From positions 1,342,001 to 1,406,000 of the forward strand of contig NZ_CP022112.1 in NCBI RefSeq assembly GCF_000730165.1: DNA of 64,000 nt. Direction: 5' to 3'. Source of the stretch: Nitrospirillum viridazoti CBAmc. GTDB lineage: Bacteria; Pseudomonadota; Alphaproteobacteria; Azospirillales; Azospirillaceae. Every line of letters starts with the position of its first letter. Within the stretch, counting starts at the first letter, position 1. The notes beneath the pieces were generated by a model. The model was not told the DNA's origin, made no database searches, and worked only from the letters and a program-made list of their open reading frames with translations. The translations under genes and the position numbers were made by a program. Shown piece by piece: positions 1-64,000 of the stretch.

Positions 1-1
1 A

Positions 2-298
2 AGCCTGCTGGTCTTCACCGTGCTGCAGGCCCTGACCATGTTCTGCTTCGGCCTGGCGACCAGCAACTTCGGCGCCATGGCCATGGAACCGGTGGGCGCC
101 ATCGCCGGCACCGCCGCCTCGGTCCAGGGGTTCATCAGCACGGTGGTGGGGGCCCTGGTGGGCTTCGTCATCAGCCAGCACTTCGATGGCACCACCCTGC
201 CCCTGGTCGGCGGGTTCCTGTGCTGCGGCGTCGGCGCGCTGGCCATCGTGCTGGTGACGGAACGCTTCCAGCTGTTCCACCCGCGCATGGGGAAATGA
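2..298 (+). CDS. Bcr/CflA-type MFS drug exporter, C-terminal fragment
   Basis: The gene enters from the left edge, so only the last 98 residues are visible. They form about three hydrophobic helices separated by short loops. The stretch NFGAMAMEPVG followed by AGTAASVQGF is typical of the last third of Bcr/CflA family proton-coupled exporters, inner-membrane MFS proteins that expel drugs or small metabolites. The reading frame is open from base 2 and stops with TGA at 296-298. It faces a cupin gene tail to tail with 23 bp between. The substrate cannot be told. Family assignment rests on motif recognition of a fragment. Confidence 0.85.
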   Translation, partial: SLLVFTVLQALTMFCFGLATSNFGAMAMEPVGAIAGTAASVQGFISTVVGALVGFVISQHFDGTTLPLVGGFLCCGVGALAIVLVTERFQLFHPRMGK

Positions 299-321
299 CC
301 GGCGCCCGGCGTTTCAGGGGA

Positions 322-831
322 CTACTTATGCTCCGGCTTGTCTTCGGCCAGAGGCTGGCCCTCGTGCAGGTAGGGCGGCGCCTCGATCAGGACGAAGACG
401 ATGCGGCACGGGGTGGTGGCGCTGGGGTTGCGCCATAGGTGCATGGTGCCGCGCTGGATGATGATGCCGCCGGTGCCCACAATGGTCTTGACGCCGTCGT
501 CCAGTTCCAGCTCCACCTCGCCCGACAGGACGATGCCGTAGTCGATGCTGTTGGTGCGGTGCATGGGCGAGGAGCTACCGGGCAACATGTCCACCACCCG
601 GATGACGGAACCCTGGTTCAAGGTCAGGCCGGCGTCGCGCAGGCGACCGTCCGTCTCGTCATTGTTGTCGGCCGGGACGGTGGGCGTGGTCCAGATCAGG
701 GTGAAGGCGGCATCGCCCGAGGGGATGCGCCGGGTCGGGAACTCATCGTCCGATTTGAAGATGGCGCGCGCGCCGGCGTCGTGCCCCGTCACCACGCGGC
801 GGATGGCGGGCAGCCCTGAATCACTGATCAT
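322..831 (-). CDS. Cupin-domain protein
   Basis: 169 residues. A single cupin beta-barrel occupies the C-terminal two thirds: first motif MHRTNSIDYGIVLSGEVELEL, here with only one of the usual two histidines, and second motif GTMHLWRNPS. Such small cupins bind a metal or small ligand and are common partners of oxidative catabolic enzymes. The ATG at 829-831 was chosen because the cupin-like sequence begins there and longer versions run into the upstream gene. It starts 23 bp after the flavin monooxygenase stop and is probably co-transcribed with it. Substrate and reaction are unknown; the reduced metal-ligand set makes a binding or regulatory role as likely as catalysis. Confidence 0.8.
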   Translation of the reverse strand: MISDSGLPAIRRVVTGHDAGARAIFKSDDEFPTRRIPSGDAAFTLIWTTPTVPADNNDETDGRLRDAGLTLNQGSVIRVVDMLPGSSSPMHRTNSIDYGIVLSGEVELELDDGVKTIVGTGGIIIQRGTMHLWRNPSATTPCRIVFVLIEAPPYLHEGQPLAEDKPEHK

Positions 832-854
832 GGCATCGAGCTTTCTGCAGGGAA

Positions 855-2000
855 TCAGATATCGGCCAGCAGCGCCATCTGCGCCTTGGCCATCATGGCG
901 CCCATGATTTCGGGCGAGACGTGGTCTTGCTGCGCCTTGCCGATGGCGACACTGCTCTCCACCACCAGGCGACAGCGTTCGAAGCGCCGGTCGGTGAAGG
1001 CCCGGAAGGCGGCGGCCAAGTCGTCGTGGCGGGCCAGTTCCTCCACCAGGACCAGGGCGTCCTCCACCGCGATGCCGGCGCCGGACGCCAGGTGCGGGGT
1101 GGTGGCGTGGGCGGCGTCGCCGATCAGGATGCTGCGGCTCTTGAACCACTGATGGGGGGGCAGCAGCACGGCCTCCAGCGGGCGGACGTTGACCCAGGAG
1201 TCCGCGTTCAAATTCTCCCGCAAGATGCCCACCGGGCCGCCGAAGGGGGCCAACAGCTGGGCCAGCTGCTGGTAGGCCGTGGCCTCATCCACCCGGCGCA
1301 TCTCGGGCACGTTTTCCAGCAGCCACAGGTACATCAGGTCCTGGCTGACCGGCACCAGGCCGCAGGTCACCGGCGCGCCGACAAAGAAGTGCGAGCGGTC
1401 GATCTCAGGCGGGCGCCTGGCCACCACGCGCCAGCAATACTGGCCGGTGTAGGTGGGCTTGGGCGCGTCGGGGAACAGGAAGGACCGCGCCTTGGAGAAG
1501 GCGCCGTCGGCCGCGACCACGAAATCATAGGTGCCGGCGCCGCCGTCGCTGAAACGCACGTCCACACCATCGCCGGTGTCGGTCCATTCGGTGGCGGTCA
1601 GGCCCAGGCTGACCCGTACCCCCGCCTCACGCGTCAGCCGCGACAGCAGGGCGTGCAGGTCGGGCCGCATGATGCCGCCGGACACCGGCAGGTCGGGCTG
1701 GATGGGCCTGTCTTGCAGGTCGGTCACGGCCATGCCGTTGGGAGCGCACAGGCGCCCGCCCTTCGTCACATGGAAGCCCTGGGCCTTGAGGTCGTCCAGG
1801 ATACCCAGGGTCCGGAAGGCACGGTATGTGGGCCCCGTCACGGTGATGCCGGCGCCATAGACACGCCAGTTGGGATCGGCCTCCACCACATGCACGGGCC
1901 ACCCGGCGCGGCTGGCCAGGATGGCGAAAGACATGCCGCCGATGCCGCCGCCCAGGACAAGGATGGGGGCGCGGTCCGCGCGCGGTAAAGACTGAGGCAT
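855..2000 (-). CDS. FAD-dependent aromatic-type monooxygenase
   Basis: 381 residues. The N-terminal Rossmann motif VLGGGIGG binds FAD, the mid-protein VVAADGAFS is the DG motif of NAD(P)H-using flavin hydroxylases, and ILIGDAAHATTPHLASG is the GD motif that contacts FAD. This is the p-hydroxybenzoate/salicylate-hydroxylase class, soluble enzymes that hydroxylate aromatic or heteroaromatic substrates with O2. The ATG at 1998-2000 has GGAGAAG seven bases upstream, better than the in-frame start at 2054. First gene of a two-gene unit with the cupin. Substrate not determinable from sequence; salicylate, 6-hydroxynicotinate or FAD-dependent urate-type oxidation are all possible within the family. 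Confidence 0.88.
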   Translation of the reverse strand: MPQSLPRADRAPILVLGGGIGGMSFAILASRAGWPVHVVEADPNWRVYGAGITVTGPTYRAFRTLGILDDLKAQGFHVTKGGRLCAPNGMAVTDLQDRPIQPDLPVSGGIMRPDLHALLSRLTREAGVRVSLGLTATEWTDTGDGVDVRFSDGGAGTYDFVVAADGAFSKARSFLFPDAPKPTYTGQYCWRVVARRPPEIDRSHFFVGAPVTCGLVPVSQDLMYLWLLENVPEMRRVDEATAYQQLAQLLAPFGGPVGILRENLNADSWVNVRPLEAVLLPPHQWFKSRSILIGDAAHATTPHLASGAGIAVEDALVLVEELARHDDLAAAFRAFTDRRFERCRLVVESSVAIGKAQQDHVSPEIMGAMMAKAQMALLADI

Positions 2001-2222
2001 CGCCAACTTCTCCCGTTTCTTCCCTAGCGCGCCCTCTCGAAGGGGGCGCGTCATGGGCGATCCTAGAAGCCGCTCATCTATTGTTAAAATTGATTTGGAA
2101 GATATCTTGGCAGCTGTCCGGCCGATGGATTCAGCCTGTGCCGCCGGTACCGCTGTCGGCCGGACCGATGGGAAAAGTCGCCACGCCGGCCAACGACGCC
2201 TGACGGCCGACGGCCGGCCGGC

Positions 2223-2603
2223 CTACTCCGCCGCCAGCACCTCGCGCACCACCGTCTGCAGCTGCCGGCCGAACACCGGCTTGTACAGGATGGCCGCGGG
2301 ATGGTCCTGGTTCATGCGTTCCAGCATCGCCGGTTCGCGCGAGGCGGTGATGAAGATGACCTTGGAGCCGACGAACTCATGGATGGCGAGAGCCGCGTCC
2401 ACGCCGTCGCCCACGCCCTTCAGCCGCATGTCCATCAGCACCAGGCGGGGCCGTTGGGCCTTGGCCAGGGCGATGGCGTCGGCGGCGGTCGCGGCGGTGC
2501 CGCACACGATCAGCCCCATGTCCTCGATCTGGATGCTGAGGGTTTGGGCGATCAGGAATTCGTCATCCACGACCAGGACGCAGTCTTGCAGCCGATCGCT
2601 CAT
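2223..2603 (-). CDS. Single-domain response regulator (CheY-like)
   Basis: 126 residues made up of one receiver domain and nothing else. The acidic pair is D13-D14, the phospho-acceptor D58 in VLMDM, the switch threonine T86 and the conserved lysine K108 in YKPV. Without an output domain it probably works by protein-protein contact or as a phosphate relay, as stand-alone receivers paired with HWE/HisKA_2 kinases often do. Its ATG overlaps the stop of the upstream kinase by four bases (ATGA), so the two are translationally coupled and almost certainly cognate. Confidence 0.9.
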   Translation of the reverse strand: MSDRLQDCVLVVDDEFLIAQTLSIQIEDMGLIVCGTAATAADAIALAKAQRPRLVLMDMRLKGVGDGVDAALAIHEFVGSKVIFITASREPAMLERMNQDHPAAILYKPVFGRQLQTVVREVLAAE

Positions 2604-4735
2604 GGCGCCGCCATTTCGACGGGGGAACCCGCCACATCCACCACCGGTGTCGGCAGGATGATTTCCGCCCGTGTGCCCTTATCGAACCGCATCTCGATCG
2701 TTCCGTCCAGCTGCGCCACCAAGCCCTTTACGATGGTGCCGCCCAGACCGCGCCGGTAGCCGCCCCCATCTTCCCCCGCCGGTGGAGAGGTCGGGATGCC
2801 GTCGCCGTCATCCGCCACCACCAGCAGCACGCCTCCCTCCTCCCGGCGGCGCATCGCTATTGTGATGGTACCACGCCCTTCCGGGAAGGCATGTTTCAGC
2901 GAGTTGGTGATCAATTCAGTCACCAGCAGGCCCAAGGGGATGGCGAAATCCAAATTGACCGTCAGCGGGCAGATGGCGATGTCCAGCCCCACCCCGTCAT
3001 CCGCCCCCGACAGCAGGATGTTGCGGGCCAGTTCATCCAGGAAGGGCGCGATGTCGAAGCTCTCCAGGTCGGGGGAGGCCATCAGCTGCTGATGCACCAG
3101 GCCCAGGGCATAGACCCGGCTGCGCAGCCCCATCAGCGCCTGGCGTCCATCCGGATCCTTCAGCTGCAGGGCCTGCATCATCACCAGGCCGTCGATGATT
3201 TGCAGGTTGTTCTTCACCCGGTGATAGACCTCGCGCAACAACAGGTCGCGCTGTTTCAAGGCGGCGGTACGCTCGGCCACCACCAGTTCCAGGTCCGCCT
3301 TGGCCTCGCGTAGCGCTGCCTCCGCCTCCGCCCGTTCGGTCACGTCGATCAGCACCCCGGTGGCGCGGGTGGGGGCCCAGGTGACCGGATCGCGCGCCAC
3401 GATGGCGCTGCGATGGGATAGCCAAATCCAGCCCCCGCCCCCCTCCGCCGCGTCCGGGTCGCCGTCGGCCCGGCGCACCCGGTACTGCATCTGCACCAGT
3501 TCCGCGGCACCGGTCTGCAGCAGACTCAGGCCGGCCGCGCGTTCGCCCCGGTCATCCGGATGAACCCAATCCGCCCACGCGGCGTATTCGGGACCATGCA
3601 GGGGGAACCATCTCTCCGCCGGCAAGGTGCCGCCCGTGACCTCCGCCGTGCGCCGATCCACCCAGCCCAGGCCCCGCGCCAAATCCAATTCCCAGATGCC
3701 CAGCTTGGCGCCCTCCGCCGCCAGGCGCAGGCGCGTCTCGCTTTCCTTCAACGCCAGGGCCGTCTTGTGCATGGTGTCGATGTCCTCGACCACCGCCAGC
3801 AGCAAGGGCGGCAGCCGGGCACCGGCCTTGCGCATCCCCGCGCCACGCACCAGCGTCGCGGACACGCGGCCCCAGACGGGTGTGCCATCCTGGCGCCGGA
3901 AGCGCAGCTCGCGGACATAGACGCTGGCCTCGCCCGCCAGCAGGCGCGCCAACTCCAGCCCCTGCGCCGCGCGATCCTCCCCCCACAGCAGGTCGGGCCA
4001 AGCCATCCGGCCAGCCAGGTCGGCCCGATTGTAGCCCAGCATGCTGGCGAAGGCGTTGTTCACCCGCAGCATCAACCCGGTCTCCGGATTGACCTGCACC
4101 TTGCCCACGGCTGCCGCCTCGAAACTGGCGCGGTATTCCGCCTCGCTGCCGGCCAGGGCCTCCAGCGCCGCCGCCCGTTCGGCCAGGGCCTCCGTGAGCT
4201 GGGCGTTCGCCGCGCGCAGTTCGGCCGTGCGCTCGGCCACCCTGCGCTCCAACTCGGAATTGGCGGCCAGCACCTTGGCCTCGCTCTCCCGCAGCAGGGC
4301 GGCGGTGCGCTCCTGCTCCTGGATGGTGCGGGTCAGGTCGGCGTTCAGCCGGCCCAGCTGCGCCGGCGTGGGCAGGGCCAGCACGCGCGGCACCAGGGGC
4401 CACAGCATGGCGGCGGTGGCCACCGACAGCAACGCCGTCACCAGCTTCACCACCCCCTCCATCCCATAGGCCGGCATCCACAGGGTCAGGATGGACAGCA
4501 TGTGGGTTAGGCCGCAGGCCAGGATGAAGGCCACGAACAAATGCCCCACCCAGCGGTAGGCCAAATCGTTACGCTTGCGTACGAACCAAGCCAGCGCCAG
4601 GGGTATGGAGAAATAGGACAGGCCGATGACGGCGTCGGAACCGGCGTGTAGCCAAATAAGACCCGGCAGCCAACTGAGGCAGAAGCCATGCGGCGTCAGG
4701 CCGGATGGATCCAGCAACCAGTCCGTCAAACTCAT
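2600..4735 (-). CDS. HisKA_2-type histidine kinase with ethylene-receptor-like membrane sensor domain
   Basis: 711 residues from the ATG at 4733-4735, which has GGAGG six bases upstream. Residues about 20-130 form three membrane helices that line up with the ethylene-binding domain of plant ETR1: aspartate D34, Y41, I44-P45, F70-I71, C74 and H78 match ETR1 D25, Y32, I35-P36, F61-I62, C65 and H69 with identical spacing, including the Cys/His copper ligands, and YRWV is identical. A coiled linker follows, then two PAS domains (about 200-325 and 335-470), then the HisKA_2 phospho-acceptor H505 in YHRVKNNLQ and an HATPase with ELITNSLKHAF and DDGDGIP. What it senses is inferred: ethylene or another small Cu(I)-bound ligand. 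Coupled to the single-domain regulator downstream. Confidence 0.9.
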   Translation of the reverse strand: MSLTDWLLDPSGLTPHGFCLSWLPGLIWLHAGSDAVIGLSYFSIPLALAWFVRKRNDLAYRWVGHLFVAFILACGLTHMLSILTLWMPAYGMEGVVKLVTALLSVATAAMLWPLVPRVLALPTPAQLGRLNADLTRTIQEQERTAALLRESEAKVLAANSELERRVAERTAELRAANAQLTEALAERAAALEALAGSEAEYRASFEAAAVGKVQVNPETGLMLRVNNAFASMLGYNRADLAGRMAWPDLLWGEDRAAQGLELARLLAGEASVYVRELRFRRQDGTPVWGRVSATLVRGAGMRKAGARLPPLLLAVVEDIDTMHKTALALKESETRLRLAAEGAKLGIWELDLARGLGWVDRRTAEVTGGTLPAERWFPLHGPEYAAWADWVHPDDRGERAAGLSLLQTGAAELVQMQYRVRRADGDPDAAEGGGGWIWLSHRSAIVARDPVTWAPTRATGVLIDVTERAEAEAALREAKADLELVVAERTAALKQRDLLLREVYHRVKNNLQIIDGLVMMQALQLKDPDGRQALMGLRSRVYALGLVHQQLMASPDLESFDIAPFLDELARNILLSGADDGVGLDIAICPLTVNLDFAIPLGLLVTELITNSLKHAFPEGRGTITIAMRRREEGGVLLVVADDGDGIPTSPPAGEDGGGYRRGLGGTIVKGLVAQLDGTIEMRFDKGTRAEIILPTPVVDVAGSPVEMAAP

Positions 4736-4911
4736 AAGCGACCTCCGCCACCGGCACATCGCCAAGTCCAGAGGTTTTACCCCCAAACCTTTGCGAGTAT
4801 GGAACGGTGGCGCCGGGCATCGCGCCCGTCAAGTCGCGCGTTCGATTAGATTGACCAAGTCCTGCACGCACAGGGTGAGGCTTGCGACGCCGGGGCCGGC
4901 GTTGGCTGGTG

Positions 4912-5715
4912 TCAGCGGGCCGCCTCCTCCGCGGCCTCGGTCACCTCGCGTCGAACCAGTTTGTCCAGCAGGGGGAACTGGGGGTCGCCCAGCCAGGCGC
5001 GCACGGCGGCCACGTCGGCCAGGGCGTGCAGGGCGGCCGTCGCCTGCTCCGGCCGGCCGACCTTGACGGAGATGCCGCCCAAGGCATGCACGCTCTCGAA
5101 CGCATGTTCATCCGGCACGTCGTCGCCGATGAAGATGGGACGGCGGCCCTTGAACGGTTCCACGGTCATGAAGCGATAGACGGCATCCCCCTTGAGGGCT
5201 GCGGCCGGCAGCAATTCCACGCCCACATTGCCTTCGACCACCCGGTAGCCGTCGGGCAGGCCGGGTAGCGCCGCCTTGGCCAGCCGGGTGATATGGTCCA
5301 GGGATTGCGGGTGCGGCCCGGTGTGGATGGCCAACACCGGGCCCTTGCGCTCGATGACGATGTTGGGGGCGCGGCCCAGTTCAGCCTCAGCCCGATCCGC
5401 CAGGGCGGCCAGGGCCGGGGGCTCCTCCGCCGCCACCGCCGGCTCGTCCGGAGACAGCCGCAGCTCGATCCCGAACAGCCCGCCGGCGCGCAGCACCATG
5501 GGCTGGAACAGCGTGTCGATGGACGCCAGCGAGCGGCCACTGATCACCGCGACAGCCCCGCCCAGCTGGCGGTCCAGGTTGGACAGCAGGGTGCGCAACT
5601 CGTCATCCACCACCACGCCGGTGGGGTCCTTGTGGTGTTCCAGCAGCGTCCCGTCAATGTCCAGGAACAGGGCCCAGCGGTCCCCGGCGGCGGGCGCCAG
5701 GGCGGGGGACGGCAT
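4912..5715 (-). CDS. otsB: Trehalose-6-phosphate phosphatase
   Basis: 267 residues, normal for OtsB. HAD-superfamily motifs are in order: DIDGTLL with the nucleophile and acid/base aspartates near the N-terminus, VISGRS as motif II, and GDDVPDEHAF near residue 215 carrying the metal-binding acidic residues. It removes phosphate from trehalose 6-phosphate in the cytoplasm to give trehalose, a stress protectant. The ATG at 5713-5715 starts four bases after the stop of the synthase gene and puts the catalytic motif at the usual distance from the N-terminus. The operon partner strongly supports the assignment; a related sugar-phosphate phosphatase is the only real alternative. Confidence 0.92.
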   Translation of the reverse strand: MPSPALAPAAGDRWALFLDIDGTLLEHHKDPTGVVVDDELRTLLSNLDRQLGGAVAVISGRSLASIDTLFQPMVLRAGGLFGIELRLSPDEPAVAAEEPPALAALADRAEAELGRAPNIVIERKGPVLAIHTGPHPQSLDHITRLAKAALPGLPDGYRVVEGNVGVELLPAAALKGDAVYRFMTVEPFKGRRPIFIGDDVPDEHAFESVHALGGISVKVGRPEQATAALHALADVAAVRAWLGDPQFPLLDKLVRREVTEAAEEAAR

Positions 5716-5719
5716 CGCT

Positions 5720-7642
<1,923 letters not shown>

Positions 7643-7676
7643 GGTGATACACCCATACCCTATCGGTTAAGAAAAC

Positions 7677-7713
7677 TATGACCTGGTGTTATGATTGCAA
7701 TAATCAGGTCATA
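7677..7713. repeat. Inverted repeat upstream of the trehalose operon
   Basis: TATGACCTG at 7677-7685 is repeated in perfect inverted form, CAGGTCATA, at 7705-7713 with a 19-base spacer. On the minus strand the second arm is followed by GTTTTCTT, so it could be an intrinsic terminator for the upstream glucosidase operon, a leader attenuator, or an operator for the synthase gene that starts 35 bases further on. Confidence 0.5.
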
Positions 7714-7919
7714 TATCGCGCAGATCGAACAGATATAGCCGTAACGGCGTTTTCTATTGCTCCGCCCCTCAGTATTCATGTAGGAATTCTAGAGACGAGA
7801 TTGTGTTCCAAAAAAGGCAACCGCGGCGGAGGCGGGACCGAAAATCCGCATAGGCAGCGTAAGACCGTGGCGGAGCATCCGCCGGTTCCTTGGTCCCATC
7901 GCCGTAGACCTATCGGCCC

Positions 7920-10088
7920 TTACGAGCGGACGATGAGCGGCACCAGGCCTTCCTCGTGGTCAGAGATGGAGGCGATGACCTGCCCCCCCATGCGCTGGAA
8001 GAAAAGATCGACGGTGTGTTCCCCCACCGTCACGCGGCGCACGGTCAGTTGATCGATACCGATGGGCAGCTTGGGGCGGTTGACGTGGATTTCCCCCCGC
8101 CAGCCGTCGACCTCGATGCCCAGGCAGGCCTGCAATAGCATGAAGACCGAACCGGCGGCCCAGGCCTGAGGCACGCAGGCCACCGGATAGGCGATGGGCG
8201 TCTCCCCCTGTTCACGCGGGAAGCCGCAGAACAGCTCGGGCAGGCGCATACCGAAGCGCACCGCCGCCTCGAAGGTGTCGCTCATCAGCTTCACCACGCC
8301 CCCGCGCACGCCATAGCGCGCCAGACCGGCGGCGCAGATGGCGGTGTCGTGCGGCCACACGGAGCCGTTGTGGTAGGACATGGGGTTGAAGCAGACCTCG
8401 GTGTCCGCCAGCGTGCGGATGCCCCAGCCGGTGTGGAAGGCGCCGGCCAACAGCTGGTCCGCCACGCGGTGCGCCCGCTCCGGCGAGGGCAGGCCCACGA
8501 ACAGCAGATGCCCGACGTTGGAGGCGCGCACGCGGCAGGGCCTGCCCTTGCCGTCCAGCGCCAGGGCGTAGAAGCCCATGTCCTCCATCCAGAAATGGGT
8601 TTCCACCGCCTGGCGCAGGGCCTCGGCCCGATGCTGCCAGTAGGCGGCCTGCGCGTCCTCCCCCCGCCGCTTGGCCAGGCGGGCCAGGCCGCAATAGGCG
8701 GCGTAGACGTAGCCCTGGACCTCGACCAGGGCAATGGGCCCCTCCGGCAGGCTGCCGTCGGCATGCTGGATGCTGTCGAAGCTGTCCTTCCAGCCCTGGT
8801 TCGCCAAGCCGGATTCCTCGGCGCGCTGGTAGTCGACGAAGCCGTCGCCGTTCTGGTCGCCCGCCCCTTCCATCCACGCGGCGGCGGCGCAGAGCGAGGG
8901 CCACAGCTGGTCGATGAAGGCCATGTCCCCGGTGCGGTCGGCGTAGACCGAGGCCAGGTAGATGTAGAGCGGCGTGGTGTCGACGCTGCCGTAATAGCGG
9001 CCGAAGGGCAGCTCACGCAGCACCGCCATCTCCCCCTTGCGCGTCTCATGCAGGATCTTGCCCGGCTGAGCGTCGCTGAAGGGTGCCGTTTCGGTGGCCT
9101 GATGGGTGGCGAGGAAGGCCAGCACCCCCCGCGCCAGGCGGGGGTTCAGCCACATCATCTGCAAGGCGGAGATGATGCCGTCGCGGCCGAAGGCGGTGGA
9201 GAACCAGGGGATGCCGGCATAGGGGTAGGGGCCGGTGGCCAGTTCCGTCGTCAGCAGGGCGGTGTCCGCCTGGGCGCGCGCCAGCCAGTCGTTGAACACC
9301 CGGCCGGAGCTGTAGACGCTGGCGCCGCGGCGGCGCTTGGTGCGCATCTCCAGCCGCGCCCGCACCGCGGCGGCACGGAAGCGCACGCGGCTGGGCGTGT
9401 CCGTGCGCTCGGTTCCGACCTCGATGTACAGGACGTGGTCGCCGCGTTTGGGCAGGTTGATGTTGAACACGGCGCGATCGCCCTGCAGCCGGTCGGGGGC
9501 CTGACTGAAGGACAGGGTGGACTGGCGGGTCACCTGGTCCAGGCCCTCATAGCTCAGCGTCACGCCGTCGCCGGACAGCTGGGCCTCATGCGTGCGGCCG
9601 CGCAGTTGGCGGGTGGAGCCCCGCACCTCGAACATGTCGCGGAAGTCTGCGGCGAAATTGAAGGTCAGCGGCACGACGATGTCGCTGCCGCCGAAATTGG
9701 ACAGGGTCACCCGCTCATACAGCCGGTTCTGCCACAGGATGCGCGTGCGCTCGATATGGATGACACCCCACAGGGTCATGCCGCCGCCGGGGGCGGGCAT
9801 GGGCACATTGGTGCTGTTGGCCGTGAACAGGATGTTGTCCTCGCTGAGCGAGGCGCCCAGCAGCGACGGCTCCTTATCGCCGATGCGCAGCTGATAGCGG
9901 GACAGGATGCGGGTGTCGTCCACGAACAGGCCGTCGCCCTGGCCCAGGATGTCGCCATGGGCGTCGGCCACGACGAAGCAATCGCCATGCTTCAGCGCGA
10001 ACAGCTTGAAGGTCTCGCGCGGGCCGCTGCCGTCGGGGCCGGCCAGGCCGATGGCCGGGTCCAACTGTCGTTCGTCGAGGGCTGCCAT
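7920..10088 (-). CDS. Glycogen-debranching-type amylo-alpha-1,6-glucosidase
   Basis: 722 residues. An N-terminal beta-rich domain (about 25-230, GDILGQGDGLFVDDTRILSR) is followed by an (alpha/alpha)6 barrel (about 280-660) with GIPWFSTAFGRDG, ESGLANQGWKDSFDS and NPMSYHNGSVWPHD, the signature of bacterial GDE-type amylo-1,6-glucosidases related to GH133/GH63. These hydrolyse alpha-1,6 or related linkages of storage or compatible glucans in the cytoplasm; no signal peptide is seen. ATG at 10086-10088 preferred; a GTG at 10101-10103 just three bases after the preceding stop is the alternative. It follows the GT4 gene directly and is upstream of the trehalose operon, so a linked role in glucan or osmolyte metabolism is likely. 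Confidence 0.88.
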   Translation of the reverse strand: MAALDERQLDPAIGLAGPDGSGPRETFKLFALKHGDCFVVADAHGDILGQGDGLFVDDTRILSRYQLRIGDKEPSLLGASLSEDNILFTANSTNVPMPAPGGGMTLWGVIHIERTRILWQNRLYERVTLSNFGGSDIVVPLTFNFAADFRDMFEVRGSTRQLRGRTHEAQLSGDGVTLSYEGLDQVTRQSTLSFSQAPDRLQGDRAVFNINLPKRGDHVLYIEVGTERTDTPSRVRFRAAAVRARLEMRTKRRRGASVYSSGRVFNDWLARAQADTALLTTELATGPYPYAGIPWFSTAFGRDGIISALQMMWLNPRLARGVLAFLATHQATETAPFSDAQPGKILHETRKGEMAVLRELPFGRYYGSVDTTPLYIYLASVYADRTGDMAFIDQLWPSLCAAAAWMEGAGDQNGDGFVDYQRAEESGLANQGWKDSFDSIQHADGSLPEGPIALVEVQGYVYAAYCGLARLAKRRGEDAQAAYWQHRAEALRQAVETHFWMEDMGFYALALDGKGRPCRVRASNVGHLLFVGLPSPERAHRVADQLLAGAFHTGWGIRTLADTEVCFNPMSYHNGSVWPHDTAICAAGLARYGVRGGVVKLMSDTFEAAVRFGMRLPELFCGFPREQGETPIAYPVACVPQAWAAGSVFMLLQACLGIEVDGWRGEIHVNRPKLPIGIDQLTVRRVTVGEHTVDLFFQRMGGQVIASISDHEEGLVPLIVRS

Positions 10089-10106
10089 GGGGTCCGGTCT
10101 CACGGC

Positions 10107-11201
10107 TCAGGGCGACGGGGCGGCGACGGCACGGCCGCCGGGCACGGAGGCGGCCCCGCCGCCCTTCAGCAAGGCCTCATAGGCCGCGACGTAGTTGCGC
10201 GCCATGGCCGCGACGGAAAAGCGCCGCTCGAACACCTCGCGGATGCGGGCGCGGTCCAGGGCGCGCACCTTTTCCACCGCATCCACGGCATCGGCGATGG
10301 TGTCGACGACGAAACCGGTCACACCCTGGTCGATGATCTCGGGCATGGCGCCGTTGTTCCAGGCGATGACGGGCGTGCCGCAGGCGAAGGCCTCGATCAC
10401 CACCAGGCCGAAGGGTTCCGGCCAGTCGATGGGCATCAGCAGGGCGGCGGCGTCGCCCAGGAAACCGGGTTTACCGGCGTCGTCGATCTCACCCACGTGC
10501 TGAATGACGCGGCCATCGATGCGCGGTTCGACGTGTTCCTTGAAATAGGGACCGTCATCGTCCCCCACCTTGGCCGCCATCTTCAGCGACAGACCGGACT
10601 TCTCCGCGATCTCGATGGCGCGGTCCGGCCGCTTGTCGCGGGAAAAGCGGCCCAGAAAGGCCAGGTAATTGCCGGTGCCGCCCGGCCGGTCCGCCGGCGG
10701 GCGGTACAGGTCCAGCGGCAGGCCGTGATAGACGGTGGCCAGCCAGTTGGCATCCGCCAGGGGCCGCCGCTGGCGATCCGAGATGGAAATCATGGGGTAG
10801 CGCGGCCAAAGCCCGTAGGACGGCGCCAGGTCGACATAGTCCAGGCGGCCGTGCGGCGTGGTCACCGTGCGCTGCGCGCATTCCTTGAAGAAGGGAAAGT
10901 GCATGAAGTGGCTGAGATGGAAATGCAGCACATCGAACTCATCCGCGCGGGCCCGCACCTGTTCCAGCATGGCCAGGTGGGCCACCACCGGCGATTTCAA
11001 CGGCGCATCATCCAGCCACAGGGCCTTGGGCCGCATGGGCACCAGCCTGGCCTTGGTCTGGGAGGCCCCGCTGGCGAACAGGGTCACATCATGGCCCAGG
11101 TCCACCAACTCATCCGTGAGATAAGATATAACCCTTTCAGTACCACCATAGTATGTGGGCGGCACCGTCTCATACAGCGGGGCGATTTGCGCAATCTTCA
11201 T
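10107..11201 (-). CDS. Family 4 glycosyltransferase
   Basis: 364 residues with a GT-B fold. The N-terminal domain contains IAQIAPLYETVPPTYYGGTE with the acceptor-side glycine-rich loop, and the C-terminal domain has the nucleotide-sugar motif EPFGLVVIEAFACGTPVIA, with the two acidic residues typical of retaining GT4 enzymes, plus FLGRFSRDK. Cytoplasmic; donor and acceptor unknown. The ATG at 11199-11201 was chosen over in-frame upstream starts because the family usually begins MKIAxxxP and GGGA lies about ten bases before it. It precedes the debranching-type glucosidase by only a few bases; the pair is often found beside trehalose genes in alphaproteobacteria. Confidence 0.9.
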   Translation of the reverse strand: MKIAQIAPLYETVPPTYYGGTERVISYLTDELVDLGHDVTLFASGASQTKARLVPMRPKALWLDDAPLKSPVVAHLAMLEQVRARADEFDVLHFHLSHFMHFPFFKECAQRTVTTPHGRLDYVDLAPSYGLWPRYPMISISDRQRRPLADANWLATVYHGLPLDLYRPPADRPGGTGNYLAFLGRFSRDKRPDRAIEIAEKSGLSLKMAAKVGDDDGPYFKEHVEPRIDGRVIQHVGEIDDAGKPGFLGDAAALLMPIDWPEPFGLVVIEAFACGTPVIAWNNGAMPEIIDQGVTGFVVDTIADAVDAVEKVRALDRARIREVFERRFSVAAMARNYVAAYEALLKGGGAASVPGGRAVAAPSP

Positions 11202-11408
11202 CGACGGTAATTCCCTAAATCGATGATGGAAATTGGCGCACACACCCATGAGTATTGGATGCGCCGCCAAAGGGACCGGCGCAACCGTATCATCGGTTGG
11301 TGGTAGCAACCATAATTCTTAATGAATAGGGCATGGGGGCGAGGCCGGCGCCCGAATTTGCCGCGCCGCCGCAATCCGGGCCTTTCGGCCTAGACCTGTT
11401 GCCGGGCG

Positions 11409-11903
11409 TCAGGCGGCGGGCTTGGCCTTGGGCGCATAGCGCTGGCGCTGGGCCTCATCGGCGCCGGGGCCGGCCGCTAGGCGGAAGTCGCGGCTGGTGG
11501 CAGGCTTGCCGCTCACCCGGTCCACCAGCACCAGGTCGGCAGGCTGGCCCGTCTGGGTGTCAACCAGTTGCACGGTCGGCCCCTCGGGCGCGAAGTGGCG
11601 GTTGCCCCAGGCCAGCAGGGCCAGCATGACCTCGCGGAAATCGCGGCCCCGCTCGGTCAGCACGTACTCGTATCGGGGCGGTCGTTCGCTGTACTGCCGT
11701 TTTTCCATCAACCCGGCCTCGACCAGGGCGGTCAGGCGGCGGGTCAGCATGTTGGGGGCGATATCCAGGCTCTTCTGGAACTGGTCGAAACGCGTCATGC
11801 CGTGAAAGGCGTCGCGCAGGATCAGGATGCTCCACCACTCCCCCACCCGTTCCAGGCTGCGGGCGATGGGGCAGGTCAGGTCCTCGAAACTTTTACGCTG
11901 CAT
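11409..11903 (-). CDS. HxlR-family winged-helix transcriptional regulator
   Basis: 164 residues. The hallmark CPIARSLERVGEWWSILILRD near the N-terminus, with the redox- or ligand-sensing cysteine, is followed by the winged helix (RFDQFQKSLDIAPNMLTRRL) and wing (YSERPPRYEYVLTERG). A C-terminal extension of about 50 residues (EGPTVQLVDTQTGQP...) is common in a subset of HxlR proteins. ATG at 11901-11903, with a GTG three codons earlier as alternative. It stands alone between a divergent-free gap of about 200 bp and the acyltransferase operon, so no target is obvious from context. Confidence 0.9.
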   Translation of the reverse strand: MQRKSFEDLTCPIARSLERVGEWWSILILRDAFHGMTRFDQFQKSLDIAPNMLTRRLTALVEAGLMEKRQYSERPPRYEYVLTERGRDFREVMLALLAWGNRHFAPEGPTVQLVDTQTGQPADLVLVDRVSGKPATSRDFRLAAGPGADEAQRQRYAPKAKPAA

Positions 11904-12007
11904 ATCGGTCACACCAGGGGTGGCGGATCACGCGTCCGCGACTTTCATGGTGCAAGTGTAGGGCCGCCGCAGTGGACTGCGCAAGGGATTACAGGGTGTG
12001 AGGCGCC

Positions 12008-12349
12008 CTAGAACCGCAAGCCCTGGAACCAGCGGAACAGGGCCTGCAGGCCAGTATACAGGCGCCCGGCGCCGATGGCGTCCATCCAATCCTGCCAGGC
12101 CTGCACCCAGCCGGACAGCCGGTCGGTGACCGGGTTGATGGGCAGGCCGTTGACCCAGTCGGCCAGCGGACGGGCGCCCAGCACCAACGCCACCAGGGTG
12201 GCCGCCGCCAGCGACAAGGCCACGGACCGCAGGCGGGAGGGGGCCGCCCCCTCGATCACCTCGACCGGGTTGTAGCGGGGGCGCACCGGCGGGGGCACGG
12301 GTGTGGCCTCGGCGGGGGCTGACAGGCGGCGGGTCGGGATGGCGTTCAT
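12008..12349 (-). CDS. Small single-pass membrane protein of the MBOAT operon
   Basis: 113 residues, no family recognised. The N-terminal 40 residues are proline-rich and basic, one membrane helix lies at about 43-60 (VALSLAAATLVALVLGA), and the rest is a tryptophan-rich amphipathic tail (WVQAWQDWMDAI, LFRWFQGL). It starts 12 bp after the acyltransferase stop, with GGGG/GAGAC upstream, as the last gene of the operon. A structural or docking partner for the membrane O-acyltransferase is a reasonable inference, nothing more. Confidence 0.65.
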   Translation of the reverse strand: MNAIPTRRLSAPAEATPVPPPVRPRYNPVEVIEGAAPSRLRSVALSLAAATLVALVLGARPLADWVNGLPINPVTDRLSGWVQAWQDWMDAIGAGRLYTGLQALFRWFQGLRF

Positions 12350-12361
12350 GTCTCGGCCCCG

Positions 12362-13795
12362 TCAGAACTGGAAATAGATGAAGGGGGCGACGCCCTCGGG
12401 CGCGCAGGCCTGGATCAGCACCACGGCCAGACCCACGGCAGCACCCATGGCCGGAAGCGGCAAGCGGCGCACCCCGTCCTCGATGCGCGCCAGCCGGTCG
12501 GCGGGCAGGAATTGGCTGGCCAGGGTGCCGGCGATCAGCAGCAGGGTCAGGGGCGTCGCGGCGGTGGGCAGTACCTGCCAGCGGCCAAAGCCCGCCAGGA
12601 AATGGCCGGCCACCTCCAGCGTGGGCGAGCGGAAGAAGATCCAGGTGAAGCAGACGAAGTGGAAGGTGGCGACGATGGCCAGGGTCCGCCGCCAGCCGCG
12701 CAGGGGCGGCGCCTCCCACTCCCCGATGGTGATGGCGCGCAGGCGGTTCACCAGATGCTCCACCACCAGCATGCCGCCGTGCAGCGCCCCCCAGATGACA
12801 AAGGTCCAGTTGGCGCCGTGCCACAGGCCGCCCAGCAGCATGGTGATCATCAGGTTGCGGCAGTGCTTCCACGTGCCGCCCCGGTTGCCGCCCAGGGGGA
12901 TGTAGAGATAGTCGCGCAGCCACGACGACAGCGAGATGTGCCAGCGCCGCCAGAATTCCCGCAGGGAGCCCGACCGGTAGGGCTGGTCGAAGTTCTGCGG
13001 GAAGCGGAAGCCCAGCAGGGCCGCCAAGCCGATGGCGATGTCGGTGTAGGCGCTGAAGTCGCAATAGATCTGCATGGCGTAGCCGTATGTGGCCAGCAGC
13101 AGATCCAGGGCGCCGTAACGGTCCGGATCCATGAACACGGCATCGACCAGGTCGGTCGCCAGGTAGTTGGCCACCACCACCTTCTTGAACAGCCCGCCCA
13201 TGATCAGCAGGTAGGCGCGGGTGGCGCGAATGTCGTCCGGATCCGGCCGCTCCCCGATCTGGGGCAGGAAGTGGCTGGCGCGGACGATGGGCCCCGCCAC
13301 CAGCTGCGGGAAGAAGGAGATGTAGAGCACCAGGTGCATCAGGCTGGCCGGCCGGCGCAGCGTGCCGCGGTAGAGGTCCACCAGGTAGGAGATGCCGTGG
13401 AAGGTGAAGAAGGAGATGCCGACGGGCACCACCATGTCCAGGAAGCCCAGCCGCACCGGCAGGCCCAGTAGGGTGGCGGTGTCGTTCACCGCGTGGCTGG
13501 TGAAGTCGGCGTACTTGAAGAAGGCCAGCACGCCCAGGTTCACGGCCACGGCCAGGGACACCGCCAGCGTGCGCCGGGCCGGGGTGTCCTGGCGCACGAT
13601 GGCGTGGCCGGCCAGATAGTTGAACAGCGTGCTGCCGCCCAGCAGGAAAAGATAGCGCCAATCCCACCAGCCGTAGAACACGTAGCTGGCGGCCGACAGG
13701 AAGGCGATGCGCCCCTGCGGGAAGCGCACCAGTGCCCAGGCAACGGCGAAGACGATCAGGAAGAACAGGCCGAAGTTCAGCGTGGGGAACAGCAT
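12362..13795 (-). CDS. MBOAT-family membrane O-acyltransferase (AlgI/DltB-like)
   Basis: 477 residues with about ten membrane helices. The family landmarks are present: NYLAGHAIV, FFKYADF, VPVGISFFTFHGISYLVDLYRG, FSAYTDIAIGLA, FWRRWHISLSSWLRDYLYIPLGGNR and the catalytic-histidine region LLGGLWHGANWTFVIWG. AlgI-type proteins move acyl groups across the inner membrane onto secreted polysaccharides such as alginate or cellulose. ATG at 13793-13795 with GAGGGA upstream; the start matches the usual MLFPT/MVFSS family N-terminus. Sits ten bases behind an SGNH-hydrolase lipoprotein, the classic partner type in O-acetylation systems. Which polymer is modified is not visible. Confidence 0.92.
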   Translation of the reverse strand: MLFPTLNFGLFFLIVFAVAWALVRFPQGRIAFLSAASYVFYGWWDWRYLFLLGGSTLFNYLAGHAIVRQDTPARRTLAVSLAVAVNLGVLAFFKYADFTSHAVNDTATLLGLPVRLGFLDMVVPVGISFFTFHGISYLVDLYRGTLRRPASLMHLVLYISFFPQLVAGPIVRASHFLPQIGERPDPDDIRATRAYLLIMGGLFKKVVVANYLATDLVDAVFMDPDRYGALDLLLATYGYAMQIYCDFSAYTDIAIGLAALLGFRFPQNFDQPYRSGSLREFWRRWHISLSSWLRDYLYIPLGGNRGGTWKHCRNLMITMLLGGLWHGANWTFVIWGALHGGMLVVEHLVNRLRAITIGEWEAPPLRGWRRTLAIVATFHFVCFTWIFFRSPTLEVAGHFLAGFGRWQVLPTAATPLTLLLIAGTLASQFLPADRLARIEDGVRRLPLPAMGAAVGLAVVLIQACAPEGVAPFIYFQF

Positions 13796-13805
13796 GGGGG
13801 TTCCC

Positions 13806-15206
13806 TCACCGGCCGGCCAAGGCAGCGGCGGCCGTATCGGGGCGCCCGGCCACCACCGGGCGGGGCGGCACGGCCCCGGGCTGGACATAGCCCTGGTACT
13901 GGTCCATCAGCCAGGCGAAGAAGGCGTTGGCCGTCAGGGTGTAGCCTTCCGGCGTCAGGTGCACATGGTCGGCCCGGGCCAGGGGCACGGCCTGGCGCAC
14001 CCAGCGGTCCATGCCGCAGGCTCCCGGCATCAGTTGCGCCCAATCCCAGAACACATAGTCGCCGGACTTGGCGCCCTGGGCCTGCAGGGCCCGCACCCGG
14101 CCCAGCATGGTGGGCGTGTACCAGGCGCATTTCCCCAGGGGCGGCGGGGTATCCTGGCAGGGGAAGACGGCATCCTTGTCCGCCACCTTCTTGCAGGCGG
14201 CGGATTCCGCCTGGCCATCCAGGGGGCCCAGGACGACCACGGCCACCGGCCCGGCGTTCAGCCGGCGCAGGGCCGCCTTGAAACGCTCCTGATAAGCGGA
14301 CAGGTCCAGGTCGCGGTCGAAGCCTTCGTTGGTGCCATAGGCCAAGATGACCAGGTCCGGCTTGCGCCTGGCCAGTTCCAGCGCGACCGTCTCAGGGTTC
14401 CAGCGGTCCATCGTGGTCAGCCGGGCGCCCACCACACCGGCACTGTCGAACACCACACCCGGCTTGGCCCGGTCCAGCGACCAGCCGGCGATGTCCACCG
14501 GCCGGCCATCGGCCGCAACCAGCTTCAGCTGCTGCGCCTGGCCGGCGGTGGGCAGGCTGATACAGTCGGCCTGGCCGGCGGGACCTTGGGTGGAGATCTG
14601 CTTCACCACCCGGTCGTCGATCAGCACCAGCAGATCACCGCCGCCGGGCTGCCGCACCACGGTGACGCCGGCGATGTCGAAGCCCAAGCCGTCCTTGGGT
14701 GTGACGGCGATGGCCGCCCCGCGCGCGCGGCTGCGAGCGATGAAACCGGTCATGCCCCAGCCCGGCGACGGGGTGTCGCTGAGGCTGTTGAAATACTGCC
14801 ACTTGCCTTCCTGGGTCACCGCCACGTCGGCGCGGCGCGATCCGATGTAGGGCTTGCCCGCCGGCATGTAACCCGGTCCGGCGGAGCCGAAGCGTTCTTG
14901 CAGGGCGTCGCGCAGGCGGGTGGTGAAGACGCCGCCGGCGGTGTGGCTGTCGCCCAGTTGCAGGATATCGACCGTGCCGCCATGCCCAGCCTCGATGGCT
15001 GCCAGCCGCTGGAACAGCCGTTCAAAGCCCGGATTGCCGTCGTACGGCGAGGGTACGCGGGCCGGCGGCGCCAGCGGCAGGGTTCCGGTAGCGGCCACCT
15101 GGGTGGCCCCCTTCGGCAGGGGGGAGGCGGAATGGCCAGCGGGGGTGCCACTGCAGGCCGCCAGGGCGGCCAGCATCAGGCTGAGGGACGCAAGACGGCG
15201 GCGCAT
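13806..15206 (-). CDS. SGNH/GDSL-type lipoprotein, probable polysaccharide acyl transfer or esterase component
   Basis: 466 residues. Lipoprotein signal: MRRRLASLSLMLAALAACSG with the lipobox cysteine at about residue 18. Mature protein holds SGNH blocks: LQLGDSHTAGG with the nucleophile serine (about residue 86), a carbohydrate-binding-like beta domain inserted between about 130 and 265, LAYGTNEGF (block III) and DHVHLTPEGY (block V, catalytic Asp/His). The GDSH variant with an inserted module recalls AlgJ/AlgX/WssI-like enzymes that complete acetyl transfer in the periplasm. Ten bases upstream of the MBOAT start. Transferase versus deacetylase cannot be settled. Confidence 0.85.
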   Translation of the reverse strand: MRRRLASLSLMLAALAACSGTPAGHSASPLPKGATQVAATGTLPLAPPARVPSPYDGNPGFERLFQRLAAIEAGHGGTVDILQLGDSHTAGGVFTTRLRDALQERFGSAGPGYMPAGKPYIGSRRADVAVTQEGKWQYFNSLSDTPSPGWGMTGFIARSRARGAAIAVTPKDGLGFDIAGVTVVRQPGGGDLLVLIDDRVVKQISTQGPAGQADCISLPTAGQAQQLKLVAADGRPVDIAGWSLDRAKPGVVFDSAGVVGARLTTMDRWNPETVALELARRKPDLVILAYGTNEGFDRDLDLSAYQERFKAALRRLNAGPVAVVVLGPLDGQAESAACKKVADKDAVFPCQDTPPPLGKCAWYTPTMLGRVRALQAQGAKSGDYVFWDWAQLMPGACGMDRWVRQAVPLARADHVHLTPEGYTLTANAFFAWLMDQYQGYVQPGAVPPRPVVAGRPDTAAAALAGR

Positions 15207-15211
15207 GGAGG

Positions 15212-16234
15212 TCAGAGCTGCCGCGCCGGGGTGGCCATGAGCGCCCGGCCGCGGGAGCCGATGGACGAGCCGGCCGCGGCGCCCGTGGCGGCACCGGGCT
15301 GCTGGCTGATGGGCGGGCTGGCCGGCAAGTCGGCGGGCATGGGCTTGGCGATGGGGGCGTCGGAAGGGGTGGAGGTGGTGACGGCCGCCGGCGTGACCGC
15401 CGGAACGGGGGCCGGGGCGGGGGAAGCAGCCGGCGCCATCGGGGCGGGGGCGGGCGGGGCGGCGGACGCGGCCTTGACCGCCGGCTTGGCCGCTGGCGCC
15501 CCGGCCAACTGCAGCCGGGTCAGCACTTTGCCCGCCACCAGCTGGTAGCCAAAGCCGGTAAAGTGGATGCCGTCGTCGGACCGCAGTTGCTGACTTTTCT
15601 GGCGGCTGTCGTCGATGCGCGCCATGAAGTTGCCGTCGGCGTCCAGATAATCCTGGTACAGCGGCAGGAACACGGCGCCGTACTTGCCGGCTTCGGTTTC
15701 ATAAAGGCCGGTCATGAATTTGGCGTCGTCGTTCGTTTCCGGCTTGCGCATGACGGGCAGGCCCACCCACACCGTCGTGACATGGTGTTCCTTCAGCGTC
15801 TGCAGCAGCCAGTCGATGCGCTGCGTGTAGACGTTGGTCCAGCCCGGCGACTTGAAGAGGTAACCCTTGCGGTTCTCGTCCCGCACGCCCTGCATGTCGT
15901 TGGCGCCGAACATGATGACGGCGTAGCCGCCCTCCCCCGCCTCATCGATCTGGCGGGCGGTTTCCGCTTGCCAGCTGGCATAATCGGGCCGGGTCAGGCC
16001 GGCGCCCAGCTGGGAATGGCGAACCAGCCGTGTCTGCGGCTGGGATTTCAGCCGTTCGTACAGCCCACTCCACACCCCATCGGCCAAGGAATCGCCATAG
16101 ACGGAAATCGTGACGCCAGCGGGGGTGGCGGGCGGTTGGGGGACCGCTGCGGGCGGGGCCACCGGCTCGGCGCGGGCGATGGCTGCGGACAAACCGAAAA
16201 ATGCACTAAAAACAATAACGAACCGGCGGTTCAT
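15212..16234 (-). CDS. Exported SGNH hydrolase, DUF459-like
   Basis: 340 residues. A cleavable signal peptide (MNRRFVIVFSAFFGLSAAIARA) precedes the SGNH domain: VYGDSLADG (nucleophile Ser), VIMFGANDMQG (block III) and DGIHFTGFGYQ (block V). The last 100 residues are alanine/proline-rich low complexity. DUF459-type proteins are periplasmic and often sit with MBOAT acyltransferases. ATG at 16232-16234 with AGGGG eleven bases upstream. First gene of the four-gene operon 16234 to 12008, five bases ahead of the second SGNH gene. Confidence 0.87.
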   Translation of the reverse strand: MNRRFVIVFSAFFGLSAAIARAEPVAPPAAVPQPPATPAGVTISVYGDSLADGVWSGLYERLKSQPQTRLVRHSQLGAGLTRPDYASWQAETARQIDEAGEGGYAVIMFGANDMQGVRDENRKGYLFKSPGWTNVYTQRIDWLLQTLKEHHVTTVWVGLPVMRKPETNDDAKFMTGLYETEAGKYGAVFLPLYQDYLDADGNFMARIDDSRQKSQQLRSDDGIHFTGFGYQLVAGKVLTRLQLAGAPAAKPAVKAASAAPPAPAPMAPAASPAPAPVPAVTPAAVTTSTPSDAPIAKPMPADLPASPPISQQPGAATGAAAGSSIGSRGRALMATPARQL

Positions 16235-16371
16235 CGAGGGCCCCTGACTGCCGAACCTAATGAATCCCATGAGGGTGGTGCGGACGGCGTCAATACAGCC
16301 GTCCGCATCGTCATACCGGGAGTCCCGGCGCCTGTCACGCGCCGGCTGGGGATAGCTCCAACGCCTATGGA

Positions 16372-16821
16372 TCAAGCCGTCAGGAACAGGGCCTGTTCCT
16401 TCTGTCGGCGGGCGGCGAGCCCCGGCAGCGTGACCAGCTGGCCGTTCACCGTCGCCTTGTCCCAGACCAGGAACTGTTCGGCGGCGCCAGCGTAATCGCC
16501 CTGGTTCAACAGACGCAGCAGCGTGGACTGGGTCAGGGCACCGACACCCAGGTTGAACGCGAAATCCGTCAGCGCGGCGTATTGGTTGTCGGTCAGCGGC
16601 ACCGTCACCGCCTTGCTCACCCCATTGCCGGCGGTGGCCAAATCCTGGGCCAGCAGGTCCTGGGCCTGATCCTCGGTGATGGTCATGTCCGGCGTGACGT
16701 CGGGCCCGGTATGGCCATACCCGATGGTCAGGCGGCCGGCTGGGCAACGATAGGCGGTCAGTCGCAGTCCCTCGGACTGTTCGGTCAAGGCGATACCCGC
16801 GGCATTCACGGTCCTGGTCAT
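16372..16821 (-). CDS. GH24 phage-type lysozyme (endolysin)
   Basis: 149 residues, the normal length for a T4/P21-type lysozyme. The catalytic signature E-x8-(D/C)-x5-T is E17, C26 and T32 in SEGLRLTAYRCPAGRLTIGYG; cysteine replaces the usual aspartate, a substitution also seen in other GH24 endolysins. It hydrolyses the MurNAc-GlcNAc bond of peptidoglycan. No signal peptide, holin or spanin gene is next to it and no other phage genes are in the window, so it is a stand-alone domesticated or moved gene. ATG at 16819-16821 has GGGGA nine bases upstream; a GTG six bases earlier is the alternative. Confidence 0.88.
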   Translation of the reverse strand: MTRTVNAAGIALTEQSEGLRLTAYRCPAGRLTIGYGHTGPDVTPDMTITEDQAQDLLAQDLATAGNGVSKAVTVPLTDNQYAALTDFAFNLGVGALTQSTLLRLLNQGDYAGAAEQFLVWDKATVNGQLVTLPGLAARRQKEQALFLTA

Positions 16822-17084
16822 TCCCACTCATCCCCGCATCAAGAAGCACAATTCAGGCTTGCCCTTATAGCCCCACCTTACACGTCACCCCACCGGAAAG
16901 CCGAGCCTTGGGGCGTCAATTTGCCTAAACGGTTGCAAATCTCCGCCTTTAGACCGCCATCCTTTGGGCACATTGGGGGGAGAGTATCGGTATCGTATTA
17001 TCAGTCCCTTAAGGTCCCCACCGCCCCATCCGGCGCGGGCGGGTTACCCTGTAAGAACCAGCCTTCACAGAAAGGGCTCACACC

Positions 17085-17810
17085 ATGTTCCGTCTGCGCC
17101 TGCCCCGCCTTCATCGCACCCCTGGGGGGCGCGCACGTTTGGCGGCGGCCATGTTCACCGCCCTGGTGGCCTTGCCCGTCGCGGCCAAGGCGGAATATGC
17201 CTACACCGCCAGCGGCACCATCCTGCGCGCCGGTCCGGGCGGCGGTTACCCGGCCATCGCCAGCCTGCCGCCCGGGGTATCGCTGAACGTCTATGGCTGC
17301 CTGGCCGGCTGGTCGTGGTGCGACGTGGATTTCCAGGGCTATCGCGGCTGGCTTTACGGCGGCAGCCTGATGTACCCCTACCAGGGCCAGCGGGTGTACC
17401 TGCCCCAGTATGGCGGCGTGATCGGCCTGCCCATCATCACCTTCTCGTTCAACGACTACTGGGGCCGCTACTATCGTGACCGGCCGTGGTTCGCGGACCG
17501 GCACCGGTGGGAGCGCTTGCCCCCGCCCCGGCCCATCTACCACCCCGGCCACGACTTCCGCCCCGGTCCGGGCCCAGGCCGGCCCGGCTGGGATCGGTGG
17601 GATCATCATGACTACCGTCCGGGCCCCGGACCCGGCCGGCCCGGCCCCGGACCCGGCGACCATCACGACGGCCCCGGCCCTGGCCGCCCCGGTCCCGGTC
17701 CTGGCGGTGATCATCATGGCGGTCCGGGGGGCGGCCCCGGCGGCGGTCCCGGGGGCGACCATCACGGCGGCGACCACCGGGGCGACGGGGACCACGGCCC
17801 CCATCGTTGA
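17085..17810 (+). CDS. Exported SH3-domain protein with Pro/Gly/His-rich tail
   Basis: 241 residues. A signal peptide ends near AAKA (residue 35), followed by a bacterial SH3 domain (about 38-95: ASGTILRAGPGGGYP, GWSWCDVDFQGYRGWLYG) of the SH3_3 kind that binds cell-wall material. A middle segment rich in Tyr/Trp/Arg (LPIITFSFNDYWGRYYRDRP) is typical of the DUF1236/SH3 exported proteins of alphaproteobacteria. From residue about 150 the tail is PGPGPGRPG repeats mixed with DHH clusters. AGAAAGG lies upstream of the ATG. Probably envelope-associated; the His/Asp clusters suggest but do not prove metal binding. Confidence 0.85.
   Translation: MFRLRLPRLHRTPGGRARLAAAMFTALVALPVAAKAEYAYTASGTILRAGPGGGYPAIASLPPGVSLNVYGCLAGWSWCDVDFQGYRGWLYGGSLMYPYQGQRVYLPQYGGVIGLPIITFSFNDYWGRYYRDRPWFADRHRWERLPPPRPIYHPGHDFRPGPGPGRPGWDRWDHHDYRPGPGPGRPGPGPGDHHDGPGPGRPGPGPGGDHHGGPGGGPGGGPGGDHHGGDHRGDGDHGPHR
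17560..17808 (+). repeat. Pro-Gly/His coding repeat in the SH3 protein
   Basis: Degenerate tandem GC-rich repeats encode PGPGPGRPG units four times and DHH or DHHGG units five times. Period is irregular. This is a low-complexity coding tail, likely prone to length change by slippage. Confidence 0.75.
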
Positions 17811-17824
17811 CGGTCCGACCAGCC

Positions 17825-20113
17825 TCAGCTGGCCATGACGATGACTTCCGCCGGGCTCCCCGGCAGCGCCTGCGGGCCGTGCGACGCCGCCCGCAGGCGC
17901 AAACGGACCTGGCCGCCGGTGCCGACCGGCGCGCCCGTGACGTGATAAGCCGTGCCGGTGACGCGCCCCTGCCAGATCCAGTCGTCCCCGGCGGCCCCCT
18001 CCGCCGCGGCATAGACATCGTGATATGCCGCCGCGGGCTCAGGCGCCCATCGCAGGCGCGCCTCGGCCCAACGCCCGTCCACCGAAGCCGCACATGCCTC
18101 CACCGTCAATCCACGCGGCGGCGGCATCGTGACGCCGGCAGGCGGCGGTCCGACATAAAGCTCCCCAATGCGGATGTCGACCGGCAGCGGCGCGGCCGCC
18201 GCCGAAGCCGCCCCTAAAAGCACAGCCGCGATCGTCCGCCCGCGATAAGGCGCCAGCGGCAATGTCAGGCGCGACCAGCCCCCTGGAAGCGCTTGCCGGT
18301 GCGCGCCCTCCAGGGGCAGCCATGCGGGCGTGGCCGGCGCGTCGGCGAAAACAAGCCCCAGCCGCAGGGCACCGGCGCCCTGCCCCTTCAGCACCAGTTG
18401 GGCCACGCAGCCGGGCACGCCGTCTACCGCCAGCGCGGTCTTATACAACCACACCCGCGTCGCGTTGGCCGGCCCCAGCGCACCCGTGATGGCCAGGGAC
18501 GAGCCGCCGTCGAACGCGGTGTCGTAGGCATAATCCACCGCCAGCAAATCCGCCCCGTGGGAGGCTGGGCCGGCCATGGGCTCGACCCGCCATTGCCAGG
18601 TGGGAAGGATGTCCTGGATGCCCAGGTTGAACCAGGGCCGATCCGCCACGACGGCGCCGCCGACATGGAAACGATCCCCTTCGCCGGTGTTGAACCGGGT
18701 GAGGAACGGGAAGGCGCCGATGACCGAGCGCTCGGCGATGAAATTGGCGACGCCGTAGGTCATGGGCAGGTTCAGCTGGTCCGTTGGCTTGGGCGCCGCC
18801 GCGTCATGGTCGGTGTAGCGGTGGCGCCCCCGGGGGCCGGGCAGATAGGCCCGCGCCTGCGCGGCGTCCGGTGCGTTCTCGTGCGCGGGATTCTGCGATT
18901 GTCCGCTGAAGAACATGCGCTCCAGCGTGCCGAGAATACGCCGGTCGGCCGTGGCGCCAGCCCCCTCCCCCGGGGCCAGCAGGGACGTCCGCACGGCGCG
19001 CAACAGGGTGCGCAGCCCATCCTCCACGCTGTAGACCTGCAAGCCGCCATAGGCGTAGGCGCCGTCGTTGGGGTGGATGACCCGGGGTGCCGCGGCGCCC
19101 AAATAGCCCGGCCCGGGGTACAGTTGAAGCCCGAAGTAAGCCACGGCGCGGGGGTCGAAGCCGTTCGCCAGGCAATAGCCGCGCACCTCCAGCGGCGCCA
19201 CCGGCGCGCCGGAGCAGCAGTTGCCGGGCCCACCGTAACGGCTCCATCCCTGGTCCAGCATGGCGCTGTCAGGGAAAGCCTGGCCCGGCCGGCCGTCGCG
19301 GCGGCGCATGAGCCAATTCATGTCGGTGCCGCCGTCATAAAATTGGATGTGGAAATCGGCCAGGCCGCGCCGCTTCGCCTCGTCGCGCATGGCGGCGATC
19401 CAGTCCAGGACCTGGGCCTCCGCCGCCTCCGTCCCGTTCTCGAAGTTCACGAAATAGCCGTCGAAGCCGAAATAATCCGCCAAGTCGACCATACGGCGCG
19501 CGACCTCCGGCATTGGTACCGCGCTGCCGTCATAGAGACGGTGGTCGGGCTGGAAGATGGTGCCGAGGGCGAGGGCGCCGTTGCGGTGAGCCACGTCGAC
19601 CAGCGCGGGATTGGGGATCATGCCGGTGCCGCGCCAGCCCACGATGATGTCGTGATAGGTGAAGATGCGCGGCACCTGCACGCCGCCCGGAAGCGGGGTG
19701 CCGTGACGCCGGCGCATCAGCGTTTCCTCGGGAATGCCCGCCGCCAAGGGGCCGTAGCAGTCGGACAGGCTGGCGACACCCGGCACCGGATCCAGTGCCG
19801 GATGGGCCTGGGTGGCGGCGAAGGGCGCGATACGGCGCGCGCGCTTTACCCGCGACTGGAAATAGGGTGCGTCGGCGTCGTCCCTGGGATCGTAGTCCAT
19901 CAGCGCCTGGAACGCGTCCCACCCGGACCCGGCCGGGGCCAAGGGGTAGCGCGGCAGCAGGCGGCCGCCCCCCGCGGCCTCCCCTCCCGCGCGGGCCGCC
20001 GAAAGCGGGACAGGCACGGTCCCGGCCGCAAGCGCCGCCAGGGCCAGGGACGCGAAACCACGGCGCGTCAGCCCCGATGATCCAGGCAAGGGTCCCGCCA
20101 AGATATCCCCCAT
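17825..20113 (-). CDS. Tat-exported GH85 endo-beta-N-acetylglucosaminidase (ENGase)
   Basis: 762 residues. A twin-arginine signal (LTRRGFASLAL, residues about 15-42) indicates folded export by Tat. The (beta/alpha)8 barrel from about residue 60 to 430 contains IFTYHDIIVGWRGTG and, in GFDGYFVNFEN, the catalytic pair N223 (oxazoline stabilising) and E225 (acid/base) of GH85. These enzymes cut the chitobiose core of N-linked glycans. Downstream are beta-sandwich modules (about 480-690) and a fibronectin-like C-terminus. ATG at 20111-20113 with GAGGAG upstream. It lies 61 bp behind the TonB receptor gene, separated by a hairpin. ENGases are uncommon in this group, and no mannosidases that would finish N-glycan breakdown are in the window. 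Confidence 0.88.
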   Translation of the reverse strand: MGDILAGPLPGSSGLTRRGFASLALAALAAGTVPVPLSAARAGGEAAGGGRLLPRYPLAPAGSGWDAFQALMDYDPRDDADAPYFQSRVKRARRIAPFAATQAHPALDPVPGVASLSDCYGPLAAGIPEETLMRRRHGTPLPGGVQVPRIFTYHDIIVGWRGTGMIPNPALVDVAHRNGALALGTIFQPDHRLYDGSAVPMPEVARRMVDLADYFGFDGYFVNFENGTEAAEAQVLDWIAAMRDEAKRRGLADFHIQFYDGGTDMNWLMRRRDGRPGQAFPDSAMLDQGWSRYGGPGNCCSGAPVAPLEVRGYCLANGFDPRAVAYFGLQLYPGPGYLGAAAPRVIHPNDGAYAYGGLQVYSVEDGLRTLLRAVRTSLLAPGEGAGATADRRILGTLERMFFSGQSQNPAHENAPDAAQARAYLPGPRGRHRYTDHDAAAPKPTDQLNLPMTYGVANFIAERSVIGAFPFLTRFNTGEGDRFHVGGAVVADRPWFNLGIQDILPTWQWRVEPMAGPASHGADLLAVDYAYDTAFDGGSSLAITGALGPANATRVWLYKTALAVDGVPGCVAQLVLKGQGAGALRLGLVFADAPATPAWLPLEGAHRQALPGGWSRLTLPLAPYRGRTIAAVLLGAASAAAAPLPVDIRIGELYVGPPPAGVTMPPPRGLTVEACAASVDGRWAEARLRWAPEPAAAYHDVYAAAEGAAGDDWIWQGRVTGTAYHVTGAPVGTGGQVRLRLRAASHGPQALPGSPAEVIVMAS

Positions 20114-20134
20114 GCTGAGGCTCCTCAAAGGAAT

Positions 20135-20164
20135 GGCCCCGCGCGACGCCTGCCGCACGGGGCC
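20135..20164 (-). promoter_or_regulatory. Intercistronic hairpin between TonB receptor and GH85
   Basis: GGCCCCG at 20135-20141 pairs with CGGGGCC at 20158-20164. On the minus strand the stem is followed by ATTCCTTTG and then the GH85 Shine-Dalgarno. It could reduce read-through or protect the receptor mRNA end, so the receptor is made in larger amounts than the enzyme. Confidence 0.45.
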
Positions 20165-20174
20165 GGTACCGGCA

Positions 20175-23165
20175 TCAGAACGAGACGGTGAAGCCCATCT
20201 GCACCATGCGGCCCAAGGCGTCATAAACCTGGGGGATGGTGTTCGAGCGGGCCAGCGAGATGTTGTAGGAGTTGGCCACGATGGGCGGCATCTTGTCCGT
20301 CAGGTTGTTGACGGTCAGCCGCAGGCTGATCTGGTCGTTGACCATATAGCCGACGGCCACGTCGAAGTAATCGTAGGACGGGATGTAGGTGAAGGTGGTG
20401 ACACGGGTGGACGCGCTGGCGCCCAGCGCCGGGTCGTTGCTGTTGGCGGCGTTGGTGACGCCGGAAATGTGGCGCCAGTTGAGGGAGATGCTGTAGGCGC
20501 CGCCATCGCGCATGTAGGTGCCGCGCAGGTTGTGCGTCCAGGCCGGGAACGGCTGGTTGCAGCGCGGACCAAAGTAACCGACGCAGCTGGCGGCCAGCGA
20601 GTTGGGCGTGTCCTGACCGCCCGTGCGGGTGCTGAGCGAGCCGTTGAAGTCGAAATCGAGATGACCGCCCAGCTCAGCCACCGGCAGCAGATACTGGGCC
20701 TGGAAGTCGTAGCCCTCGGCGAAGGTCTTGTAATTGTTGGTATTGCCGTAGGTGACGAAGCCGGTACTGGGCGTGCCGCCGCGAACGGTGTCGTAGCTGG
20801 TGAGCGACCCGTCCGGGTTGCGGCTGAAGTGGCTGCAGTAATAGGCGGTGGCGAACAGCGCGCAGCTGCTGCTGTAGAAGTCGTCGTAGTTAAAGCCGAT
20901 CGAGCTGTCGATCATGATCAGGTACCGGTCGGCCGACAGGGTCAGGCCGGGCAGGAAGCTGGGCTTCAGCACCGCGCCGTAGGTCAGGGTGTGGGCCGTT
21001 TCGGGGTCCAGCACGAAACCACCCTGGCGCGCCAGGCAGGCGTTGTCATCGCACTGCTTGATGTGCCCGTACTGGGCGGCGGTGACACCGGTCAGCTGGC
21101 ACGCGGCGAGGCTGGCCGTGGGGTTGCTGCCGGCGCAGATGTCGGGGCCGCCCGAGGTGAAGTCGATGGCCTGGTTGTTCTCATAAATGTTGGGGGCGCG
21201 CGCCGCCTTGTTGTAGCTGGTGCGCAGGGTCACGTCCGGCACCGGGGCATAGGTGCCCTCGATCTTCCAGGTGGTGAAGGTGTCGGGATTGGTGTCGTAC
21301 TTCGACCAGCGATACCCGCCCTGGGCGGACAAAAGGTGCACGAAGGGCTTGTCCTGCACCAGGGGCGCCTGCACCTCGATATAGCCTTCCTTCACGCTCT
21401 GGCTGGCCTTGAAGTTGCTGCCATACCCCGCGTTGCTGACGAAGGCGTCGTCGACGGTGTTGTTCTCCATGTCCTTGCGGTATTCGGCGCCGAAGGCCAC
21501 CGCCAGGCCATCCTTCGCCAGGGGGCTGGTGACGCCATAGCGCCCCAGGTCACCGTTGACGTTGACCGTGGCGTCCCACAGGACGCCGACCTGTTCCTGC
21601 GTGCCGCCATAGCCGCCCTCATAGAAGTTGACCAGGGACTGGCTGCCGCCGTTGGCGACGAAGATGTTGGCGGGGACGCAATTGGGGCTGGTGCCGGCCA
21701 CCTTGGCGGCGCAGGTAGGCGTGCCGTTGACGTTGACGACGTTCAGGGAGTCGGCCTGGGTCTGGTAGACCGGGTTCTCGAAAGCCGGCTTGTAGGTCTT
21801 GTCGAACCGGGCATACACGCCGCCGACGTCATAGTGCCAGGCGTCCCAGACCTTGCCGCGGAAACCGGCCGAGACGCGCTGGTTCTCGTTCAAATAATAG
21901 TCTTTCAGCTGCGCCGTGCTGTCGAACTGGTAGCGCACCTCGGTCGGCATCAGGGCGCCGGTGCCCGCCAGGGAGCCGCACAGCGCCTGCTGCTGCTGCG
22001 CCGACATCAGGGGGTTGTTGCAGTTGATGTTGTAGGCGGACTCGCCGAACGTCGACGGCGAATACAGCCGCGAGGTGCGGAACTGGTTGTAGGAGGTGTC
22101 GCTGGAAATCAGGTAGGAGCCATAAAGCTCCACGGAATCCGTCAGGTCATAGTTCAGGAACAGGCCGCCGTTGATGCGTTCATCCTGACGCTGCAGGTAA
22201 TAATCCTGGTACGAATTATAGGCATAGGTCTGGTCGCGGGTGACGAAGGTCTGCGAGCCGTTCTTGGCGTTTGAGAAGACTTGGCCTGCGTTGTCCCCTG
22301 ACTGCGGGCTGAAATAGCCGTACTTGGAATAGGTGGAGGTCTGGCAGGACAGCGGGCCGTCGGTGGTGGACTGGATCAGGCCGCAGGCGGAAAAGTCGCG
22401 GTCCTTGTACAGAACCGGCTCCGTCCGGCGATAGTCGGCGAAAGCGCGCACGTTCAGCCGCCCATCGGCGAACTTGCCGCCCCAGGCGGCGTTGAAATCC
22501 CCGCGCCCGCCGTCCCACGCCTGGCCGTCGGGCGAGCCGATGCCGTATTTGTCCGCCACCGGCTGCACGATGGTGCGCTGGTTGTAGTGATCGTAAAGAC
22601 TGTAGTTGCCGCTGACCTGGAAACCGGTGAATTCCTTCTTCAACATGAAATTCACCACGCCGGCCACGGCGTCCGAGCCATAGGCGGCCGAGGCGCCACC
22701 ACTGAGCACGTCAATACGCTCCAGGAAGGCGACGGGGATGATGTTGATGTCCAGGCCGATGTTGGTGGCCACGCGCTGGCCGTCGATCAGCGTCAGGGTG
22801 CGGCCGAAACCGATGCGCCGCAAATTGATCTTCTGCGCGCCGTCACTGTCCTGATAGGTCTGCTGGTTGTCAGGGGACACCTGGGGCAGGCGGTTCAGGA
22901 TGTCCTCGACGTTCAAGGCGCCCGACTGCTGAATTTCCAGCGATGTCACCGAGGTGATGGGCGCCGCCGAGGTGATGTTGGGCCGGGCCGCAATGTGCGA
23001 GCCTACGACCACCACCTCCGTCAATTCGGAACCGTCGGCCCCGCCGTCGGTATTTTGCGCCACCTGCCCGCCCGCCGACGCGGACTGGCCCCCCGCCATC
23101 ATCGGCAGGGCCACGACGCCTAGGACGGTGCCCAGCGTCAGGGATGCGATCCTTCGTGAAACCAT
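20175..23165 (-). CDS. TonB-dependent outer-membrane receptor (GH85 locus)
   Basis: 996 residues. Signal peptide about 1-30, then the TonB-box-like region TEVVVVGSH, a plug domain (about 60-180; VEDILNRLPQVSPDN, NLRRIGFGRTLTLIDGQR, IDVLSGGASAAYGSDAVAGVVN), then a long barrel ending in aromatic Phe as is usual. Paired cysteines in extracellular loops (CGLIQS...SCQ, CQLTG, CDDNAC) fit large substrate-binding loops. Likely imports an oligosaccharide or glycopeptide in a TonB-driven way; the adjoining GH85 suggests N-glycan-type substrates. GGGAG lies eight bases before the ATG at 23165. Promoter overlaps two palindromic operators, probably for the nearby LacI regulator. Confidence 0.92.
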   Translation of the reverse strand: MVSRRIASLTLGTVLGVVALPMMAGGQSASAGGQVAQNTDGGADGSELTEVVVVGSHIAARPNITSAAPITSVTSLEIQQSGALNVEDILNRLPQVSPDNQQTYQDSDGAQKINLRRIGFGRTLTLIDGQRVATNIGLDINIIPVAFLERIDVLSGGASAAYGSDAVAGVVNFMLKKEFTGFQVSGNYSLYDHYNQRTIVQPVADKYGIGSPDGQAWDGGRGDFNAAWGGKFADGRLNVRAFADYRRTEPVLYKDRDFSACGLIQSTTDGPLSCQTSTYSKYGYFSPQSGDNAGQVFSNAKNGSQTFVTRDQTYAYNSYQDYYLQRQDERINGGLFLNYDLTDSVELYGSYLISSDTSYNQFRTSRLYSPSTFGESAYNINCNNPLMSAQQQQALCGSLAGTGALMPTEVRYQFDSTAQLKDYYLNENQRVSAGFRGKVWDAWHYDVGGVYARFDKTYKPAFENPVYQTQADSLNVVNVNGTPTCAAKVAGTSPNCVPANIFVANGGSQSLVNFYEGGYGGTQEQVGVLWDATVNVNGDLGRYGVTSPLAKDGLAVAFGAEYRKDMENNTVDDAFVSNAGYGSNFKASQSVKEGYIEVQAPLVQDKPFVHLLSAQGGYRWSKYDTNPDTFTTWKIEGTYAPVPDVTLRTSYNKAARAPNIYENNQAIDFTSGGPDICAGSNPTASLAACQLTGVTAAQYGHIKQCDDNACLARQGGFVLDPETAHTLTYGAVLKPSFLPGLTLSADRYLIMIDSSIGFNYDDFYSSSCALFATAYYCSHFSRNPDGSLTSYDTVRGGTPSTGFVTYGNTNNYKTFAEGYDFQAQYLLPVAELGGHLDFDFNGSLSTRTGGQDTPNSLAASCVGYFGPRCNQPFPAWTHNLRGTYMRDGGAYSISLNWRHISGVTNAANSNDPALGASASTRVTTFTYIPSYDYFDVAVGYMVNDQISLRLTVNNLTDKMPPIVANSYNISLARSNTIPQVYDALGRMVQMGFTVSF

Positions 23166-23465
23166 CGTGAACTCCCGTTCTGCTTCGTTGCGTTTTTATG
23201 TTTGATAAATTTATTTTCATTAATCGTAGCATATGTGAAATCAGTTTCAATGCTAAAATGAAACCAGTTTCATAGGGTGCTTGCCGTGCTGGCGGAGGCG
23301 GACGGGAGCCTGGAAGGCGTCCAGAAGGCCGCATACGAATTCTTGTTGTGGTTCGCCCCCCCTCCTGTGCCATGAAGGACACGGTGGCTGGGGTTCCGGC
23401 CCCATGGACGAAGCCTGCGCAACGCCTTACAAGCGCAGGGAAATCAAGGGACAGGGAGGGGACGT
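23166..23465. promoter_or_regulatory. Divergent promoter region of TonB receptor and sugar symporter
   Basis: About 300 bp with a markedly AT-rich part (23190-23275). A minus-strand promoter can be read: -35 TTGAAA (complement of 23245-23250), 16-base spacer, -10 TACGAT (complement of 23223-23228). The operator 23236-23249 overlaps the -35 and the spacer. The right half (23280-23465) is GC-rich without a gene; a GGAGGGGA ribosome binding site precedes the symporter ATG. Confidence 0.6.
23236..23272. promoter_or_regulatory. Twin LacI-type operators TGAAAYCAGTTTCA
   Basis: Two 14-bp near-perfect palindromes, TGAAATCAGTTTCA (23236-23249) and TGAAACCAGTTTCA (23259-23272), 23 bp apart, about two helical turns. 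Central CA-like/CG-type symmetric boxes of this size are typical for LacI-family dimers, and a LacI gene lies 2 kb away in the divergent unit. Position over the predicted promoter predicts repression. Confidence 0.65.
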
Positions 23466-25052
23466 ATGGTGCCGGTTGCAGGCATGGCCTGGGTCGACTA
23501 CGCCATCGTGGCGGTGTATCTCATCGGCATCGTCTCATTGGGGCTATACCTGGCCCGCCGCCATTCCTCGACCGAGGATTTCTTCCTGGCGTCGCGCGGC
23601 ACCACTTGGCCCGTCATCGGCCTGGCGCTGCTGGCCTCCAACATCTCATCCACCACGCTGATCGGGCTGGCGGGGGCGGCCTACGGCACCGGCATCTCGG
23701 TGTACAATTACGAATGGATGGCAGCGGCCGTCCTGGTGTTCTTCTGCGTCTTCTTCCTGCCCTTCCTGCTGCGGTCCAAGGTCTACACCCTGCCGGAGTT
23801 TCTGGAGCGGCGGTACAGCGGCCTGGCGCGCAGCTATTTCTCAGGCCTGACCCTGTTCCTGAACCTGGTGGTGGACACGGCCAGCGCCCTCTACGGCGGC
23901 GCCCTGCTGTTCAAGCTGCTGCTGCCCGGCGTGCCCCTGTGGCAGATCGTGATCGTGCTGGCGGTGTCGGCCGGCATCTACACCATCGCCGGCGGCCTGC
24001 GCGCCGTGATTTACACCGAGACCATCCAGGCCGTGCTGCTGCTGACCGCGTCATGCGTCATCGCCGTGCGCACCTTCCTGAAGGCCGGGGGCTGGGATGC
24101 GGTGATGGGGGCGGTCGACCCCGCCAAGCTGTCGCTGATCCGCCCCTTGAGCGACGCGGCCGTGCCCTGGCCCGGCCTGCTGACCGGCGTGCCGCTACTG
24201 GGTTTCTACTTCTGGTGCACCAATCAGTTCATGGTGCAGCGCGTGCTGTCGGCCAAGGATGAGAACCACGGGCGCTGGGGCAGCCTGTTCGCCGGTGCCC
24301 TGAAGCTGCCGGTGCTGTTCCTGATGGTGCTGCCCGGCACCGCCGCCATCCTGCTGTACCCCAACCTGAAATCGCCGGACCTGGTGTTCCCCACCCTGCT
24401 GTTCGGCCTGCTCCCTGCCGGCCTGGTGGGCCTGGCGGTGGCCGGCTTCATGTCGGCACTGATGTCGTCCATCGCTTCCACCTTCAATTCGGCGTCCACC
24501 CTGTTCACCATGGACTTCGTGCGCCGCTGGCGGCCGGAGATGCAGGGCGCCGCCCTGGTCCGCGTGGGCCGGATGGCCACCCTGGTCATGGCCGTGGCCG
24601 CCATGGCCTGGGCGCCGCAGATCGAGCATTTCGGATCGCTGTGGCAGTACCTGCAGGTCATCATCGCCTATGCCGTGCCGCCGGTGATGGCGCTGTACCT
24701 GGTGGGCATCTTCTGGCGCCGGGCCAACGCCGCCGGGGCCGCCGCCTGCATCACCGCCGGTGTCCTGGGCGGGGCGGCCCTGTTCGTGGCGAACACGGTG
24801 CTGGACGTCGTCAGCATCCACTTCCTGTACGTGGCGCCCCTGCTGTTCGTGTTGTGCGCCATCGTGCTGGTGCTGGTCAGCCTGGCCACGGCGCCGGACG
24901 CGGCGGAAAAGTCGGCCGGCCTGGTCTGGACCCCCGCCTTCTTCCGGGAGGAAAGCGTGCGCCTGGCGCATGAGCCCTTCTGGCGCAACTACCGCGTCCT
25001 GGCCGGCCTGCTGCTGGCCGCCACCGCCGTCATCGTCTACACCTTCCGCTAA
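23466..25052 (+). CDS. Sodium:solute symporter (SSS family, SGLT-like sugar transporter)
   Basis: 528 residues with about 14 membrane helices. Family features include YLIGIVSLGLYLARR at helix 1, SNISSTTLIGLAGAAYG in the sodium-binding helix, GGLRAVIYTETIQ, FYFWCTNQFMVQRVLSAKDE and GFMSALMSSIASTFNSASTLF, the last being the helix 8 sodium site serines. It brings a sugar into the cytoplasm with Na+. Strong GGAGGGGA site before the ATG. Divergent from the TonB receptor and followed by LacI, so it probably carries the product of the GH85 locus across the inner membrane. Confidence 0.92.
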   Translation: MVPVAGMAWVDYAIVAVYLIGIVSLGLYLARRHSSTEDFFLASRGTTWPVIGLALLASNISSTTLIGLAGAAYGTGISVYNYEWMAAAVLVFFCVFFLPFLLRSKVYTLPEFLERRYSGLARSYFSGLTLFLNLVVDTASALYGGALLFKLLLPGVPLWQIVIVLAVSAGIYTIAGGLRAVIYTETIQAVLLLTASCVIAVRTFLKAGGWDAVMGAVDPAKLSLIRPLSDAAVPWPGLLTGVPLLGFYFWCTNQFMVQRVLSAKDENHGRWGSLFAGALKLPVLFLMVLPGTAAILLYPNLKSPDLVFPTLLFGLLPAGLVGLAVAGFMSALMSSIASTFNSASTLFTMDFVRRWRPEMQGAALVRVGRMATLVMAVAAMAWAPQIEHFGSLWQYLQVIIAYAVPPVMALYLVGIFWRRANAAGAAACITAGVLGGAALFVANTVLDVVSIHFLYVAPLLFVLCAIVLVLVSLATAPDAAEKSAGLVWTPAFFREESVRLAHEPFWRNYRVLAGLLLAATAVIVYTFR

Positions 25053-25207
25053 GGGCCCCGTCCATGGTTGATCCGCTGCGGGTGTTGCCGCCCGGCACCA
25101 TCCGCCCTGACCTAATGGATCCCGAGCCGCGACGCGCATTGCGGGGACGCGGGACCGATTGCTATCATCCGCGCCCAGGGGAGCACCAAGAGGCCGGAAG
25201 CAAGGGG

Positions 25208-26236
25208 ATGCGGGTCAAGCGTCCGACATCGTTCGACATCGCCGAACTGGCCGGCGTGTCGCAGTCCACCGTGTCCCGCGCCCTGCGCAACGACGCGATG
25301 GTCAGCGAGGACACCCGCCAGCGCGTGGCCCAGGCGGCCCGCCTGCTGAACTATAAGGTCGACGTCAACGCCCGCAATCTGCGCTCGCAGAAGACCAACA
25401 CCCTGGCCCTGCTGCTGTATGAAGACCCGGTGACCAGCCAGTCACTGATCAACCCCTTCTTCCTGTCCATGCTGAGCAGCATCACCAAGGCGTCCGCCCG
25501 GCGCGGCTATGACCTGCTGATCAGCTTCCAGCAGTCCAGCGACGACTGGAGTGCGGACTACGCCGCGTCCAAGCGGGCCGACGGCCTGATCTTCCTGGGC
25601 TATGGCGACTATCTGCGCTACGTCGACAAGATCAGCCGCCTGGATGAGGTCAGCACCGCCTTCGTCACCTGGGGCCCCGTGGTCCCGGGCCAGCCCGGAC
25701 ACTTCATTGGGTCGGACAACATCCAGGGCGCCCGCGAGGGCGTGCGCCACCTGATCGCGCGCGGCCGCAAGCGCATCGCCTTCCTGGGCGACATTTCCGA
25801 GCATTGCCCGGAATTCCGCGACCGCTACACCGGCTATGTCGAGGCGCTGGGCGAGGCGGGCCTGCCGGTGATCGAGGCGCTGTACGCCGATGCCGCCGCG
25901 TCGGAGGAGGTCGGGCACCAGGCCATCCTGAACCTGATCGGCCGCGAGGGGCCTATCGACGCCGTGTTCGGCGCCTGCGACCTGCTGGCCATCGGTGCCA
26001 TGAACGGCCTGCGCGAGCGATCCTTGCGCGTGCCCGAGGATGTGGCGGTGGTGGGCTTCGACGACATCGTCGCCGCCCCCTTCACCTCACCCCCCCTGAC
26101 GACCATCCGCCAGGACACCGCCGCCGCCGGCGAACTGCTGGTGGAAAACCTGCTGCGCCTGATCGACGGCCGCCCCATCGAGACGACCCAGATCACCACC
26201 AGCCTGGTGGTACGGGGCAGCTGCGGCGGCGCCTGA
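25208..26236 (+). CDS. LacI-family transcriptional regulator
   Basis: 342 residues. N-terminal helix-turn-helix DIAELAGVSQSTVSRALRN (about 9-28), hinge helix region around VNARNLRSQKTNT, then a periplasmic-binding-protein-like effector domain (about 65-335) with VPEDVAVVGFDDIVAAPFTSPPLTTIRQD, the classical C-terminal signature. ATG at 25208 is used because the DNA-binding helices begin directly after it; GGAAG lies upstream. Follows the symporter by 155 bp. Most likely governs the TonB receptor/GH85/symporter unit through the twin operators at 23236-23272; it may or may not also read the different ATACGTAT boxes of the starch locus. Confidence 0.92.
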   Translation: MRVKRPTSFDIAELAGVSQSTVSRALRNDAMVSEDTRQRVAQAARLLNYKVDVNARNLRSQKTNTLALLLYEDPVTSQSLINPFFLSMLSSITKASARRGYDLLISFQQSSDDWSADYAASKRADGLIFLGYGDYLRYVDKISRLDEVSTAFVTWGPVVPGQPGHFIGSDNIQGAREGVRHLIARGRKRIAFLGDISEHCPEFRDRYTGYVEALGEAGLPVIEALYADAAASEEVGHQAILNLIGREGPIDAVFGACDLLAIGAMNGLRERSLRVPEDVAVVGFDDIVAAPFTSPPLTTIRQDTAAAGELLVENLLRLIDGRPIETTQITTSLVVRGSCGGA

Positions 26237-26363
26237 CCCCTTCGGGATGGCCGGCATACCCCGGTTGTTGCCAACATCCCAGGCGTACGGTATCCCGGTG
26301 GTGGGGACCGCAAGGGGGGACGTCGTTGGGGCGACCGGGCATACACCCCGATTGGAGTTGGAC

Positions 26364-27431
26364 GTGCTGCAACGACCCAGCTACAGGCAATCCCTGATTT
26401 CGCTGCTGTCGGATCTGACCGGGCCGGACACCCGCGCCGCCGGGCTGGACGCGCTGGAGGCTGCCGGCTATCTCACGCCGGCGCTGCGGGAGGTTTGGGC
26501 GGCCGAACTGGCCCGGCCCAAATACGCCACCCGCTACCTCAGCGAAATCGTCTCCCAGGAAAAGGTGCGCATCGAAAAGCTGCTGCGCCAGGTGGGCGGG
26601 GAGCTAACGGCGGTCAAGACCCGCGCCGTCATCGCCAATTTCAGCCAGGCCCTGCAGGTCTGCAAGCAGGGGCATCGCCTGGACCCCGACCGCATCCGGC
26701 GGTCGCGCATCCTGGACTTCGGCGCCGGCGTATGGTCGTCCCTGTCCGCCTCCATCATGCTGTACGCCATCGGGTTCGAGCAGGCGGACGCGTTCGAGCC
26801 CTTCCCCATCGCGCCGGACATGGTGGCGGAGAGCGTCTTCCAGACCATCCGCTGGCTGTATGACACGCCGGACGCCTTCGCCGTCTTCGGCGCCACGCCG
26901 GCGACGATGAAGCAGCGCGTGGCCGCCCTGGATTTCTCCGGCCTGGAGGAAAAGCTGGACGGCCTGAACGCCGGCGGCCCGCGCGTGATCGATTTCGGCC
27001 CCGTCCGGCTGTTCAACAACACCGACATGATGGACAACGGGTATTACGACCTGGTGTGCAGCAATTCGGTGCTGGAGCATGTGGAGGACATGCGCGGCGC
27101 CCTGACCCGACAGCGGGAGATCCTGAAAGACGACGGCGCCTGCGTGCACACGGTGGACTTCACCGACCACCGCGCCATCTCGGCCGACCGGGAGGACATC
27201 GAGCATTCCTTCCACATGTACTACGACGGCATCCTGGACGAGGTGAACGGCCTGCGCGCCGGGGACTTGGAATCCCTGTTCGTGCTGAGCGGCTTCCACG
27301 GCAGCATCGTGCGGCTTATGGCGGCGCCTGACGGGTATATCGACCACACCCGCCTGCACCCCCGCTTCGCCCACTATTCCCCGGCGGACTTGGCAGCGGC
27401 GGTCAGCAGTTACGTGCTGACGAAGGTTTAG
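26364..27431 (+). CDS. SAM-dependent methyltransferase-like protein
   Basis: 355 residues from a GTG with GGAG seven bases upstream; an ATG at 26247 in the same frame is the alternative. An alpha-helical N-terminal part (about 1-105) is followed by a class I methyltransferase fold: ILDFGAGVWSS as motif I (about residue 114), then YYDLVCSNSVLEHVEDM, the motif IV/post-IV region typical of Methyltransf_11/23 enzymes, and LKDDGACVHTVDF. Motif I is slightly unusual (DFGAGVW rather than DxGCGxG). Position between a LacI gene and a convergent GH15 gene says nothing on substrate. Possibly a glycan or lipid methyltransferase. Confidence 0.75.
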   Translation: MLQRPSYRQSLISLLSDLTGPDTRAAGLDALEAAGYLTPALREVWAAELARPKYATRYLSEIVSQEKVRIEKLLRQVGGELTAVKTRAVIANFSQALQVCKQGHRLDPDRIRRSRILDFGAGVWSSLSASIMLYAIGFEQADAFEPFPIAPDMVAESVFQTIRWLYDTPDAFAVFGATPATMKQRVAALDFSGLEEKLDGLNAGGPRVIDFGPVRLFNNTDMMDNGYYDLVCSNSVLEHVEDMRGALTRQREILKDDGACVHTVDFTDHRAISADREDIEHSFHMYYDGILDEVNGLRAGDLESLFVLSGFHGSIVRLMAAPDGYIDHTRLHPRFAHYSPADLAAAVSSYVLTKV

Positions 27432-27453
27432 CCCCAGAGCGGGTGGCGGTGCT

Positions 27454-27488
27454 GAAAGCCCCGGAGCCGGCTTGGCTTCGGGGCTTTC
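27454..27488. terminator. Bidirectional intrinsic terminator
   Basis: GAAAGCCCCG (27454-27463) pairs with CGGGGCTTTC (27479-27488), a perfect 10-bp stem between two convergent genes, with ATTTCC to the right and a short A-containing run at the stem base to the left. Confidence 0.8.
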
Positions 27489-27494
27489 ATTTCC

Positions 27495-29876
27495 TTACGG
27501 CTTGGTCGCGTAGCGCACCGCCACGGGGGCGTAGAGGTCCCAGACCCCGCCGTCGTGCAGGGAGCGCAGCAACTTCACATACTCAGCATGCGCCCAGGCC
27601 AGCGGCGTCGCGCTGTCGGTGCCGGCACCGGCCTTGTAGCCGCGGCCGCCGTCGCTGCCAACGCCATCCCACACCTGTTCCGGGATCATCAGGCCCTGGT
27701 TGGCGAAGCGCTCCATAGCGCGGACGTAGGTGGCGCGGATGGCCTCCACCTCCGCCGGCTTGGCGCCGCCGGCCTTGGCCGCCGCCAGCGCCAGCTCGTA
27801 ATGCCCGCGCTCCCCCGTCAGCAAGGGCCAGACGCGGCCGCGCTGGGTGGGGGTCATGCTGCCGCTGACGGCGTAGTTGGCGCCGGTCGCCCGGTCCTCG
27901 CCATAGCCGTCGTTGCCGTAGCGGCGCCAGCCGGGATAGGCCGTGGGGTCGCCGGCAAAGTGGAAGGTATACTTGACGCGCAGGTTCTCCGGCAGCGTCT
28001 CGTCATCCAGGACGGCCAGGCTGGCCTTGATGACGGGGTCGCTGGGCGCCCGCACACCATAGCGCACCAGCTCCAGGAAGCCGCCGTCGACATAGGCATC
28101 CTCCGTCAGCGCCTGCTGTCCGTTCCGCACCGCCAGGGGCGTGCGGGCGTTGGGCTGCCCGGTGGGCGCGATGCGCAGGTAATACCCCGCTTTCGATCCT
28201 TTCGGCGCCAGCTGGCCGTTGGTGGTGACCGTCGCGGCCTCCAGCCCGGCGGAATAGGTGTCGGCAGCGGCGTAGTAGCGCTTCACCGACGCCTCATCCC
28301 CCGCCTGGCCCGCCAGTTCAGCCGCCGCCGCCAAGCCGGCGATGACCGCCGCCGTGGTGGAGGGGGAGTTGCCGGCCTGCTCCTCCCAGCGTTCCTGCTG
28401 GGTTACGGGCGGGCGGATGGTGGCCTTGTTCCAGCCGATGCCGGCGGTACCGCCCTTGACCAGGAAGTCGGCGGCCGGCTTCACCATGCTGGTGTAGAGC
28501 GCCGTGACATCGGCGTCGCTGATGACGCCGTTGCGCCACAGGCGCCAGGCCAGCATCAGCGGCATGGCGGTCTGATCCAACTGCACGCCCACCCATTCCG
28601 GCGTGCCGTCCACATGCGTCTTCTGCAGGAACCAGCCGCCGTCGCCATGGTTGCCGGGCGTCTTCGGTCCCACCTGGATGGTCTTCAGGTAGGTCAGCGC
28701 CGCCTTGGGCGTCTCGCTGTCGCCCAGGGCCAGCAGGGCCATGGCGCACTGGTAGAAGTCGCGCGGCCACACCGCCTTGTAGCCCGTCGCCGGCTTGTCC
28801 GCCTTCTGCGTGTCGCCCCAGGGCGCGGACAGCGACGCGATCAGCGCGCCAGGATGGGTCTTATCCTCCTGCGCCTTCAGCACCAGGGCACTGGCGTACA
28901 ATAGCTTGCCGCCATCCATGGCGACCTTAGCCAGGTCCGGCAAGGGCGCCAGCTTGGCCTGGTATCCTTCCCAGCCGGCATCATACGCCGCCTGCACAGC
29001 GTCGTGCCCGCGCTTCAGCGTGGCCGTGGCGGCGGCGTCCGCCGCCTTGGCGCTGTCGCCGAAGCCGACGACGATGTCGAAGGTTGCTTCCCCCGTCACG
29101 GGCGCCAGGGCGCCCGCCAGGGCCACGTTGCCGGCCTTGTCGCCGGTGGTGGTGTAGCTGCCCTCCAGCTTGCCGGCCTTTTGCAACTGGGTCAGCCCGT
29201 CGGAAGCGCCGACGAAGCCCACGCTGGCGGTCTTGAAGCCCGGGGCGGCCTTCACCACCAGATGGCGGTCGCCCTCATAGGCGTGCAGGGCGCCGTCGAC
29301 CACATCGGCCTTGTCGCCGCCACCGGTGCCGGCCATCTGCGGGTCCACCAGCAGAAAGGGGGTGACCGTACCGCCCTTGGCCCGCACCGTCACGCGCACC
29401 ACCAGCGTGTCGGCGGCGGGGTCGGTGAAGACCTGTTTCTCGATCTCGTACTTGCCGTTCCTGGCCTTGTTCACGACCTTGTAGGCCAGCGAGCGGGGAC
29501 GGCCGGCGGCATCGACATCCAGATAGCTGGTGGTGCTGTCGGTATCCTTGTCCTCCACATCCAGGAAGCCGTCGCCCTGGATGGCGAGCTTCAGCTCGCG
29601 CAGCTGCACCTCATGGATCAGGCCGTACATGGTTTCCGTGACCACCCCCTTGGCCAGCGAGAACCAGACGCGCGACGGCACCGCCTTGCCCGCTTGCGCA
29701 TCGTAGGCGTGATACGCTGTGCCGATGCCCGTCTTGCCCGCGTAGGCGCCCGTCGCCGCCTGCCCCGGCGCACCCGGCGCCACGGCGGCGAAAGCGGCCC
29801 CCGTCATGCTGGAGGCCAGCAGCATCGCCATCAGCGCGGCCGCCCGTTTCCGTCCCATCGTCTTATTGTTCGTCAT
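27495..29876 (-). CDS. GH15 glucan 1,4-alpha-glucosidase (glucoamylase)
   Basis: 793 residues. Signal peptide about 1-30 ending at GAAFA. The N-terminal beta-sandwich of bacterial glucoamylases (about 45-310) precedes the (alpha/alpha)6 catalytic domain (about 330-780) with YKAVWPRDFYQCAMALLALGD, the general-acid region QERWEEQAGNSPST and the general-base region LMIPEQVWDG. Releases beta-glucose from non-reducing ends of starch or maltodextrins in the periplasm. ATG at 29874-29876 with GGTGA upstream. Its upstream region carries two ATACGTAT boxes shared with the starch TonB receptor, so it belongs to the same regulon although separated from the operon by a toxin-antitoxin-like pair. Confidence 0.92.
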   Translation of the reverse strand: MTNNKTMGRKRAAALMAMLLASSMTGAAFAAVAPGAPGQAATGAYAGKTGIGTAYHAYDAQAGKAVPSRVWFSLAKGVVTETMYGLIHEVQLRELKLAIQGDGFLDVEDKDTDSTTSYLDVDAAGRPRSLAYKVVNKARNGKYEIEKQVFTDPAADTLVVRVTVRAKGGTVTPFLLVDPQMAGTGGGDKADVVDGALHAYEGDRHLVVKAAPGFKTASVGFVGASDGLTQLQKAGKLEGSYTTTGDKAGNVALAGALAPVTGEATFDIVVGFGDSAKAADAAATATLKRGHDAVQAAYDAGWEGYQAKLAPLPDLAKVAMDGGKLLYASALVLKAQEDKTHPGALIASLSAPWGDTQKADKPATGYKAVWPRDFYQCAMALLALGDSETPKAALTYLKTIQVGPKTPGNHGDGGWFLQKTHVDGTPEWVGVQLDQTAMPLMLAWRLWRNGVISDADVTALYTSMVKPAADFLVKGGTAGIGWNKATIRPPVTQQERWEEQAGNSPSTTAAVIAGLAAAAELAGQAGDEASVKRYYAAADTYSAGLEAATVTTNGQLAPKGSKAGYYLRIAPTGQPNARTPLAVRNGQQALTEDAYVDGGFLELVRYGVRAPSDPVIKASLAVLDDETLPENLRVKYTFHFAGDPTAYPGWRRYGNDGYGEDRATGANYAVSGSMTPTQRGRVWPLLTGERGHYELALAAAKAGGAKPAEVEAIRATYVRAMERFANQGLMIPEQVWDGVGSDGGRGYKAGAGTDSATPLAWAHAEYVKLLRSLHDGGVWDLYAPVAVRYATKP

Positions 29877-30247
29877 TCCATCACCAGGCTCAAAAGACAG
29901 CAGGCCCCACTGTCCCCCGCAGTGCACTGCACAGGGCCTTGAATACGTATGGGAGGTGCTGGGTGGAAGGGGGAAATACGTATGTGGCTGCGGCTAACGT
30001 GGTCGGGCCTGACGCTGGCGTAGCGCACGCACTTTCGGCGGATGAGGATTGCTGAAACAGCCGTATTGGCAAAATCTCCCCAATAGTGAAATTTCGCGCA
30101 GCCTAGCCGACTCCATCTTCTATCGCCTTTAAATATCCGCGCAAATACATATAATAAATGCAACTGCGGACTCACCTCCTCCAAGAGCGTAATTTGACGC
30201 TCCGCTCCCTCGGGCTTATAATGGAGGTAGTGCTTTAAGGAAGACCC
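29877..30247. other. Intergenic region between GH15 and the PIN-toxin pair
   Basis: No gene seen in 371 bp. The left part holds the GH15 promoter region: a perfect 12-bp palindrome GCAGTGCACTGC at 29919-29930 and two ATACGTAT boxes. The right part (30030-30247) turns AT-rich, marking the edge of the lower-GC segment with the toxin-antitoxin-like genes, and must contain their promoter, though no convincing boxes stand out. Confidence 0.6.
29943..29983. promoter_or_regulatory. Pair of ATACGTAT operators upstream of GH15
   Basis: Identical palindromic octamers at 29943-29950 and 29976-29983, 33 bp apart, 67-107 bp upstream of the GH15 start. The same pair with 32-bp spacing lies upstream of the starch TonB receptor. 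No other ATACGTAT was noticed in the window. Confidence 0.65.
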
Positions 30248-30589
30248 ATGGCACCTGTAGATACATCACTGGAAATGAAGCTTGGCGAAGTCGCGCTAGA
30301 GGCAGGCTTCCAGTCTGGCCGGCGAATGGTCGTTTCCTTCAAATATGAAGACGTAGACGACGCACAGAAGGTAACGGCATATAATGTCCATGTGATCGTG
30401 GGGCGACATGACGCGGCCAAGCTCCACAAGTCCAGGCAGGAAGCCGCTGCGGTAGCCAAGGCGGTAGACGCTGGTCAAGGCCCATTCGATAAACTTTTGG
30501 CTTTAGGCGGTAAAGGGCGGACGCGGCCTCACAGCCCCACGCATGAAGAGCTGCTAGCACGCATTCGTGAGTTCCGTGGGGATGAGTAA
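30248..30589 (+). CDS. Putative antitoxin of a PIN-type module
   Basis: 113 residues, not matched to a known family. The N-terminal 60 residues are predicted alpha/beta (VVSFKYEDVDDAQKVTAYNVHVIVG), the C-terminus is helical and charged, ending SPTHEELLARIREFRGDE, which resembles the tail of VapB-type antitoxins that enters the toxin active site. The stop overlaps the PIN-domain gene start by eight bases, the usual antitoxin-toxin order and coupling. Base composition is visibly lower in G+C (about half in the blocks I counted) than the neighbouring glycosidase genes, suggesting transfer. Role inferred mostly from position. Confidence 0.7.
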   Translation: MAPVDTSLEMKLGEVALEAGFQSGRRMVVSFKYEDVDDAQKVTAYNVHVIVGRHDAAKLHKSRQEAAAVAKAVDAGQGPFDKLLALGGKGRTRPHSPTHEELLARIREFRGDE

Positions 30590-31025
30590 AGTCCTAGCCG
30601 GAACAAGCCGACTATATATCGACGCAAATGTGTTAATATACTTCATAGAGGGCGCCCATCAAGAGTTGGAAGAAGCGGCAAGGCGCGCTTTTTCCTATGC
30701 GAAAGTGTCGAGTATTAAGCTAGTCACCAGCACGCTTACGCTGACAGAGTGCCTATATGGCGCTCACATTCGGGGCGATGCAGAGCTGGCATCCGATTAT
30801 GGGTCGGTGCTTCAGGGCGGCACCTTCGAGCTTGTGCCGGTTGACGAGGACATAGCGAAGGACGCCGCAGCGATCGGTGTGGCACTGGGTATGAAGTTGG
30901 TAGACGCGACCCATGTTGCCACGGCTCGGGCCGTCGGCTGTGACGCAATCCTCACTAATGATGAGGGCATGCGCGCACCCCAAGGCTTGCGAATTGTAAG
31001 ACTTTTTGAGCTGAAAACGGAGTGA
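30582..31025 (+). CDS. PIN-domain ribonuclease, VapC-like toxin
   Basis: 147 residues, a normal VapC length. The four acidic PIN residues are visible: D in LYIDANVLIYF, E in STLTLTECLY, D in KLVDATHVATA and D in AILTNDEGM. These coordinate Mg2+ for RNA cleavage. ATG at 30582 overlaps the end of the upstream gene; a GTG at 30567 is possible but lacks a ribosome binding site. Codon use is AT-richer than the surrounding genes. Together with the 113-residue partner it forms a probable toxin-antitoxin unit inserted between the GH15 and GH97 genes. Confidence 0.85.
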   Translation: MSKVLAGTSRLYIDANVLIYFIEGAHQELEEAARRAFSYAKVSSIKLVTSTLTLTECLYGAHIRGDAELASDYGSVLQGGTFELVPVDEDIAKDAAAIGVALGMKLVDATHVATARAVGCDAILTNDEGMRAPQGLRIVRLFELKTE

Positions 31026-31126
31026 ATGCTCCGCTATACGTAAGAAAAATAACAGATCAGATAAAGAATCTCTGAGTGGTTCTACCTGCCGGGCAACGGC
31101 ACGGGATGATCAAGACCGCCATGGGC

Positions 31127-33199
31127 TCAGCGCCCCTTGCCTGCCACCAGCTGCACGGCCGCCCCGCCGCCGCGCGCCAGGGGTAGGGTCAGCGTGTCGC
31201 CCTGGTGGACGGTGCGGGTCTCCACAATCATGGGGTGGCCGTCGGTGTGCCAGTCGGCGTTGGGGCCATCGCGGTAGATGTGGGCGGTGTAGTCGCGGCC
31301 GGCGTCCAGGAAGTCCAAGGTCACGGTCAGGGTGCGGGGCTGGTCGTCGCCGACGCTCCCGACGTACCAGTCGTCGCCACGCCGATCTTTGCGGGCGAAG
31401 GTGGCGTACTGCCCGACCTCGCCATTCGGCACGCGGGTGTCGGACCAGTCGACCGGCACCGCCTTGATGAAGGCCAGGGCATCCGGGTACTTGGCGTAGT
31501 TCTCCGGCAGGTCGGCCAGCATCTGCACCGGGCTGTACAGCACGACGTACAACGCCAGCTGCTTGGCAAGCGTCGAGGCGATGGGCGTGTCGCCCTTACC
31601 GCGCAGGCTGACCACGCCCGGCGTGAAATCCATCGGCCCAGACAGCATGCGCGTGAAAGCAAGCGTCGCCTCATGGTTGGGCGGATTCTTGGGCTCGCCC
31701 CAGGCGTTGTATTCCATGCCCCGCGCCCCTTCCCGCGCCACCCAGTTGGGATAGGTGCGGCGCAGGCCGGTATCCTTGATGGGCTCATGGCTGTCGATGG
31801 CGATATGGCGCTTGGCCGCCTCCGTCACCACCAGCAGGTGATGGCGGGCCATCCACTGACCGTCGTGCCATTCGCGTAGGGTGGTGCCATCCGGATCCAC
31901 CCGTTCCACCTGGCCTGCGTCGGCGACGTAACCGGTCTTGATGACACCGATGCCCAGGCCCTGGGCGTAGTCCAGCGCGGCGCCCAGCTGGCTCTCGTAA
32001 TGGCTGACGCCACCGCCCGTCTCATGATGGCCGATGATACCGACTCCCCTGGCCTTGGCGTAGGCGGCGACTCCGGGCAGGTCCAGGTCCGGCGTCGGCC
32101 TCTTGAAATCGAAATCGTTGCCGTTACCGAACCACTGGCCGTCCCAGCCCACGTTCCAGCCCTCCACCAGCACGCCGGGGATGCCGTTGGCGGCGGCGAA
32201 GTCGACATAGCGGCGGACATTGGCGGTGGTCGCCCCGTGCTTGCGGCCGGTGGACCAGGTGCTGTGGTCCAGATGCATCTCCCACCACACGCCCACGAAC
32301 TTCTGCGGCGTGAACCAGCTGACGTCGCCCAGCTTGTTGGGCTCGTTCAGGTTCAATTCCAGGTGGGACTGGTAGAGGCCGCCGGCGCTGTCGGCGAAGA
32401 TCAGGGTGCGCCAGGGCGTGGTGAAGGGTGCGGCGCGCACCACCTTGGGCCCTTGCGCCCCCGGCGACAACACGGCCTTCAGGCGGGTGCCCTCCACCCG
32501 CCGCAGCCACATGGACGAATAATCCACCAGGGCCGCCTCGTGCAAGGCGATGTGGGTGCCGTCGGCCAGCCGGATGGTCAGCGGCGTGTGCGCCTGGGCG
32601 ACCGCGTCCAGGCGCGTGTGCTGGTACAGGTATTCATAGCGGTTCCACTCGCCGCCCGGAATCCACCAGGCCTCGGCGGAAGCGGCCCCGGGGCCGGCGA
32701 CGGCGAACTCGGTCAGCTCATCCGCGATGCGCGCGGTCTTCAGTTGTGGCTGGTCGGGAAATTCGTAGCGGAAGCCGACACCGTCGTCGTAGACGCGGAA
32801 CACCACGTCCAGCTCGCGCGCCGCCCCCGCCTTTTCCTTCAGCCGCACGCGCAGTTCGTTGAAATGATTGGCGATGGTGCGCCATTCACCCCAGGGCTGT
32901 TCCCAGGTCTCATCCACCGTGCGGCTGGACTGGCCGGCCAGGGTGAAGCCGCGTTCCATCTTCGGCGCATCGGTGAACAGGAAACCCAGGCGAGAGGGGG
33001 CGATGACCTCCGCCCCACGGCGGGTGACGGCATAGGCGGGGCGCCCCTCCCCATCCAGCTCCACCCGCAGGGCAAGAGTGCCGGCGGGGGAGGCGATGGT
33101 GGCCACGACCTTGGCCGGTGTTTCCGCCAGGGCCGGCAACGCCACAAGCACCACCGCCAAAACCACCAGCGCCCCCAGGCGCCTTGTCAGGGAAACCAT
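31127..33199 (-). CDS. GH97 alpha-glucosidase (SusB-like)
   Basis: 690 residues. Signal peptide about 1-27 (LVALPALAE). N-terminal beta-sandwich (about 30-270) then a (beta/alpha)8 barrel with WWEMHLDHSTWSTGRKHGAT, GVLVEGWNVGWDGQW, the acid/base cluster IDSHEPIKDTGLRRTYPN and EGARGMEYNAW. The glutamates in HEP and GMEYNAW match the inverting, calcium-dependent SusB type rather than the retaining alpha-galactosidase type that uses Asp. Cleaves maltooligosaccharides in the periplasm. ATG at 33197-33199 with GGGAGG nine bases upstream; two GTG codons just before it are alternatives. Last gene of the starch operon. Confidence 0.93.
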   Translation of the reverse strand: MVSLTRRLGALVVLAVVLVALPALAETPAKVVATIASPAGTLALRVELDGEGRPAYAVTRRGAEVIAPSRLGFLFTDAPKMERGFTLAGQSSRTVDETWEQPWGEWRTIANHFNELRVRLKEKAGAARELDVVFRVYDDGVGFRYEFPDQPQLKTARIADELTEFAVAGPGAASAEAWWIPGGEWNRYEYLYQHTRLDAVAQAHTPLTIRLADGTHIALHEAALVDYSSMWLRRVEGTRLKAVLSPGAQGPKVVRAAPFTTPWRTLIFADSAGGLYQSHLELNLNEPNKLGDVSWFTPQKFVGVWWEMHLDHSTWSTGRKHGATTANVRRYVDFAAANGIPGVLVEGWNVGWDGQWFGNGNDFDFKRPTPDLDLPGVAAYAKARGVGIIGHHETGGGVSHYESQLGAALDYAQGLGIGVIKTGYVADAGQVERVDPDGTTLREWHDGQWMARHHLLVVTEAAKRHIAIDSHEPIKDTGLRRTYPNWVAREGARGMEYNAWGEPKNPPNHEATLAFTRMLSGPMDFTPGVVSLRGKGDTPIASTLAKQLALYVVLYSPVQMLADLPENYAKYPDALAFIKAVPVDWSDTRVPNGEVGQYATFARKDRRGDDWYVGSVGDDQPRTLTVTLDFLDAGRDYTAHIYRDGPNADWHTDGHPMIVETRTVHQGDTLTLPLARGGGAAVQLVAGKGR

Positions 33200-33223
33200 C
33201 ACCACCGCCCTCCCATTTTATTT

Positions 33224-34858
33224 TTACGGCCGCGACAGCACCAGCCCGCCGAAGGGCGGCAGGGTCCAGCCCTGGGTGCCGGACTGGGGTTCACCCACGC
33301 TGTCCACCACCGGCCAGTTGGCGCCCTCAGGCGTCGTCCACGCCCCGGGCCCGAAGTTGAACAGGCACAGCAGCGTCTCGTCGCCATGGCTGCGTTCGAA
33401 GGCCAGCACGTGCTCGCCGGCCTCGACAAAGCGCATCTCGCCCACCGCGAGCGCCTCATGGCCTTTACGCAGGCCCAGCACCCGGCGGGTCAGCGCCAGA
33501 TGGGACTGGGGGTCGGCCTGTTGCCGGTCCACCGCCATGGCGTCATGGTCGGCGCCCACGGGCAGCCAGGGCTGGGCCGTGCTGAAACCCGCGTTGGGGG
33601 CGCCGGACGTCCACGGCATGGGCGTGCGGGCGCCGTCACGGCCCAGGGTCAGGGGCCAGTTGGCGATGGCCTCGGGGTCCTGCAACTGCTCGAACGGGAT
33701 GGCCACCTGGGTCAGCGCCAGTTCCTCCCCCTGGTAGAGGAAGATGTTGCCGCGCAGGGTGACCAGCAGCAGCGCCGCCATGCGGGCGAAGGCCGCGCGG
33801 TCCTGGGGCTGGGCCCAGCGGGAAACGCAGCGCGGCGCGTCGTGGTTGGAGAAGGCCCAGCTGGGCCAGCCCAGGCCGGGTTCATCCGGCCACAGCGCCA
33901 GCGCCTTGCGCACCAGGGCCGGCGTCAGGGCGTCGGCATAGAGGAAGCTGAAGTCATAGGCGCTGTTCAGCCGCGTGTTCCCGGCGGTGAAGGCCTTCAT
34001 CTCGCGGTCGGCACCGGGGCCGCCCACCTCCGCCACCGTGAAACGGTCGCCGCCGTAGCTGTCCAGCACGCCGCGGATGCGCTCCAGGAACTTCGGGATG
34101 TCCGGGTGGGACATGTTCCTGGTGTGCAGCTGGAAATCGAAAGGCCGCGTGCGCACGGCATGCGTATCCGGGTTCACCGGGTTATCGGTGAAGGCCGGGT
34201 CGTGCATGGAGAAGTTGATGGCGTCCAGGCGGAAACCGTCCACCCCCCGGTCCAGCCAGAAGCGCGCCACGTCCAGCAAGGCGTCCTGCACCACCGGATT
34301 GTGCACGTTCAGGTCCGGCTGCTCGGTCAGGAAGTTGTGCAGGTAGTATTGGCCCCGCCGCGCATCCCAGGTCCAGGCCGGGCCGCCGAAGACGGATTGC
34401 CAGTTGCAGGGCGGGCTGCCGTCGGGCTTGGCATCGGCCCAGACATACCAGTCGGCCTTGGGGTTGGTGCGGTCCTGGCGGCTTTCCTGGAACCAGGCGT
34501 GCTGGTCCGAGGTGTGGGAATAGACCTGGTCGATGATGACCTTGAGGTTCAATTCATGCGCCCGCGCCACCAGGGCGTCGAAGTCCTGCAGCGTGCCGAA
34601 CAGCGGGTCGACATCGCGGAAATCGGACACGTCATAGCCGAAGTCGCGCATGGGGGAGGTGAAGAAGGGCGACAGCCAGATGGCGTCCACCCCCAGGCTG
34701 GCGACATGGTCCAGGTGCCGGGTGATGCCGGGCAGGTCGCCCACCCCGTCATTGTTGGCGTCGGCGAAACTGCGCGGATAGATCTGGTAGATCGCCGCCC
34801 CGCGCCACCAGGGTCGGGGGCCGCCCGGTCCGGTATGGGTGGGGTGTTCCATGGTCAT
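33224..34858 (-). CDS. GH13 alpha-glucosidase (oligo-1,6-glucosidase/GH13_23 type)
   Basis: 544 residues without a signal peptide, so cytoplasmic. The barrel shows YQIYPRSFADANNDGVGDL at its start, nucleophile D212 in GVDGFRLDAIN, acid/base E277 in FTVAEVGG and the stabilising D340 in SNHDAPR. This set is typical of alpha-glucosidases that hydrolyse maltose, maltooligosaccharides or isomaltose after import. Its ATG overlaps the stop of the preceding amylase gene (ATGA), with GGAGAGG five bases upstream, showing translational coupling. Confidence 0.93.
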   Translation of the reverse strand: MTMEHPTHTGPGGPRPWWRGAAIYQIYPRSFADANNDGVGDLPGITRHLDHVASLGVDAIWLSPFFTSPMRDFGYDVSDFRDVDPLFGTLQDFDALVARAHELNLKVIIDQVYSHTSDQHAWFQESRQDRTNPKADWYVWADAKPDGSPPCNWQSVFGGPAWTWDARRGQYYLHNFLTEQPDLNVHNPVVQDALLDVARFWLDRGVDGFRLDAINFSMHDPAFTDNPVNPDTHAVRTRPFDFQLHTRNMSHPDIPKFLERIRGVLDSYGGDRFTVAEVGGPGADREMKAFTAGNTRLNSAYDFSFLYADALTPALVRKALALWPDEPGLGWPSWAFSNHDAPRCVSRWAQPQDRAAFARMAALLLVTLRGNIFLYQGEELALTQVAIPFEQLQDPEAIANWPLTLGRDGARTPMPWTSGAPNAGFSTAQPWLPVGADHDAMAVDRQQADPQSHLALTRRVLGLRKGHEALAVGEMRFVEAGEHVLAFERSHGDETLLCLFNFGPGAWTTPEGANWPVVDSVGEPQSGTQGWTLPPFGGLVLSRP

Positions 34859-36705
34859 GAAGCCTCTCCAGATGCGCAGACAACGTAATCAAGCGGGGCC
34901 AGCTGGACAGCATAGCTGCCAGGGGCGGTAGGGGCGCGGCCACATGAGCCGTGCAGGGCGGTGAAAGTGGTCCACTGGCTGCCGACCTCAACCTGGGCGC
35001 TCACCGGTTGGGTCCCGGTGTTGACGGCCACCAGCACCTCCCGCCCCGTGGCGGGGTCGATGCGCGAGACGGCGAACAAACCCGGCTTTTCACCGGCGTA
35101 GCGCACGACGCTGCGGCCGCGGCGCAGCGCCGGCTCCGCCTCGCGCAGGCGCGCCATCTCGGCCAGGGCTTTATAGAGCGGGTGGTCGGGGTTGAAGCTC
35201 GGCGTGGCGGTGGTAGCCGTCGTGCCCACCAGGCGTTCCGCGTTATAGGACGCAACCCGGCTGCCGAACATGTCCTCGCGGCCGGCGCGATCCTCCCCGC
35301 CGCTGAAGCCCTGCTCATCCCCCGAATAGACGACGGGGACGCCGCGCTGGGTGAACATCAGGGCGTTGGCCAGGATCACACGCTTCAGGATCTCATCCTC
35401 GCCGGCCTGGGGAAAAGCCTTGCGGGCGAAGTAGGCGAAGCGGCCGTGGTCATGGTTGCTGACGAAGGTGGGCAGCTGGCGCGCCGCATCCTCACCGCCC
35501 TCGTACAGGGCGTCGCCGTCCAGCATCAGGGCCAGCCTGTCGGTGCCCTTGGTGCCGGCCACCGTGTCGACCACGGCGCGGCGGAAGGCGAAATCCAGCA
35601 CGGCCGGCAGCTTGTCCACCCGGGTGTGGCGGGCCAGGATGGCCACCCGGCCGTCGGTGTCCGCCACCTCGCCAAAGATATGGAAATGGGGAATGCCCTT
35701 GGCCCTGGCGCGTTCCAGCATGGCGGGCACGAAGGCCTGCCAGAATTCCGGATTCACGTGGCGGGTGGTATCGATGCGGTAGCCGTCGATGCCGTAGCGG
35801 TCGATCCAGGCGCCGTAGATGTCGATGAAGCCCCGCACCACGGCCGGGTTCTCCGTCATCACATCGTCCAGGCCGCCGAAGTCCCCATAAAGGGAGCTTT
35901 CTCCCTTGAAGGTGGAATTGCCGCGGTTGTGGTAGTAGCGGGGGTCGTTCAGCCACTCCGGCGCCTTAACATGCCGTTCCGCCTCGGGCACGAAAGGCGT
36001 GTAGGCGTAGGCGGGGTCCGTCAGCCGCGCGAAGTTCTCTTCCGTCTGGACCTCGTCGCCCTGGAAGCCGGCGTTGATGGCCGGACCGGCCGGGCCGCCC
36101 TTGCGGGTATAGGGATAATCGGCCTTGGAGCGGTAGGGACACGGCTTGCCTACACATTCCTTGAATTGGATGACGTCGGCCGTGTGGTTGATGACGATGT
36201 CCAGGTAGACCTTCATGCCGCGCGCGTGCGCCGCGTCCACCAGGGCCTTGAAGTCGTCGTCGGTGCCCAGATGCGGATCGACATGGGTGAAGTCGGTGAT
36301 CCAATAGCCGTGATAGCCGGCGGACTGGTGGCCGGGCGCGCCCTGCACCGCCTTGTTCCTGAACACCGGGCCGACCCACAGGGCCGTGACGCCCAGGCCC
36401 TGGATGTAGTCCAGCCGCCGGATCAGGCCCTTGAGATCGCCGCCGTGATAATAACCGCTGTCGGTCGGGTCATAGCCGGTGACCGACCGGTCGCCGGCCC
36501 GCCCGCCGCCCAGGCCACCCGTGTCGTTGGTGGTGTCGGCATTGTCGAAGCGGTCGGGCAGCAGGAAATAGACCACCTCATCCTCCGCCAGGCGGTCGCG
36601 ATAGTCGGCAGCCCGCGCCGGGGAGATGCCGGCCGGCAGCAAGGTCCCGGCGGCGATGATCATGGTCGTGGCAAGCAGCGCCAGGCGGCGGCTGAAGGGC
36701 GTCAT
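34855..36705 (-). CDS. GH13 alpha-amylase, periplasmic
   Basis: 616 residues. Signal peptide about 1-33. GH13 motifs: [11 protein letters not shown] with preceding SAGYHGYW, nucleophile D312 in [13 protein letters not shown], acid/base E346 in HIFGEVAD and D419 in FVSNHDHGR. An inserted loop (about 180-260, with two cysteines ECVGKPC) resembles periplasmic amylases/cyclomaltodextrinase-like enzymes of TonB-linked starch loci. It shortens maltodextrins taken up by the receptor. Both ends are ATGA overlaps: start with the halogenase stop, stop with the alpha-glucosidase start. Confidence 0.92.
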
Positions 36706-38249
36706 GCGGTCCTCGTCAGGCTGTCGGCCTTGCAGTGGTGGGCGATGAAGTCGGCATGGGTGGGCATGGCGTCCACCTCGCGCGCCACCGCCGCCTTGAT
36801 GTCGTCCAGGAAACAGTGCAGATCCTCCTCCGACAACTGGTCGGCCAGGGGGTGGTGATCGCGCGGCCAGACCCCCTGCCCCAGGAAGACGTGCAGCCAG
36901 CTGACCTCGCTGAACAGTTCGTCGTGGTCGCGAGCGACACGGCCCAGCGCCCGGAAGACGCGCATGCGACGGGCCAATTCCTCAGGCACGGGCCGGTCCC
37001 GGCACGCGCGCCAGAAGGGGCTGTCGGCGCGTTCCGTGGCCGCGTAGTGCAGGATGATGAAGTCGCGGATGCGCTCATACTCGATGGCCGACGCGCGGTT
37101 GAACTCGTCCGCCACGGCGGGATCGACCCCCCCGTTGGCCAACGAATGGTTGGGCAGCAGCGTGATCAGCCGGGAAATCGCCGACTGGACCAGGTGGATG
37201 CTGGTGGATTCCAGGGGCTCCATGAATCCGCTGGCCAGGCCCACGGCGACGACGTTGCGGTTCCAGAAGCGGCGGCGCCGGCCGGCGGTGAAACGCAGCT
37301 GCCGCGGCTCGGCCAAGGCCTCGCCGTCCAGGTTGGCCATGAGCGTGGCGGCCGCCTCGTCATCGCTGACATGGCGGCTGGAATAGACGTAGCCGTTGCC
37401 GGTGCGGTGTTGCAGCGGAATGCGCCACTGCCAGCCGGCGGGCCGCGCGGTGGAGCGGGTGTAGGGCGTCAGGGCGGCGGCCGACCCATCATGCGCGCTG
37501 GGCACGGCCCAGGCGCGGTCACAGGGCAGCCAATGCGTCCAGTCCTCGAACCCGGTGTTCAGCGCCTGCTCGATCAACAGGCCGCGAAAGCCGGAGCAGT
37601 CGATGAACAGGTCCCCGGCGATGCGGGTGCCGTCCGCCATCTCCACCGCGTCGACGAAGCCGTCGTGGGCGCGCAGTACGGTGCGGACGATTTTGCCCTC
37701 CGTCCGGCGCACACCCCGTTGTTCCGCGAACCGCCGCAGATAGCGGGCGTAAAGCCCGGCATCAATGTGGAAGGCGTGGGCCAGCGGCTCAAGCGGGCTT
37801 TGCCGGCGCGGGTCGGGCTGGATGAAGCGCCCGCGCCGGGCCGCCACGCTGTTCAGAATGTAGGGTTCCCAATCATCCGTCATGCCCAGGCGGTGGGCGC
37901 GCAGCCAGAAATCCTGGAAATGGCCCAGCCCCAACGAACGGCTGAAAGCGCCGAAGCTGTGCAGGTAACGGTGTCCTGGCCGCAGCCAGTCCACGAATTC
38001 AATGGCCAGCTTGATGGTGCCCTGGGTCTGGCGCAGAAAATCGTTTTCGTCCAGGCCCAAGGCGCGGTTGAAGATCGCGATGGGGGGGATGGTCGCCTCG
38101 CCCACGCCCACGGTTCCGATCTCTTCGGATTCCACCAGGTGGATGCGGTGGCCACCAGGGCCGAGGATGTGGCTGAAGAGGGCGGCCGCCATCCATCCGG
38201 CGGTGCCGCCGCCGACGATGACGATGTCGCGGAGGGGGGCGAACGTCAT
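36702..38249 (-). CDS. Flavin-dependent tryptophan-halogenase-like protein
   Basis: 515 residues. FAD motif GGGTAGW at 13-19, [11 protein letters not shown], the catalytic lysine K80 in [11 protein letters not shown] (PrnA K79), the WxWxIP motif at 273-278 and the catalytic glutamate E347 in [11 protein letters not shown] (PrnA E346). All positions needed for hypohalous-acid chemistry are therefore present. Halogenase homologues are regularly found beside TonB receptors in Caulobacter and Xanthomonas-type carbohydrate loci, where the true substrate is unclear; some act on indoles in vitro. Co-transcribed between receptor and amylase, overlapping the latter by four bases, so it is regulated as part of starch uptake. 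ATG at 38247-38249 with GGAAGA upstream. Confidence 0.9.
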
Positions 38250-38298
38250 GGCCCGTCTTCCAGGTCGCTGTTGCCGGTACGTCCCCGCAGGGGCGAGG

Positions 38299-38347
38299 AA
38301 AAGGGTGAGGCGGGCCCCGGGACCACCTGGGTCTGGGCCCGCCTCAC
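38299..38347 (-). terminator. Strong hairpin with T-run between TonB receptor and halogenase
   Basis: GTGAGGCGGGCCC (38305-38317) and GGGCCCGCCTCAC (38335-38347) form a perfect 13-bp stem with a 17-base loop. On the minus strand it is followed by CC and TTTT (complement of 38299-38302). Acts as a partial terminator or 3' stabiliser downstream of the receptor gene. Confidence 0.7.
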
Positions 38348-38417
38348 GAGGGCTCGGGGAGAAAGGCGAGAGGCGCCCACCGGCCGGGATGCCGGCGGGA
38401 GACCCCACCCTATCGGC

Positions 38418-41252
38418 TCAGTACTTGTAGGAAGCGCCGAGCAGATAACGAACGCCGTACTTTTCGTACCGCCAATTCTGCGTGGTATCGCCGTTGTAGT
38501 AGGTGATGACCGGCTCGTCGGTCAGGTTCTGGGCCTGCAGGACGATGGAGAGGCCCTTCAGGGCGCCTTCGCCGAAGTCGTAGCTGACCTGGGCATCGAC
38601 CAGGGTTTCCGGCACCGCCAGGTCAAACTCGCGGCCTTGGCCGAAGCCGGTCTGTTCCGACAGGTAGCCGGAGCGGTGAGTGACCGAGACACGGGCGCCG
38701 AAGCCGTGGTTCTCGTAGTAGAGGGTGCCCTGCTCCGTCCACTTGGAGTAGCCGGCCACCGGCAGGCTGCTGTTGCCGGAACCCACACCCTGCGACCCGG
38801 CCTGCAGGTCGGTCTCTGTCCAGCCGGCGGCGCCGTTGATGCCGAAGCCCTCCAGCTTGGACCACACCATGTCCAGCGGCACGGCGAACGCGGCCTCCAC
38901 GCCCTCGATCATGCCGCCGGTGCCGTTCACCGGCACGGTGACATAACCCAGGTTGGTGCTGGACCCGGCGGTGGAGTTGCTGGTGACGCCGGTGAAGTCC
39001 GTCACCGTGCTCTTGTTGTAGATGTTGTTTTCCAGGTGCTTGTAGAACGCCGCCAGCGACAGGTAGCCGGCACGGTTGAAGTAGTATTCGTAGGACAGGT
39101 CGACCGCGTCGGCGTACCAGGGCTTCAGGTACGGGTTGCCGCCGTTGCCGCTCCACGGACTGTTGTTCAGGTTGCCGCCGGTATAGCCGGCCTTGGAGCT
39201 GTCGAAGCTGTAGGCCAGGTTGGCCTGCATCTGGTCCATGCGGGCCCGCATCATCTCGCGGGCGGCACCCAGGCGGATCTGGTGGTCCGGGTTGGGCAGC
39301 ACGAAGGACAGGTTCAGGCTGGGCAGCAGGTCGTTGTAGGCGATGCCCTGGGTGCGGGGGGCGTAGACGCCGGCGGCGGAGTTGGCGGTGCTGACGGCAA
39401 TGCCCGTGGACGACTGGTCGGTATGGACCAACTGCAGGCCGACGTTGCCGGTGACCTTCACGCTACCCAGGTTGCCATCGACATCGGCCTTGACGAAGGC
39501 GGTCGTGACCTTCTCATCCACGGTGTAGTGGCTGTCGCCGGTGCAGTTGGCGCGGTACTGACCGCAAGGAACCAGGCTGTAGACGCCGCGGGACAACAAT
39601 TCCACCGGGTTGTAGGCGACGGTGTTGCCCAGGCCGATCCAACTGAGGTCGGCGGTGCCCACCATGGCCCAGGACGGAATGGCGGCGCTGGCGCCCCTCA
39701 CCCCGGTCAGCGGGTCGACCGGCGCGGTCAGGTTGGACGTCAGGGTGACGTACCATTCCGGCTGGTAGTATTCCTTGTTGCGCTCGGTGTAGTTCACGCC
39801 GATGTCGACGTCCTTCAGGAAGGCGACTTCGTGGAAGTCCTTCTTCAGGTCGCCCTTCAGCGAGTACAGGTCGTCATGCACCCGCGGCTTGTTCAGATAG
39901 CCATTCTGGGCATAGGGGGTGGTGCCGCCGTTCCAGTTGTTGGGATCGGTCAGCTTGATCAGGTTGGGGTCGGCGTAATTCAGGTTGTGGGTGTACTGGT
40001 ACCCGGCCTCATTGGTGCCGACATTGGTGAACCCGATGGTGTCGGTGGCGCCCGACGACCCGCTGGAACCGGTGCCGAAGTAGGATTCGAAGCGGGTGGT
40101 GGTACGGTCGGCCAGGCTGTAGCCGGCGTCCAGGGTGCCGGTCCAGTCGCCCTTGGTGTACCGGCCGTTCCAGCCGATGGAGTACAGGTCGGACTGGGTG
40201 CTGCCCTCGTCGCTGCGGCCCACGGCCTTCACGCCGCTGAAGGCGCCGCTGGTGATCATGTTGCCAACGGTGGTGTAGCCGGGCAGCAGCGCCACAGGCG
40301 GCTGCGCGCCGATGGCCGAGCCGTTGCCCCACTGCAGCGGCATCTCGACGCCGCGCTGCCACTGGTAGTCCTGGTAGTGGGTGTAGAAGAAGTCCAGCGA
40401 CGTGGTGAAGTTGTCGGTGGGCTTGTACTGCACCGTGCTCATGATGCCGGTGCGGTTGAACTCTTCGGAGTTGGCGCGCACCTCGTCACCGCCGATGACG
40501 TAGCTACCGTTGGATAGCTGCGGGTAGCCCCAGACGCGCGAGGTTTCCTGCTGCGTCGGCGAGTTCAGGTGGGCGATGGACAGCGACACGCCCAGGGTGT
40601 CGTGGGCGAACTGGTCGATGTAGGTGGCGCTGGCGCGGTAGCCCTTGTCCTCGCTGTCGGAGTTCAGCTTTCCGATGGAGGTCTGCTCATACCGGGCGGA
40701 GGCGGACAACACCTGCTTGCCGTAATCCAGCGGGCGCACGGTCTGCAGGTCCACGGTGCCGGCCAGGCCCTGGGCGGTGAAGCCGGCCTGCGGGGTCTTG
40801 TAGACCACGGCGCTGCTGATGATTTCCGAGGGGTACAGGTCGTATTCGACGCTGCGGTTGTTGCCGGTGGACACCTGCTCGCGCCCGTTCAGGGTAGTCA
40901 GGGTGAAGTCCGGGCCCAGGCCGCGCAGGCTGATCACCTGGGCGCGGCCGTCGACACGCTGGGCGGCCAGGCCGGGCAGGCGGGCCAGCGATTCAGCGAT
41001 GGAGTTGTCCGGCAGCTTGCCGATATCCTCAGCCGAGATCGCTTCCACGATCTGGCTGGCGTCGCGCTTCGCCTCGATCGCCGTTTCCAGCGAGTGGCGG
41101 AAGCCGCTGACGACGATTTCCTGCATGTCGTCGTTGGCGGCGGCGGCATCGGCCGGCGCGTTCTGCGCCAGGGCGGACCCGTGCATCATCAGCACGGCGG
41201 CGCTGACACCCAGGGCCAACCTGGCGGCCAAACTGATCTTCGTGTTCCTCAT
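38418..41252 (-). CDS. TonB-dependent outer-membrane receptor (starch/maltodextrin locus)
   Basis: 944 residues, of the long Xanthomonas/Caulobacter receptor type. Signal peptide about 1-29 ending SALAQ, TonB-box-like MQEIVVSGFR, plug domain (about 55-175; AISAEDIGKLPDNSIAESLARLPG, QRVDGRAQVISLRGLGPDFTLTTLNGR broken by short loops), long barrel, C-terminal LLGASYKY ending in an aromatic residue. Together with GH13, GH97 and GH15 enzymes it most likely imports maltodextrins, like MalA of Caulobacter. Very strong AGGGGAGGG ribosome binding site. First gene of the starch operon; leader of about 350 bases back to the ATACGTAT boxes. Confidence 0.92.
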   Translation of the reverse strand: MRNTKISLAARLALGVSAAVLMMHGSALAQNAPADAAAANDDMQEIVVSGFRHSLETAIEAKRDASQIVEAISAEDIGKLPDNSIAESLARLPGLAAQRVDGRAQVISLRGLGPDFTLTTLNGREQVSTGNNRSVEYDLYPSEIISSAVVYKTPQAGFTAQGLAGTVDLQTVRPLDYGKQVLSASARYEQTSIGKLNSDSEDKGYRASATYIDQFAHDTLGVSLSIAHLNSPTQQETSRVWGYPQLSNGSYVIGGDEVRANSEEFNRTGIMSTVQYKPTDNFTTSLDFFYTHYQDYQWQRGVEMPLQWGNGSAIGAQPPVALLPGYTTVGNMITSGAFSGVKAVGRSDEGSTQSDLYSIGWNGRYTKGDWTGTLDAGYSLADRTTTRFESYFGTGSSGSSGATDTIGFTNVGTNEAGYQYTHNLNYADPNLIKLTDPNNWNGGTTPYAQNGYLNKPRVHDDLYSLKGDLKKDFHEVAFLKDVDIGVNYTERNKEYYQPEWYVTLTSNLTAPVDPLTGVRGASAAIPSWAMVGTADLSWIGLGNTVAYNPVELLSRGVYSLVPCGQYRANCTGDSHYTVDEKVTTAFVKADVDGNLGSVKVTGNVGLQLVHTDQSSTGIAVSTANSAAGVYAPRTQGIAYNDLLPSLNLSFVLPNPDHQIRLGAAREMMRARMDQMQANLAYSFDSSKAGYTGGNLNNSPWSGNGGNPYLKPWYADAVDLSYEYYFNRAGYLSLAAFYKHLENNIYNKSTVTDFTGVTSNSTAGSSTNLGYVTVPVNGTGGMIEGVEAAFAVPLDMVWSKLEGFGINGAAGWTETDLQAGSQGVGSGNSSLPVAGYSKWTEQGTLYYENHGFGARVSVTHRSGYLSEQTGFGQGREFDLAVPETLVDAQVSYDFGEGALKGLSIVLQAQNLTDEPVITYYNGDTTQNWRYEKYGVRYLLGASYKY

Positions 41253-41712
41253 GGCACCCTCCCCTTAAGTCTCGCCTTACGCGGGCCGTTACCCGGCCCA
41301 GTTGCTGCTGTTCTTCAAAGCGCCCGCCCGAACGGGCGGATACCCCCCGGGTCGCCCCGGCGTGAACGAAGGCTGTGGCCGCCCCGGGTCGACGGGGCAC
41401 CTTGCACGACGTCATGAATGTCACGGTGTGGATCAGAGATGGTTCAGGTACGATTGTCCCAAGCATTTCAAACGCCTGGCCGTATCGCTTCCACCTGAAC
41501 GTGCATCAACCTGGATTTGGGTGCTTGGGCACCCTGGCCCCGTATCCTCCCGAATTTGTGACGATCATAGTGGGGGGCGGATTTTTGTAACATAGTGCGC
41601 ATACGTATGTGCAACGATCCAGTAACAGTCACATACGTATTCACACAGGAAAGTGGCCGTTAACCAATTCTGCTTCGCTCACCCAAATATTCACGTGTGC
41701 ACGTGCACAATG
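41253..41712. other. Upstream region of the starch TonB receptor
   Basis: No gene is supported in this 460-bp stretch. It contains ATACGTAT boxes at 41601 and 41633, about 350-390 bp before the receptor start, and a perfect 12-bp palindrome GTGCACGTGCAC at 41697-41708. If the promoter lies near the boxes, the receptor mRNA has an untranslated leader of roughly 300 bases. Short open frames on both strands here look random. Confidence 0.55.
41596..41640. promoter_or_regulatory. Pair of ATACGTAT operators upstream of the starch TonB receptor
   Basis: First box is an 18-bp palindrome, TGCGCATACGTATGTGCA (41596-41613), with one mismatched pair; second core ATACGTAT at 41633-41640. Cores are 32 bp apart, about three helical turns, as in the GH15 upstream region. 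Probably bound by one dimeric or tetrameric regulator, of LacI type by analogy with maltose regulators. Confidence 0.65.
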
Positions 41713-41741
41713 AAAAAGGCCGGACCCTTGCGGATCCGGCC
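41713..41741 (-). terminator. Intrinsic terminator of the ABC transporter operon
   Basis: GGCCGGA (41718-41724) pairs with TCCGGCC (41735-41741), with further inner CC/GG pairs, and on the minus strand the stem is followed by TTTTT. Lies about 35 bp after the permease stop. Confidence 0.8.
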
Positions 41742-41776
41742 TGGCAATTACAAAACAACCATCAAACGGGGCAGGC

Positions 41777-44148
41777 TCATTCCGCCCGGAGAGCGGTGGT
41801 CACGGCAGCGCGCGCCGCGGTCAGCGCGGGGGCCAACGCCGCCAGTACCGCCACCACGAGGGCGATCCCCAGGCCCGCGGCACCACCCCAGACGCAGGCC
41901 TGGTAGTCGAAGGGGTAGCGGATGATGCTCTGGCCAAAGCGGGCCACCACCGGGCGGCTGATGAGTGGCGCCAATGCCCCGGCGACGCCCCAGCCCAGGA
42001 CGGCGATCAGCACCGCCTCATAGATGAACAGACGCACCAGAGTGGCGCCGCCGCCGCCCATGGCCTTCATCACCCCAATCTCGCGCGCCCGTTCCGCCAC
42101 GCTGACACCGATGCAGGCCGCCAAGCCCAGTACACCGGTAGCCAAGGCCAGGGCGGAGATCGCCATGAGGATGAGGGTGATGAAGTCCAGATGACCATCG
42201 ATGATGGCCTTCAGCATCCCCGCCGTCTCCGCCTCCCCCACCTGGATGCCGGCGGTGGTCAGATCGTCCTGCAATTCCTGGGCGGCCTGGCGCTGGTCCG
42301 CGCCCGGAGCCAACGCCAGGTAGACCAGGTCGGCATCCGCCGGGGACGGGCGCAAGGCGTCCATCACCGCCGCCGGGGCGTAGATGCGGCCCGGTCCGAA
42401 TTCCCGCACCACGCCGATCACGGTGACCGGTGCGGCACGGTCCCCGGCGCGCAGTTGATAGCCTCCCCCCAGTTGGAAAGCCGGCACGTCAGCCAGCAGC
42501 TTCTGCGTCACGACGACACCGTGGGGCTGCGTCCCGTCCAGCCACCGCCCGGCCAGCAGGTCGGGACGCAGCAGGCGGGTGTCCGCCGGCGGCGCCACCA
42601 CGGGGATGGCGTTGCCCAGGCGCGCCCCGTCGGCGCCCAACGGGATGGCGGGGATTGCCCGCCAGTACTCCGCCGCGCGTATCTGGGCCCGGCCGGCCAG
42701 CAGCGGGCGCAGGCGGTCCGCCGGATAAGGCTGGCGCAGCGCCAGTTGCACGTCATAGGGCTTGGTCCGCGCCACGGCCGCCGCCGTGCCCTGCATGGAG
42801 GCGCGGACGTTCAAGGCCGTCAGGAAAAAGGCCAGACCGATGGCCAACACCAGGGCGCTGAGCAGGGCCGGGCGGGGCCGCCGCAGCACCGTCCCCACCG
42901 CCAGACGGGGCAGCAGGGGCAGGAACACGGCGCGGCCCAGCATCCCCACGCCCCAGCCGCCGCCCTGACCTTCGGCCCGTATCAGGGCCAGGCGCACAGG
43001 CAGGCGCACCGTCCGCCCCACCCGCCAAGTGGCCACCGCCAGGGGCGTGCCGACACCGAAGACCAGGATGACGGCTGCCACCCAGAGGGGCGGCCGGGGC
43101 GTCAACAGGTCGAAATTATTGCCGGCGGCCAGGAAACGGGCCATGACCGTGCCCACGGCCAAGGCGGGCCAGAGGCTGGCCAGGGCCGCCGCCAGGCCCA
43201 AGGCGCCCGCGGCCAGCAGATAATCACGCAGTACCTGCCCCGGCCGGGCCCCCAGGACCCGCAATACCCCCACCACCCGCCGTTCCCGCGTCATCATCCC
43301 GTCGATCAGGTTGACCACCAGCACCATGCCCATGACCAGGGTGGTCAGGGCCAGGCCGGCCATCAGCACCATCAGCGCGTCCAGCTGGTTCTGGTGGCCG
43401 TAGACCGGCATATCCTGGATGTCCATGCGCCGCACGGCCACGCCCGCCGCCGCCAGCATGGAGTCCACCGCCGGGGCCAGCGCGCCGGCGCTTTCCGGCC
43501 CGCTGGACGCACGCGTGGTCAGCAGCAGGCGGGTGCCGTCCAAGGCCTGGCCCCAGGCGGCCAGGGTGGCGCGGGTGACGTAGCCGTAGAGCACCATTTC
43601 CATGCGCGAGGGATGCTGGCCGGGATCGAAGACATAGCCGCTGAAGGTCCCGCTGGCGGTTCCGCCGCCGGCGAAACGCAGCGGCAGGGCCGCACCCGGT
43701 CCGCCTTCCATGAAATAGCGCCCATCGCGTTCCAGCAGCAGCCCGCCGGTGGGGGGCGGCCAAGCCTCCTTGGGCAGGCCGGCGTCGGGGGCGAACGTGG
43801 CCACCCGCAGGTCGCGGAAGTCGTCCACCACCGCCAGTTCCAGGGGCCACCAGCGGCCCGGCCTGGTTTGCACCCGCGCCATCACCAGGGGGCGCTCCTC
43901 CACCGCCGCCACACCGGGCAGGGCCGCCAGCCGGCGCAACACCTCCGGCGACACCGCATCGGTGCGCAGCACCAGGTTGGGCGGGTTGGTGCGGCGATAG
44001 CCGGCGTCCAGGTCCGTGCGCAGCAGGGAGTAAGCGGCCACCACCGCGCCGGCGACGAACAGGCCGATGGTCAGGCCGGCAAAAGCCATGAGGGTACGGC
44101 CCCAGCGCACACCGAAGTCGCGCGCCACCTTCTTCAGACGCACGGCGG

Positions 44149-44152
<4 letters not shown>
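41777..44152 (-). CDS. ABC transporter permease, FtsX/MacB-like
   Basis: 791 residues with about ten membrane helices: one at 22-42, a three-helix FtsX block at about 265-375, another single pass near 430, and a second FtsX block at about 665-780. Large soluble domains lie between, typical of MacB_PCD modules in duplicated permeases. Such transporters use ATP to move lipids, lipoproteins or antimicrobial compounds at the envelope. Start ATG overlaps the ATPase stop (ATGA). With the upstream two-component system it resembles stress-responsive or antimicrobial-sensing ABC modules; the cargo is unknown. Confidence 0.87.
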
Positions 44153-44847
<695 letters not shown>

Positions 44848-44852
44848 GAGAA

Positions 44853-44876
44853 CCCCCTCTGTCGTTGAAGAGGGGG
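44853..44876 (-). promoter_or_regulatory. Hairpin covering the ribosome binding site of the ABC ATPase
   Basis: On the minus strand CCCCCTCT, an eight-base loop and AGAGGGGG form a perfect 8-bp stem. The 3' arm is the Shine-Dalgarno of the GTG start five bases further on. It could hold ABC translation low until unfolded, or act as a weak terminator after the kinase gene. Confidence 0.6.
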
Positions 44877-44916
44877 CAGCATGGCGGGGCCGTGTCAGGC
44901 GCCTTTGCCGCGATTG

Positions 44917-46227
44917 TCAGGAAAGTGTGGGGAAAGCCATGGTGGCGGTGGTGCCCACGTCCACCGTGCTGTCCAGCGTCAGCCGGCCGCCCTGCGCCAC
45001 CACCAGGCTGCGGGCGATACCGAGGCCCAGGCCGGCGCCGCCGGTATGTCGGCCCCGGTGGCGGTCGACACGAAAGAAACGGTCGAAGACGTAGGGCAGG
45101 TCGGCCGCCGGGATGCCCCGGCCGTTGTCGGTCACGGTCACCCCCCAGCCCGCGTCGTCGGCCCACAGGCTGAGGGTGATGCGCGCGTCCGGCCGGCCCT
45201 GGGTGGCGGCCACGGCATTGTCCACCAGGTTGCCCAAGGCCTGGAACAGGCGTTCGGCGTCGACGTGGACGGTGGCGTCCGCGTCCACGCTCACCGACAC
45301 TCCGATGCCGGCGCCCTCGATGCGGGATGAGAGCCGGGCGAAGGCGTCGCGCCCCCAGTCGGCCAACGGCACGGCCTGCCGCATCAGGGGAACGGGCCCC
45401 TCCTCCGCCCGTGCCGCCTCCAGGATGTCGCCGATCAGGCGATCCATCAGCGCGATTTCCGCATCCATCTGCGCCAGGTGCGGGTTCGCCTGTTCCGGCC
45501 GGCGGGCGATGGTTTCCCCCAATGCCCGCAGCCGGCCCAAGGGGGAACGCAGTTCATGCGACACGTCGGCCAGCAGCCGGCGCTGCCGCGTCTCGGCGTC
45601 GCGCAAGGCCTGCGACATGTCGTTGAAGGATTTGACCAGCCCCGCCAGTTCGCGCTGGCGCGGCGGATCCAGCGTCTCCCCGAAATGCCCCCCAGCCACG
45701 CGGGCGGCCAAGGTGGACAGACGGCGGAAGGCTGCCGTCAGGTCGCGCACCGGCGGCCAGATCAGCAGGGCGGCCAGTCCAATGAACACCAGCACGACGG
45801 GCACGAACTCCACATGGAAGGGTAGCGCCGGTTGGCCGGCGCGGCTCAGGACCAAGGTATCCCCGCCGGGCAGCGGGGCGGCCCCCACCAGAACCTCCAG
45901 ATCCTGGTGCCCCGCGCCGATCAGCCGGGGATCCAAGGGTGGCTTGTCGGGGCGGCTGTCCGCAACGACGCTGCCGTCCGCCGCCAACACGGTCAGGCGC
46001 ACGCGGCCGTGCGCCGCCCGCCAGGCCTGGACGACGGTCGCCGGGTCCTGGTCCACAGGCCAGTGGCTCCCCTGCCAGCGGGCCTCGTCCTGCAGGTCGC
46101 GCTGCCAATCGCCGTAGAGGAAGCGCGCCTGGAAGTGGAAGGACAGCGTCACCAGGATGCCCAGGCAGACGGCAACCAGCAGCAGCGCCCGCCAGAACAT
46201 CAGGCGGAACAGGCCCGGCCCCCTCAT
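44917..46227 (-). CDS. Sensor histidine kinase (CpxA/BaeS-like)
   Basis: 436 residues. Two membrane helices (about 10-30 and 136-155) bracket a small periplasmic sensor; a HAMP domain follows (about 156-210), then HisKA with the phospho-acceptor in LLADVSHELRSPLGRLRAL (His near 228) and an HATPase with NLVDNAVAAT, DNGRGIP and GGAGLGLGIA. Start ATG at 46225-46227 overlaps the regulator stop (ATGA). Envelope-stress-type architecture. Followed after about 70 bp by the ABC genes, its likely target. Confidence 0.92.
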   Translation of the reverse strand: MRGPGLFRLMFWRALLLVAVCLGILVTLSFHFQARFLYGDWQRDLQDEARWQGSHWPVDQDPATVVQAWRAAHGRVRLTVLAADGSVVADSRPDKPPLDPRLIGAGHQDLEVLVGAAPLPGGDTLVLSRAGQPALPFHVEFVPVVLVFIGLAALLIWPPVRDLTAAFRRLSTLAARVAGGHFGETLDPPRQRELAGLVKSFNDMSQALRDAETRQRRLLADVSHELRSPLGRLRALGETIARRPEQANPHLAQMDAEIALMDRLIGDILEAARAEEGPVPLMRQAVPLADWGRDAFARLSSRIEGAGIGVSVSVDADATVHVDAERLFQALGNLVDNAVAATQGRPDARITLSLWADDAGWGVTVTDNGRGIPAADLPYVFDRFFRVDRHRGRHTGGAGLGLGIARSLVVAQGGRLTLDSTVDVGTTATMAFPTLS

Positions 46228-46949
46228 AACAGGTGGAACCGGTAGCCCACGCCCCACACCGTGCGGATGAAGGTGGGGGCCTTGGGGTCGTCGCCAATCT
46301 TGCGGCGCAGGTTGCTGATATGGGTGTCGACGGCGCGGTCGAAGGCGTCCGTCTCCCCGCCCCGCACGCATTCCAGCAACATGTCGCGGCTGAACACCCG
46401 CCCGGGCTCCCCCGCCAGGCGGGCCAGCAGGTCGAATTCGGTGCGCGTCAAATCCAGGGCCTGGCCATGCAGGCTGGCGGCGCGGCTGCCGGCGTCGATG
46501 CGGAAGGGACCGGCATGGTGGATGGCCGGCGGGGCCGCCATCGGGCCCGCCCGGACGCAGCGGCGCAGCACCGCCTTGGCCCGCGCCTCCAGCTCCCACA
46601 GGCTGTAGGGCTTGGGCAGGTAGTCGTCGGCGCCCAGGTCCAGGCCGCGGATGCGGTCGGCCTCTTGCCCCCGGGCGGTGACCATGATGATGCCAATGTC
46701 GTGGTCGCGGCGGATACGGCGGCAGAGGGACAGGCCATCCTCCCCCGGCAGCATGATGTCCAGCACCGCCAGATCGACAGGATGCGCCCGCAGATGCGCG
46801 TCCGCCGCCGCCGCGTCCGCCGCCCAGTCGATCTGGAAACCGCTGTCGGCCAAATGGCGCACCACCAGGGGCGCGAGCCGGTCATCATCTTCCACCAGCA
46901 GGATGCGGCCCTGGCGTTTCAGACCATCGTCGGGCGGGGGTGGGATCAT
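46224..46949 (-). CDS. OmpR-family response regulator
   Basis: 241 residues. Receiver domain about 14-128 with acidic residues in LLVEDDD, phospho-acceptor in AVLDIMLPGEDG and lysine in YLPKPY; winged-helix DNA-binding domain about 145-238 with LTRTEFDLLARLAGEPGRV, DRAVDTHISNLRRKI and RTVWGVGYRF. ATG at 46947-46949 chosen since the receiver starts just after it and AAAGG is upstream. Heads the regulator-kinase-ABC cluster and probably activates it. Confidence 0.93.
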   Translation of the reverse strand: MIPPPPDDGLKRQGRILLVEDDDRLAPLVVRHLADSGFQIDWAADAAAADAHLRAHPVDLAVLDIMLPGEDGLSLCRRIRRDHDIGIIMVTARGQEADRIRGLDLGADDYLPKPYSLWELEARAKAVLRRCVRAGPMAAPPAIHHAGPFRIDAGSRAASLHGQALDLTRTEFDLLARLAGEPGRVFSRDMLLECVRGGETDAFDRAVDTHISNLRRKIGDDPKAPTFIRTVWGVGYRFHLL

Positions 46950-47159
46950 GGAGGCGGCCTTTGACAGCGATGTATGCACGCCCGACGATAGCGTGAAACG
47001 CCGGCCCCGCGACATAGTCGCAATCTTACGGCCTAAGCAGCCTGCCTGCTGGTCGGGCCTCGCCTTCTCCCCTATCATTCAGAGCGTTAACCAAACCTGC
47101 CTGCCCAAAAGCCCGCGCCCGGTAGACCCGGAAACGCCGGGCCCATCTGGAGGGAAAGC

Positions 47160-47711
47160 ATGACGAAGTCCATTCTGCGCGCCGCCCTGCTGTCGGCCGC
47201 GATGGCGGTCGCCACCACCGCCCCGGCCCTGGCCGCCGGCGCCCCGGTCGTCACCACCGTCCACCTGATCACCGCCACCGGCGTGGGGGCCGCCATCGGC
47301 ACCATCACCGCGACCGAGGGCAGCGGAGGCCTGGTGCTGACGCCCAAGCTGACCGGCCTGCCGCCAGGGGTGCACGGCTTCCACCTGCACGCCAACGCCT
47401 CGTGCCAGCCGGGGGAGAAGGACGGCAAACCCGGCGCCGGGCTGGGCGCCGGCGGCCACTTCGACCCCGCCGGCACCGGCAAGCACTTGGGCCCCACGGC
47501 CGACGGCCATAAGGGCGACCTGCCGCCGCTGACGGTCACAGCTGATGGCAGCAGCGCGCCCGAGCCGCTGACGGTGCCGCACCTGACGCTGTCCGACCTG
47601 GCCGGTCATGCCTTTGTGATCCATGCCGGCGGCGACAACTTCTCCGACACGCCGGAACCCCTTGGCGGCGGTGGCGGCCGCATCGCCTGCGGCGTGGTGG
47701 GCGAGAAGTAG
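47160..47711 (+). CDS. sodC: Cu/Zn superoxide dismutase, periplasmic
   Basis: 183 residues. Signal peptide about 1-26. Metal ligands are in place: HGFHLHANASC (copper histidines and the disulphide cysteine), GGHFDPAG, GHKGDLPPL (zinc site) and FVIHAGGDNF, with the second cysteine in RIACGVV. Detoxifies superoxide in the periplasm. Strong GGAGGG site eight bases before the ATG. Stands alone, ended by a clear terminator; divergent from the two-component system. Confidence 0.95.
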   Translation: MTKSILRAALLSAAMAVATTAPALAAGAPVVTTVHLITATGVGAAIGTITATEGSGGLVLTPKLTGLPPGVHGFHLHANASCQPGEKDGKPGAGLGAGGHFDPAGTGKHLGPTADGHKGDLPPLTVTADGSSAPEPLTVPHLTLSDLAGHAFVIHAGGDNFSDTPEPLGGGGGRIACGVVGEK

Positions 47712-47733
47712 GACCCCCCGCCACAGACGAGCA

Positions 47734-47771
47734 AAGCCCCAGCGGAACCCTCTGCTGGGGCTTAATTTTTT
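47734..47771 (+). terminator. Intrinsic terminator of sodC
   Basis: AAGCCCCAGC (47734-47743) pairs with GCTGGGGCTT (47754-47763), a 10-bp perfect stem followed by AATTTTTT. Confidence 0.9.
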
Positions 47772-47980
47772 GCAGTTCGCCTAAATTTTAAGCTGTGTAA
47801 CAAATCCTGACGCGCCCCCTTGTGGGGCCTCTTCCGCCCCGCCTATAGTAGTAGGCATAAAGGCAGGCCGGTGCGGCCAGGCCGGTAATGAAACCGGGAG
47901 GGTGCTGGCGGGGAATCGGTGCCGCGAGGCCTGCTGTGTTCCCGATAGGATCGGCACCACCCCGAAAACGCGGGGGCGTT

Positions 47981-49219
47981 ATGGGTGACGAGGCGGAGGC
48001 CGGCGGAGGCCGACCGGAGGCAGAGGATCAGGCGCGCGGCCTGAACGCGGCGGCGGTCCGGGCCATGGCGGCGGGCCAGCCGGCGCGGGCTGTGGCCCTG
48101 CTGGAAGAGGCGCTGTCCTTCCTTCCCGGTCAGGTGCCGCTGTGGCTGAACCTGGCAGGTGCCCACCGCGCGCTGGGCCAGCCCCAGGTCGCCTTGTCGG
48201 CACTGGACCGGGCGCTGGCGCTGGACGCCCGGAACTTCATGGCCCTGCTGATGCGCGCCTCGCTGCTGGACAGTATGGGTCAGCCGCGCCAGGCGGGGGC
48301 AGCCTACGGCACCGCCTTGCAGTTGGCGCCGCCGGACGCCGTGCTGGACGCCGCCACCGCCCGGGCCGTGGCCCGCGCACGGGAACGCCATGCGGAATAC
48401 CTCGCCGACCTCGACGGCTTCCTGAAAGGAGAGATCGACGGCGACCTGCGCCGCTGCGCCAGCGGGGAGGCGCGGCGCATGGCCCGCTTCGTCGACATGG
48501 CGCTGGGGCGCACCAGACCCTATCATCAGCAGCCGGCGCAGTTCTTCTACCCGGGCCTGCCGGCCATCGAGTTTTTCGACCGCGAGGAATTCCCCTGGCT
48601 GGCGGAGCTGGAAACCGGGACCGACGCCGTGCGCGCGGAACTGGCGGGTGTCCTGCGGGACGGGGACGATCCCCAGCGGTTCGTGCCCTACATCGCCTAT
48701 CCCGAGGGCCTGCCCCTGGACCAGTGGGCGGAGCTGAACCATTCCCCGCGGTGGAGCGCCTTCCACTTCATGCATTACGGCCGGCCGCACACGGAAAATC
48801 GCGCCCGCTGCCCCAGGACCGCCGCCCTGCTGGACGCCATGCCCCAGCCGCAGGTTCCGGGCAAGTCACCCGCCGCCATGTTCTCGATCCTGAAGCCGCG
48901 CACCCGCATTCCCGCCCACACCGGCGTATCCAACACCCGGCTGGTGGTCCATCTGCCCCTGGTGGTCCCGCCCGGCTGCGGCTTCCGGGTCGGCAACGAA
49001 GTGCGGGAGTGGAAGGTGGGCGAGGCCTGGGTGTTCGACGACACCATCGAGCATGAGGCATGGAACGACAGTGACCAGACCCGCGTCATCCTGCTGTTCG
49101 ACATCTGGCACCCGCACCTGAGCGCGGCCGAGCGCGAGATGATCACCCGGGTCATGACCGGCATTGATCGATTCAATGGTGACGGTCCCGCCCAGACCGG
49201 TCAAGAAAGCGGCCTTTAG
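47981..49219 (+). CDS. TPR protein with aspartyl/asparaginyl beta-hydroxylase-like domain
   Basis: 412 residues. About residues 20-140 are tetratricopeptide-like helices (ARAVALLEEALSFLPGQ, LALDARNFMALLMRASLLDSMGQPRQA). Residues about 220-395 form an aspartyl-hydroxylase-type oxygenase: SAFHFMHYG, AMFSILKPRTRIPAHTGVSNTRLVVHLPL with the first iron histidine, and VFDDTIEHEAWN with the second, plus RVILLFDIWHP. These 2-oxoglutarate/Fe(II) enzymes hydroxylate protein Asp/Asn or lipid A-like targets; the TPR part suggests a protein partner. ATG at 47981 with GGGGGC upstream. Single gene, target unknown. Confidence 0.85.
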   Translation: MGDEAEAGGGRPEAEDQARGLNAAAVRAMAAGQPARAVALLEEALSFLPGQVPLWLNLAGAHRALGQPQVALSALDRALALDARNFMALLMRASLLDSMGQPRQAGAAYGTALQLAPPDAVLDAATARAVARARERHAEYLADLDGFLKGEIDGDLRRCASGEARRMARFVDMALGRTRPYHQQPAQFFYPGLPAIEFFDREEFPWLAELETGTDAVRAELAGVLRDGDDPQRFVPYIAYPEGLPLDQWAELNHSPRWSAFHFMHYGRPHTENRARCPRTAALLDAMPQPQVPGKSPAAMFSILKPRTRIPAHTGVSNTRLVVHLPLVVPPGCGFRVGNEVREWKVGEAWVFDDTIEHEAWNDSDQTRVILLFDIWHPHLSAAEREMITRVMTGIDRFNGDGPAQTGQESGL

Positions 49220-49375
49220 GCTGGCGTCGGCTTGGCCAAGCTATGCCAAAGCATACAGTGAGCACGGCCGCGCATCGGTCCATATGACCGGGCGGTGACC
49301 GGTCCCAGCGGGCGCGTCCGGAGCGCGTCCCCCTTCCCCCTTTTTCGGACCGGGGCAGGTGGCACGCGGACCCTT

Positions 49376-51805
49376 ATGACTTTCCATTCCTCCCCTACCC
49401 CTACCTCAACCCCGGCGCTGACGACGATGCGGCGGGACGGAGCGCTTGACCCGGACCACGCTTTGGAGGGCGGCATTCCGCGTCTGGGCCAATTCGGCCG
49501 CCGGGGCCTGCTGGGTGCGGCCGTGCTGCTGACCCTGGCCGTGCTGGCGGTGGCGGGGGCGCAGCTGCATCACGACGCCGACGCGCTGGTTGCCGACCTG
49601 CAGCGCCAGCTGCTGGCCCGGGCCCTGACCCTCACCCCGGCGCTGGAACAGGCGCGCACCATTGGTGACGGCGTGGCCACGCGCCTGTCGGGGACGCGGG
49701 CGGAACCCGGCAGCATCCAAGGCCTGCCTGCCAACGACGCCGTGCGCTGTGACGAGCGCTTGGCCCCCGACCCCGCAGCGCTGAACGCCCACCTGATCCT
49801 GGCAGCGCCTGACCAGCGTCCGCCCGCCGGCCCCACCGCCTGCCTTCTGTCCTTGCTGCAGAGCATCAGCCTGCTGGCCAGCGGCACGCCCATCAGTTCG
49901 GTCACCGTGATCGGGCCGGACTGGGCGCTGACCTATCCCGACATGCCCCGGGGCCTGCGCGACGACGTGACCGGCGACCGCTTGATCGCCAGCATCCGCG
50001 GCCTGGCGCAACGCGCGCTGAAGACCGGCCAAGGCATGATGAGCCCGCCCTATCGCAGCATGGTGGCAGGCCGGGGCGTCACCGCCGCCTATCTCACCCG
50101 ATCCAGCGACCGGCCGGACTTCCTGGCCGTCACCGTCAGCCTGTCACTGGAGGGAATGTGGCGGGCGATCGGGCCCCTGCCGGACCTTCCCGGCAACGAA
50201 CTGCTGATCGTCGATGCCAAAGGCACCATCGTGTCGCGTGGGGGCGCCCCGGCGGAGGCCGTGCTGCCGGACCCCAAGACCGGCGATCGTCCCAGCCTAC
50301 CCTTGGCCGAGGTGCGAAAGGCCCTGGGGGGCGCGGGCCAGCCGGTGCGCGACGGCGCCTGGCTGACCGCCGCCCTGCCCCTGACCAACCTCGGCTGGTC
50401 GCTGGTGGTCCGCGTGCCCTGGGGGGATTTCCTGTCGGCGCTGCTCGGCAGCAGCCTGTGGCCGCTGAGCAGCGCGATCCTGCTGCTGGCCGGCATCTGG
50501 CTGGCCTACGGCGCCGCGTCGCGCCGGCTGCTGGCCCCGGCCATCCTGCTGGAGCAGCGCCTGCACAAGGCGGTGGGCGAATTGCGGCTGACCTTCGACA
50601 ACATGACGGAAGGCTTGTGCCTGCTGGACCGCGAGGGCCGGGTGAGGGCGGCCAATGCCCGCCTGGCCACCGTGCTGGACCTGCCGGAGCATCTGACCCG
50701 GCCCGGCGCCACCCTGGCCGAGGTCAACGCCCACTTGGCCACCCTCTACCCCGCCGGCATACGGTTGTTGACCATGCCCATCCTGCTGGCCCGCCTGGCG
50801 GAGGGTGGCGGGCAGTACAGCTTCGACGCGCCCCTGCCCGGTGGCCGGCGCTGGTATGAGGCCCGCTTCCGGCTGGTCCCCGGCGGCGACATGATCGTGG
50901 GCCTGGCCGCCGACATCACCGCCCGCAAGCGCGACGAGCTGGCGCTCACCGCCGCCAAGGAGCGCGCGGTGACGACCCTGGCCCAGTTGCAGGAGACGCA
51001 GGACCAGCTGGTGGAAAGCGAGAAGATGGCCGCGTTGGGCGGCCTGGTGGCCGGTGTGGCGCATGAGGTGAACACCCCCATCGGCGTCGGTGTCACCGCC
51101 GCCAGCACCCTGGCGGAGCGCACCCGCCTGCTGGCCGGCGCCTTCGCCGAGCGCACCATGACCAAGGAGATGCTGGACGACTACCTGAAGCGGGCGGCCA
51201 CGCTGACGTCGCTGATCCAGGAGAATCTGGACCGCGCCACGCGGCTGGTGCGCAGCTTCAAGCAGGTGGCCATCGACCAGCACCGCGACGCCGAGCATGA
51301 GGTGCGGCTGAAGCAGTACCTGGAGGACGCGCTGGTCAACCTGCGGCCGGAGCTGCGGCGCGGCCGGCACACCCTGGCCATTGAGGGGGACGGCGAGATC
51401 ATCGTGCGGGCCGTGCCGGCCCAGCTGTGGCAGGTGGTCAGCAACCTGGTGCTGAACGCCGTGATGCATGCCTTCCCCGACCAGGAGGGCGGCACCGTGC
51501 GCGTCACCCTGGCCCGCTCAGGCCCCCGCGCCATCCTGGAGGTGCGCGACGACGGCATCGGCATGACCGCGGAGGTGCGCCACCGCTGTTTCGAACCCTT
51601 CTACACCACCAAGCGGGGCCAGGGCGGCAGCGGCCTGGGCCTCTCCATCGCCCATACCCTGGTCACCAGCGGCCTCAACGGCCGCATCTCCGTGGACAGC
51701 GCCCCCGGCGCCGGCACCACCTTCCGCATCGAAATGCCCCTGGTCCTGCCTCCTGCCAATTCGGCGGAGGCCGCGCCTGAAGCCCTCACCCGGACATCGC
51801 CATGA
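49376..51805 (+). CDS. Membrane sensor histidine kinase
   Basis: 809 residues from the ATG at 49376; a GTG at 49295 is an alternative. Two membrane helices (about 44-62 and 359-379) enclose a large periplasmic sensor of about 295 residues with PDC/Cache-like features. A PAS domain (about 400-515) and a short coiled coil lead to the HisKA domain with phospho-acceptor H563 in GVAHEVNTPIG and an HATPase with NLVLNAVMHAF, DDGIGM and GGSGLGLSIA. HEVNTP kinases of this sort pair with distant response regulators. The stop overlaps the HD-GYP regulator start (ATGA), so signal leads directly to cyclic-di-GMP breakdown. Confidence 0.9.
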   Translation: MTFHSSPTPTSTPALTTMRRDGALDPDHALEGGIPRLGQFGRRGLLGAAVLLTLAVLAVAGAQLHHDADALVADLQRQLLARALTLTPALEQARTIGDGVATRLSGTRAEPGSIQGLPANDAVRCDERLAPDPAALNAHLILAAPDQRPPAGPTACLLSLLQSISLLASGTPISSVTVIGPDWALTYPDMPRGLRDDVTGDRLIASIRGLAQRALKTGQGMMSPPYRSMVAGRGVTAAYLTRSSDRPDFLAVTVSLSLEGMWRAIGPLPDLPGNELLIVDAKGTIVSRGGAPAEAVLPDPKTGDRPSLPLAEVRKALGGAGQPVRDGAWLTAALPLTNLGWSLVVRVPWGDFLSALLGSSLWPLSSAILLLAGIWLAYGAASRRLLAPAILLEQRLHKAVGELRLTFDNMTEGLCLLDREGRVRAANARLATVLDLPEHLTRPGATLAEVNAHLATLYPAGIRLLTMPILLARLAEGGGQYSFDAPLPGGRRWYEARFRLVPGGDMIVGLAADITARKRDELALTAAKERAVTTLAQLQETQDQLVESEKMAALGGLVAGVAHEVNTPIGVGVTAASTLAERTRLLAGAFAERTMTKEMLDDYLKRAATLTSLIQENLDRATRLVRSFKQVAIDQHRDAEHEVRLKQYLEDALVNLRPELRRGRHTLAIEGDGEIIVRAVPAQLWQVVSNLVLNAVMHAFPDQEGGTVRVTLARSGPRAILEVRDDGIGMTAEVRHRCFEPFYTTKRGQGGSGLGLSIAHTLVTSGLNGRISVDSAPGAGTTFRIEMPLVLPPANSAEAAPEALTRTSP

Positions 51806-53331
51806 TGACCTTCGACGACCTGTTCGCCCGGCCGCCCGCCGACCCGGTTCCGCCGGCGTCCCCCGTGGCGCCCCCCGTGGCGCCCTGGAAGGTGCTGATC
51901 GCCGACGATGACGCGGCCATCCACGCCGTCACCGAGCTGGCGCTGGAGGGGTTTCGCATGGACGGCCGGCCGCTGGCCTTCCTGCATGCCTATTCCGGGG
52001 TGGAGACCCTGCAGTGCATGGCGGAACATCCGGACATCGCCGTGCTTCTGCTGGACGTGGTGATGGAAAGCGACAGCGCCGGCCTGGACGCGGCCAAGGC
52101 GGTGCGGGAGCGGCTGGGCAACCGCCAGGTGCGCATTGTGCTGAACACCGGTCAGCCGGGCTCGGCGCCCGAGGCCGACATCATCGCCCGCTACGACATC
52201 GACAATTATCGTGAGAAGGGGGAACTGACGGAGCGGCAGCTGTTCACCCTGATGTATTCCTGCCTGCGCGGGTACCGCGACATCGCGGCGGTAGAGCAAA
52301 GCCGCCAGGGTCTGCGCAGGCTGGTCGACGCCTTGCCCCGCATCTTCCACCTGACCGCCGCCGACCGCCTGGCCCGCACCTGCCTGGAGCAGCTGGCGGG
52401 CCTGACGGGAGGGGTGGGGCTGAACGGCGTGGTGCTGGAGCAGGATCGGCCCGACGGTCCGGCCCGCGCCCTTGCCGCCTGCGGCCGGTTCGCGGAGTGG
52501 GCGGAGGATGGCCCCCTGCCCCCCGATGTGCTGGCCGCCCTGACGCTGGACGGCAACCTGCGGGAACACGACCGCTGGAGCGAATGGCTGCCCACCGGCG
52601 GCGGCGGGCGCCGCCTGCTGTATCTGGATGGTGTCGCCGCCGCCACACCCCTGGGCCGGGACCTGCTGGCCCTGTTCGTACGCAACCTGGCCGTGGCCTT
52701 CGACAACCTGCGCCTGAAGGAAGAGATCGAAGAGACCCAGCGCGAGATCGTCTTCCGCCTGGGCGAGGCGGTGGAGACCCGCAACCAGGAAACCGGCAAC
52801 CATTTGAAGCGGGTGTCGGAGGCGGCGGGCATGATCGCCGCCTATCTGGGTTATGATGAGACCATGGTGTCGCGGGTGCGCTACGCGGCCCCCCTGCACG
52901 ACATCGGCAAGATCGGCATCCCCGACCACATCCTGAACAAGCGCGGCCAACTGGATGCGGAGGAATGGAAGGTCATGCAGACGCACGCCGACATCGGCTG
53001 GCGCATGCTGAAGGACGCACGTCAGGACATCCTGCGCGCCGGCGCCGTCATCTCCCTTCAACATCATGAGAAATGGGATGGGACGGGCTATCCCCGCGGC
53101 CTGCGCGGGGATGAGATCGACCCGCTGGCCCGCATCGTCGCCGCCGCCGACGTGTTCGATGCCCTAGGCAGCCACCGGCCCTACAAGACGCCCTGGCCCC
53201 TGGAACGCATCCTGGAGCATATGGTCAAGGAGCGGGGCCGCCATTTCGACCCCACCGTGGTGGACGCCATCCTGGCGTTGGCGCCGGCGCTGATGGAAAG
53301 CCGGACGCGTTACCCGGATATCGAGCGGTAG
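51802..53331 (+). CDS. HD-GYP response regulator, cyclic-di-GMP phosphodiesterase
   Basis: 509 residues. Receiver about 28-155 with phospho-acceptor D85 (VLLLDVVM) and K139; a middle DUF3369 domain (about 165-305); then HD-GYP (about 315-505) with LHDIGKIGIPD (H366, D367) and HHEKWDGTGYP (421-431), the full metal-binding and GYP set. It should hydrolyse c-di-GMP when phosphorylated. Translationally coupled to the preceding kinase. Its last 22 bases overlap tail to tail with the DUF6356 gene on the other strand. Confidence 0.93.
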   Translation: MMTFDDLFARPPADPVPPASPVAPPVAPWKVLIADDDAAIHAVTELALEGFRMDGRPLAFLHAYSGVETLQCMAEHPDIAVLLLDVVMESDSAGLDAAKAVRERLGNRQVRIVLNTGQPGSAPEADIIARYDIDNYREKGELTERQLFTLMYSCLRGYRDIAAVEQSRQGLRRLVDALPRIFHLTAADRLARTCLEQLAGLTGGVGLNGVVLEQDRPDGPARALAACGRFAEWAEDGPLPPDVLAALTLDGNLREHDRWSEWLPTGGGGRRLLYLDGVAAATPLGRDLLALFVRNLAVAFDNLRLKEEIEETQREIVFRLGEAVETRNQETGNHLKRVSEAAGMIAAYLGYDETMVSRVRYAAPLHDIGKIGIPDHILNKRGQLDAEEWKVMQTHADIGWRMLKDARQDILRAGAVISLQHHEKWDGTGYPRGLRGDEIDPLARIVAAADVFDALGSHRPYKTPWPLERILEHMVKERGRHFDPTVVDAILALAPALMESRTRYPDIER

Positions 53332-53573
53332 CCGGCACCTCCGGTGCCTTCCCCCCGGGCGGCCTTGCGGTTGCGGTTCACCACCATCTCGTCATACAGG
53401 GTGGTGATGGTGCGGCTGCCGGTGCGCACGAAGAGGCCCGGCACGGCAGCGTGCACCAGACAGGCCAAGCCCGCCAGCACCATACGGCCGCCGAAGGATG
53501 CCGCCATGACGGCATGCTCACCGTAGTTTTCCTGGACCGACCGCGGGTGGTCGATAAACAGCTTGCCCAACAT
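53310..53573 (-). CDS. DUF6356 small membrane protein
   Basis: 87 residues. LFIDHPRSVQENYGEHAVMAASFGG followed by a hydrophobic segment (MVLAGLACLVHAAVPGLFV) and TGSRTI match the DUF6356 family, small proteins of unknown role found in alphaproteobacteria. ATG at 53571-53573 has AGGGGAAG about ten bases upstream; the ATG nine bases earlier sits on that site and is less likely. Overlaps the 3' end of the HD-GYP gene by 22 bases. Confidence 0.8.
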   Translation of the reverse strand: MLGKLFIDHPRSVQENYGEHAVMAASFGGRMVLAGLACLVHAAVPGLFVRTGSRTITTLYDEMVVNRNRKAARGEGTGGAGYRSISG

Positions 53574-53702
53574 GGTCCGCATCTTCCCCTGTCATTCGGT
53601 GCCAATGACATCAGCATAACCCGGACGGCCTTGAGAAAAATCCCAAACTGTCCCACTGTTGCCGGAATGTATGGTGAATTCATCCCATGAAATGGCGGTT
53701 AT

Positions 53703-54182
53703 ATGGATCATCTTGACAAAATCGACATCCGGCTTCTGCAGTTACTGCAAGAGGACGCCTCGCTGTCCATCGCCCAGTTGGCCGACACCGTGGCCCTGTC
53801 GGCCAACGCCTGCTGGCGCCGGGTCAAGCAGCTGGAGGAGGCCGGCATCATCCGCCGCCGCGTCGCCCTGCTGGACGCCGACCTGCTGGGCTGCGGCATC
53901 ACCGTGTTCGTCGCCATCCGCACCAACCAGCATGACGAAGATTGGCTGGAGACGTTCGCCCGGGGCGTGGCGGACATCCCCGAAATCGTGGAGTTCTACC
54001 GCATGAGCGGCGACGTCGATTATCTGCTGAAGGTGCTGGTGGCTGACATTCCCCATTACGACCGGGTATACAAGCGCCTGATCAAGGTGACCAAGCTGAC
54101 CGACGTCAGTTCCAGCTTCGCCATGGAACGGATCAAATCCACCACGGCAATCCCCCTGCCGGTCCCCCTGCCGCGTCCCTAA
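53703..54182 (+). CDS. Lrp/AsnC-family transcriptional regulator
   Basis: 159 residues. N-terminal winged helix-turn-helix (DIRLLQLLQEDASLSIAQLADTVALSANACWRRVKQLEEAG split over residues 7-48) and a C-terminal RAM domain (about 65-145; GCGITVFVAIRT, EFYRMSGDVDYLLKVLVADI) that binds an amino acid or similar effector. Typically controls amino-acid transport or catabolism; here no such genes are adjacent. Ended by a strong terminator. Confidence 0.93.
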   Translation: MDHLDKIDIRLLQLLQEDASLSIAQLADTVALSANACWRRVKQLEEAGIIRRRVALLDADLLGCGITVFVAIRTNQHDEDWLETFARGVADIPEIVEFYRMSGDVDYLLKVLVADIPHYDRVYKRLIKVTKLTDVSSSFAMERIKSTTAIPLPVPLPRP

Positions 54183-54249
54183 AGGGGCATACGCCAAAGG
54201 CAAGATCGCCAGCCGGGGAAAACTGCGTCATGTTCCGTTTCTGTTTTGC

Positions 54250-54283
54250 CCCATCCGTGTTGCGAAACGCGGTGGGTTTTTTT
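54250..54283 (+). terminator. Intrinsic terminator after the Lrp-type gene
   Basis: CCCATCCGTGTT and AACGCGGTGGG pair over 11 positions with one bulged T and a GCGA loop, followed by seven T (54277-54283). Confidence 0.85.
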
Positions 54284-54342
54284 ATGGGCGGTTGGCGCGT
54301 CGCGGTTTCGTGAGGGTGCCGGGTTTGATGAGGGCGTAAGCC

Positions 54343-55608
54343 GTGGACATGCTGCTGCGACAGCGGGTGCGACTGGCGGGGCTGGCGGCCCTGGGTGGCA
54401 TCGTCGCCCTGCTGTTGATCATGCAATCCATCTTCGCGGAGGTGGTGAGCAGCGAGAGGTGGGTGAACCACAGCCATCAGGTCCGCACCACGGCGACCCT
54501 GGTGCTAAGCCACATCCTGTCGGCGGAATCAGCCCAGCGCCTGTACCTGCTGGTCCACGCGCCAGAGGCGCGCGACCGCTTCCAGGGCTATCGCGACGAC
54601 ACCACCAACCAGTTGCTGGCGCTGACCACCCTGTTGAGCGACAACCCGGACCAGGTGCGGCGTGCATCCACCCTGACGGCCCTGGCCAATGCGCGGCTGG
54701 ATGCGCTGCAGGTGCTGATGCAGGCCCCCACCGGATCGCCCACGGACACCATAACCCTGGAACGGGGCGAATCCCTGATGGCCGAGGTGCGGGAGCAGGT
54801 AGCCATCATCGACGGCACCGAGCAGGCGCTGCTGGTGCAGCGGCAAGGCCGGGTCAACACCCTGCGCCTGCTGTTCGTGGCCGGCAGCGTCGTCATCTGC
54901 CTGGTGGCCGGCGGCCTGGTCTGGCGCCTGTCCAGCGGCGCCATGACGGAGGCGGACCGCGAAAGCCGCATGCGCCAGCAGTTGCAGGACATGCTGGACG
55001 AAAAGGGCCGCCTGCTGCGCGAGATCAACCACCGCGTGGGCAACGGCCTGGCCATGATCGGTACCCTGCTGCAGCTGCAGACCCATGACACCAAGGACCC
55101 GCAGGCCGAACGCGCCCTGGCGGAGGCCCGCACCCGTGTGCTGGCCATCAACGAGGTCCACAAGCGCATGCTGCAGGCCGAAACGGTGGACGAGGTGGAG
55201 TTCGGCGCCCTGCTGCCCGCCTTCTGCCGTGAGGTGGCGGCGGAATACGGGGCGCTGGACCGGGTGCAGGTGACCAGCACGCCCGTGCTGCTGCCGGTGG
55301 AGACGGGTGTCGCGCTGGCGCTGATCCTGAACGAGATGCTGACCCCCACCCTGCGCCGGTCGGACGAGCTGTGCAGCCCCGTGCAGCTGACCCTGGCGGT
55401 GGTGGACAACCGGCTGTCTTGCATCATCGACGACCCCAGCGGTCAGTTGCCCACCGATATGGGAGCCGCCCGCCTGGCCGGCATCGGCATGACCGTGGTC
55501 CAGGCGCTGTGCCGCCAGATTGGCGCGGAGATGGCCTTCGATAAGGCCGGCACGCAGTTCTACATCTCCATCACCGTGCCCCGGGCGCGCAAGGTGCAGG
55601 CGGCCTGA
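54343..55608 (+). CDS. CHASE3-domain HisKA_2-type kinase with degenerate ATP site
   Basis: 421 residues. Two membrane helices (12-32 and 175-197) flank a CHASE3-like helical sensor. The dimerisation/phospho-acceptor part retains H230 in LLREINHRVGNGLA, close to the HisKA_2 motif HRVKNNLQ. The ATPase is damaged: the N-box reads LNEMLTPTLRRS with Pro335 where the Mg-binding Asn is expected, G1 reads DDPSGQLP instead of DDGxGxP, and the GLGL loop is reduced to AGIGM. It may be a pseudokinase, a phosphotransfer protein or a partner of the hybrid kinase that starts 140 bp later on the same strand. Confidence 0.82.
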   Translation: MDMLLRQRVRLAGLAALGGIVALLLIMQSIFAEVVSSERWVNHSHQVRTTATLVLSHILSAESAQRLYLLVHAPEARDRFQGYRDDTTNQLLALTTLLSDNPDQVRRASTLTALANARLDALQVLMQAPTGSPTDTITLERGESLMAEVREQVAIIDGTEQALLVQRQGRVNTLRLLFVAGSVVICLVAGGLVWRLSSGAMTEADRESRMRQQLQDMLDEKGRLLREINHRVGNGLAMIGTLLQLQTHDTKDPQAERALAEARTRVLAINEVHKRMLQAETVDEVEFGALLPAFCREVAAEYGALDRVQVTSTPVLLPVETGVALALILNEMLTPTLRRSDELCSPVQLTLAVVDNRLSCIIDDPSGQLPTDMGAARLAGIGMTVVQALCRQIGAEMAFDKAGTQFYISITVPRARKVQAA

Positions 55609-55747
55609 AAGCCGACCGCGCGGGCCACGTCTAATTTATTGAAAAATCGGATCTGCAACGATCCTGTCTTGCGGCTGTGCCTGTATTTCCCGGTGGCTTT
55701 CGCTATGATGGCGCGACCCTGACGTTTAGCCGGAAAGGCACAACGGC

Positions 55748-58700
55748 TTGCCAGCCCACTACCTGAAGCTGCACGGCAAAGGCCTGCGCGCCCGGCTGCA
55801 AATCCTGCTGCTGGTGGTGGTGGCACCCCTCACGGCCCTGTCCATCGCCGACTACGGCGCCCGGCGGTCGGAGGCCATCGCCGGCGCCCAGGCCCAGGCA
55901 CTGGGCCTGGCGCACGCGGTGGCCGGGCAGCAGGCGATGCTGATCGCCCAGGCCCGGCATATCGCGGACACGCTGATCAGCGAAAGCGCGCGCCTGCCGC
56001 TGGAGGAGTGTGTGCAGGACGCGCGGCTGATAAAGGCGGCCCATCCCTGGATCACCAACGTCAATCTGATGGGACCGGATGGCCAGGCCTTCTGTTCCTC
56101 CTCCGCGCCACCCTTCCAGAGCTTTGGCGACCGCGACTATTTCCAGACCCTGATCAAGACCGGCCAGCCGACCATCAGCGATTTCCTGATCGGCCGCACC
56201 TCGGGCCAACCGGTGATGGTGGTGGCGCAGATGCAGGCCACCCCCAAGGGCGGCGTCGCCCGGGTGGCCAGCACCGCCATCAGCCTGCAATGGCTGGAGG
56301 ACATGGGCCGGCAGTTGGTGGAGACGCGGCACGCCGTGTTCCTGGCGGTGGACCGCCATGGTCATATTCTGGCGCGCTATCCGGAGGCCGGTGCCGAGGT
56401 GGGGGATGGCGAACCTCGCTCGCCCTTGATCGGCGCCATGCTGGCCACGCCGGACGGCAACGCCGACACGGTCGATTTGCATGGCGTGGGCCGGCTGTTC
56501 GGCATCGCCAGCGTGGGGGATACTGGTGCCCGCGTGGCCGTCGGCCTGTCCAAGGCCGATGTGCTGGCCGCCGCCAACATCGATTTCCGCCGCAACCTGG
56601 TGGTGGTTCTGGCCGTCACCCTGCTGGCCTTCGCCGTGGGTGTGGCGGGGTTGGAGCTGTCGGTCCTGCGCTGGCTGCGCGCCCTGGGCGACGCGGCGCA
56701 GCGCATCGCTGCCGGCGACCGCGCCATCCACATCGACAGCCCCGGCAGCGGGCCGGAACTGGAGGCCGTGGCCCAGGCCTTCAACGCCATGGCTGACGCC
56801 GTCGCCCGGCAGGAGCAGGAACTGGTGGCGCGGGAGGAGCGTTTCCGCGACCTGACGGAGGTGTCGACCGACTGGTACTGGGAAACGGACGAGACCCACC
56901 GCCTGACCTACATCTCCGACGGGGTGCAGTTCGTGGGCATCGACATGACCCAGTTGCTGGGCCGCACCCGGCGGGAGCTGTCGACCAATGCCGACGCCGC
57001 CCACTGGGTGGTCTACGAGGGTTTCCTCAACACACGCACCCCCTTCCGCGACTTCACCTATTCCGTCCCGGGCCCAAACGGCCAGATCCGGCACGTGGAA
57101 ATCTCCGGCCGGCCCTATTACGCGCCCAACGGCCGCTTTCGCGGTTTTCGCGGAGTGGGGCGCAATATCACGCCCCTGGTGGAGGCGCGCCAGCACCTGC
57201 AGGAACGCGACAGGCTGCTGACCACCATCCTGGAATCCATCGACCAGGGCATCGTCGCCTTCGACGCCCAGCTGCGCCTGTCCATCCGCAATCGCCATTT
57301 CCTGGACCTGATGGGGCTGAAGGCGGGGGATTGCCCGCCCGGCCTGCCCCTGGGGGAGGTCGAGCTCCTGCTGAAGGATGGCGCCGCCGACCCGCTGGCG
57401 GGGGTGCGCTCGCCGGAGCCCATGACCTATGAGCTCACACGGGCCGATGGCAGCACGCTGGAGGCGCGGGCCATCCCCATGCCGGGCGGCGGCTTCGTCG
57501 TCAGCTATATGGACATGACGCTGCAGCGGCGGCAGGTCAGCGACCTGATCGACGCGCGGGACCGCCTGGCGGCGCAGGCGCGCGAACTGCGCACCCTGGC
57601 GGAGGAGCTGGACGCAGCCCGCCGCGCCGCCGAGGCGGCCAACGCCGCCAAGTCGGACTTCCTGGCCAACATGAGCCATGAGATCCGCACGCCCATGAAC
57701 GGCGTCATGGGCATGGTGCAGCTGTTGCTGGAAAGCCCGCTGACCGCCGACCAGGCGACCTACGCCGCCATCATCCGCGACAGCGCCGAGGCCCTGCTGT
57801 CCATCATCAACGACATCCTGGACATCTCGAAGCTGGAAGCGGGGCGGGTGGAGCTGGAGGAGGTGCCCTTCGCCCTGGCCGACGTCACCGCCGGCGTGCT
57901 GGCCATCCTGGAACCACGCGCCCGCGACAAGGGCATCCGGCTGGAAACGATGGTGGTGGGGGCGGCCCCCGGCCATTATCGGGGCGACCCGTTCCGCCTA
58001 CGCCAGGTCCTGCTGAACCTGGTGGGCAACGCCGTGAAGTTCACAGAGAGGGGATCGGTCACGCTGGAGGTGGAGGTGGGCATCGCCAAGGACGGCCTGG
58101 TGCCGCTGCACTTCGCCGTGCGCGACACCGGCATCGGCATCAGCGCGCCAGCCCAGGCGCAGTTGTTCCGCAAGTTCGGACAGGCGGACACCTCGATCTC
58201 CCGCCGCTTCGGCGGGTCGGGTCTGGGCTTGGCCATTTCCCAGCGGCTGGTGGCGCTCATGGGCGGCGCCATCACCCTGGACAGCACGCTGAACCAGGGC
58301 AGCACCTTCGCCTTCACCGTGCGCCTGCCGGCGGCGCGCGCCAAGGATATGCCCAAGGCGCAGGCCCTGCCCCCGATACAGGGATCGCCATCGGCCTCGC
58401 CCCTGCGCCCCAGCCGACCGCCCAAGCCCATCCGGCCCGGCCTGCCCGCCGGCAACGGCGCCCGGCTGCTGGTGGTGGACGACAACTCCATCAATCAGAC
58501 GGTCGCCCGGACCATGCTGGAGAAGCTGGGCTATCGTGTCACCCTGGCCGGCGACGCCCGTACAGCCCTGGATCTTTACGAGCGCGAAACCTTCCACGCC
58601 GTGCTGATGGACATCCAGATGCCGGAGATGGACGGCGTGCAGGCCACCCAGCGCATCCGCGACATTCAGGAAGGAACGGGCCGGCCGCGCACCCCCGTCA

Positions 58701-59323
58701 TCGCCATGACGGCCAACGCCATGGCCGGCATGCGCGAGGAATATCTGGCCGCCGGCATGGACGACTACATCGCCAAACCCTTCGCCCTACCCACCCTGGC
58801 CACCACTGTGGCGCGCTGGGTCGCGGCCGGCGGGCCGATCGAGGACAGTGTGGAAGCAGCCGTTCCCGCCACCCCCGCCGCTTCAACCTCAGTACAGGTC
58901 CCGGTATCGGCCCCGGTATCGGTTTCCCCGGTATCGGTTCCGTCGGCACCGGTGGCCGGTCCGCCCGTGCTGGACCCGGCCCCGCTGCGCCAGCTGGCGG
59001 AGCTGTTGGACACCGACACCCTGGCCGACCTGGTCATGTCATCGGTGAACGAATGCGAAGCGCGGGTGGCGGCGCTGGAGGCCCTGGCGAACACCAGCGA
59101 CACCGACGCCATGGCCAGGGCCGCCCATACCCTTATCGCCACGGCGGGCGATATCGGGTTGCGCCAGATGCAGGCAACGGCCACCCGCATCCAGACCTGC
59201 GCGCGCGCCGGCAAGGCGGACGAGTGCCGGCCCGAAATCGCCGCCCTGGCGGCGGCCTTGCCCGCCAGCCTGGCCGCGGTGGCCGCCGTGCTGAAGCCGC
59301 TACTGAAGAGGAACGAAGGGTAA
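55748..59323 (+). CDS. Hybrid sensor histidine kinase (Cache-HAMP-PAS-PAS-HisKA-HATPase-REC-Hpt)
   Basis: 1191 residues. TTG is the only start, with an in-frame stop at 55727-55729 and GGAAAGG upstream. Membrane helices at about 17-35 and 283-303 enclose a Cache-like periplasmic sensor with GDRDYF; HAMP about 304-355; PAS about 362-480 and 488-600; HisKA with H644 in [14 protein letters not shown]; HATPase with [15 protein letters not shown] and GGSGLGLAI; receiver with D955 in [12 protein letters not shown]; Hpt with H1127 in [12 protein letters not shown], missing the usual lysine after the histidine. A complete phosphorelay in one protein; the final response regulator is not identifiable here. 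Confidence 0.92.
58900..58940 (+). repeat. Short tandem repeat in the hybrid kinase linker
   Basis: CCCGGTATCGG-like units occur four times and encode a Pro/Val/Ser linker ([15 protein letters not shown]) between the receiver and Hpt domains. Probably a flexible hinge. Confidence 0.65.
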
Positions 59324-59341
59324 TACCAAGCCGGCGGCGCC

Positions 59342-60097
59342 TTACACCTGGCGCTCACCCGCCCACCATTCGTCCGCCGTAGGCAGCGTGCCGTAGCTTT
59401 GGCGCAGGGCGTTGGACCAATGGTCGCGCACATGCTGGAAATAGCTGTCGGTCTCGGTGATGCGGCGGTGGATGCGCAGCTGCATATCGTCGCGATGGTA
59501 GACCGCAAGGTCGATGGGCATGCCGACAGACAGGTTGCTGCGCAGGGTGCTGTCCATGGAAACCAGCACCAGCTTCACCCCGTCCTGCACCGGCGTGTCG
59601 TAAGAGACGACACGATCCAGGATGGGCTTGCCGTACTTGTGCTCCCCGATCTGCAGGTAGGGCGTTTCGGGCGTCGCCTCGATGAAGTTGCCGGGCGAAT
59701 AAATCTGGAACAGGCGCATGCCCCGGCCCCGGATCTGTCCCCCCAGCAGGAACGACGCGTCGAAGCCCACGCCCTGCGCCTTCATGGCCAGGCCGTCGCT
59801 GTTGTAGACGTCGCGGATGGCGGCCCCCACCAGCTGGGCGGCGCGGAACATGGACGGGACGGTGGCCAACGTTTCCGGATCGGCATCGCCGATGGAAACG
59901 CCTTCGTGCAGGCGGTTCACCACCGACTGGCTGATGGACAGGTTGCCCGCCGTCAGCAGGACCATGCAGCGCTCACCCGGGGTTTCGAACCGGTGCATCT
60001 TGCAGAAGGTGGAGATGTTGTCGACCCCCGCGTTGGTGCGGGTGTCGGAGAGCATCACCAGCCCAGCCTTCAGGAACAGGGCGACGCAATAGGTCAT
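59342..60097 (-). CDS. Anbu-type proteasome homologue (Ntn hydrolase)
   Basis: 251 residues. The start MTYCVALFLKAGLV is the Anbu signature: Thr2 becomes the N-terminal nucleophile after Met removal. SDTRTNAGVD with the catalytic Asp, STFCKMH with the lysine, and LLTAGNLSISQ also match proteasome beta-fold proteins. Anbu forms open-ring or helical assemblies in the cytoplasm; its natural substrates are unknown. ATG at 60095-60097 with GAGG upstream, needed to give Thr at position 2. It lies 219 bp behind the alpha-E gene. Elsewhere Anbu is encoded with circularly permuted ATP-grasp, alpha-E and transglutaminase-like genes; the last is missing here. Confidence 0.9.
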   Translation of the reverse strand: MTYCVALFLKAGLVMLSDTRTNAGVDNISTFCKMHRFETPGERCMVLLTAGNLSISQSVVNRLHEGVSIGDADPETLATVPSMFRAAQLVGAAIRDVYNSDGLAMKAQGVGFDASFLLGGQIRGRGMRLFQIYSPGNFIEATPETPYLQIGEHKYGKPILDRVVSYDTPVQDGVKLVLVSMDSTLRSNLSVGMPIDLAVYHRDDMQLRIHRRITETDSYFQHVRDHWSNALRQSYGTLPTADEWWAGERQV

Positions 60098-60154
60098 CTT
60101 CAGGCCTCGACATGCGGGACGCCATCCTTGACGGGCGGCTTTCTTCCTCAGGTG

Positions 60155-60191
60155 GGGGATAGGCACCCCGACGAACAGGGCGCCTATCCCC
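60155..60191 (-). promoter_or_regulatory. Inverted repeat in the Anbu leader
   Basis: GGGGATAGGC (60155-60164) and GCCTATCCCC (60182-60191) are perfectly complementary, 17-base loop, about 58 bp before the Anbu start. Could be an mRNA hairpin or an operator. Confidence 0.5.
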
Positions 60192-60276
60192 ATGCCCCGT
60201 CATACCGCGAAACCGGCGGCTGTCACCAGGGGGTGCGCACGTTAAGTATTGGCGACGGCCCGGAAACGCAACGAAT

Positions 60277-60304
60277 GGATCCGGCCGCAACCGGGGCCGG
60301 ATCC
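60277..60304 (-). terminator. Hairpin after the alpha-E gene
   Basis: GGATCCGGCC (60277-60286) pairs with GGCCGGATCC (60295-60304), a perfect 10-bp stem with eight-base loop 13 bp after the alpha-E stop. Minus-strand sequence after it is ATTCGTTGCGTT, no solid T-run, so partial termination or processing is more likely than full stop. Confidence 0.55.
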
Positions 60305-60316
60305 CACCGCGTCGGC

Positions 60317-61267
60317 TCAGCGGACGTTGAGGTAGAAGCCGCTGATCTCCTGGCCCAGGCGCAGCATGTCGTCGATGAACTGCGTCACGTATTCGTGCAG
60401 GCCGAACTGGAAGATGTCCTCCACCCGTCCGTAGCGCAGCCGGGCATGGATCTCGCCCGCCAGGCGGTGGCACTCGCCCCGCTGGCCGCCATAGCGCACG
60501 GCCAGGGCCTCCAGCAGGTCCACCACATGGGCCAGGCAGGCCACCAGGGACCGGGGCATTTCCGGCCGCAGGATCAGCAGCTCGGCGATCAGCCAGGGCT
60601 TCAGGCGGTCATGATAGACCCAGTGATAGCTGCGCAGGGCGGAGACGGCCCGCAGGATGCTTTGCCACTGATAATAATCCAGCACCCCGCCCACGCCCTC
60701 ATGGTCCGGCAGCAGGACGTGATACTTGACGTCCAGGATGCGGGCGGTGTTGTCCGCCCGTTCCAGCAGCGTGCCCAGATGGGTGAACAGGTAGCCGTCG
60801 TTGCGCAGCATGGTATTGGCATAGGTGCCGCAGAACAGCAGGGAGCGCTGCGCCACCCAATCCATCAGGCCGGGCAGGCTGTCCGCCGCCAGGCGGTCGG
60901 CCTTCAAGGCCCGGGTCTGCTGCCAGGTCTCGTTCAGCGCCTCCCACGTTTCCACTGTCAGGGCGGTGCGCACGGCGCGGCCGTTGCGCCGGGCTGTCTC
61001 GATGCAGGACACGATGCTGGACGGGTTCTCCGGGTCCAGCACCAGATAGTCCAGCACCAGGGAGGGCACGATCTCCCCATGCTTGGCGAGGTAGCCTGGC
61101 TCCGTCCCGGTGGCCACCAGGGTGGAGCGCCACTCGTTGCCCGGATTGTCCAGGGACAGCGACATGTTGGACATGCGGTTGCCCACCTGCACCAGGCGCG
61201 CGACGCTGGCCGCCCGCTCCATATAGCGGGCCAGCCAGAACAGTCCGTCTGCGGTACGGCTCAGCAT
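60317..61267 (-). CDS. Alpha-E domain protein (DUF403)
   Basis: 316 residues, almost entirely alpha-helical, starting MLSRTADGLFWLARYMERA, the typical alpha-E N-terminus, with LGTLLERADNTARILDVKYH in the middle. Alpha-E proteins are conserved partners of circularly permuted ATP-grasp enzymes and are thought to work with them in an unidentified peptide-bond-forming or peptide-modifying pathway. Starts three bases after the ATP-grasp stop. Confidence 0.92.
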   Translation of the reverse strand: MLSRTADGLFWLARYMERAASVARLVQVGNRMSNMSLSLDNPGNEWRSTLVATGTEPGYLAKHGEIVPSLVLDYLVLDPENPSSIVSCIETARRNGRAVRTALTVETWEALNETWQQTRALKADRLAADSLPGLMDWVAQRSLLFCGTYANTMLRNDGYLFTHLGTLLERADNTARILDVKYHVLLPDHEGVGGVLDYYQWQSILRAVSALRSYHWVYHDRLKPWLIAELLILRPEMPRSLVACLAHVVDLLEALAVRYGGQRGECHRLAGEIHARLRYGRVEDIFQFGLHEYVTQFIDDMLRLGQEISGFYLNVR

Positions 61268-61270
61268 TGG

Positions 61271-62692
61271 TCAGCGCTCCAGTACCCAGGTGTCTTTGGT
61301 GCCGCCGCCCTGGCTGGAATTCACCACCAGGGAGCCCTCGCGCAGGGCCACGCGGGTGAGCCCGCCGGGCACCACCCGGATCTCCCGCCCGTTCAGCACG
61401 AAAGGCCGCAGGTCGACATGGCGGGGGGCGATGCCCTGCTCCACGAAGGTCGGGCAGGTGGACAGCGCCAGCGTCGGCTGGGCGATGTAGTCGGCCGGCC
61501 GCGCCTTGATGCGGTCGGCGAACACCGCCCGGTCGGCGGCGGTGGATTGCGGCCCGATCAGCATGCCGTAGCCGCCGGACCCGCGCGTCTCCTTCACCAC
61601 CAGTTCGTGCAGGTGCTCCAGCACGTATTTGCGGTCGTCGTCCCGTTCGCAGAGATAGGTGGGGACGTTCAACAGGATGGGTTCTTCTCCAAGATAGAAG
61701 CGGATCATTTCGGGGACGAAAGGATAGATTGCCTTGTCGTCCGCGATGCCGGTGCCGACGGCGTTGGCCAGGGTGACCCGGCCGGCGCGGTAGGCCGCGA
61801 ACAGGCCAGGCACGCCCAGGGCGCTGTCGGGACGGAAGGTCAGCGGGTCCAGGTAATCGTCGTCGATGCGGCGGTACAGCACGTCCACCCGCTTCGGCCC
61901 TTGGGTGGTGCGCATGTAGACGAAGCCCTCGTCCACGAACAGGTCGCCGCCCTCCACCAGTTCCACGCCCATCTCATCGGCCAGGAACGAGTGTTCGTAA
62001 TAGGCGCTGTTGTAGGACCCGGGCGTCAGCACCGCCACGGTGGGGGCATCGCGGCAGGCGGGCGGCGCCACCGACTTCAGCGTGTCCAGCAGGTCTTCCG
62101 GGTAGTGGGAGACGGGCGCCAGCTTGTGCATGCCGCAGAGGTCGGGTAACAGGCGCAGCATGGCCTCGCGGTTTTCCAGCATGTAGGAGACACCGGACGG
62201 CGTGCGGCAATTGTCTTCCAGCACATAGAAATTGTCCGCATCCAGTCGGACGATGTCGATGCCGGCCACATGGGTGTAAGCGCCGGCCGGGGGCAGGAAG
62301 CCCTGCATCTCGGGTCGGAAGCTTTCGTTCCCCAGCACCATGCGTTCCGGCACCTTGCCCGCGCGCAGGATGTGGCGTTCGCCGTAGACATCGGCCAGGA
62401 AGGCGTTCAGCGCCTTCACCCGCTGGTGCAGGCCCAGCGACAGCCTGTCCCATTCGGCCCGCGCCAGCACGCGGGGAATGATGTCGAAGGGGATCAACCG
62501 TTCCGGATCCCCACCTTCCGTGTACACCGCGAAGGTGATGCCCACACGCCGGAACAGCGTCTCCGCCTCGCGGCGCTTCAGTTCCAGTTTGTCGGACGGC
62601 ATTTCGCGCAGCCATCGTTCGATGTCCGCATACGGGCCGCGCACCTCATCCGACATGCCCATTTCATTGAATGGACCGTCTGCTTTCGCCAT
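61271..62692 (-). CDS. Circularly permuted ATP-grasp protein (DUF404/407)
   Basis: 473 residues. ITFAVYTEGGDPERLIPFD near the start, GIDIVRLDADNFYVLEDNCRTPSG in the middle (acidic metal/ATP-binding residues) and LVVKETRGSGGYGM late, which is the permuted ATP-binding lysine/glycine loop, define the family. Predicted to ligate an amino group to a carboxylate with ATP, product unknown. ATG at 62690-62692 has GGGGAAGGGG directly upstream; the ATG five codons earlier lies in front of that site. First gene of the Anbu operon. Confidence 0.92.
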   Translation of the reverse strand: MAKADGPFNEMGMSDEVRGPYADIERWLREMPSDKLELKRREAETLFRRVGITFAVYTEGGDPERLIPFDIIPRVLARAEWDRLSLGLHQRVKALNAFLADVYGERHILRAGKVPERMVLGNESFRPEMQGFLPPAGAYTHVAGIDIVRLDADNFYVLEDNCRTPSGVSYMLENREAMLRLLPDLCGMHKLAPVSHYPEDLLDTLKSVAPPACRDAPTVAVLTPGSYNSAYYEHSFLADEMGVELVEGGDLFVDEGFVYMRTTQGPKRVDVLYRRIDDDYLDPLTFRPDSALGVPGLFAAYRAGRVTLANAVGTGIADDKAIYPFVPEMIRFYLGEEPILLNVPTYLCERDDDRKYVLEHLHELVVKETRGSGGYGMLIGPQSTAADRAVFADRIKARPADYIAQPTLALSTCPTFVEQGIAPRHVDLRPFVLNGREIRVVPGGLTRVALREGSLVVNSSQGGGTKDTWVLER

Positions 62693-63093
62693 AAACCCCT
62701 TCCCCATCGGTAGGCCCGACTGATTGGTTGAGCAAGAGCCACGCCAACTCGGCCTAGCCTAGGAACTGCCCAGGAAATATGCGTTCCGCCAAGGACGCAA
62801 AAGCATGGGCGCCCAATGCGCAGGCATCCGCCCGCCGTTCATCGCCCATAAATTGTGCAGATGCTCTTATAGCCCTGGCCTCCGCCCGATGCGGACCCCG
62901 ATGCGGACCGTTGCGGCGATATGATCACAGGTTTCCTCCTCAACCGCGCGCCGGCCGCCCTGGCAAACCAAAAGGCGCGCTTATCCTTGTCTGCCTTCAA
63001 TCGAACAGGCCCTGCGCCAGGTCAAGACCCGGCCAGGACAGTCAAAAGAAGTTCACTTGAGGGAACGGGGTTTCAACCGGCGGCTTCTATCGC
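62693..63093. other. Intergenic region upstream of the ATP-grasp/Anbu operon
   Basis: No supported gene in about 400 bp. It should contain the operon promoter and the 3' end of the LysR transcript. A perfect 12-bp tandem duplication, CCCGATGCGGAC twice, is at 62885-62908. No clear terminator hairpin or sigma boxes were found. Confidence 0.5.
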
Positions 63094-63984
63094 TTAAGCC
63101 AAATCCCGGCGGCCCATTTCGTCTAGAAAGGCGCTAGCCGCGCGGCTTAGCCCGCGATCGGCATGACGCACCAAAGTGAAGGCGCGCGGGGCCAGGGCCA
63201 AGGGCACGGGATGCAGCAGCCCCACCTCGATGCTGCCGCTGGCGACGGAGGCCGACAGCGCCGCCGCGCCGCCGCCCGCCTCCACCGCCGCCCGCACCGC
63301 CTCGTTCGAAGGCAGCTCCAGCGCGATGCGCAACCGGGCGGTATCCACGCCCAAGTCCGCCAGGGCCGCCAGGAAGGCGGAGCGGGTGCCCGAGCCCTGT
63401 TCCCGCATGATCCAGGGCGTCTCGTGCAGGTCGGCCGGCGCCACCGTCTCGCGGAAGGCCCAGGGATGATGGGGGGCGACCACCACCACCAGCTGGTCCA
63501 GCGCCACCTGGTGGGCGGACAGGTCAGGGCTGTCCACCGCCCCCTCGACGAAGCCCAGGTCGGCCGTGCCGTCCAGCACGGCGGCCGCCACCTGCGCCGT
63601 GTTGCCGATGGTGAGGTCCAGGTCCACACCCGGGTGCCGGTCGCGGAAGGCCACCAGGTGGCGCGGCAGCCAATAGCTGGCGATGGTCTGGCTGGCCTGC
63701 ACCCGTAACTGCCCGCGCTGCAGGCCCGACAGTTCGGCCAGCGCCCGTTCGGCCATGTCGGCCCGGGCCAGCACGGCCTTGGCCTCCGCCAGGAACAGGC
63801 GGCCGGCCTCCGTCAGGGTGATGCCGCGGCCCACGCGGTTGAACAGGGCCGTCTGGTAGCGATCCTCCAGCGCCGCGACGGCGGCGCTGGCCGCCGACTG
63901 TGCCAGGTTCAGGGCGCGTGCCGCCTGGGTCACGTGCTGGCGTTCCGCCACCGCCACGAAGATGCGCAACTGTTCCAGGGTCAA
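63094..63984 (-). CDS. LysR-family transcriptional regulator
   Basis: 296 residues. Winged helix-turn-helix at the N-terminus (LEQLRIFVAVAERQHVTQAA, SQSAASAAVAALE-like positions, LFNRVGRGITLTEAG), then a two-lobed effector domain (about 90-290; LRVQASQTIASYWLPRHLVAF, LGFVEGAVDSPDL). The YeiE/CysL-like subgroup is closest by eye. ATG at 63982-63984, sixteen bases from the window edge; the gene it probably controls divergently lies outside. Confidence 0.92.
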   Translation of the reverse strand: MTLEQLRIFVAVAERQHVTQAARALNLAQSAASAAVAALEDRYQTALFNRVGRGITLTEAGRLFLAEAKAVLARADMAERALAELSGLQRGQLRVQASQTIASYWLPRHLVAFRDRHPGVDLDLTIGNTAQVAAAVLDGTADLGFVEGAVDSPDLSAHQVALDQLVVVVAPHHPWAFRETVAPADLHETPWIMREQGSGTRSAFLAALADLGVDTARLRIALELPSNEAVRAAVEAGGGAAALSASVASGSIEVGLLHPVPLALAPRAFTLVRHADRGLSRAASAFLDEMGRRDLA

Positions 63985-64000
63985 GGGTTGGGCCCGCCGT

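Follow-up and report, generated by a model that had tools for sequence, protein, structure and literature searches.

A putative ethylene receptor with a HisKA_2 kinase core and a coupled single-domain receiver in Nitrospirillum viridazoti

The window, i.e. the whole stretch of 64,000 nucleotides of the Nitrospirillum viridazoti CBAmc genome that was analyzed, contains two overlapping genes that encode a sensor histidine kinase and a single-domain receiver. Good support for the assignment of the membrane domain as an ethylene-receptor domain, on a HisKA_2 kinase to which a receiver is coupled, comes from the profile matches, the conserved residues, the purifying selection on the sensor and its relationship to a receptor for which ethylene binding was demonstrated, and the gene pair probably specifies a genuine and functional ethylene receptor system. 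It is considered likely that both proteins form an ethylene-sensing two-component system encoded by two genes of Nitrospirillum, in which a signal would pass from a Cu(I)-ethylene sensor to the HisKA_2 kinase and on to the receiver. The features assigned to the gene pair are:

2600..4735, minus strand: sensor histidine kinase, proposed Nitrospirillum ethylene receptor, 711 aa (translation, Pfam scan, relatives)
4373..4660, minus strand: ETR1_N ethylene-binding domain, residues 26-121 (PF25487, 129-134 bits; hydropathy)
4634..4636, minus strand: Asp34, corresponding to AtETR1 D25 and AzoEtr1 D35
4514..4516, minus strand: Cys74, corresponding to AtETR1 C65 and AzoEtr1 C75, proposed Cu(I) ligand
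4502..4504, minus strand: His78, corresponding to AtETR1 H69 and AzoEtr1 H79, proposed Cu(I) ligand
3833..4138, minus strand: first PAS domain, residues 200-301 (PAS_3 56.7 bits, PAS 39.7 bits; matched again when scanned alone)
3281..3733, minus strand: second PAS-like region, residues 335-485 (PAS_3 22.9 bits when scanned alone, below the cut-off of 25.6)
3014..3232, minus strand: HisKA_2 phosphoacceptor domain, residues 502-574 (PF07568, 69.2 bits), putative phosphoacceptor His505
2648..2938, minus strand: HATPase_c ATP-binding domain, residues 600-696 (PF02518, 49.8 bits)
2223..2603, minus strand: single-domain receiver, 126 aa (PF00072, 59.8 bits), putative phosphoacceptor Asp58

The profile PF25487 (ETR1_N) matched the N-terminal part of the kinase with 133.9 bits (E 1.3e-38) in a search of the whole genome, in which it was the sole match, and with 129 bits when the protein was searched alone, the curated cut-off being 27. 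None of the 14 control genomes yielded a match to ETR1_N, and the match in the window is far beyond chance. The hydropathy profile of the kinase revealed hydrophobic stretches at residues 34-52, 66-85, 98-116 and 586-604; the first three are predicted transmembrane stretches that lie between residues 34 and 116 within ETR1_N, as in the N-terminal three-helix domain of ethylene receptors, and the last one is located inside the kinase core and was not taken as membrane-spanning. A comparison of the sensor with solved structures gave no match at E 1.

The frame of the kinase gene extends from an ATG at position 4735 to a stop at 2600, with an in-frame TTG at 4786 as a possible alternative start. 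Translation of the 711-aa frame confirmed the residues D34, Y41, I44, P45, F70, I71, C74 and H78 at the positions listed in the first-pass annotation, which had been made from the window sequence alone and in which the words YRWV and AFI-x2-CG-x-TH were read in the protein; K97 is also present. In AtETR1, seven residues, including the Cys and His copper ligands, are needed for ethylene binding. The Asp-Cys-His spacing claimed for the sensor is indeed that of AtETR1 D25, C65 and H69 as quoted in PMC11819568, where the AtETR1 counterparts of AzoEtr1 D35, C75, H79 and K98 are given. The alignment with AzoEtr1 of Azospirillum brasilense pairs D34, Y41, I44, P45, I71, C74, H78 and K97 with D35, Y42, I45, P46, I72, C75, H79 and K98, respectively, and the binding residues, including both predicted metal ligands, thus appear to be complete in the window protein. 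Moreover, the i, i+4 spacing of C74 and H78 within a hydrophobic stretch fits a close proximity of the Cys and His side chains.

In the catalytic part of the kinase, the HisKA_2 and HATPase_c domains (69 and 50 bits) both scored above the Pfam cut-offs in a scan that was run with 12 extra residues upstream, and His505 is invariant in 26 aligned kinases. The proposed joining of the sensor to a HisKA_2 kinase is thereby borne out, and only one of the two PAS domains named in the first-pass annotation can be regarded as firm; the second region is weak in its profile score, and partial matches to FixL and PRK09776 extend across the same stretch. The 265 nt upstream of the kinase gene contain one match to a loose GG-N10-GC pattern of sigma-54 promoters that is not consensus-like by eye; a sigma-54 promoter was proposed for Azoetr1.

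The receiver gene overlaps the stop codon of the kinase gene with its start by 4 nt (ATGA), an arrangement that was found in all seven Nitrospirillum loci and also in Rhizorhapis, and in this respect the predicted coupling of a single receiver to the kinase held as well. Asp58 is invariant in 22 aligned receivers. The window receiver matched 35 distinct solved-structure sequences, including one named PhyR (4qic). According to the proposed mechanism, Cys74 and His78 would be separated by one turn of helix 2, the second of three N-terminal transmembrane helices, and would hold a Cu(I) ion that in turn would bind ethylene. The ligand state might then be passed through the one or two PAS domains to the HisKA_2/HATPase_c core, which is predicted to autophosphorylate at His505 and then to donate this phosphate to the co-translated receiver at Asp58. 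By analogy with proposals for AzoEtr1 and SynEtr1, ethylene would probably lower the kinase activity. Since the receiver has no output domain, its effect would have to be exerted by protein contact or by phosphate relay.

The probable direction of this output was deduced from the families to which both proteins are most similar. The best NCBIfam match of the kinase core was PhyK (NF051872) with 125 bits, confined to residues 444-685 and far below the full-length family score (cut-off 750), and PhyK was also the best kinase-core match at the loci L033, L046, L050 and L064. The window receiver matched best to the receiver half of PhyR (NF006623) with 86 bits, likewise far below the cut-off of 240 that applies to the complete protein composed of a sigma-like domain and a receiver; the same half was the best match of the L033 and L046 receivers. 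For AzoEtr1 and its receiver other NCBIfam families rank first. The resemblance to PhyK/PhyR seems to be confined to the domain level, as the sensor differs and the window receiver is devoid of the sigma-like domain. Since the kinase and the receiver are of the PhyK/PhyR kind, the system would be likely to act on the general stress response or else on a different HisKA_2 relay.

A chance slightly short of even is given to the alternative that the receptor is real and the receiver addresses a target other than the general stress response, such as the flagellar motor, a phosphotransferase or a c-di-GMP enzyme; as this alternative concerns the target only, its probability is not exclusive with that of the preferred explanation. 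It would agree with the published situation of AzoEtr1, the target of which is reported as unknown and in the host of which ethylene lowers c-di-GMP (PMC11819568), and also with the window receiver itself, which by inspection is not of the FATGUY type: the motif PFXFATG(G/Y) of the FATGUY receivers MrrA and SdrG (PMC5964349) is absent and KVIFITASREP is found at that place. On the other hand, both partners match PhyK/PhyR best, and HWE/HisKA2 kinases have repeatedly been linked with the general stress response of Alphaproteobacteria in the literature consulted (PMC5964349, PMC12148442).

A more specific connection to the stress response might exist in view of the PhyR genes of Nitrospirillum. 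A search of the own genome with the PhyR model gave no full-length match, and the best hit, at C4:320651-321085 within a 187-aa ORF, was a sigma-like part which stops shortly after the beginning of the first receiver strand. This lone sigma-like part adjoins a NepR gene (above the cut-off) and a divergent sigma-factor-like gene that is read as EcfG-like. In all seven Nitrospirillum genomes the PhyR match breaks off between positions 148 and 179 of the 258-position model. Among 28 other genomes of the family, a whole-model match was obtained in 18 and a receiver match only in one, and the remaining nine had no PhyR match at E 1e-27 with 66 of 69-111 candidates scored; the sigma-like part alone was found in none of the 28 (threshold 1e-20 for three genomes and 1e-27 for 25). 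It is accordingly conceivable that in Nitrospirillum, where PhyR would have lost its receiver throughout the genus, the split PhyR/NepR/EcfG-like switch is controlled in trans by the receiver that accompanies the ethylene kinase and is of the PhyR type, possibly together with further stand-alone receivers, in which case a plant hormone would set the stress sigma factor of the bacterium. This scenario is considered unlikely as a whole, and an action in trans of lone receivers such as that of the window is possible, not probable. Other lone PhyR-like receivers of the own genome score 89 and 88 bits as compared with 85 bits for the window receiver, and in Rhizorhapis the same gene pair occurs together with an intact PhyR, which makes the pair independent of the shortened PhyR of Nitrospirillum.

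The nature of the signal was considered separately. The domain fold and the copper site might be kept while the main signal is another one, for instance copper, the redox state, another small alkene or light perceived via PAS cofactors. PAS domains are able to bind cofactors of their own, and ETR1_N was found in class genomes for which the searches give no lifestyle; SynEtr1, moreover, is described as both a light and an ethylene receptor (PMC11819568). This explanation is nevertheless regarded as improbable, as all compared residues are kept in the window sensor, which shows 52% identity over 133 residues (46% over a 150-residue alignment) to that of A. brasilense Sp7, and residues 1-130 of AzoEtr1 were reported to bind 14C-ethylene directly in yeast (PMC11819568). 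The AzoEtr1 variants D35A and C75A failed to rescue the disruptant, with confounders named by the authors (PMC11819568).

Ethylene perception as the preferred reading is further consistent with the conservation of the sensor. Among 33 aligned sensors, C74, H78, Y41, I44, P45 and F70 are invariant, position 34 is Asp in 31 and position 97 is Lys in 32 sequences. A second alignment of 42 sensors, which comprised the 15 cleanly reading ones of 26 class loci and was made without five rows from plasmid records and the divergent L068, showed C74, H78 and K97 to be invariant and D34 to be Asp in all sequences except one. Three of the 11 class loci left out of the latter set, namely L090, L091 and L094, are divergent and devoid of the Cys or the motif. 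The occurrence of such losses in class relatives gives a meaning to the retention of these residues elsewhere, and it likewise implies that an ETR1_N-like domain alone is no proof of ethylene sensing. Pairwise comparisons with six genus relatives yielded dN/dS values of 0.06-0.17 for the sensor, 0.14-0.24 for the kinase core, 0.06-0.29 for the two PAS regions and 0.10-0.24 for the linker, and the sensor is thus under purifying selection, though not uniquely so. A degenerate, ligand-free sensor that serves only to anchor a kinase under PAS control in the membrane would be compatible with the losses at L090, L091 and L094 and with sensor dN/dS values that are not below those of all other parts, but it is very improbable in view of the low values and the complete set of compared key residues in Nitrospirillum and of the 429-aa kinase of strain BR 11622 (L046), in which the PAS region is gone and the sensor, the kinase and the receiver are kept.

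The suggested profile search in related genomes detected ETR1_N in all seven Nitrospirillum genomes that were searched; the counts, each including the own genome, were 24 among 35 searched members of the GTDB family, 26 among 59 searched relatives and 28 among 385 genomes sampled from the class. The nearest named relatives of the window are Nitrospirillum amazonense BR 11880 (95%) and BR 12005 (94%), followed by N. iridis and Azospirillum sp. B4 (83%), with respect to the best segments, and the contig that contains the window has a length of 1.6 Mb. The name A. amazonense is taken here to be the older name of N. amazonense. A search of the own genome for ACC deaminase (TIGR01274) gave no match at E 0.001. 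A homologue of this enzyme was reported in 2015 for A. amazonense (PMC4383252), and the discrepancy is a strain or model difference. The genes neighbouring the pair in the window were matched at five of the six other genus loci, and the remaining one (L047) shows the kinase-receiver pair alone. A gene neighbourhood common to other genera was not found: the same test (tblastn, E 1e-8, within stretches of 11-14 kb) gave no matches at the 18 same-family loci of other genera, two class loci, two A. brasilense loci and one Rhizorhapis locus.

A comparison of 22 aligned receivers indicated that the kind of receiver goes with the kind of kinase, and ten further loci at which a receiver had not been seen initially were re-examined. 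The window receiver shares 57-98% identity with the receivers of the genus and Rhizorhapis and 18-26% with those of 14 other loci in the alignment, 13 of which have HisKA kinases as determined by Pfam or motif and one of which (L065) is untyped. Three of the re-examined loci, L039 of Kovacikia minuta and L050 and L064 of two genomes of the family, are of the HisKA_2 type and contain within about 110 nt downstream a receiver-like stretch that, among the receivers tried, was most similar (32-37% identity) to the HisKA_2-associated one of Rhizorhapis. At L050, a receiver of the other kind is additionally present upstream. In the remaining seven, L053 showed a weak downstream match to the HisKA-type receivers, L056 an upstream match and five none; the survey did not include the HisKA_2-type class loci L069, L076 and L082. 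Since the type of receiver follows that of the kinase, both appear to travel as a cassette beneath an exchangeable sensor.

The history of this sensor was deduced from a tree of 35 of 57 rows, in which the window sensor is placed together with those of the genus and of Rhizorhapis (support 100/99). The 20 rows left out had a kinase type that was unrecognised by the motif script, including four that are HisKA by Pfam (L038, L040, L041 and L053), and two more (L088 and L089) were excluded because of divergence or a wrong frame; for rows without a Pfam scan the kinase type was taken from the motif. A single clade for all 14 HisKA_2 rows was rejected (AU p 0.0085), and one origin for the ten rows of the family and Rhizorhapis was not rejected (p 0.125). 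As the ethylene domains that carry HisKA_2 do not belong to a single clade, the pairing of an ethylene domain with HisKA_2 would have arisen more than once. The number of these joins is unsure: some end branches of the tree are long, and the starred branches by themselves could be explained with a single change. The ethylene domain may accordingly be viewed as an exchangeable sensor that was joined more than once to differing kinase-receiver cassettes.

Bacterial ethylene receptors are reported as functional in Synechocystis and Azospirillum brasilense (PMC11819568), and a review describes predicted ethylene-binding domains in many proteobacteria and cyanobacteria with a wide range of outputs (PMC7700396). 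The signal proteins listed in the 2015 genome paper on A. amazonense include a coding sequence with similarity to 'ethylene response' (PMC4383252). A literature search that covered few subscription journals found no publication on an ethylene receptor in Nitrospirillum; by title, the publications retrieved for ethylene receptors, bacteria and HisKA_2 dealt with archaeal or eukaryotic kinases and the cytokinin receptor, and among the listed titles of those joining ethylene receptors with PhyR none dealt with the stress response of bacteria.

SynEtr1 and plant ETR1 share the ethylene-binding domain family with the window kinase; according to PMC11819568, slr1213 is the response regulator addressed by SynEtr1, and signalling by the plant receptors is for the most part independent of kinase activity. 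The arrangement of the window kinase had been supposed to be foreign to cyanobacteria, which is contradicted by a kinase on plasmid pA of Kovacikia minuta (L039) that also combines an ethylene domain, PAS, HisKA_2 and HATPase_c with a receiver-like stretch downstream, and differs in having three PAS stretches and a sensor of 46% identity, the record being unannotated. The closest relative found outside the genus is the pair of Rhizorhapis suberifaciens (L033), which is similar in the sensor (73%), the HisKA_2 core (64%) and the receiver (57-58%), whereas its kinase of 409 aa has no PAS match.

The system most similar in organization is AzoEtr1/AzoRRetr1 of the related plant-associated genus Azospirillum, in which an ethylene-binding domain with all compared residues is likewise part of a kinase that is followed by an overlapping single receiver. 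AzoEtr1 is a protein of 525 aa with a 135-aa receiver encoded by the overlapping gene downstream (PMC11819568), and the same lengths were obtained for the Sp7 locus (L037), where the overlap comprises 8 nt instead of the 4 nt in the window. The novelty that was seen in a plant-associated bacterium reading ethylene had consequently been anticipated by this work, and an ethylene receptor with an overlapping receiver gene is already known from plant-associated Azospirillum (PMC11819568). In contrast, AzoEtr1 carries one PAS_4 domain and a HisKA kinase, whereas the window protein carries PAS_3/PAS (one firm and one weak) and HisKA_2, and the identities amount to 29% between the kinase cores and 20-25% between the receivers. 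New in Nitrospirillum is the HisKA_2/PhyR-like output and with it the lead into the stress response. Since HisKA_2 kinases have a known target class, the EcfG general stress response, the downstream step provides a concrete test in a plant-associated genus, in which the same sensor as in Azospirillum is placed on a HisKA_2 kinase and a receiver of the PhyK/PhyR kind.

Two ethylene-domain HisKA_2 histidine kinases of related genomes lacked a match to a PAS domain in the Pfam scan:

L046 (locus of N. amazonense BR 11622), 6244-7530, minus strand: ethylene-domain HisKA_2 kinase without PAS match
L033 (locus of Rhizorhapis suberifaciens), 5001-6227, plus strand: ethylene-domain HisKA_2 kinase without PAS match

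Additionally, genome G032, belonging to the same family, encodes two ethylene-domain kinases (loci L063 and L064), the first being of the HisKA type with an overlapping receiver gene and the second of the HisKA_2 type, followed by a receiver of the HisKA_2-associated kind. The window itself contains a further HisKA_2 kinase, and a long reading frame near position 58460 (G000:C3:1400460 of the own genome) gave a receiver-like match:

Window 55021-55239 (G000:C3:1397021-1397239), plus strand: second HisKA_2 kinase, HisKA_2 match of 66 bits

With respect to the replicon setting, the replicon bearing the receptor is a contig or plasmid of secondary size (1.6-1.75 Mb) both in the own genome (contig C3) and in A. 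brasilense Sp 7 (plasmid ABSP7_p1, locus L037), and no neighbouring genes common to these two receptor loci were found. In Novosphingobium sp. ES2-1 (L040), the ethylene-domain kinase and its receiver are carried on a plasmid typed as conjugative and lie close to a Cas9 gene, with one small hypothetical gene intervening.

In all seven Nitrospirillum genomes searched (the own genome and loci L114-L119), PhyR consists of the sigma-like part only, the receiver being absent. The shortened gene of the own genome adjoins NepR and a divergent sigma-factor-like gene:

C4:320651-321085; locus L105 3553-4116, minus strand on L105: shortened PhyR

Upstream of the ethylene-domain kinase, three putative trehalose/glycogen-type genes were detected that are conserved in five of the six other Nitrospirillum loci:

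Window 4912-10103, minus strand: trehalose-phosphate-synthase-like gene and two further genes

The first of these matched GT20 and scored 431 bits for OtsA, below the cut-off of 565, and the other two were read as a putative trehalose phosphatase and a putative glycogen debranching enzyme. Azoetr1, encoding the ethylene receptor of A. brasilense, likewise has a maltodextrin or glycogen phosphorylase upstream, according to the published account (PMC11819568).
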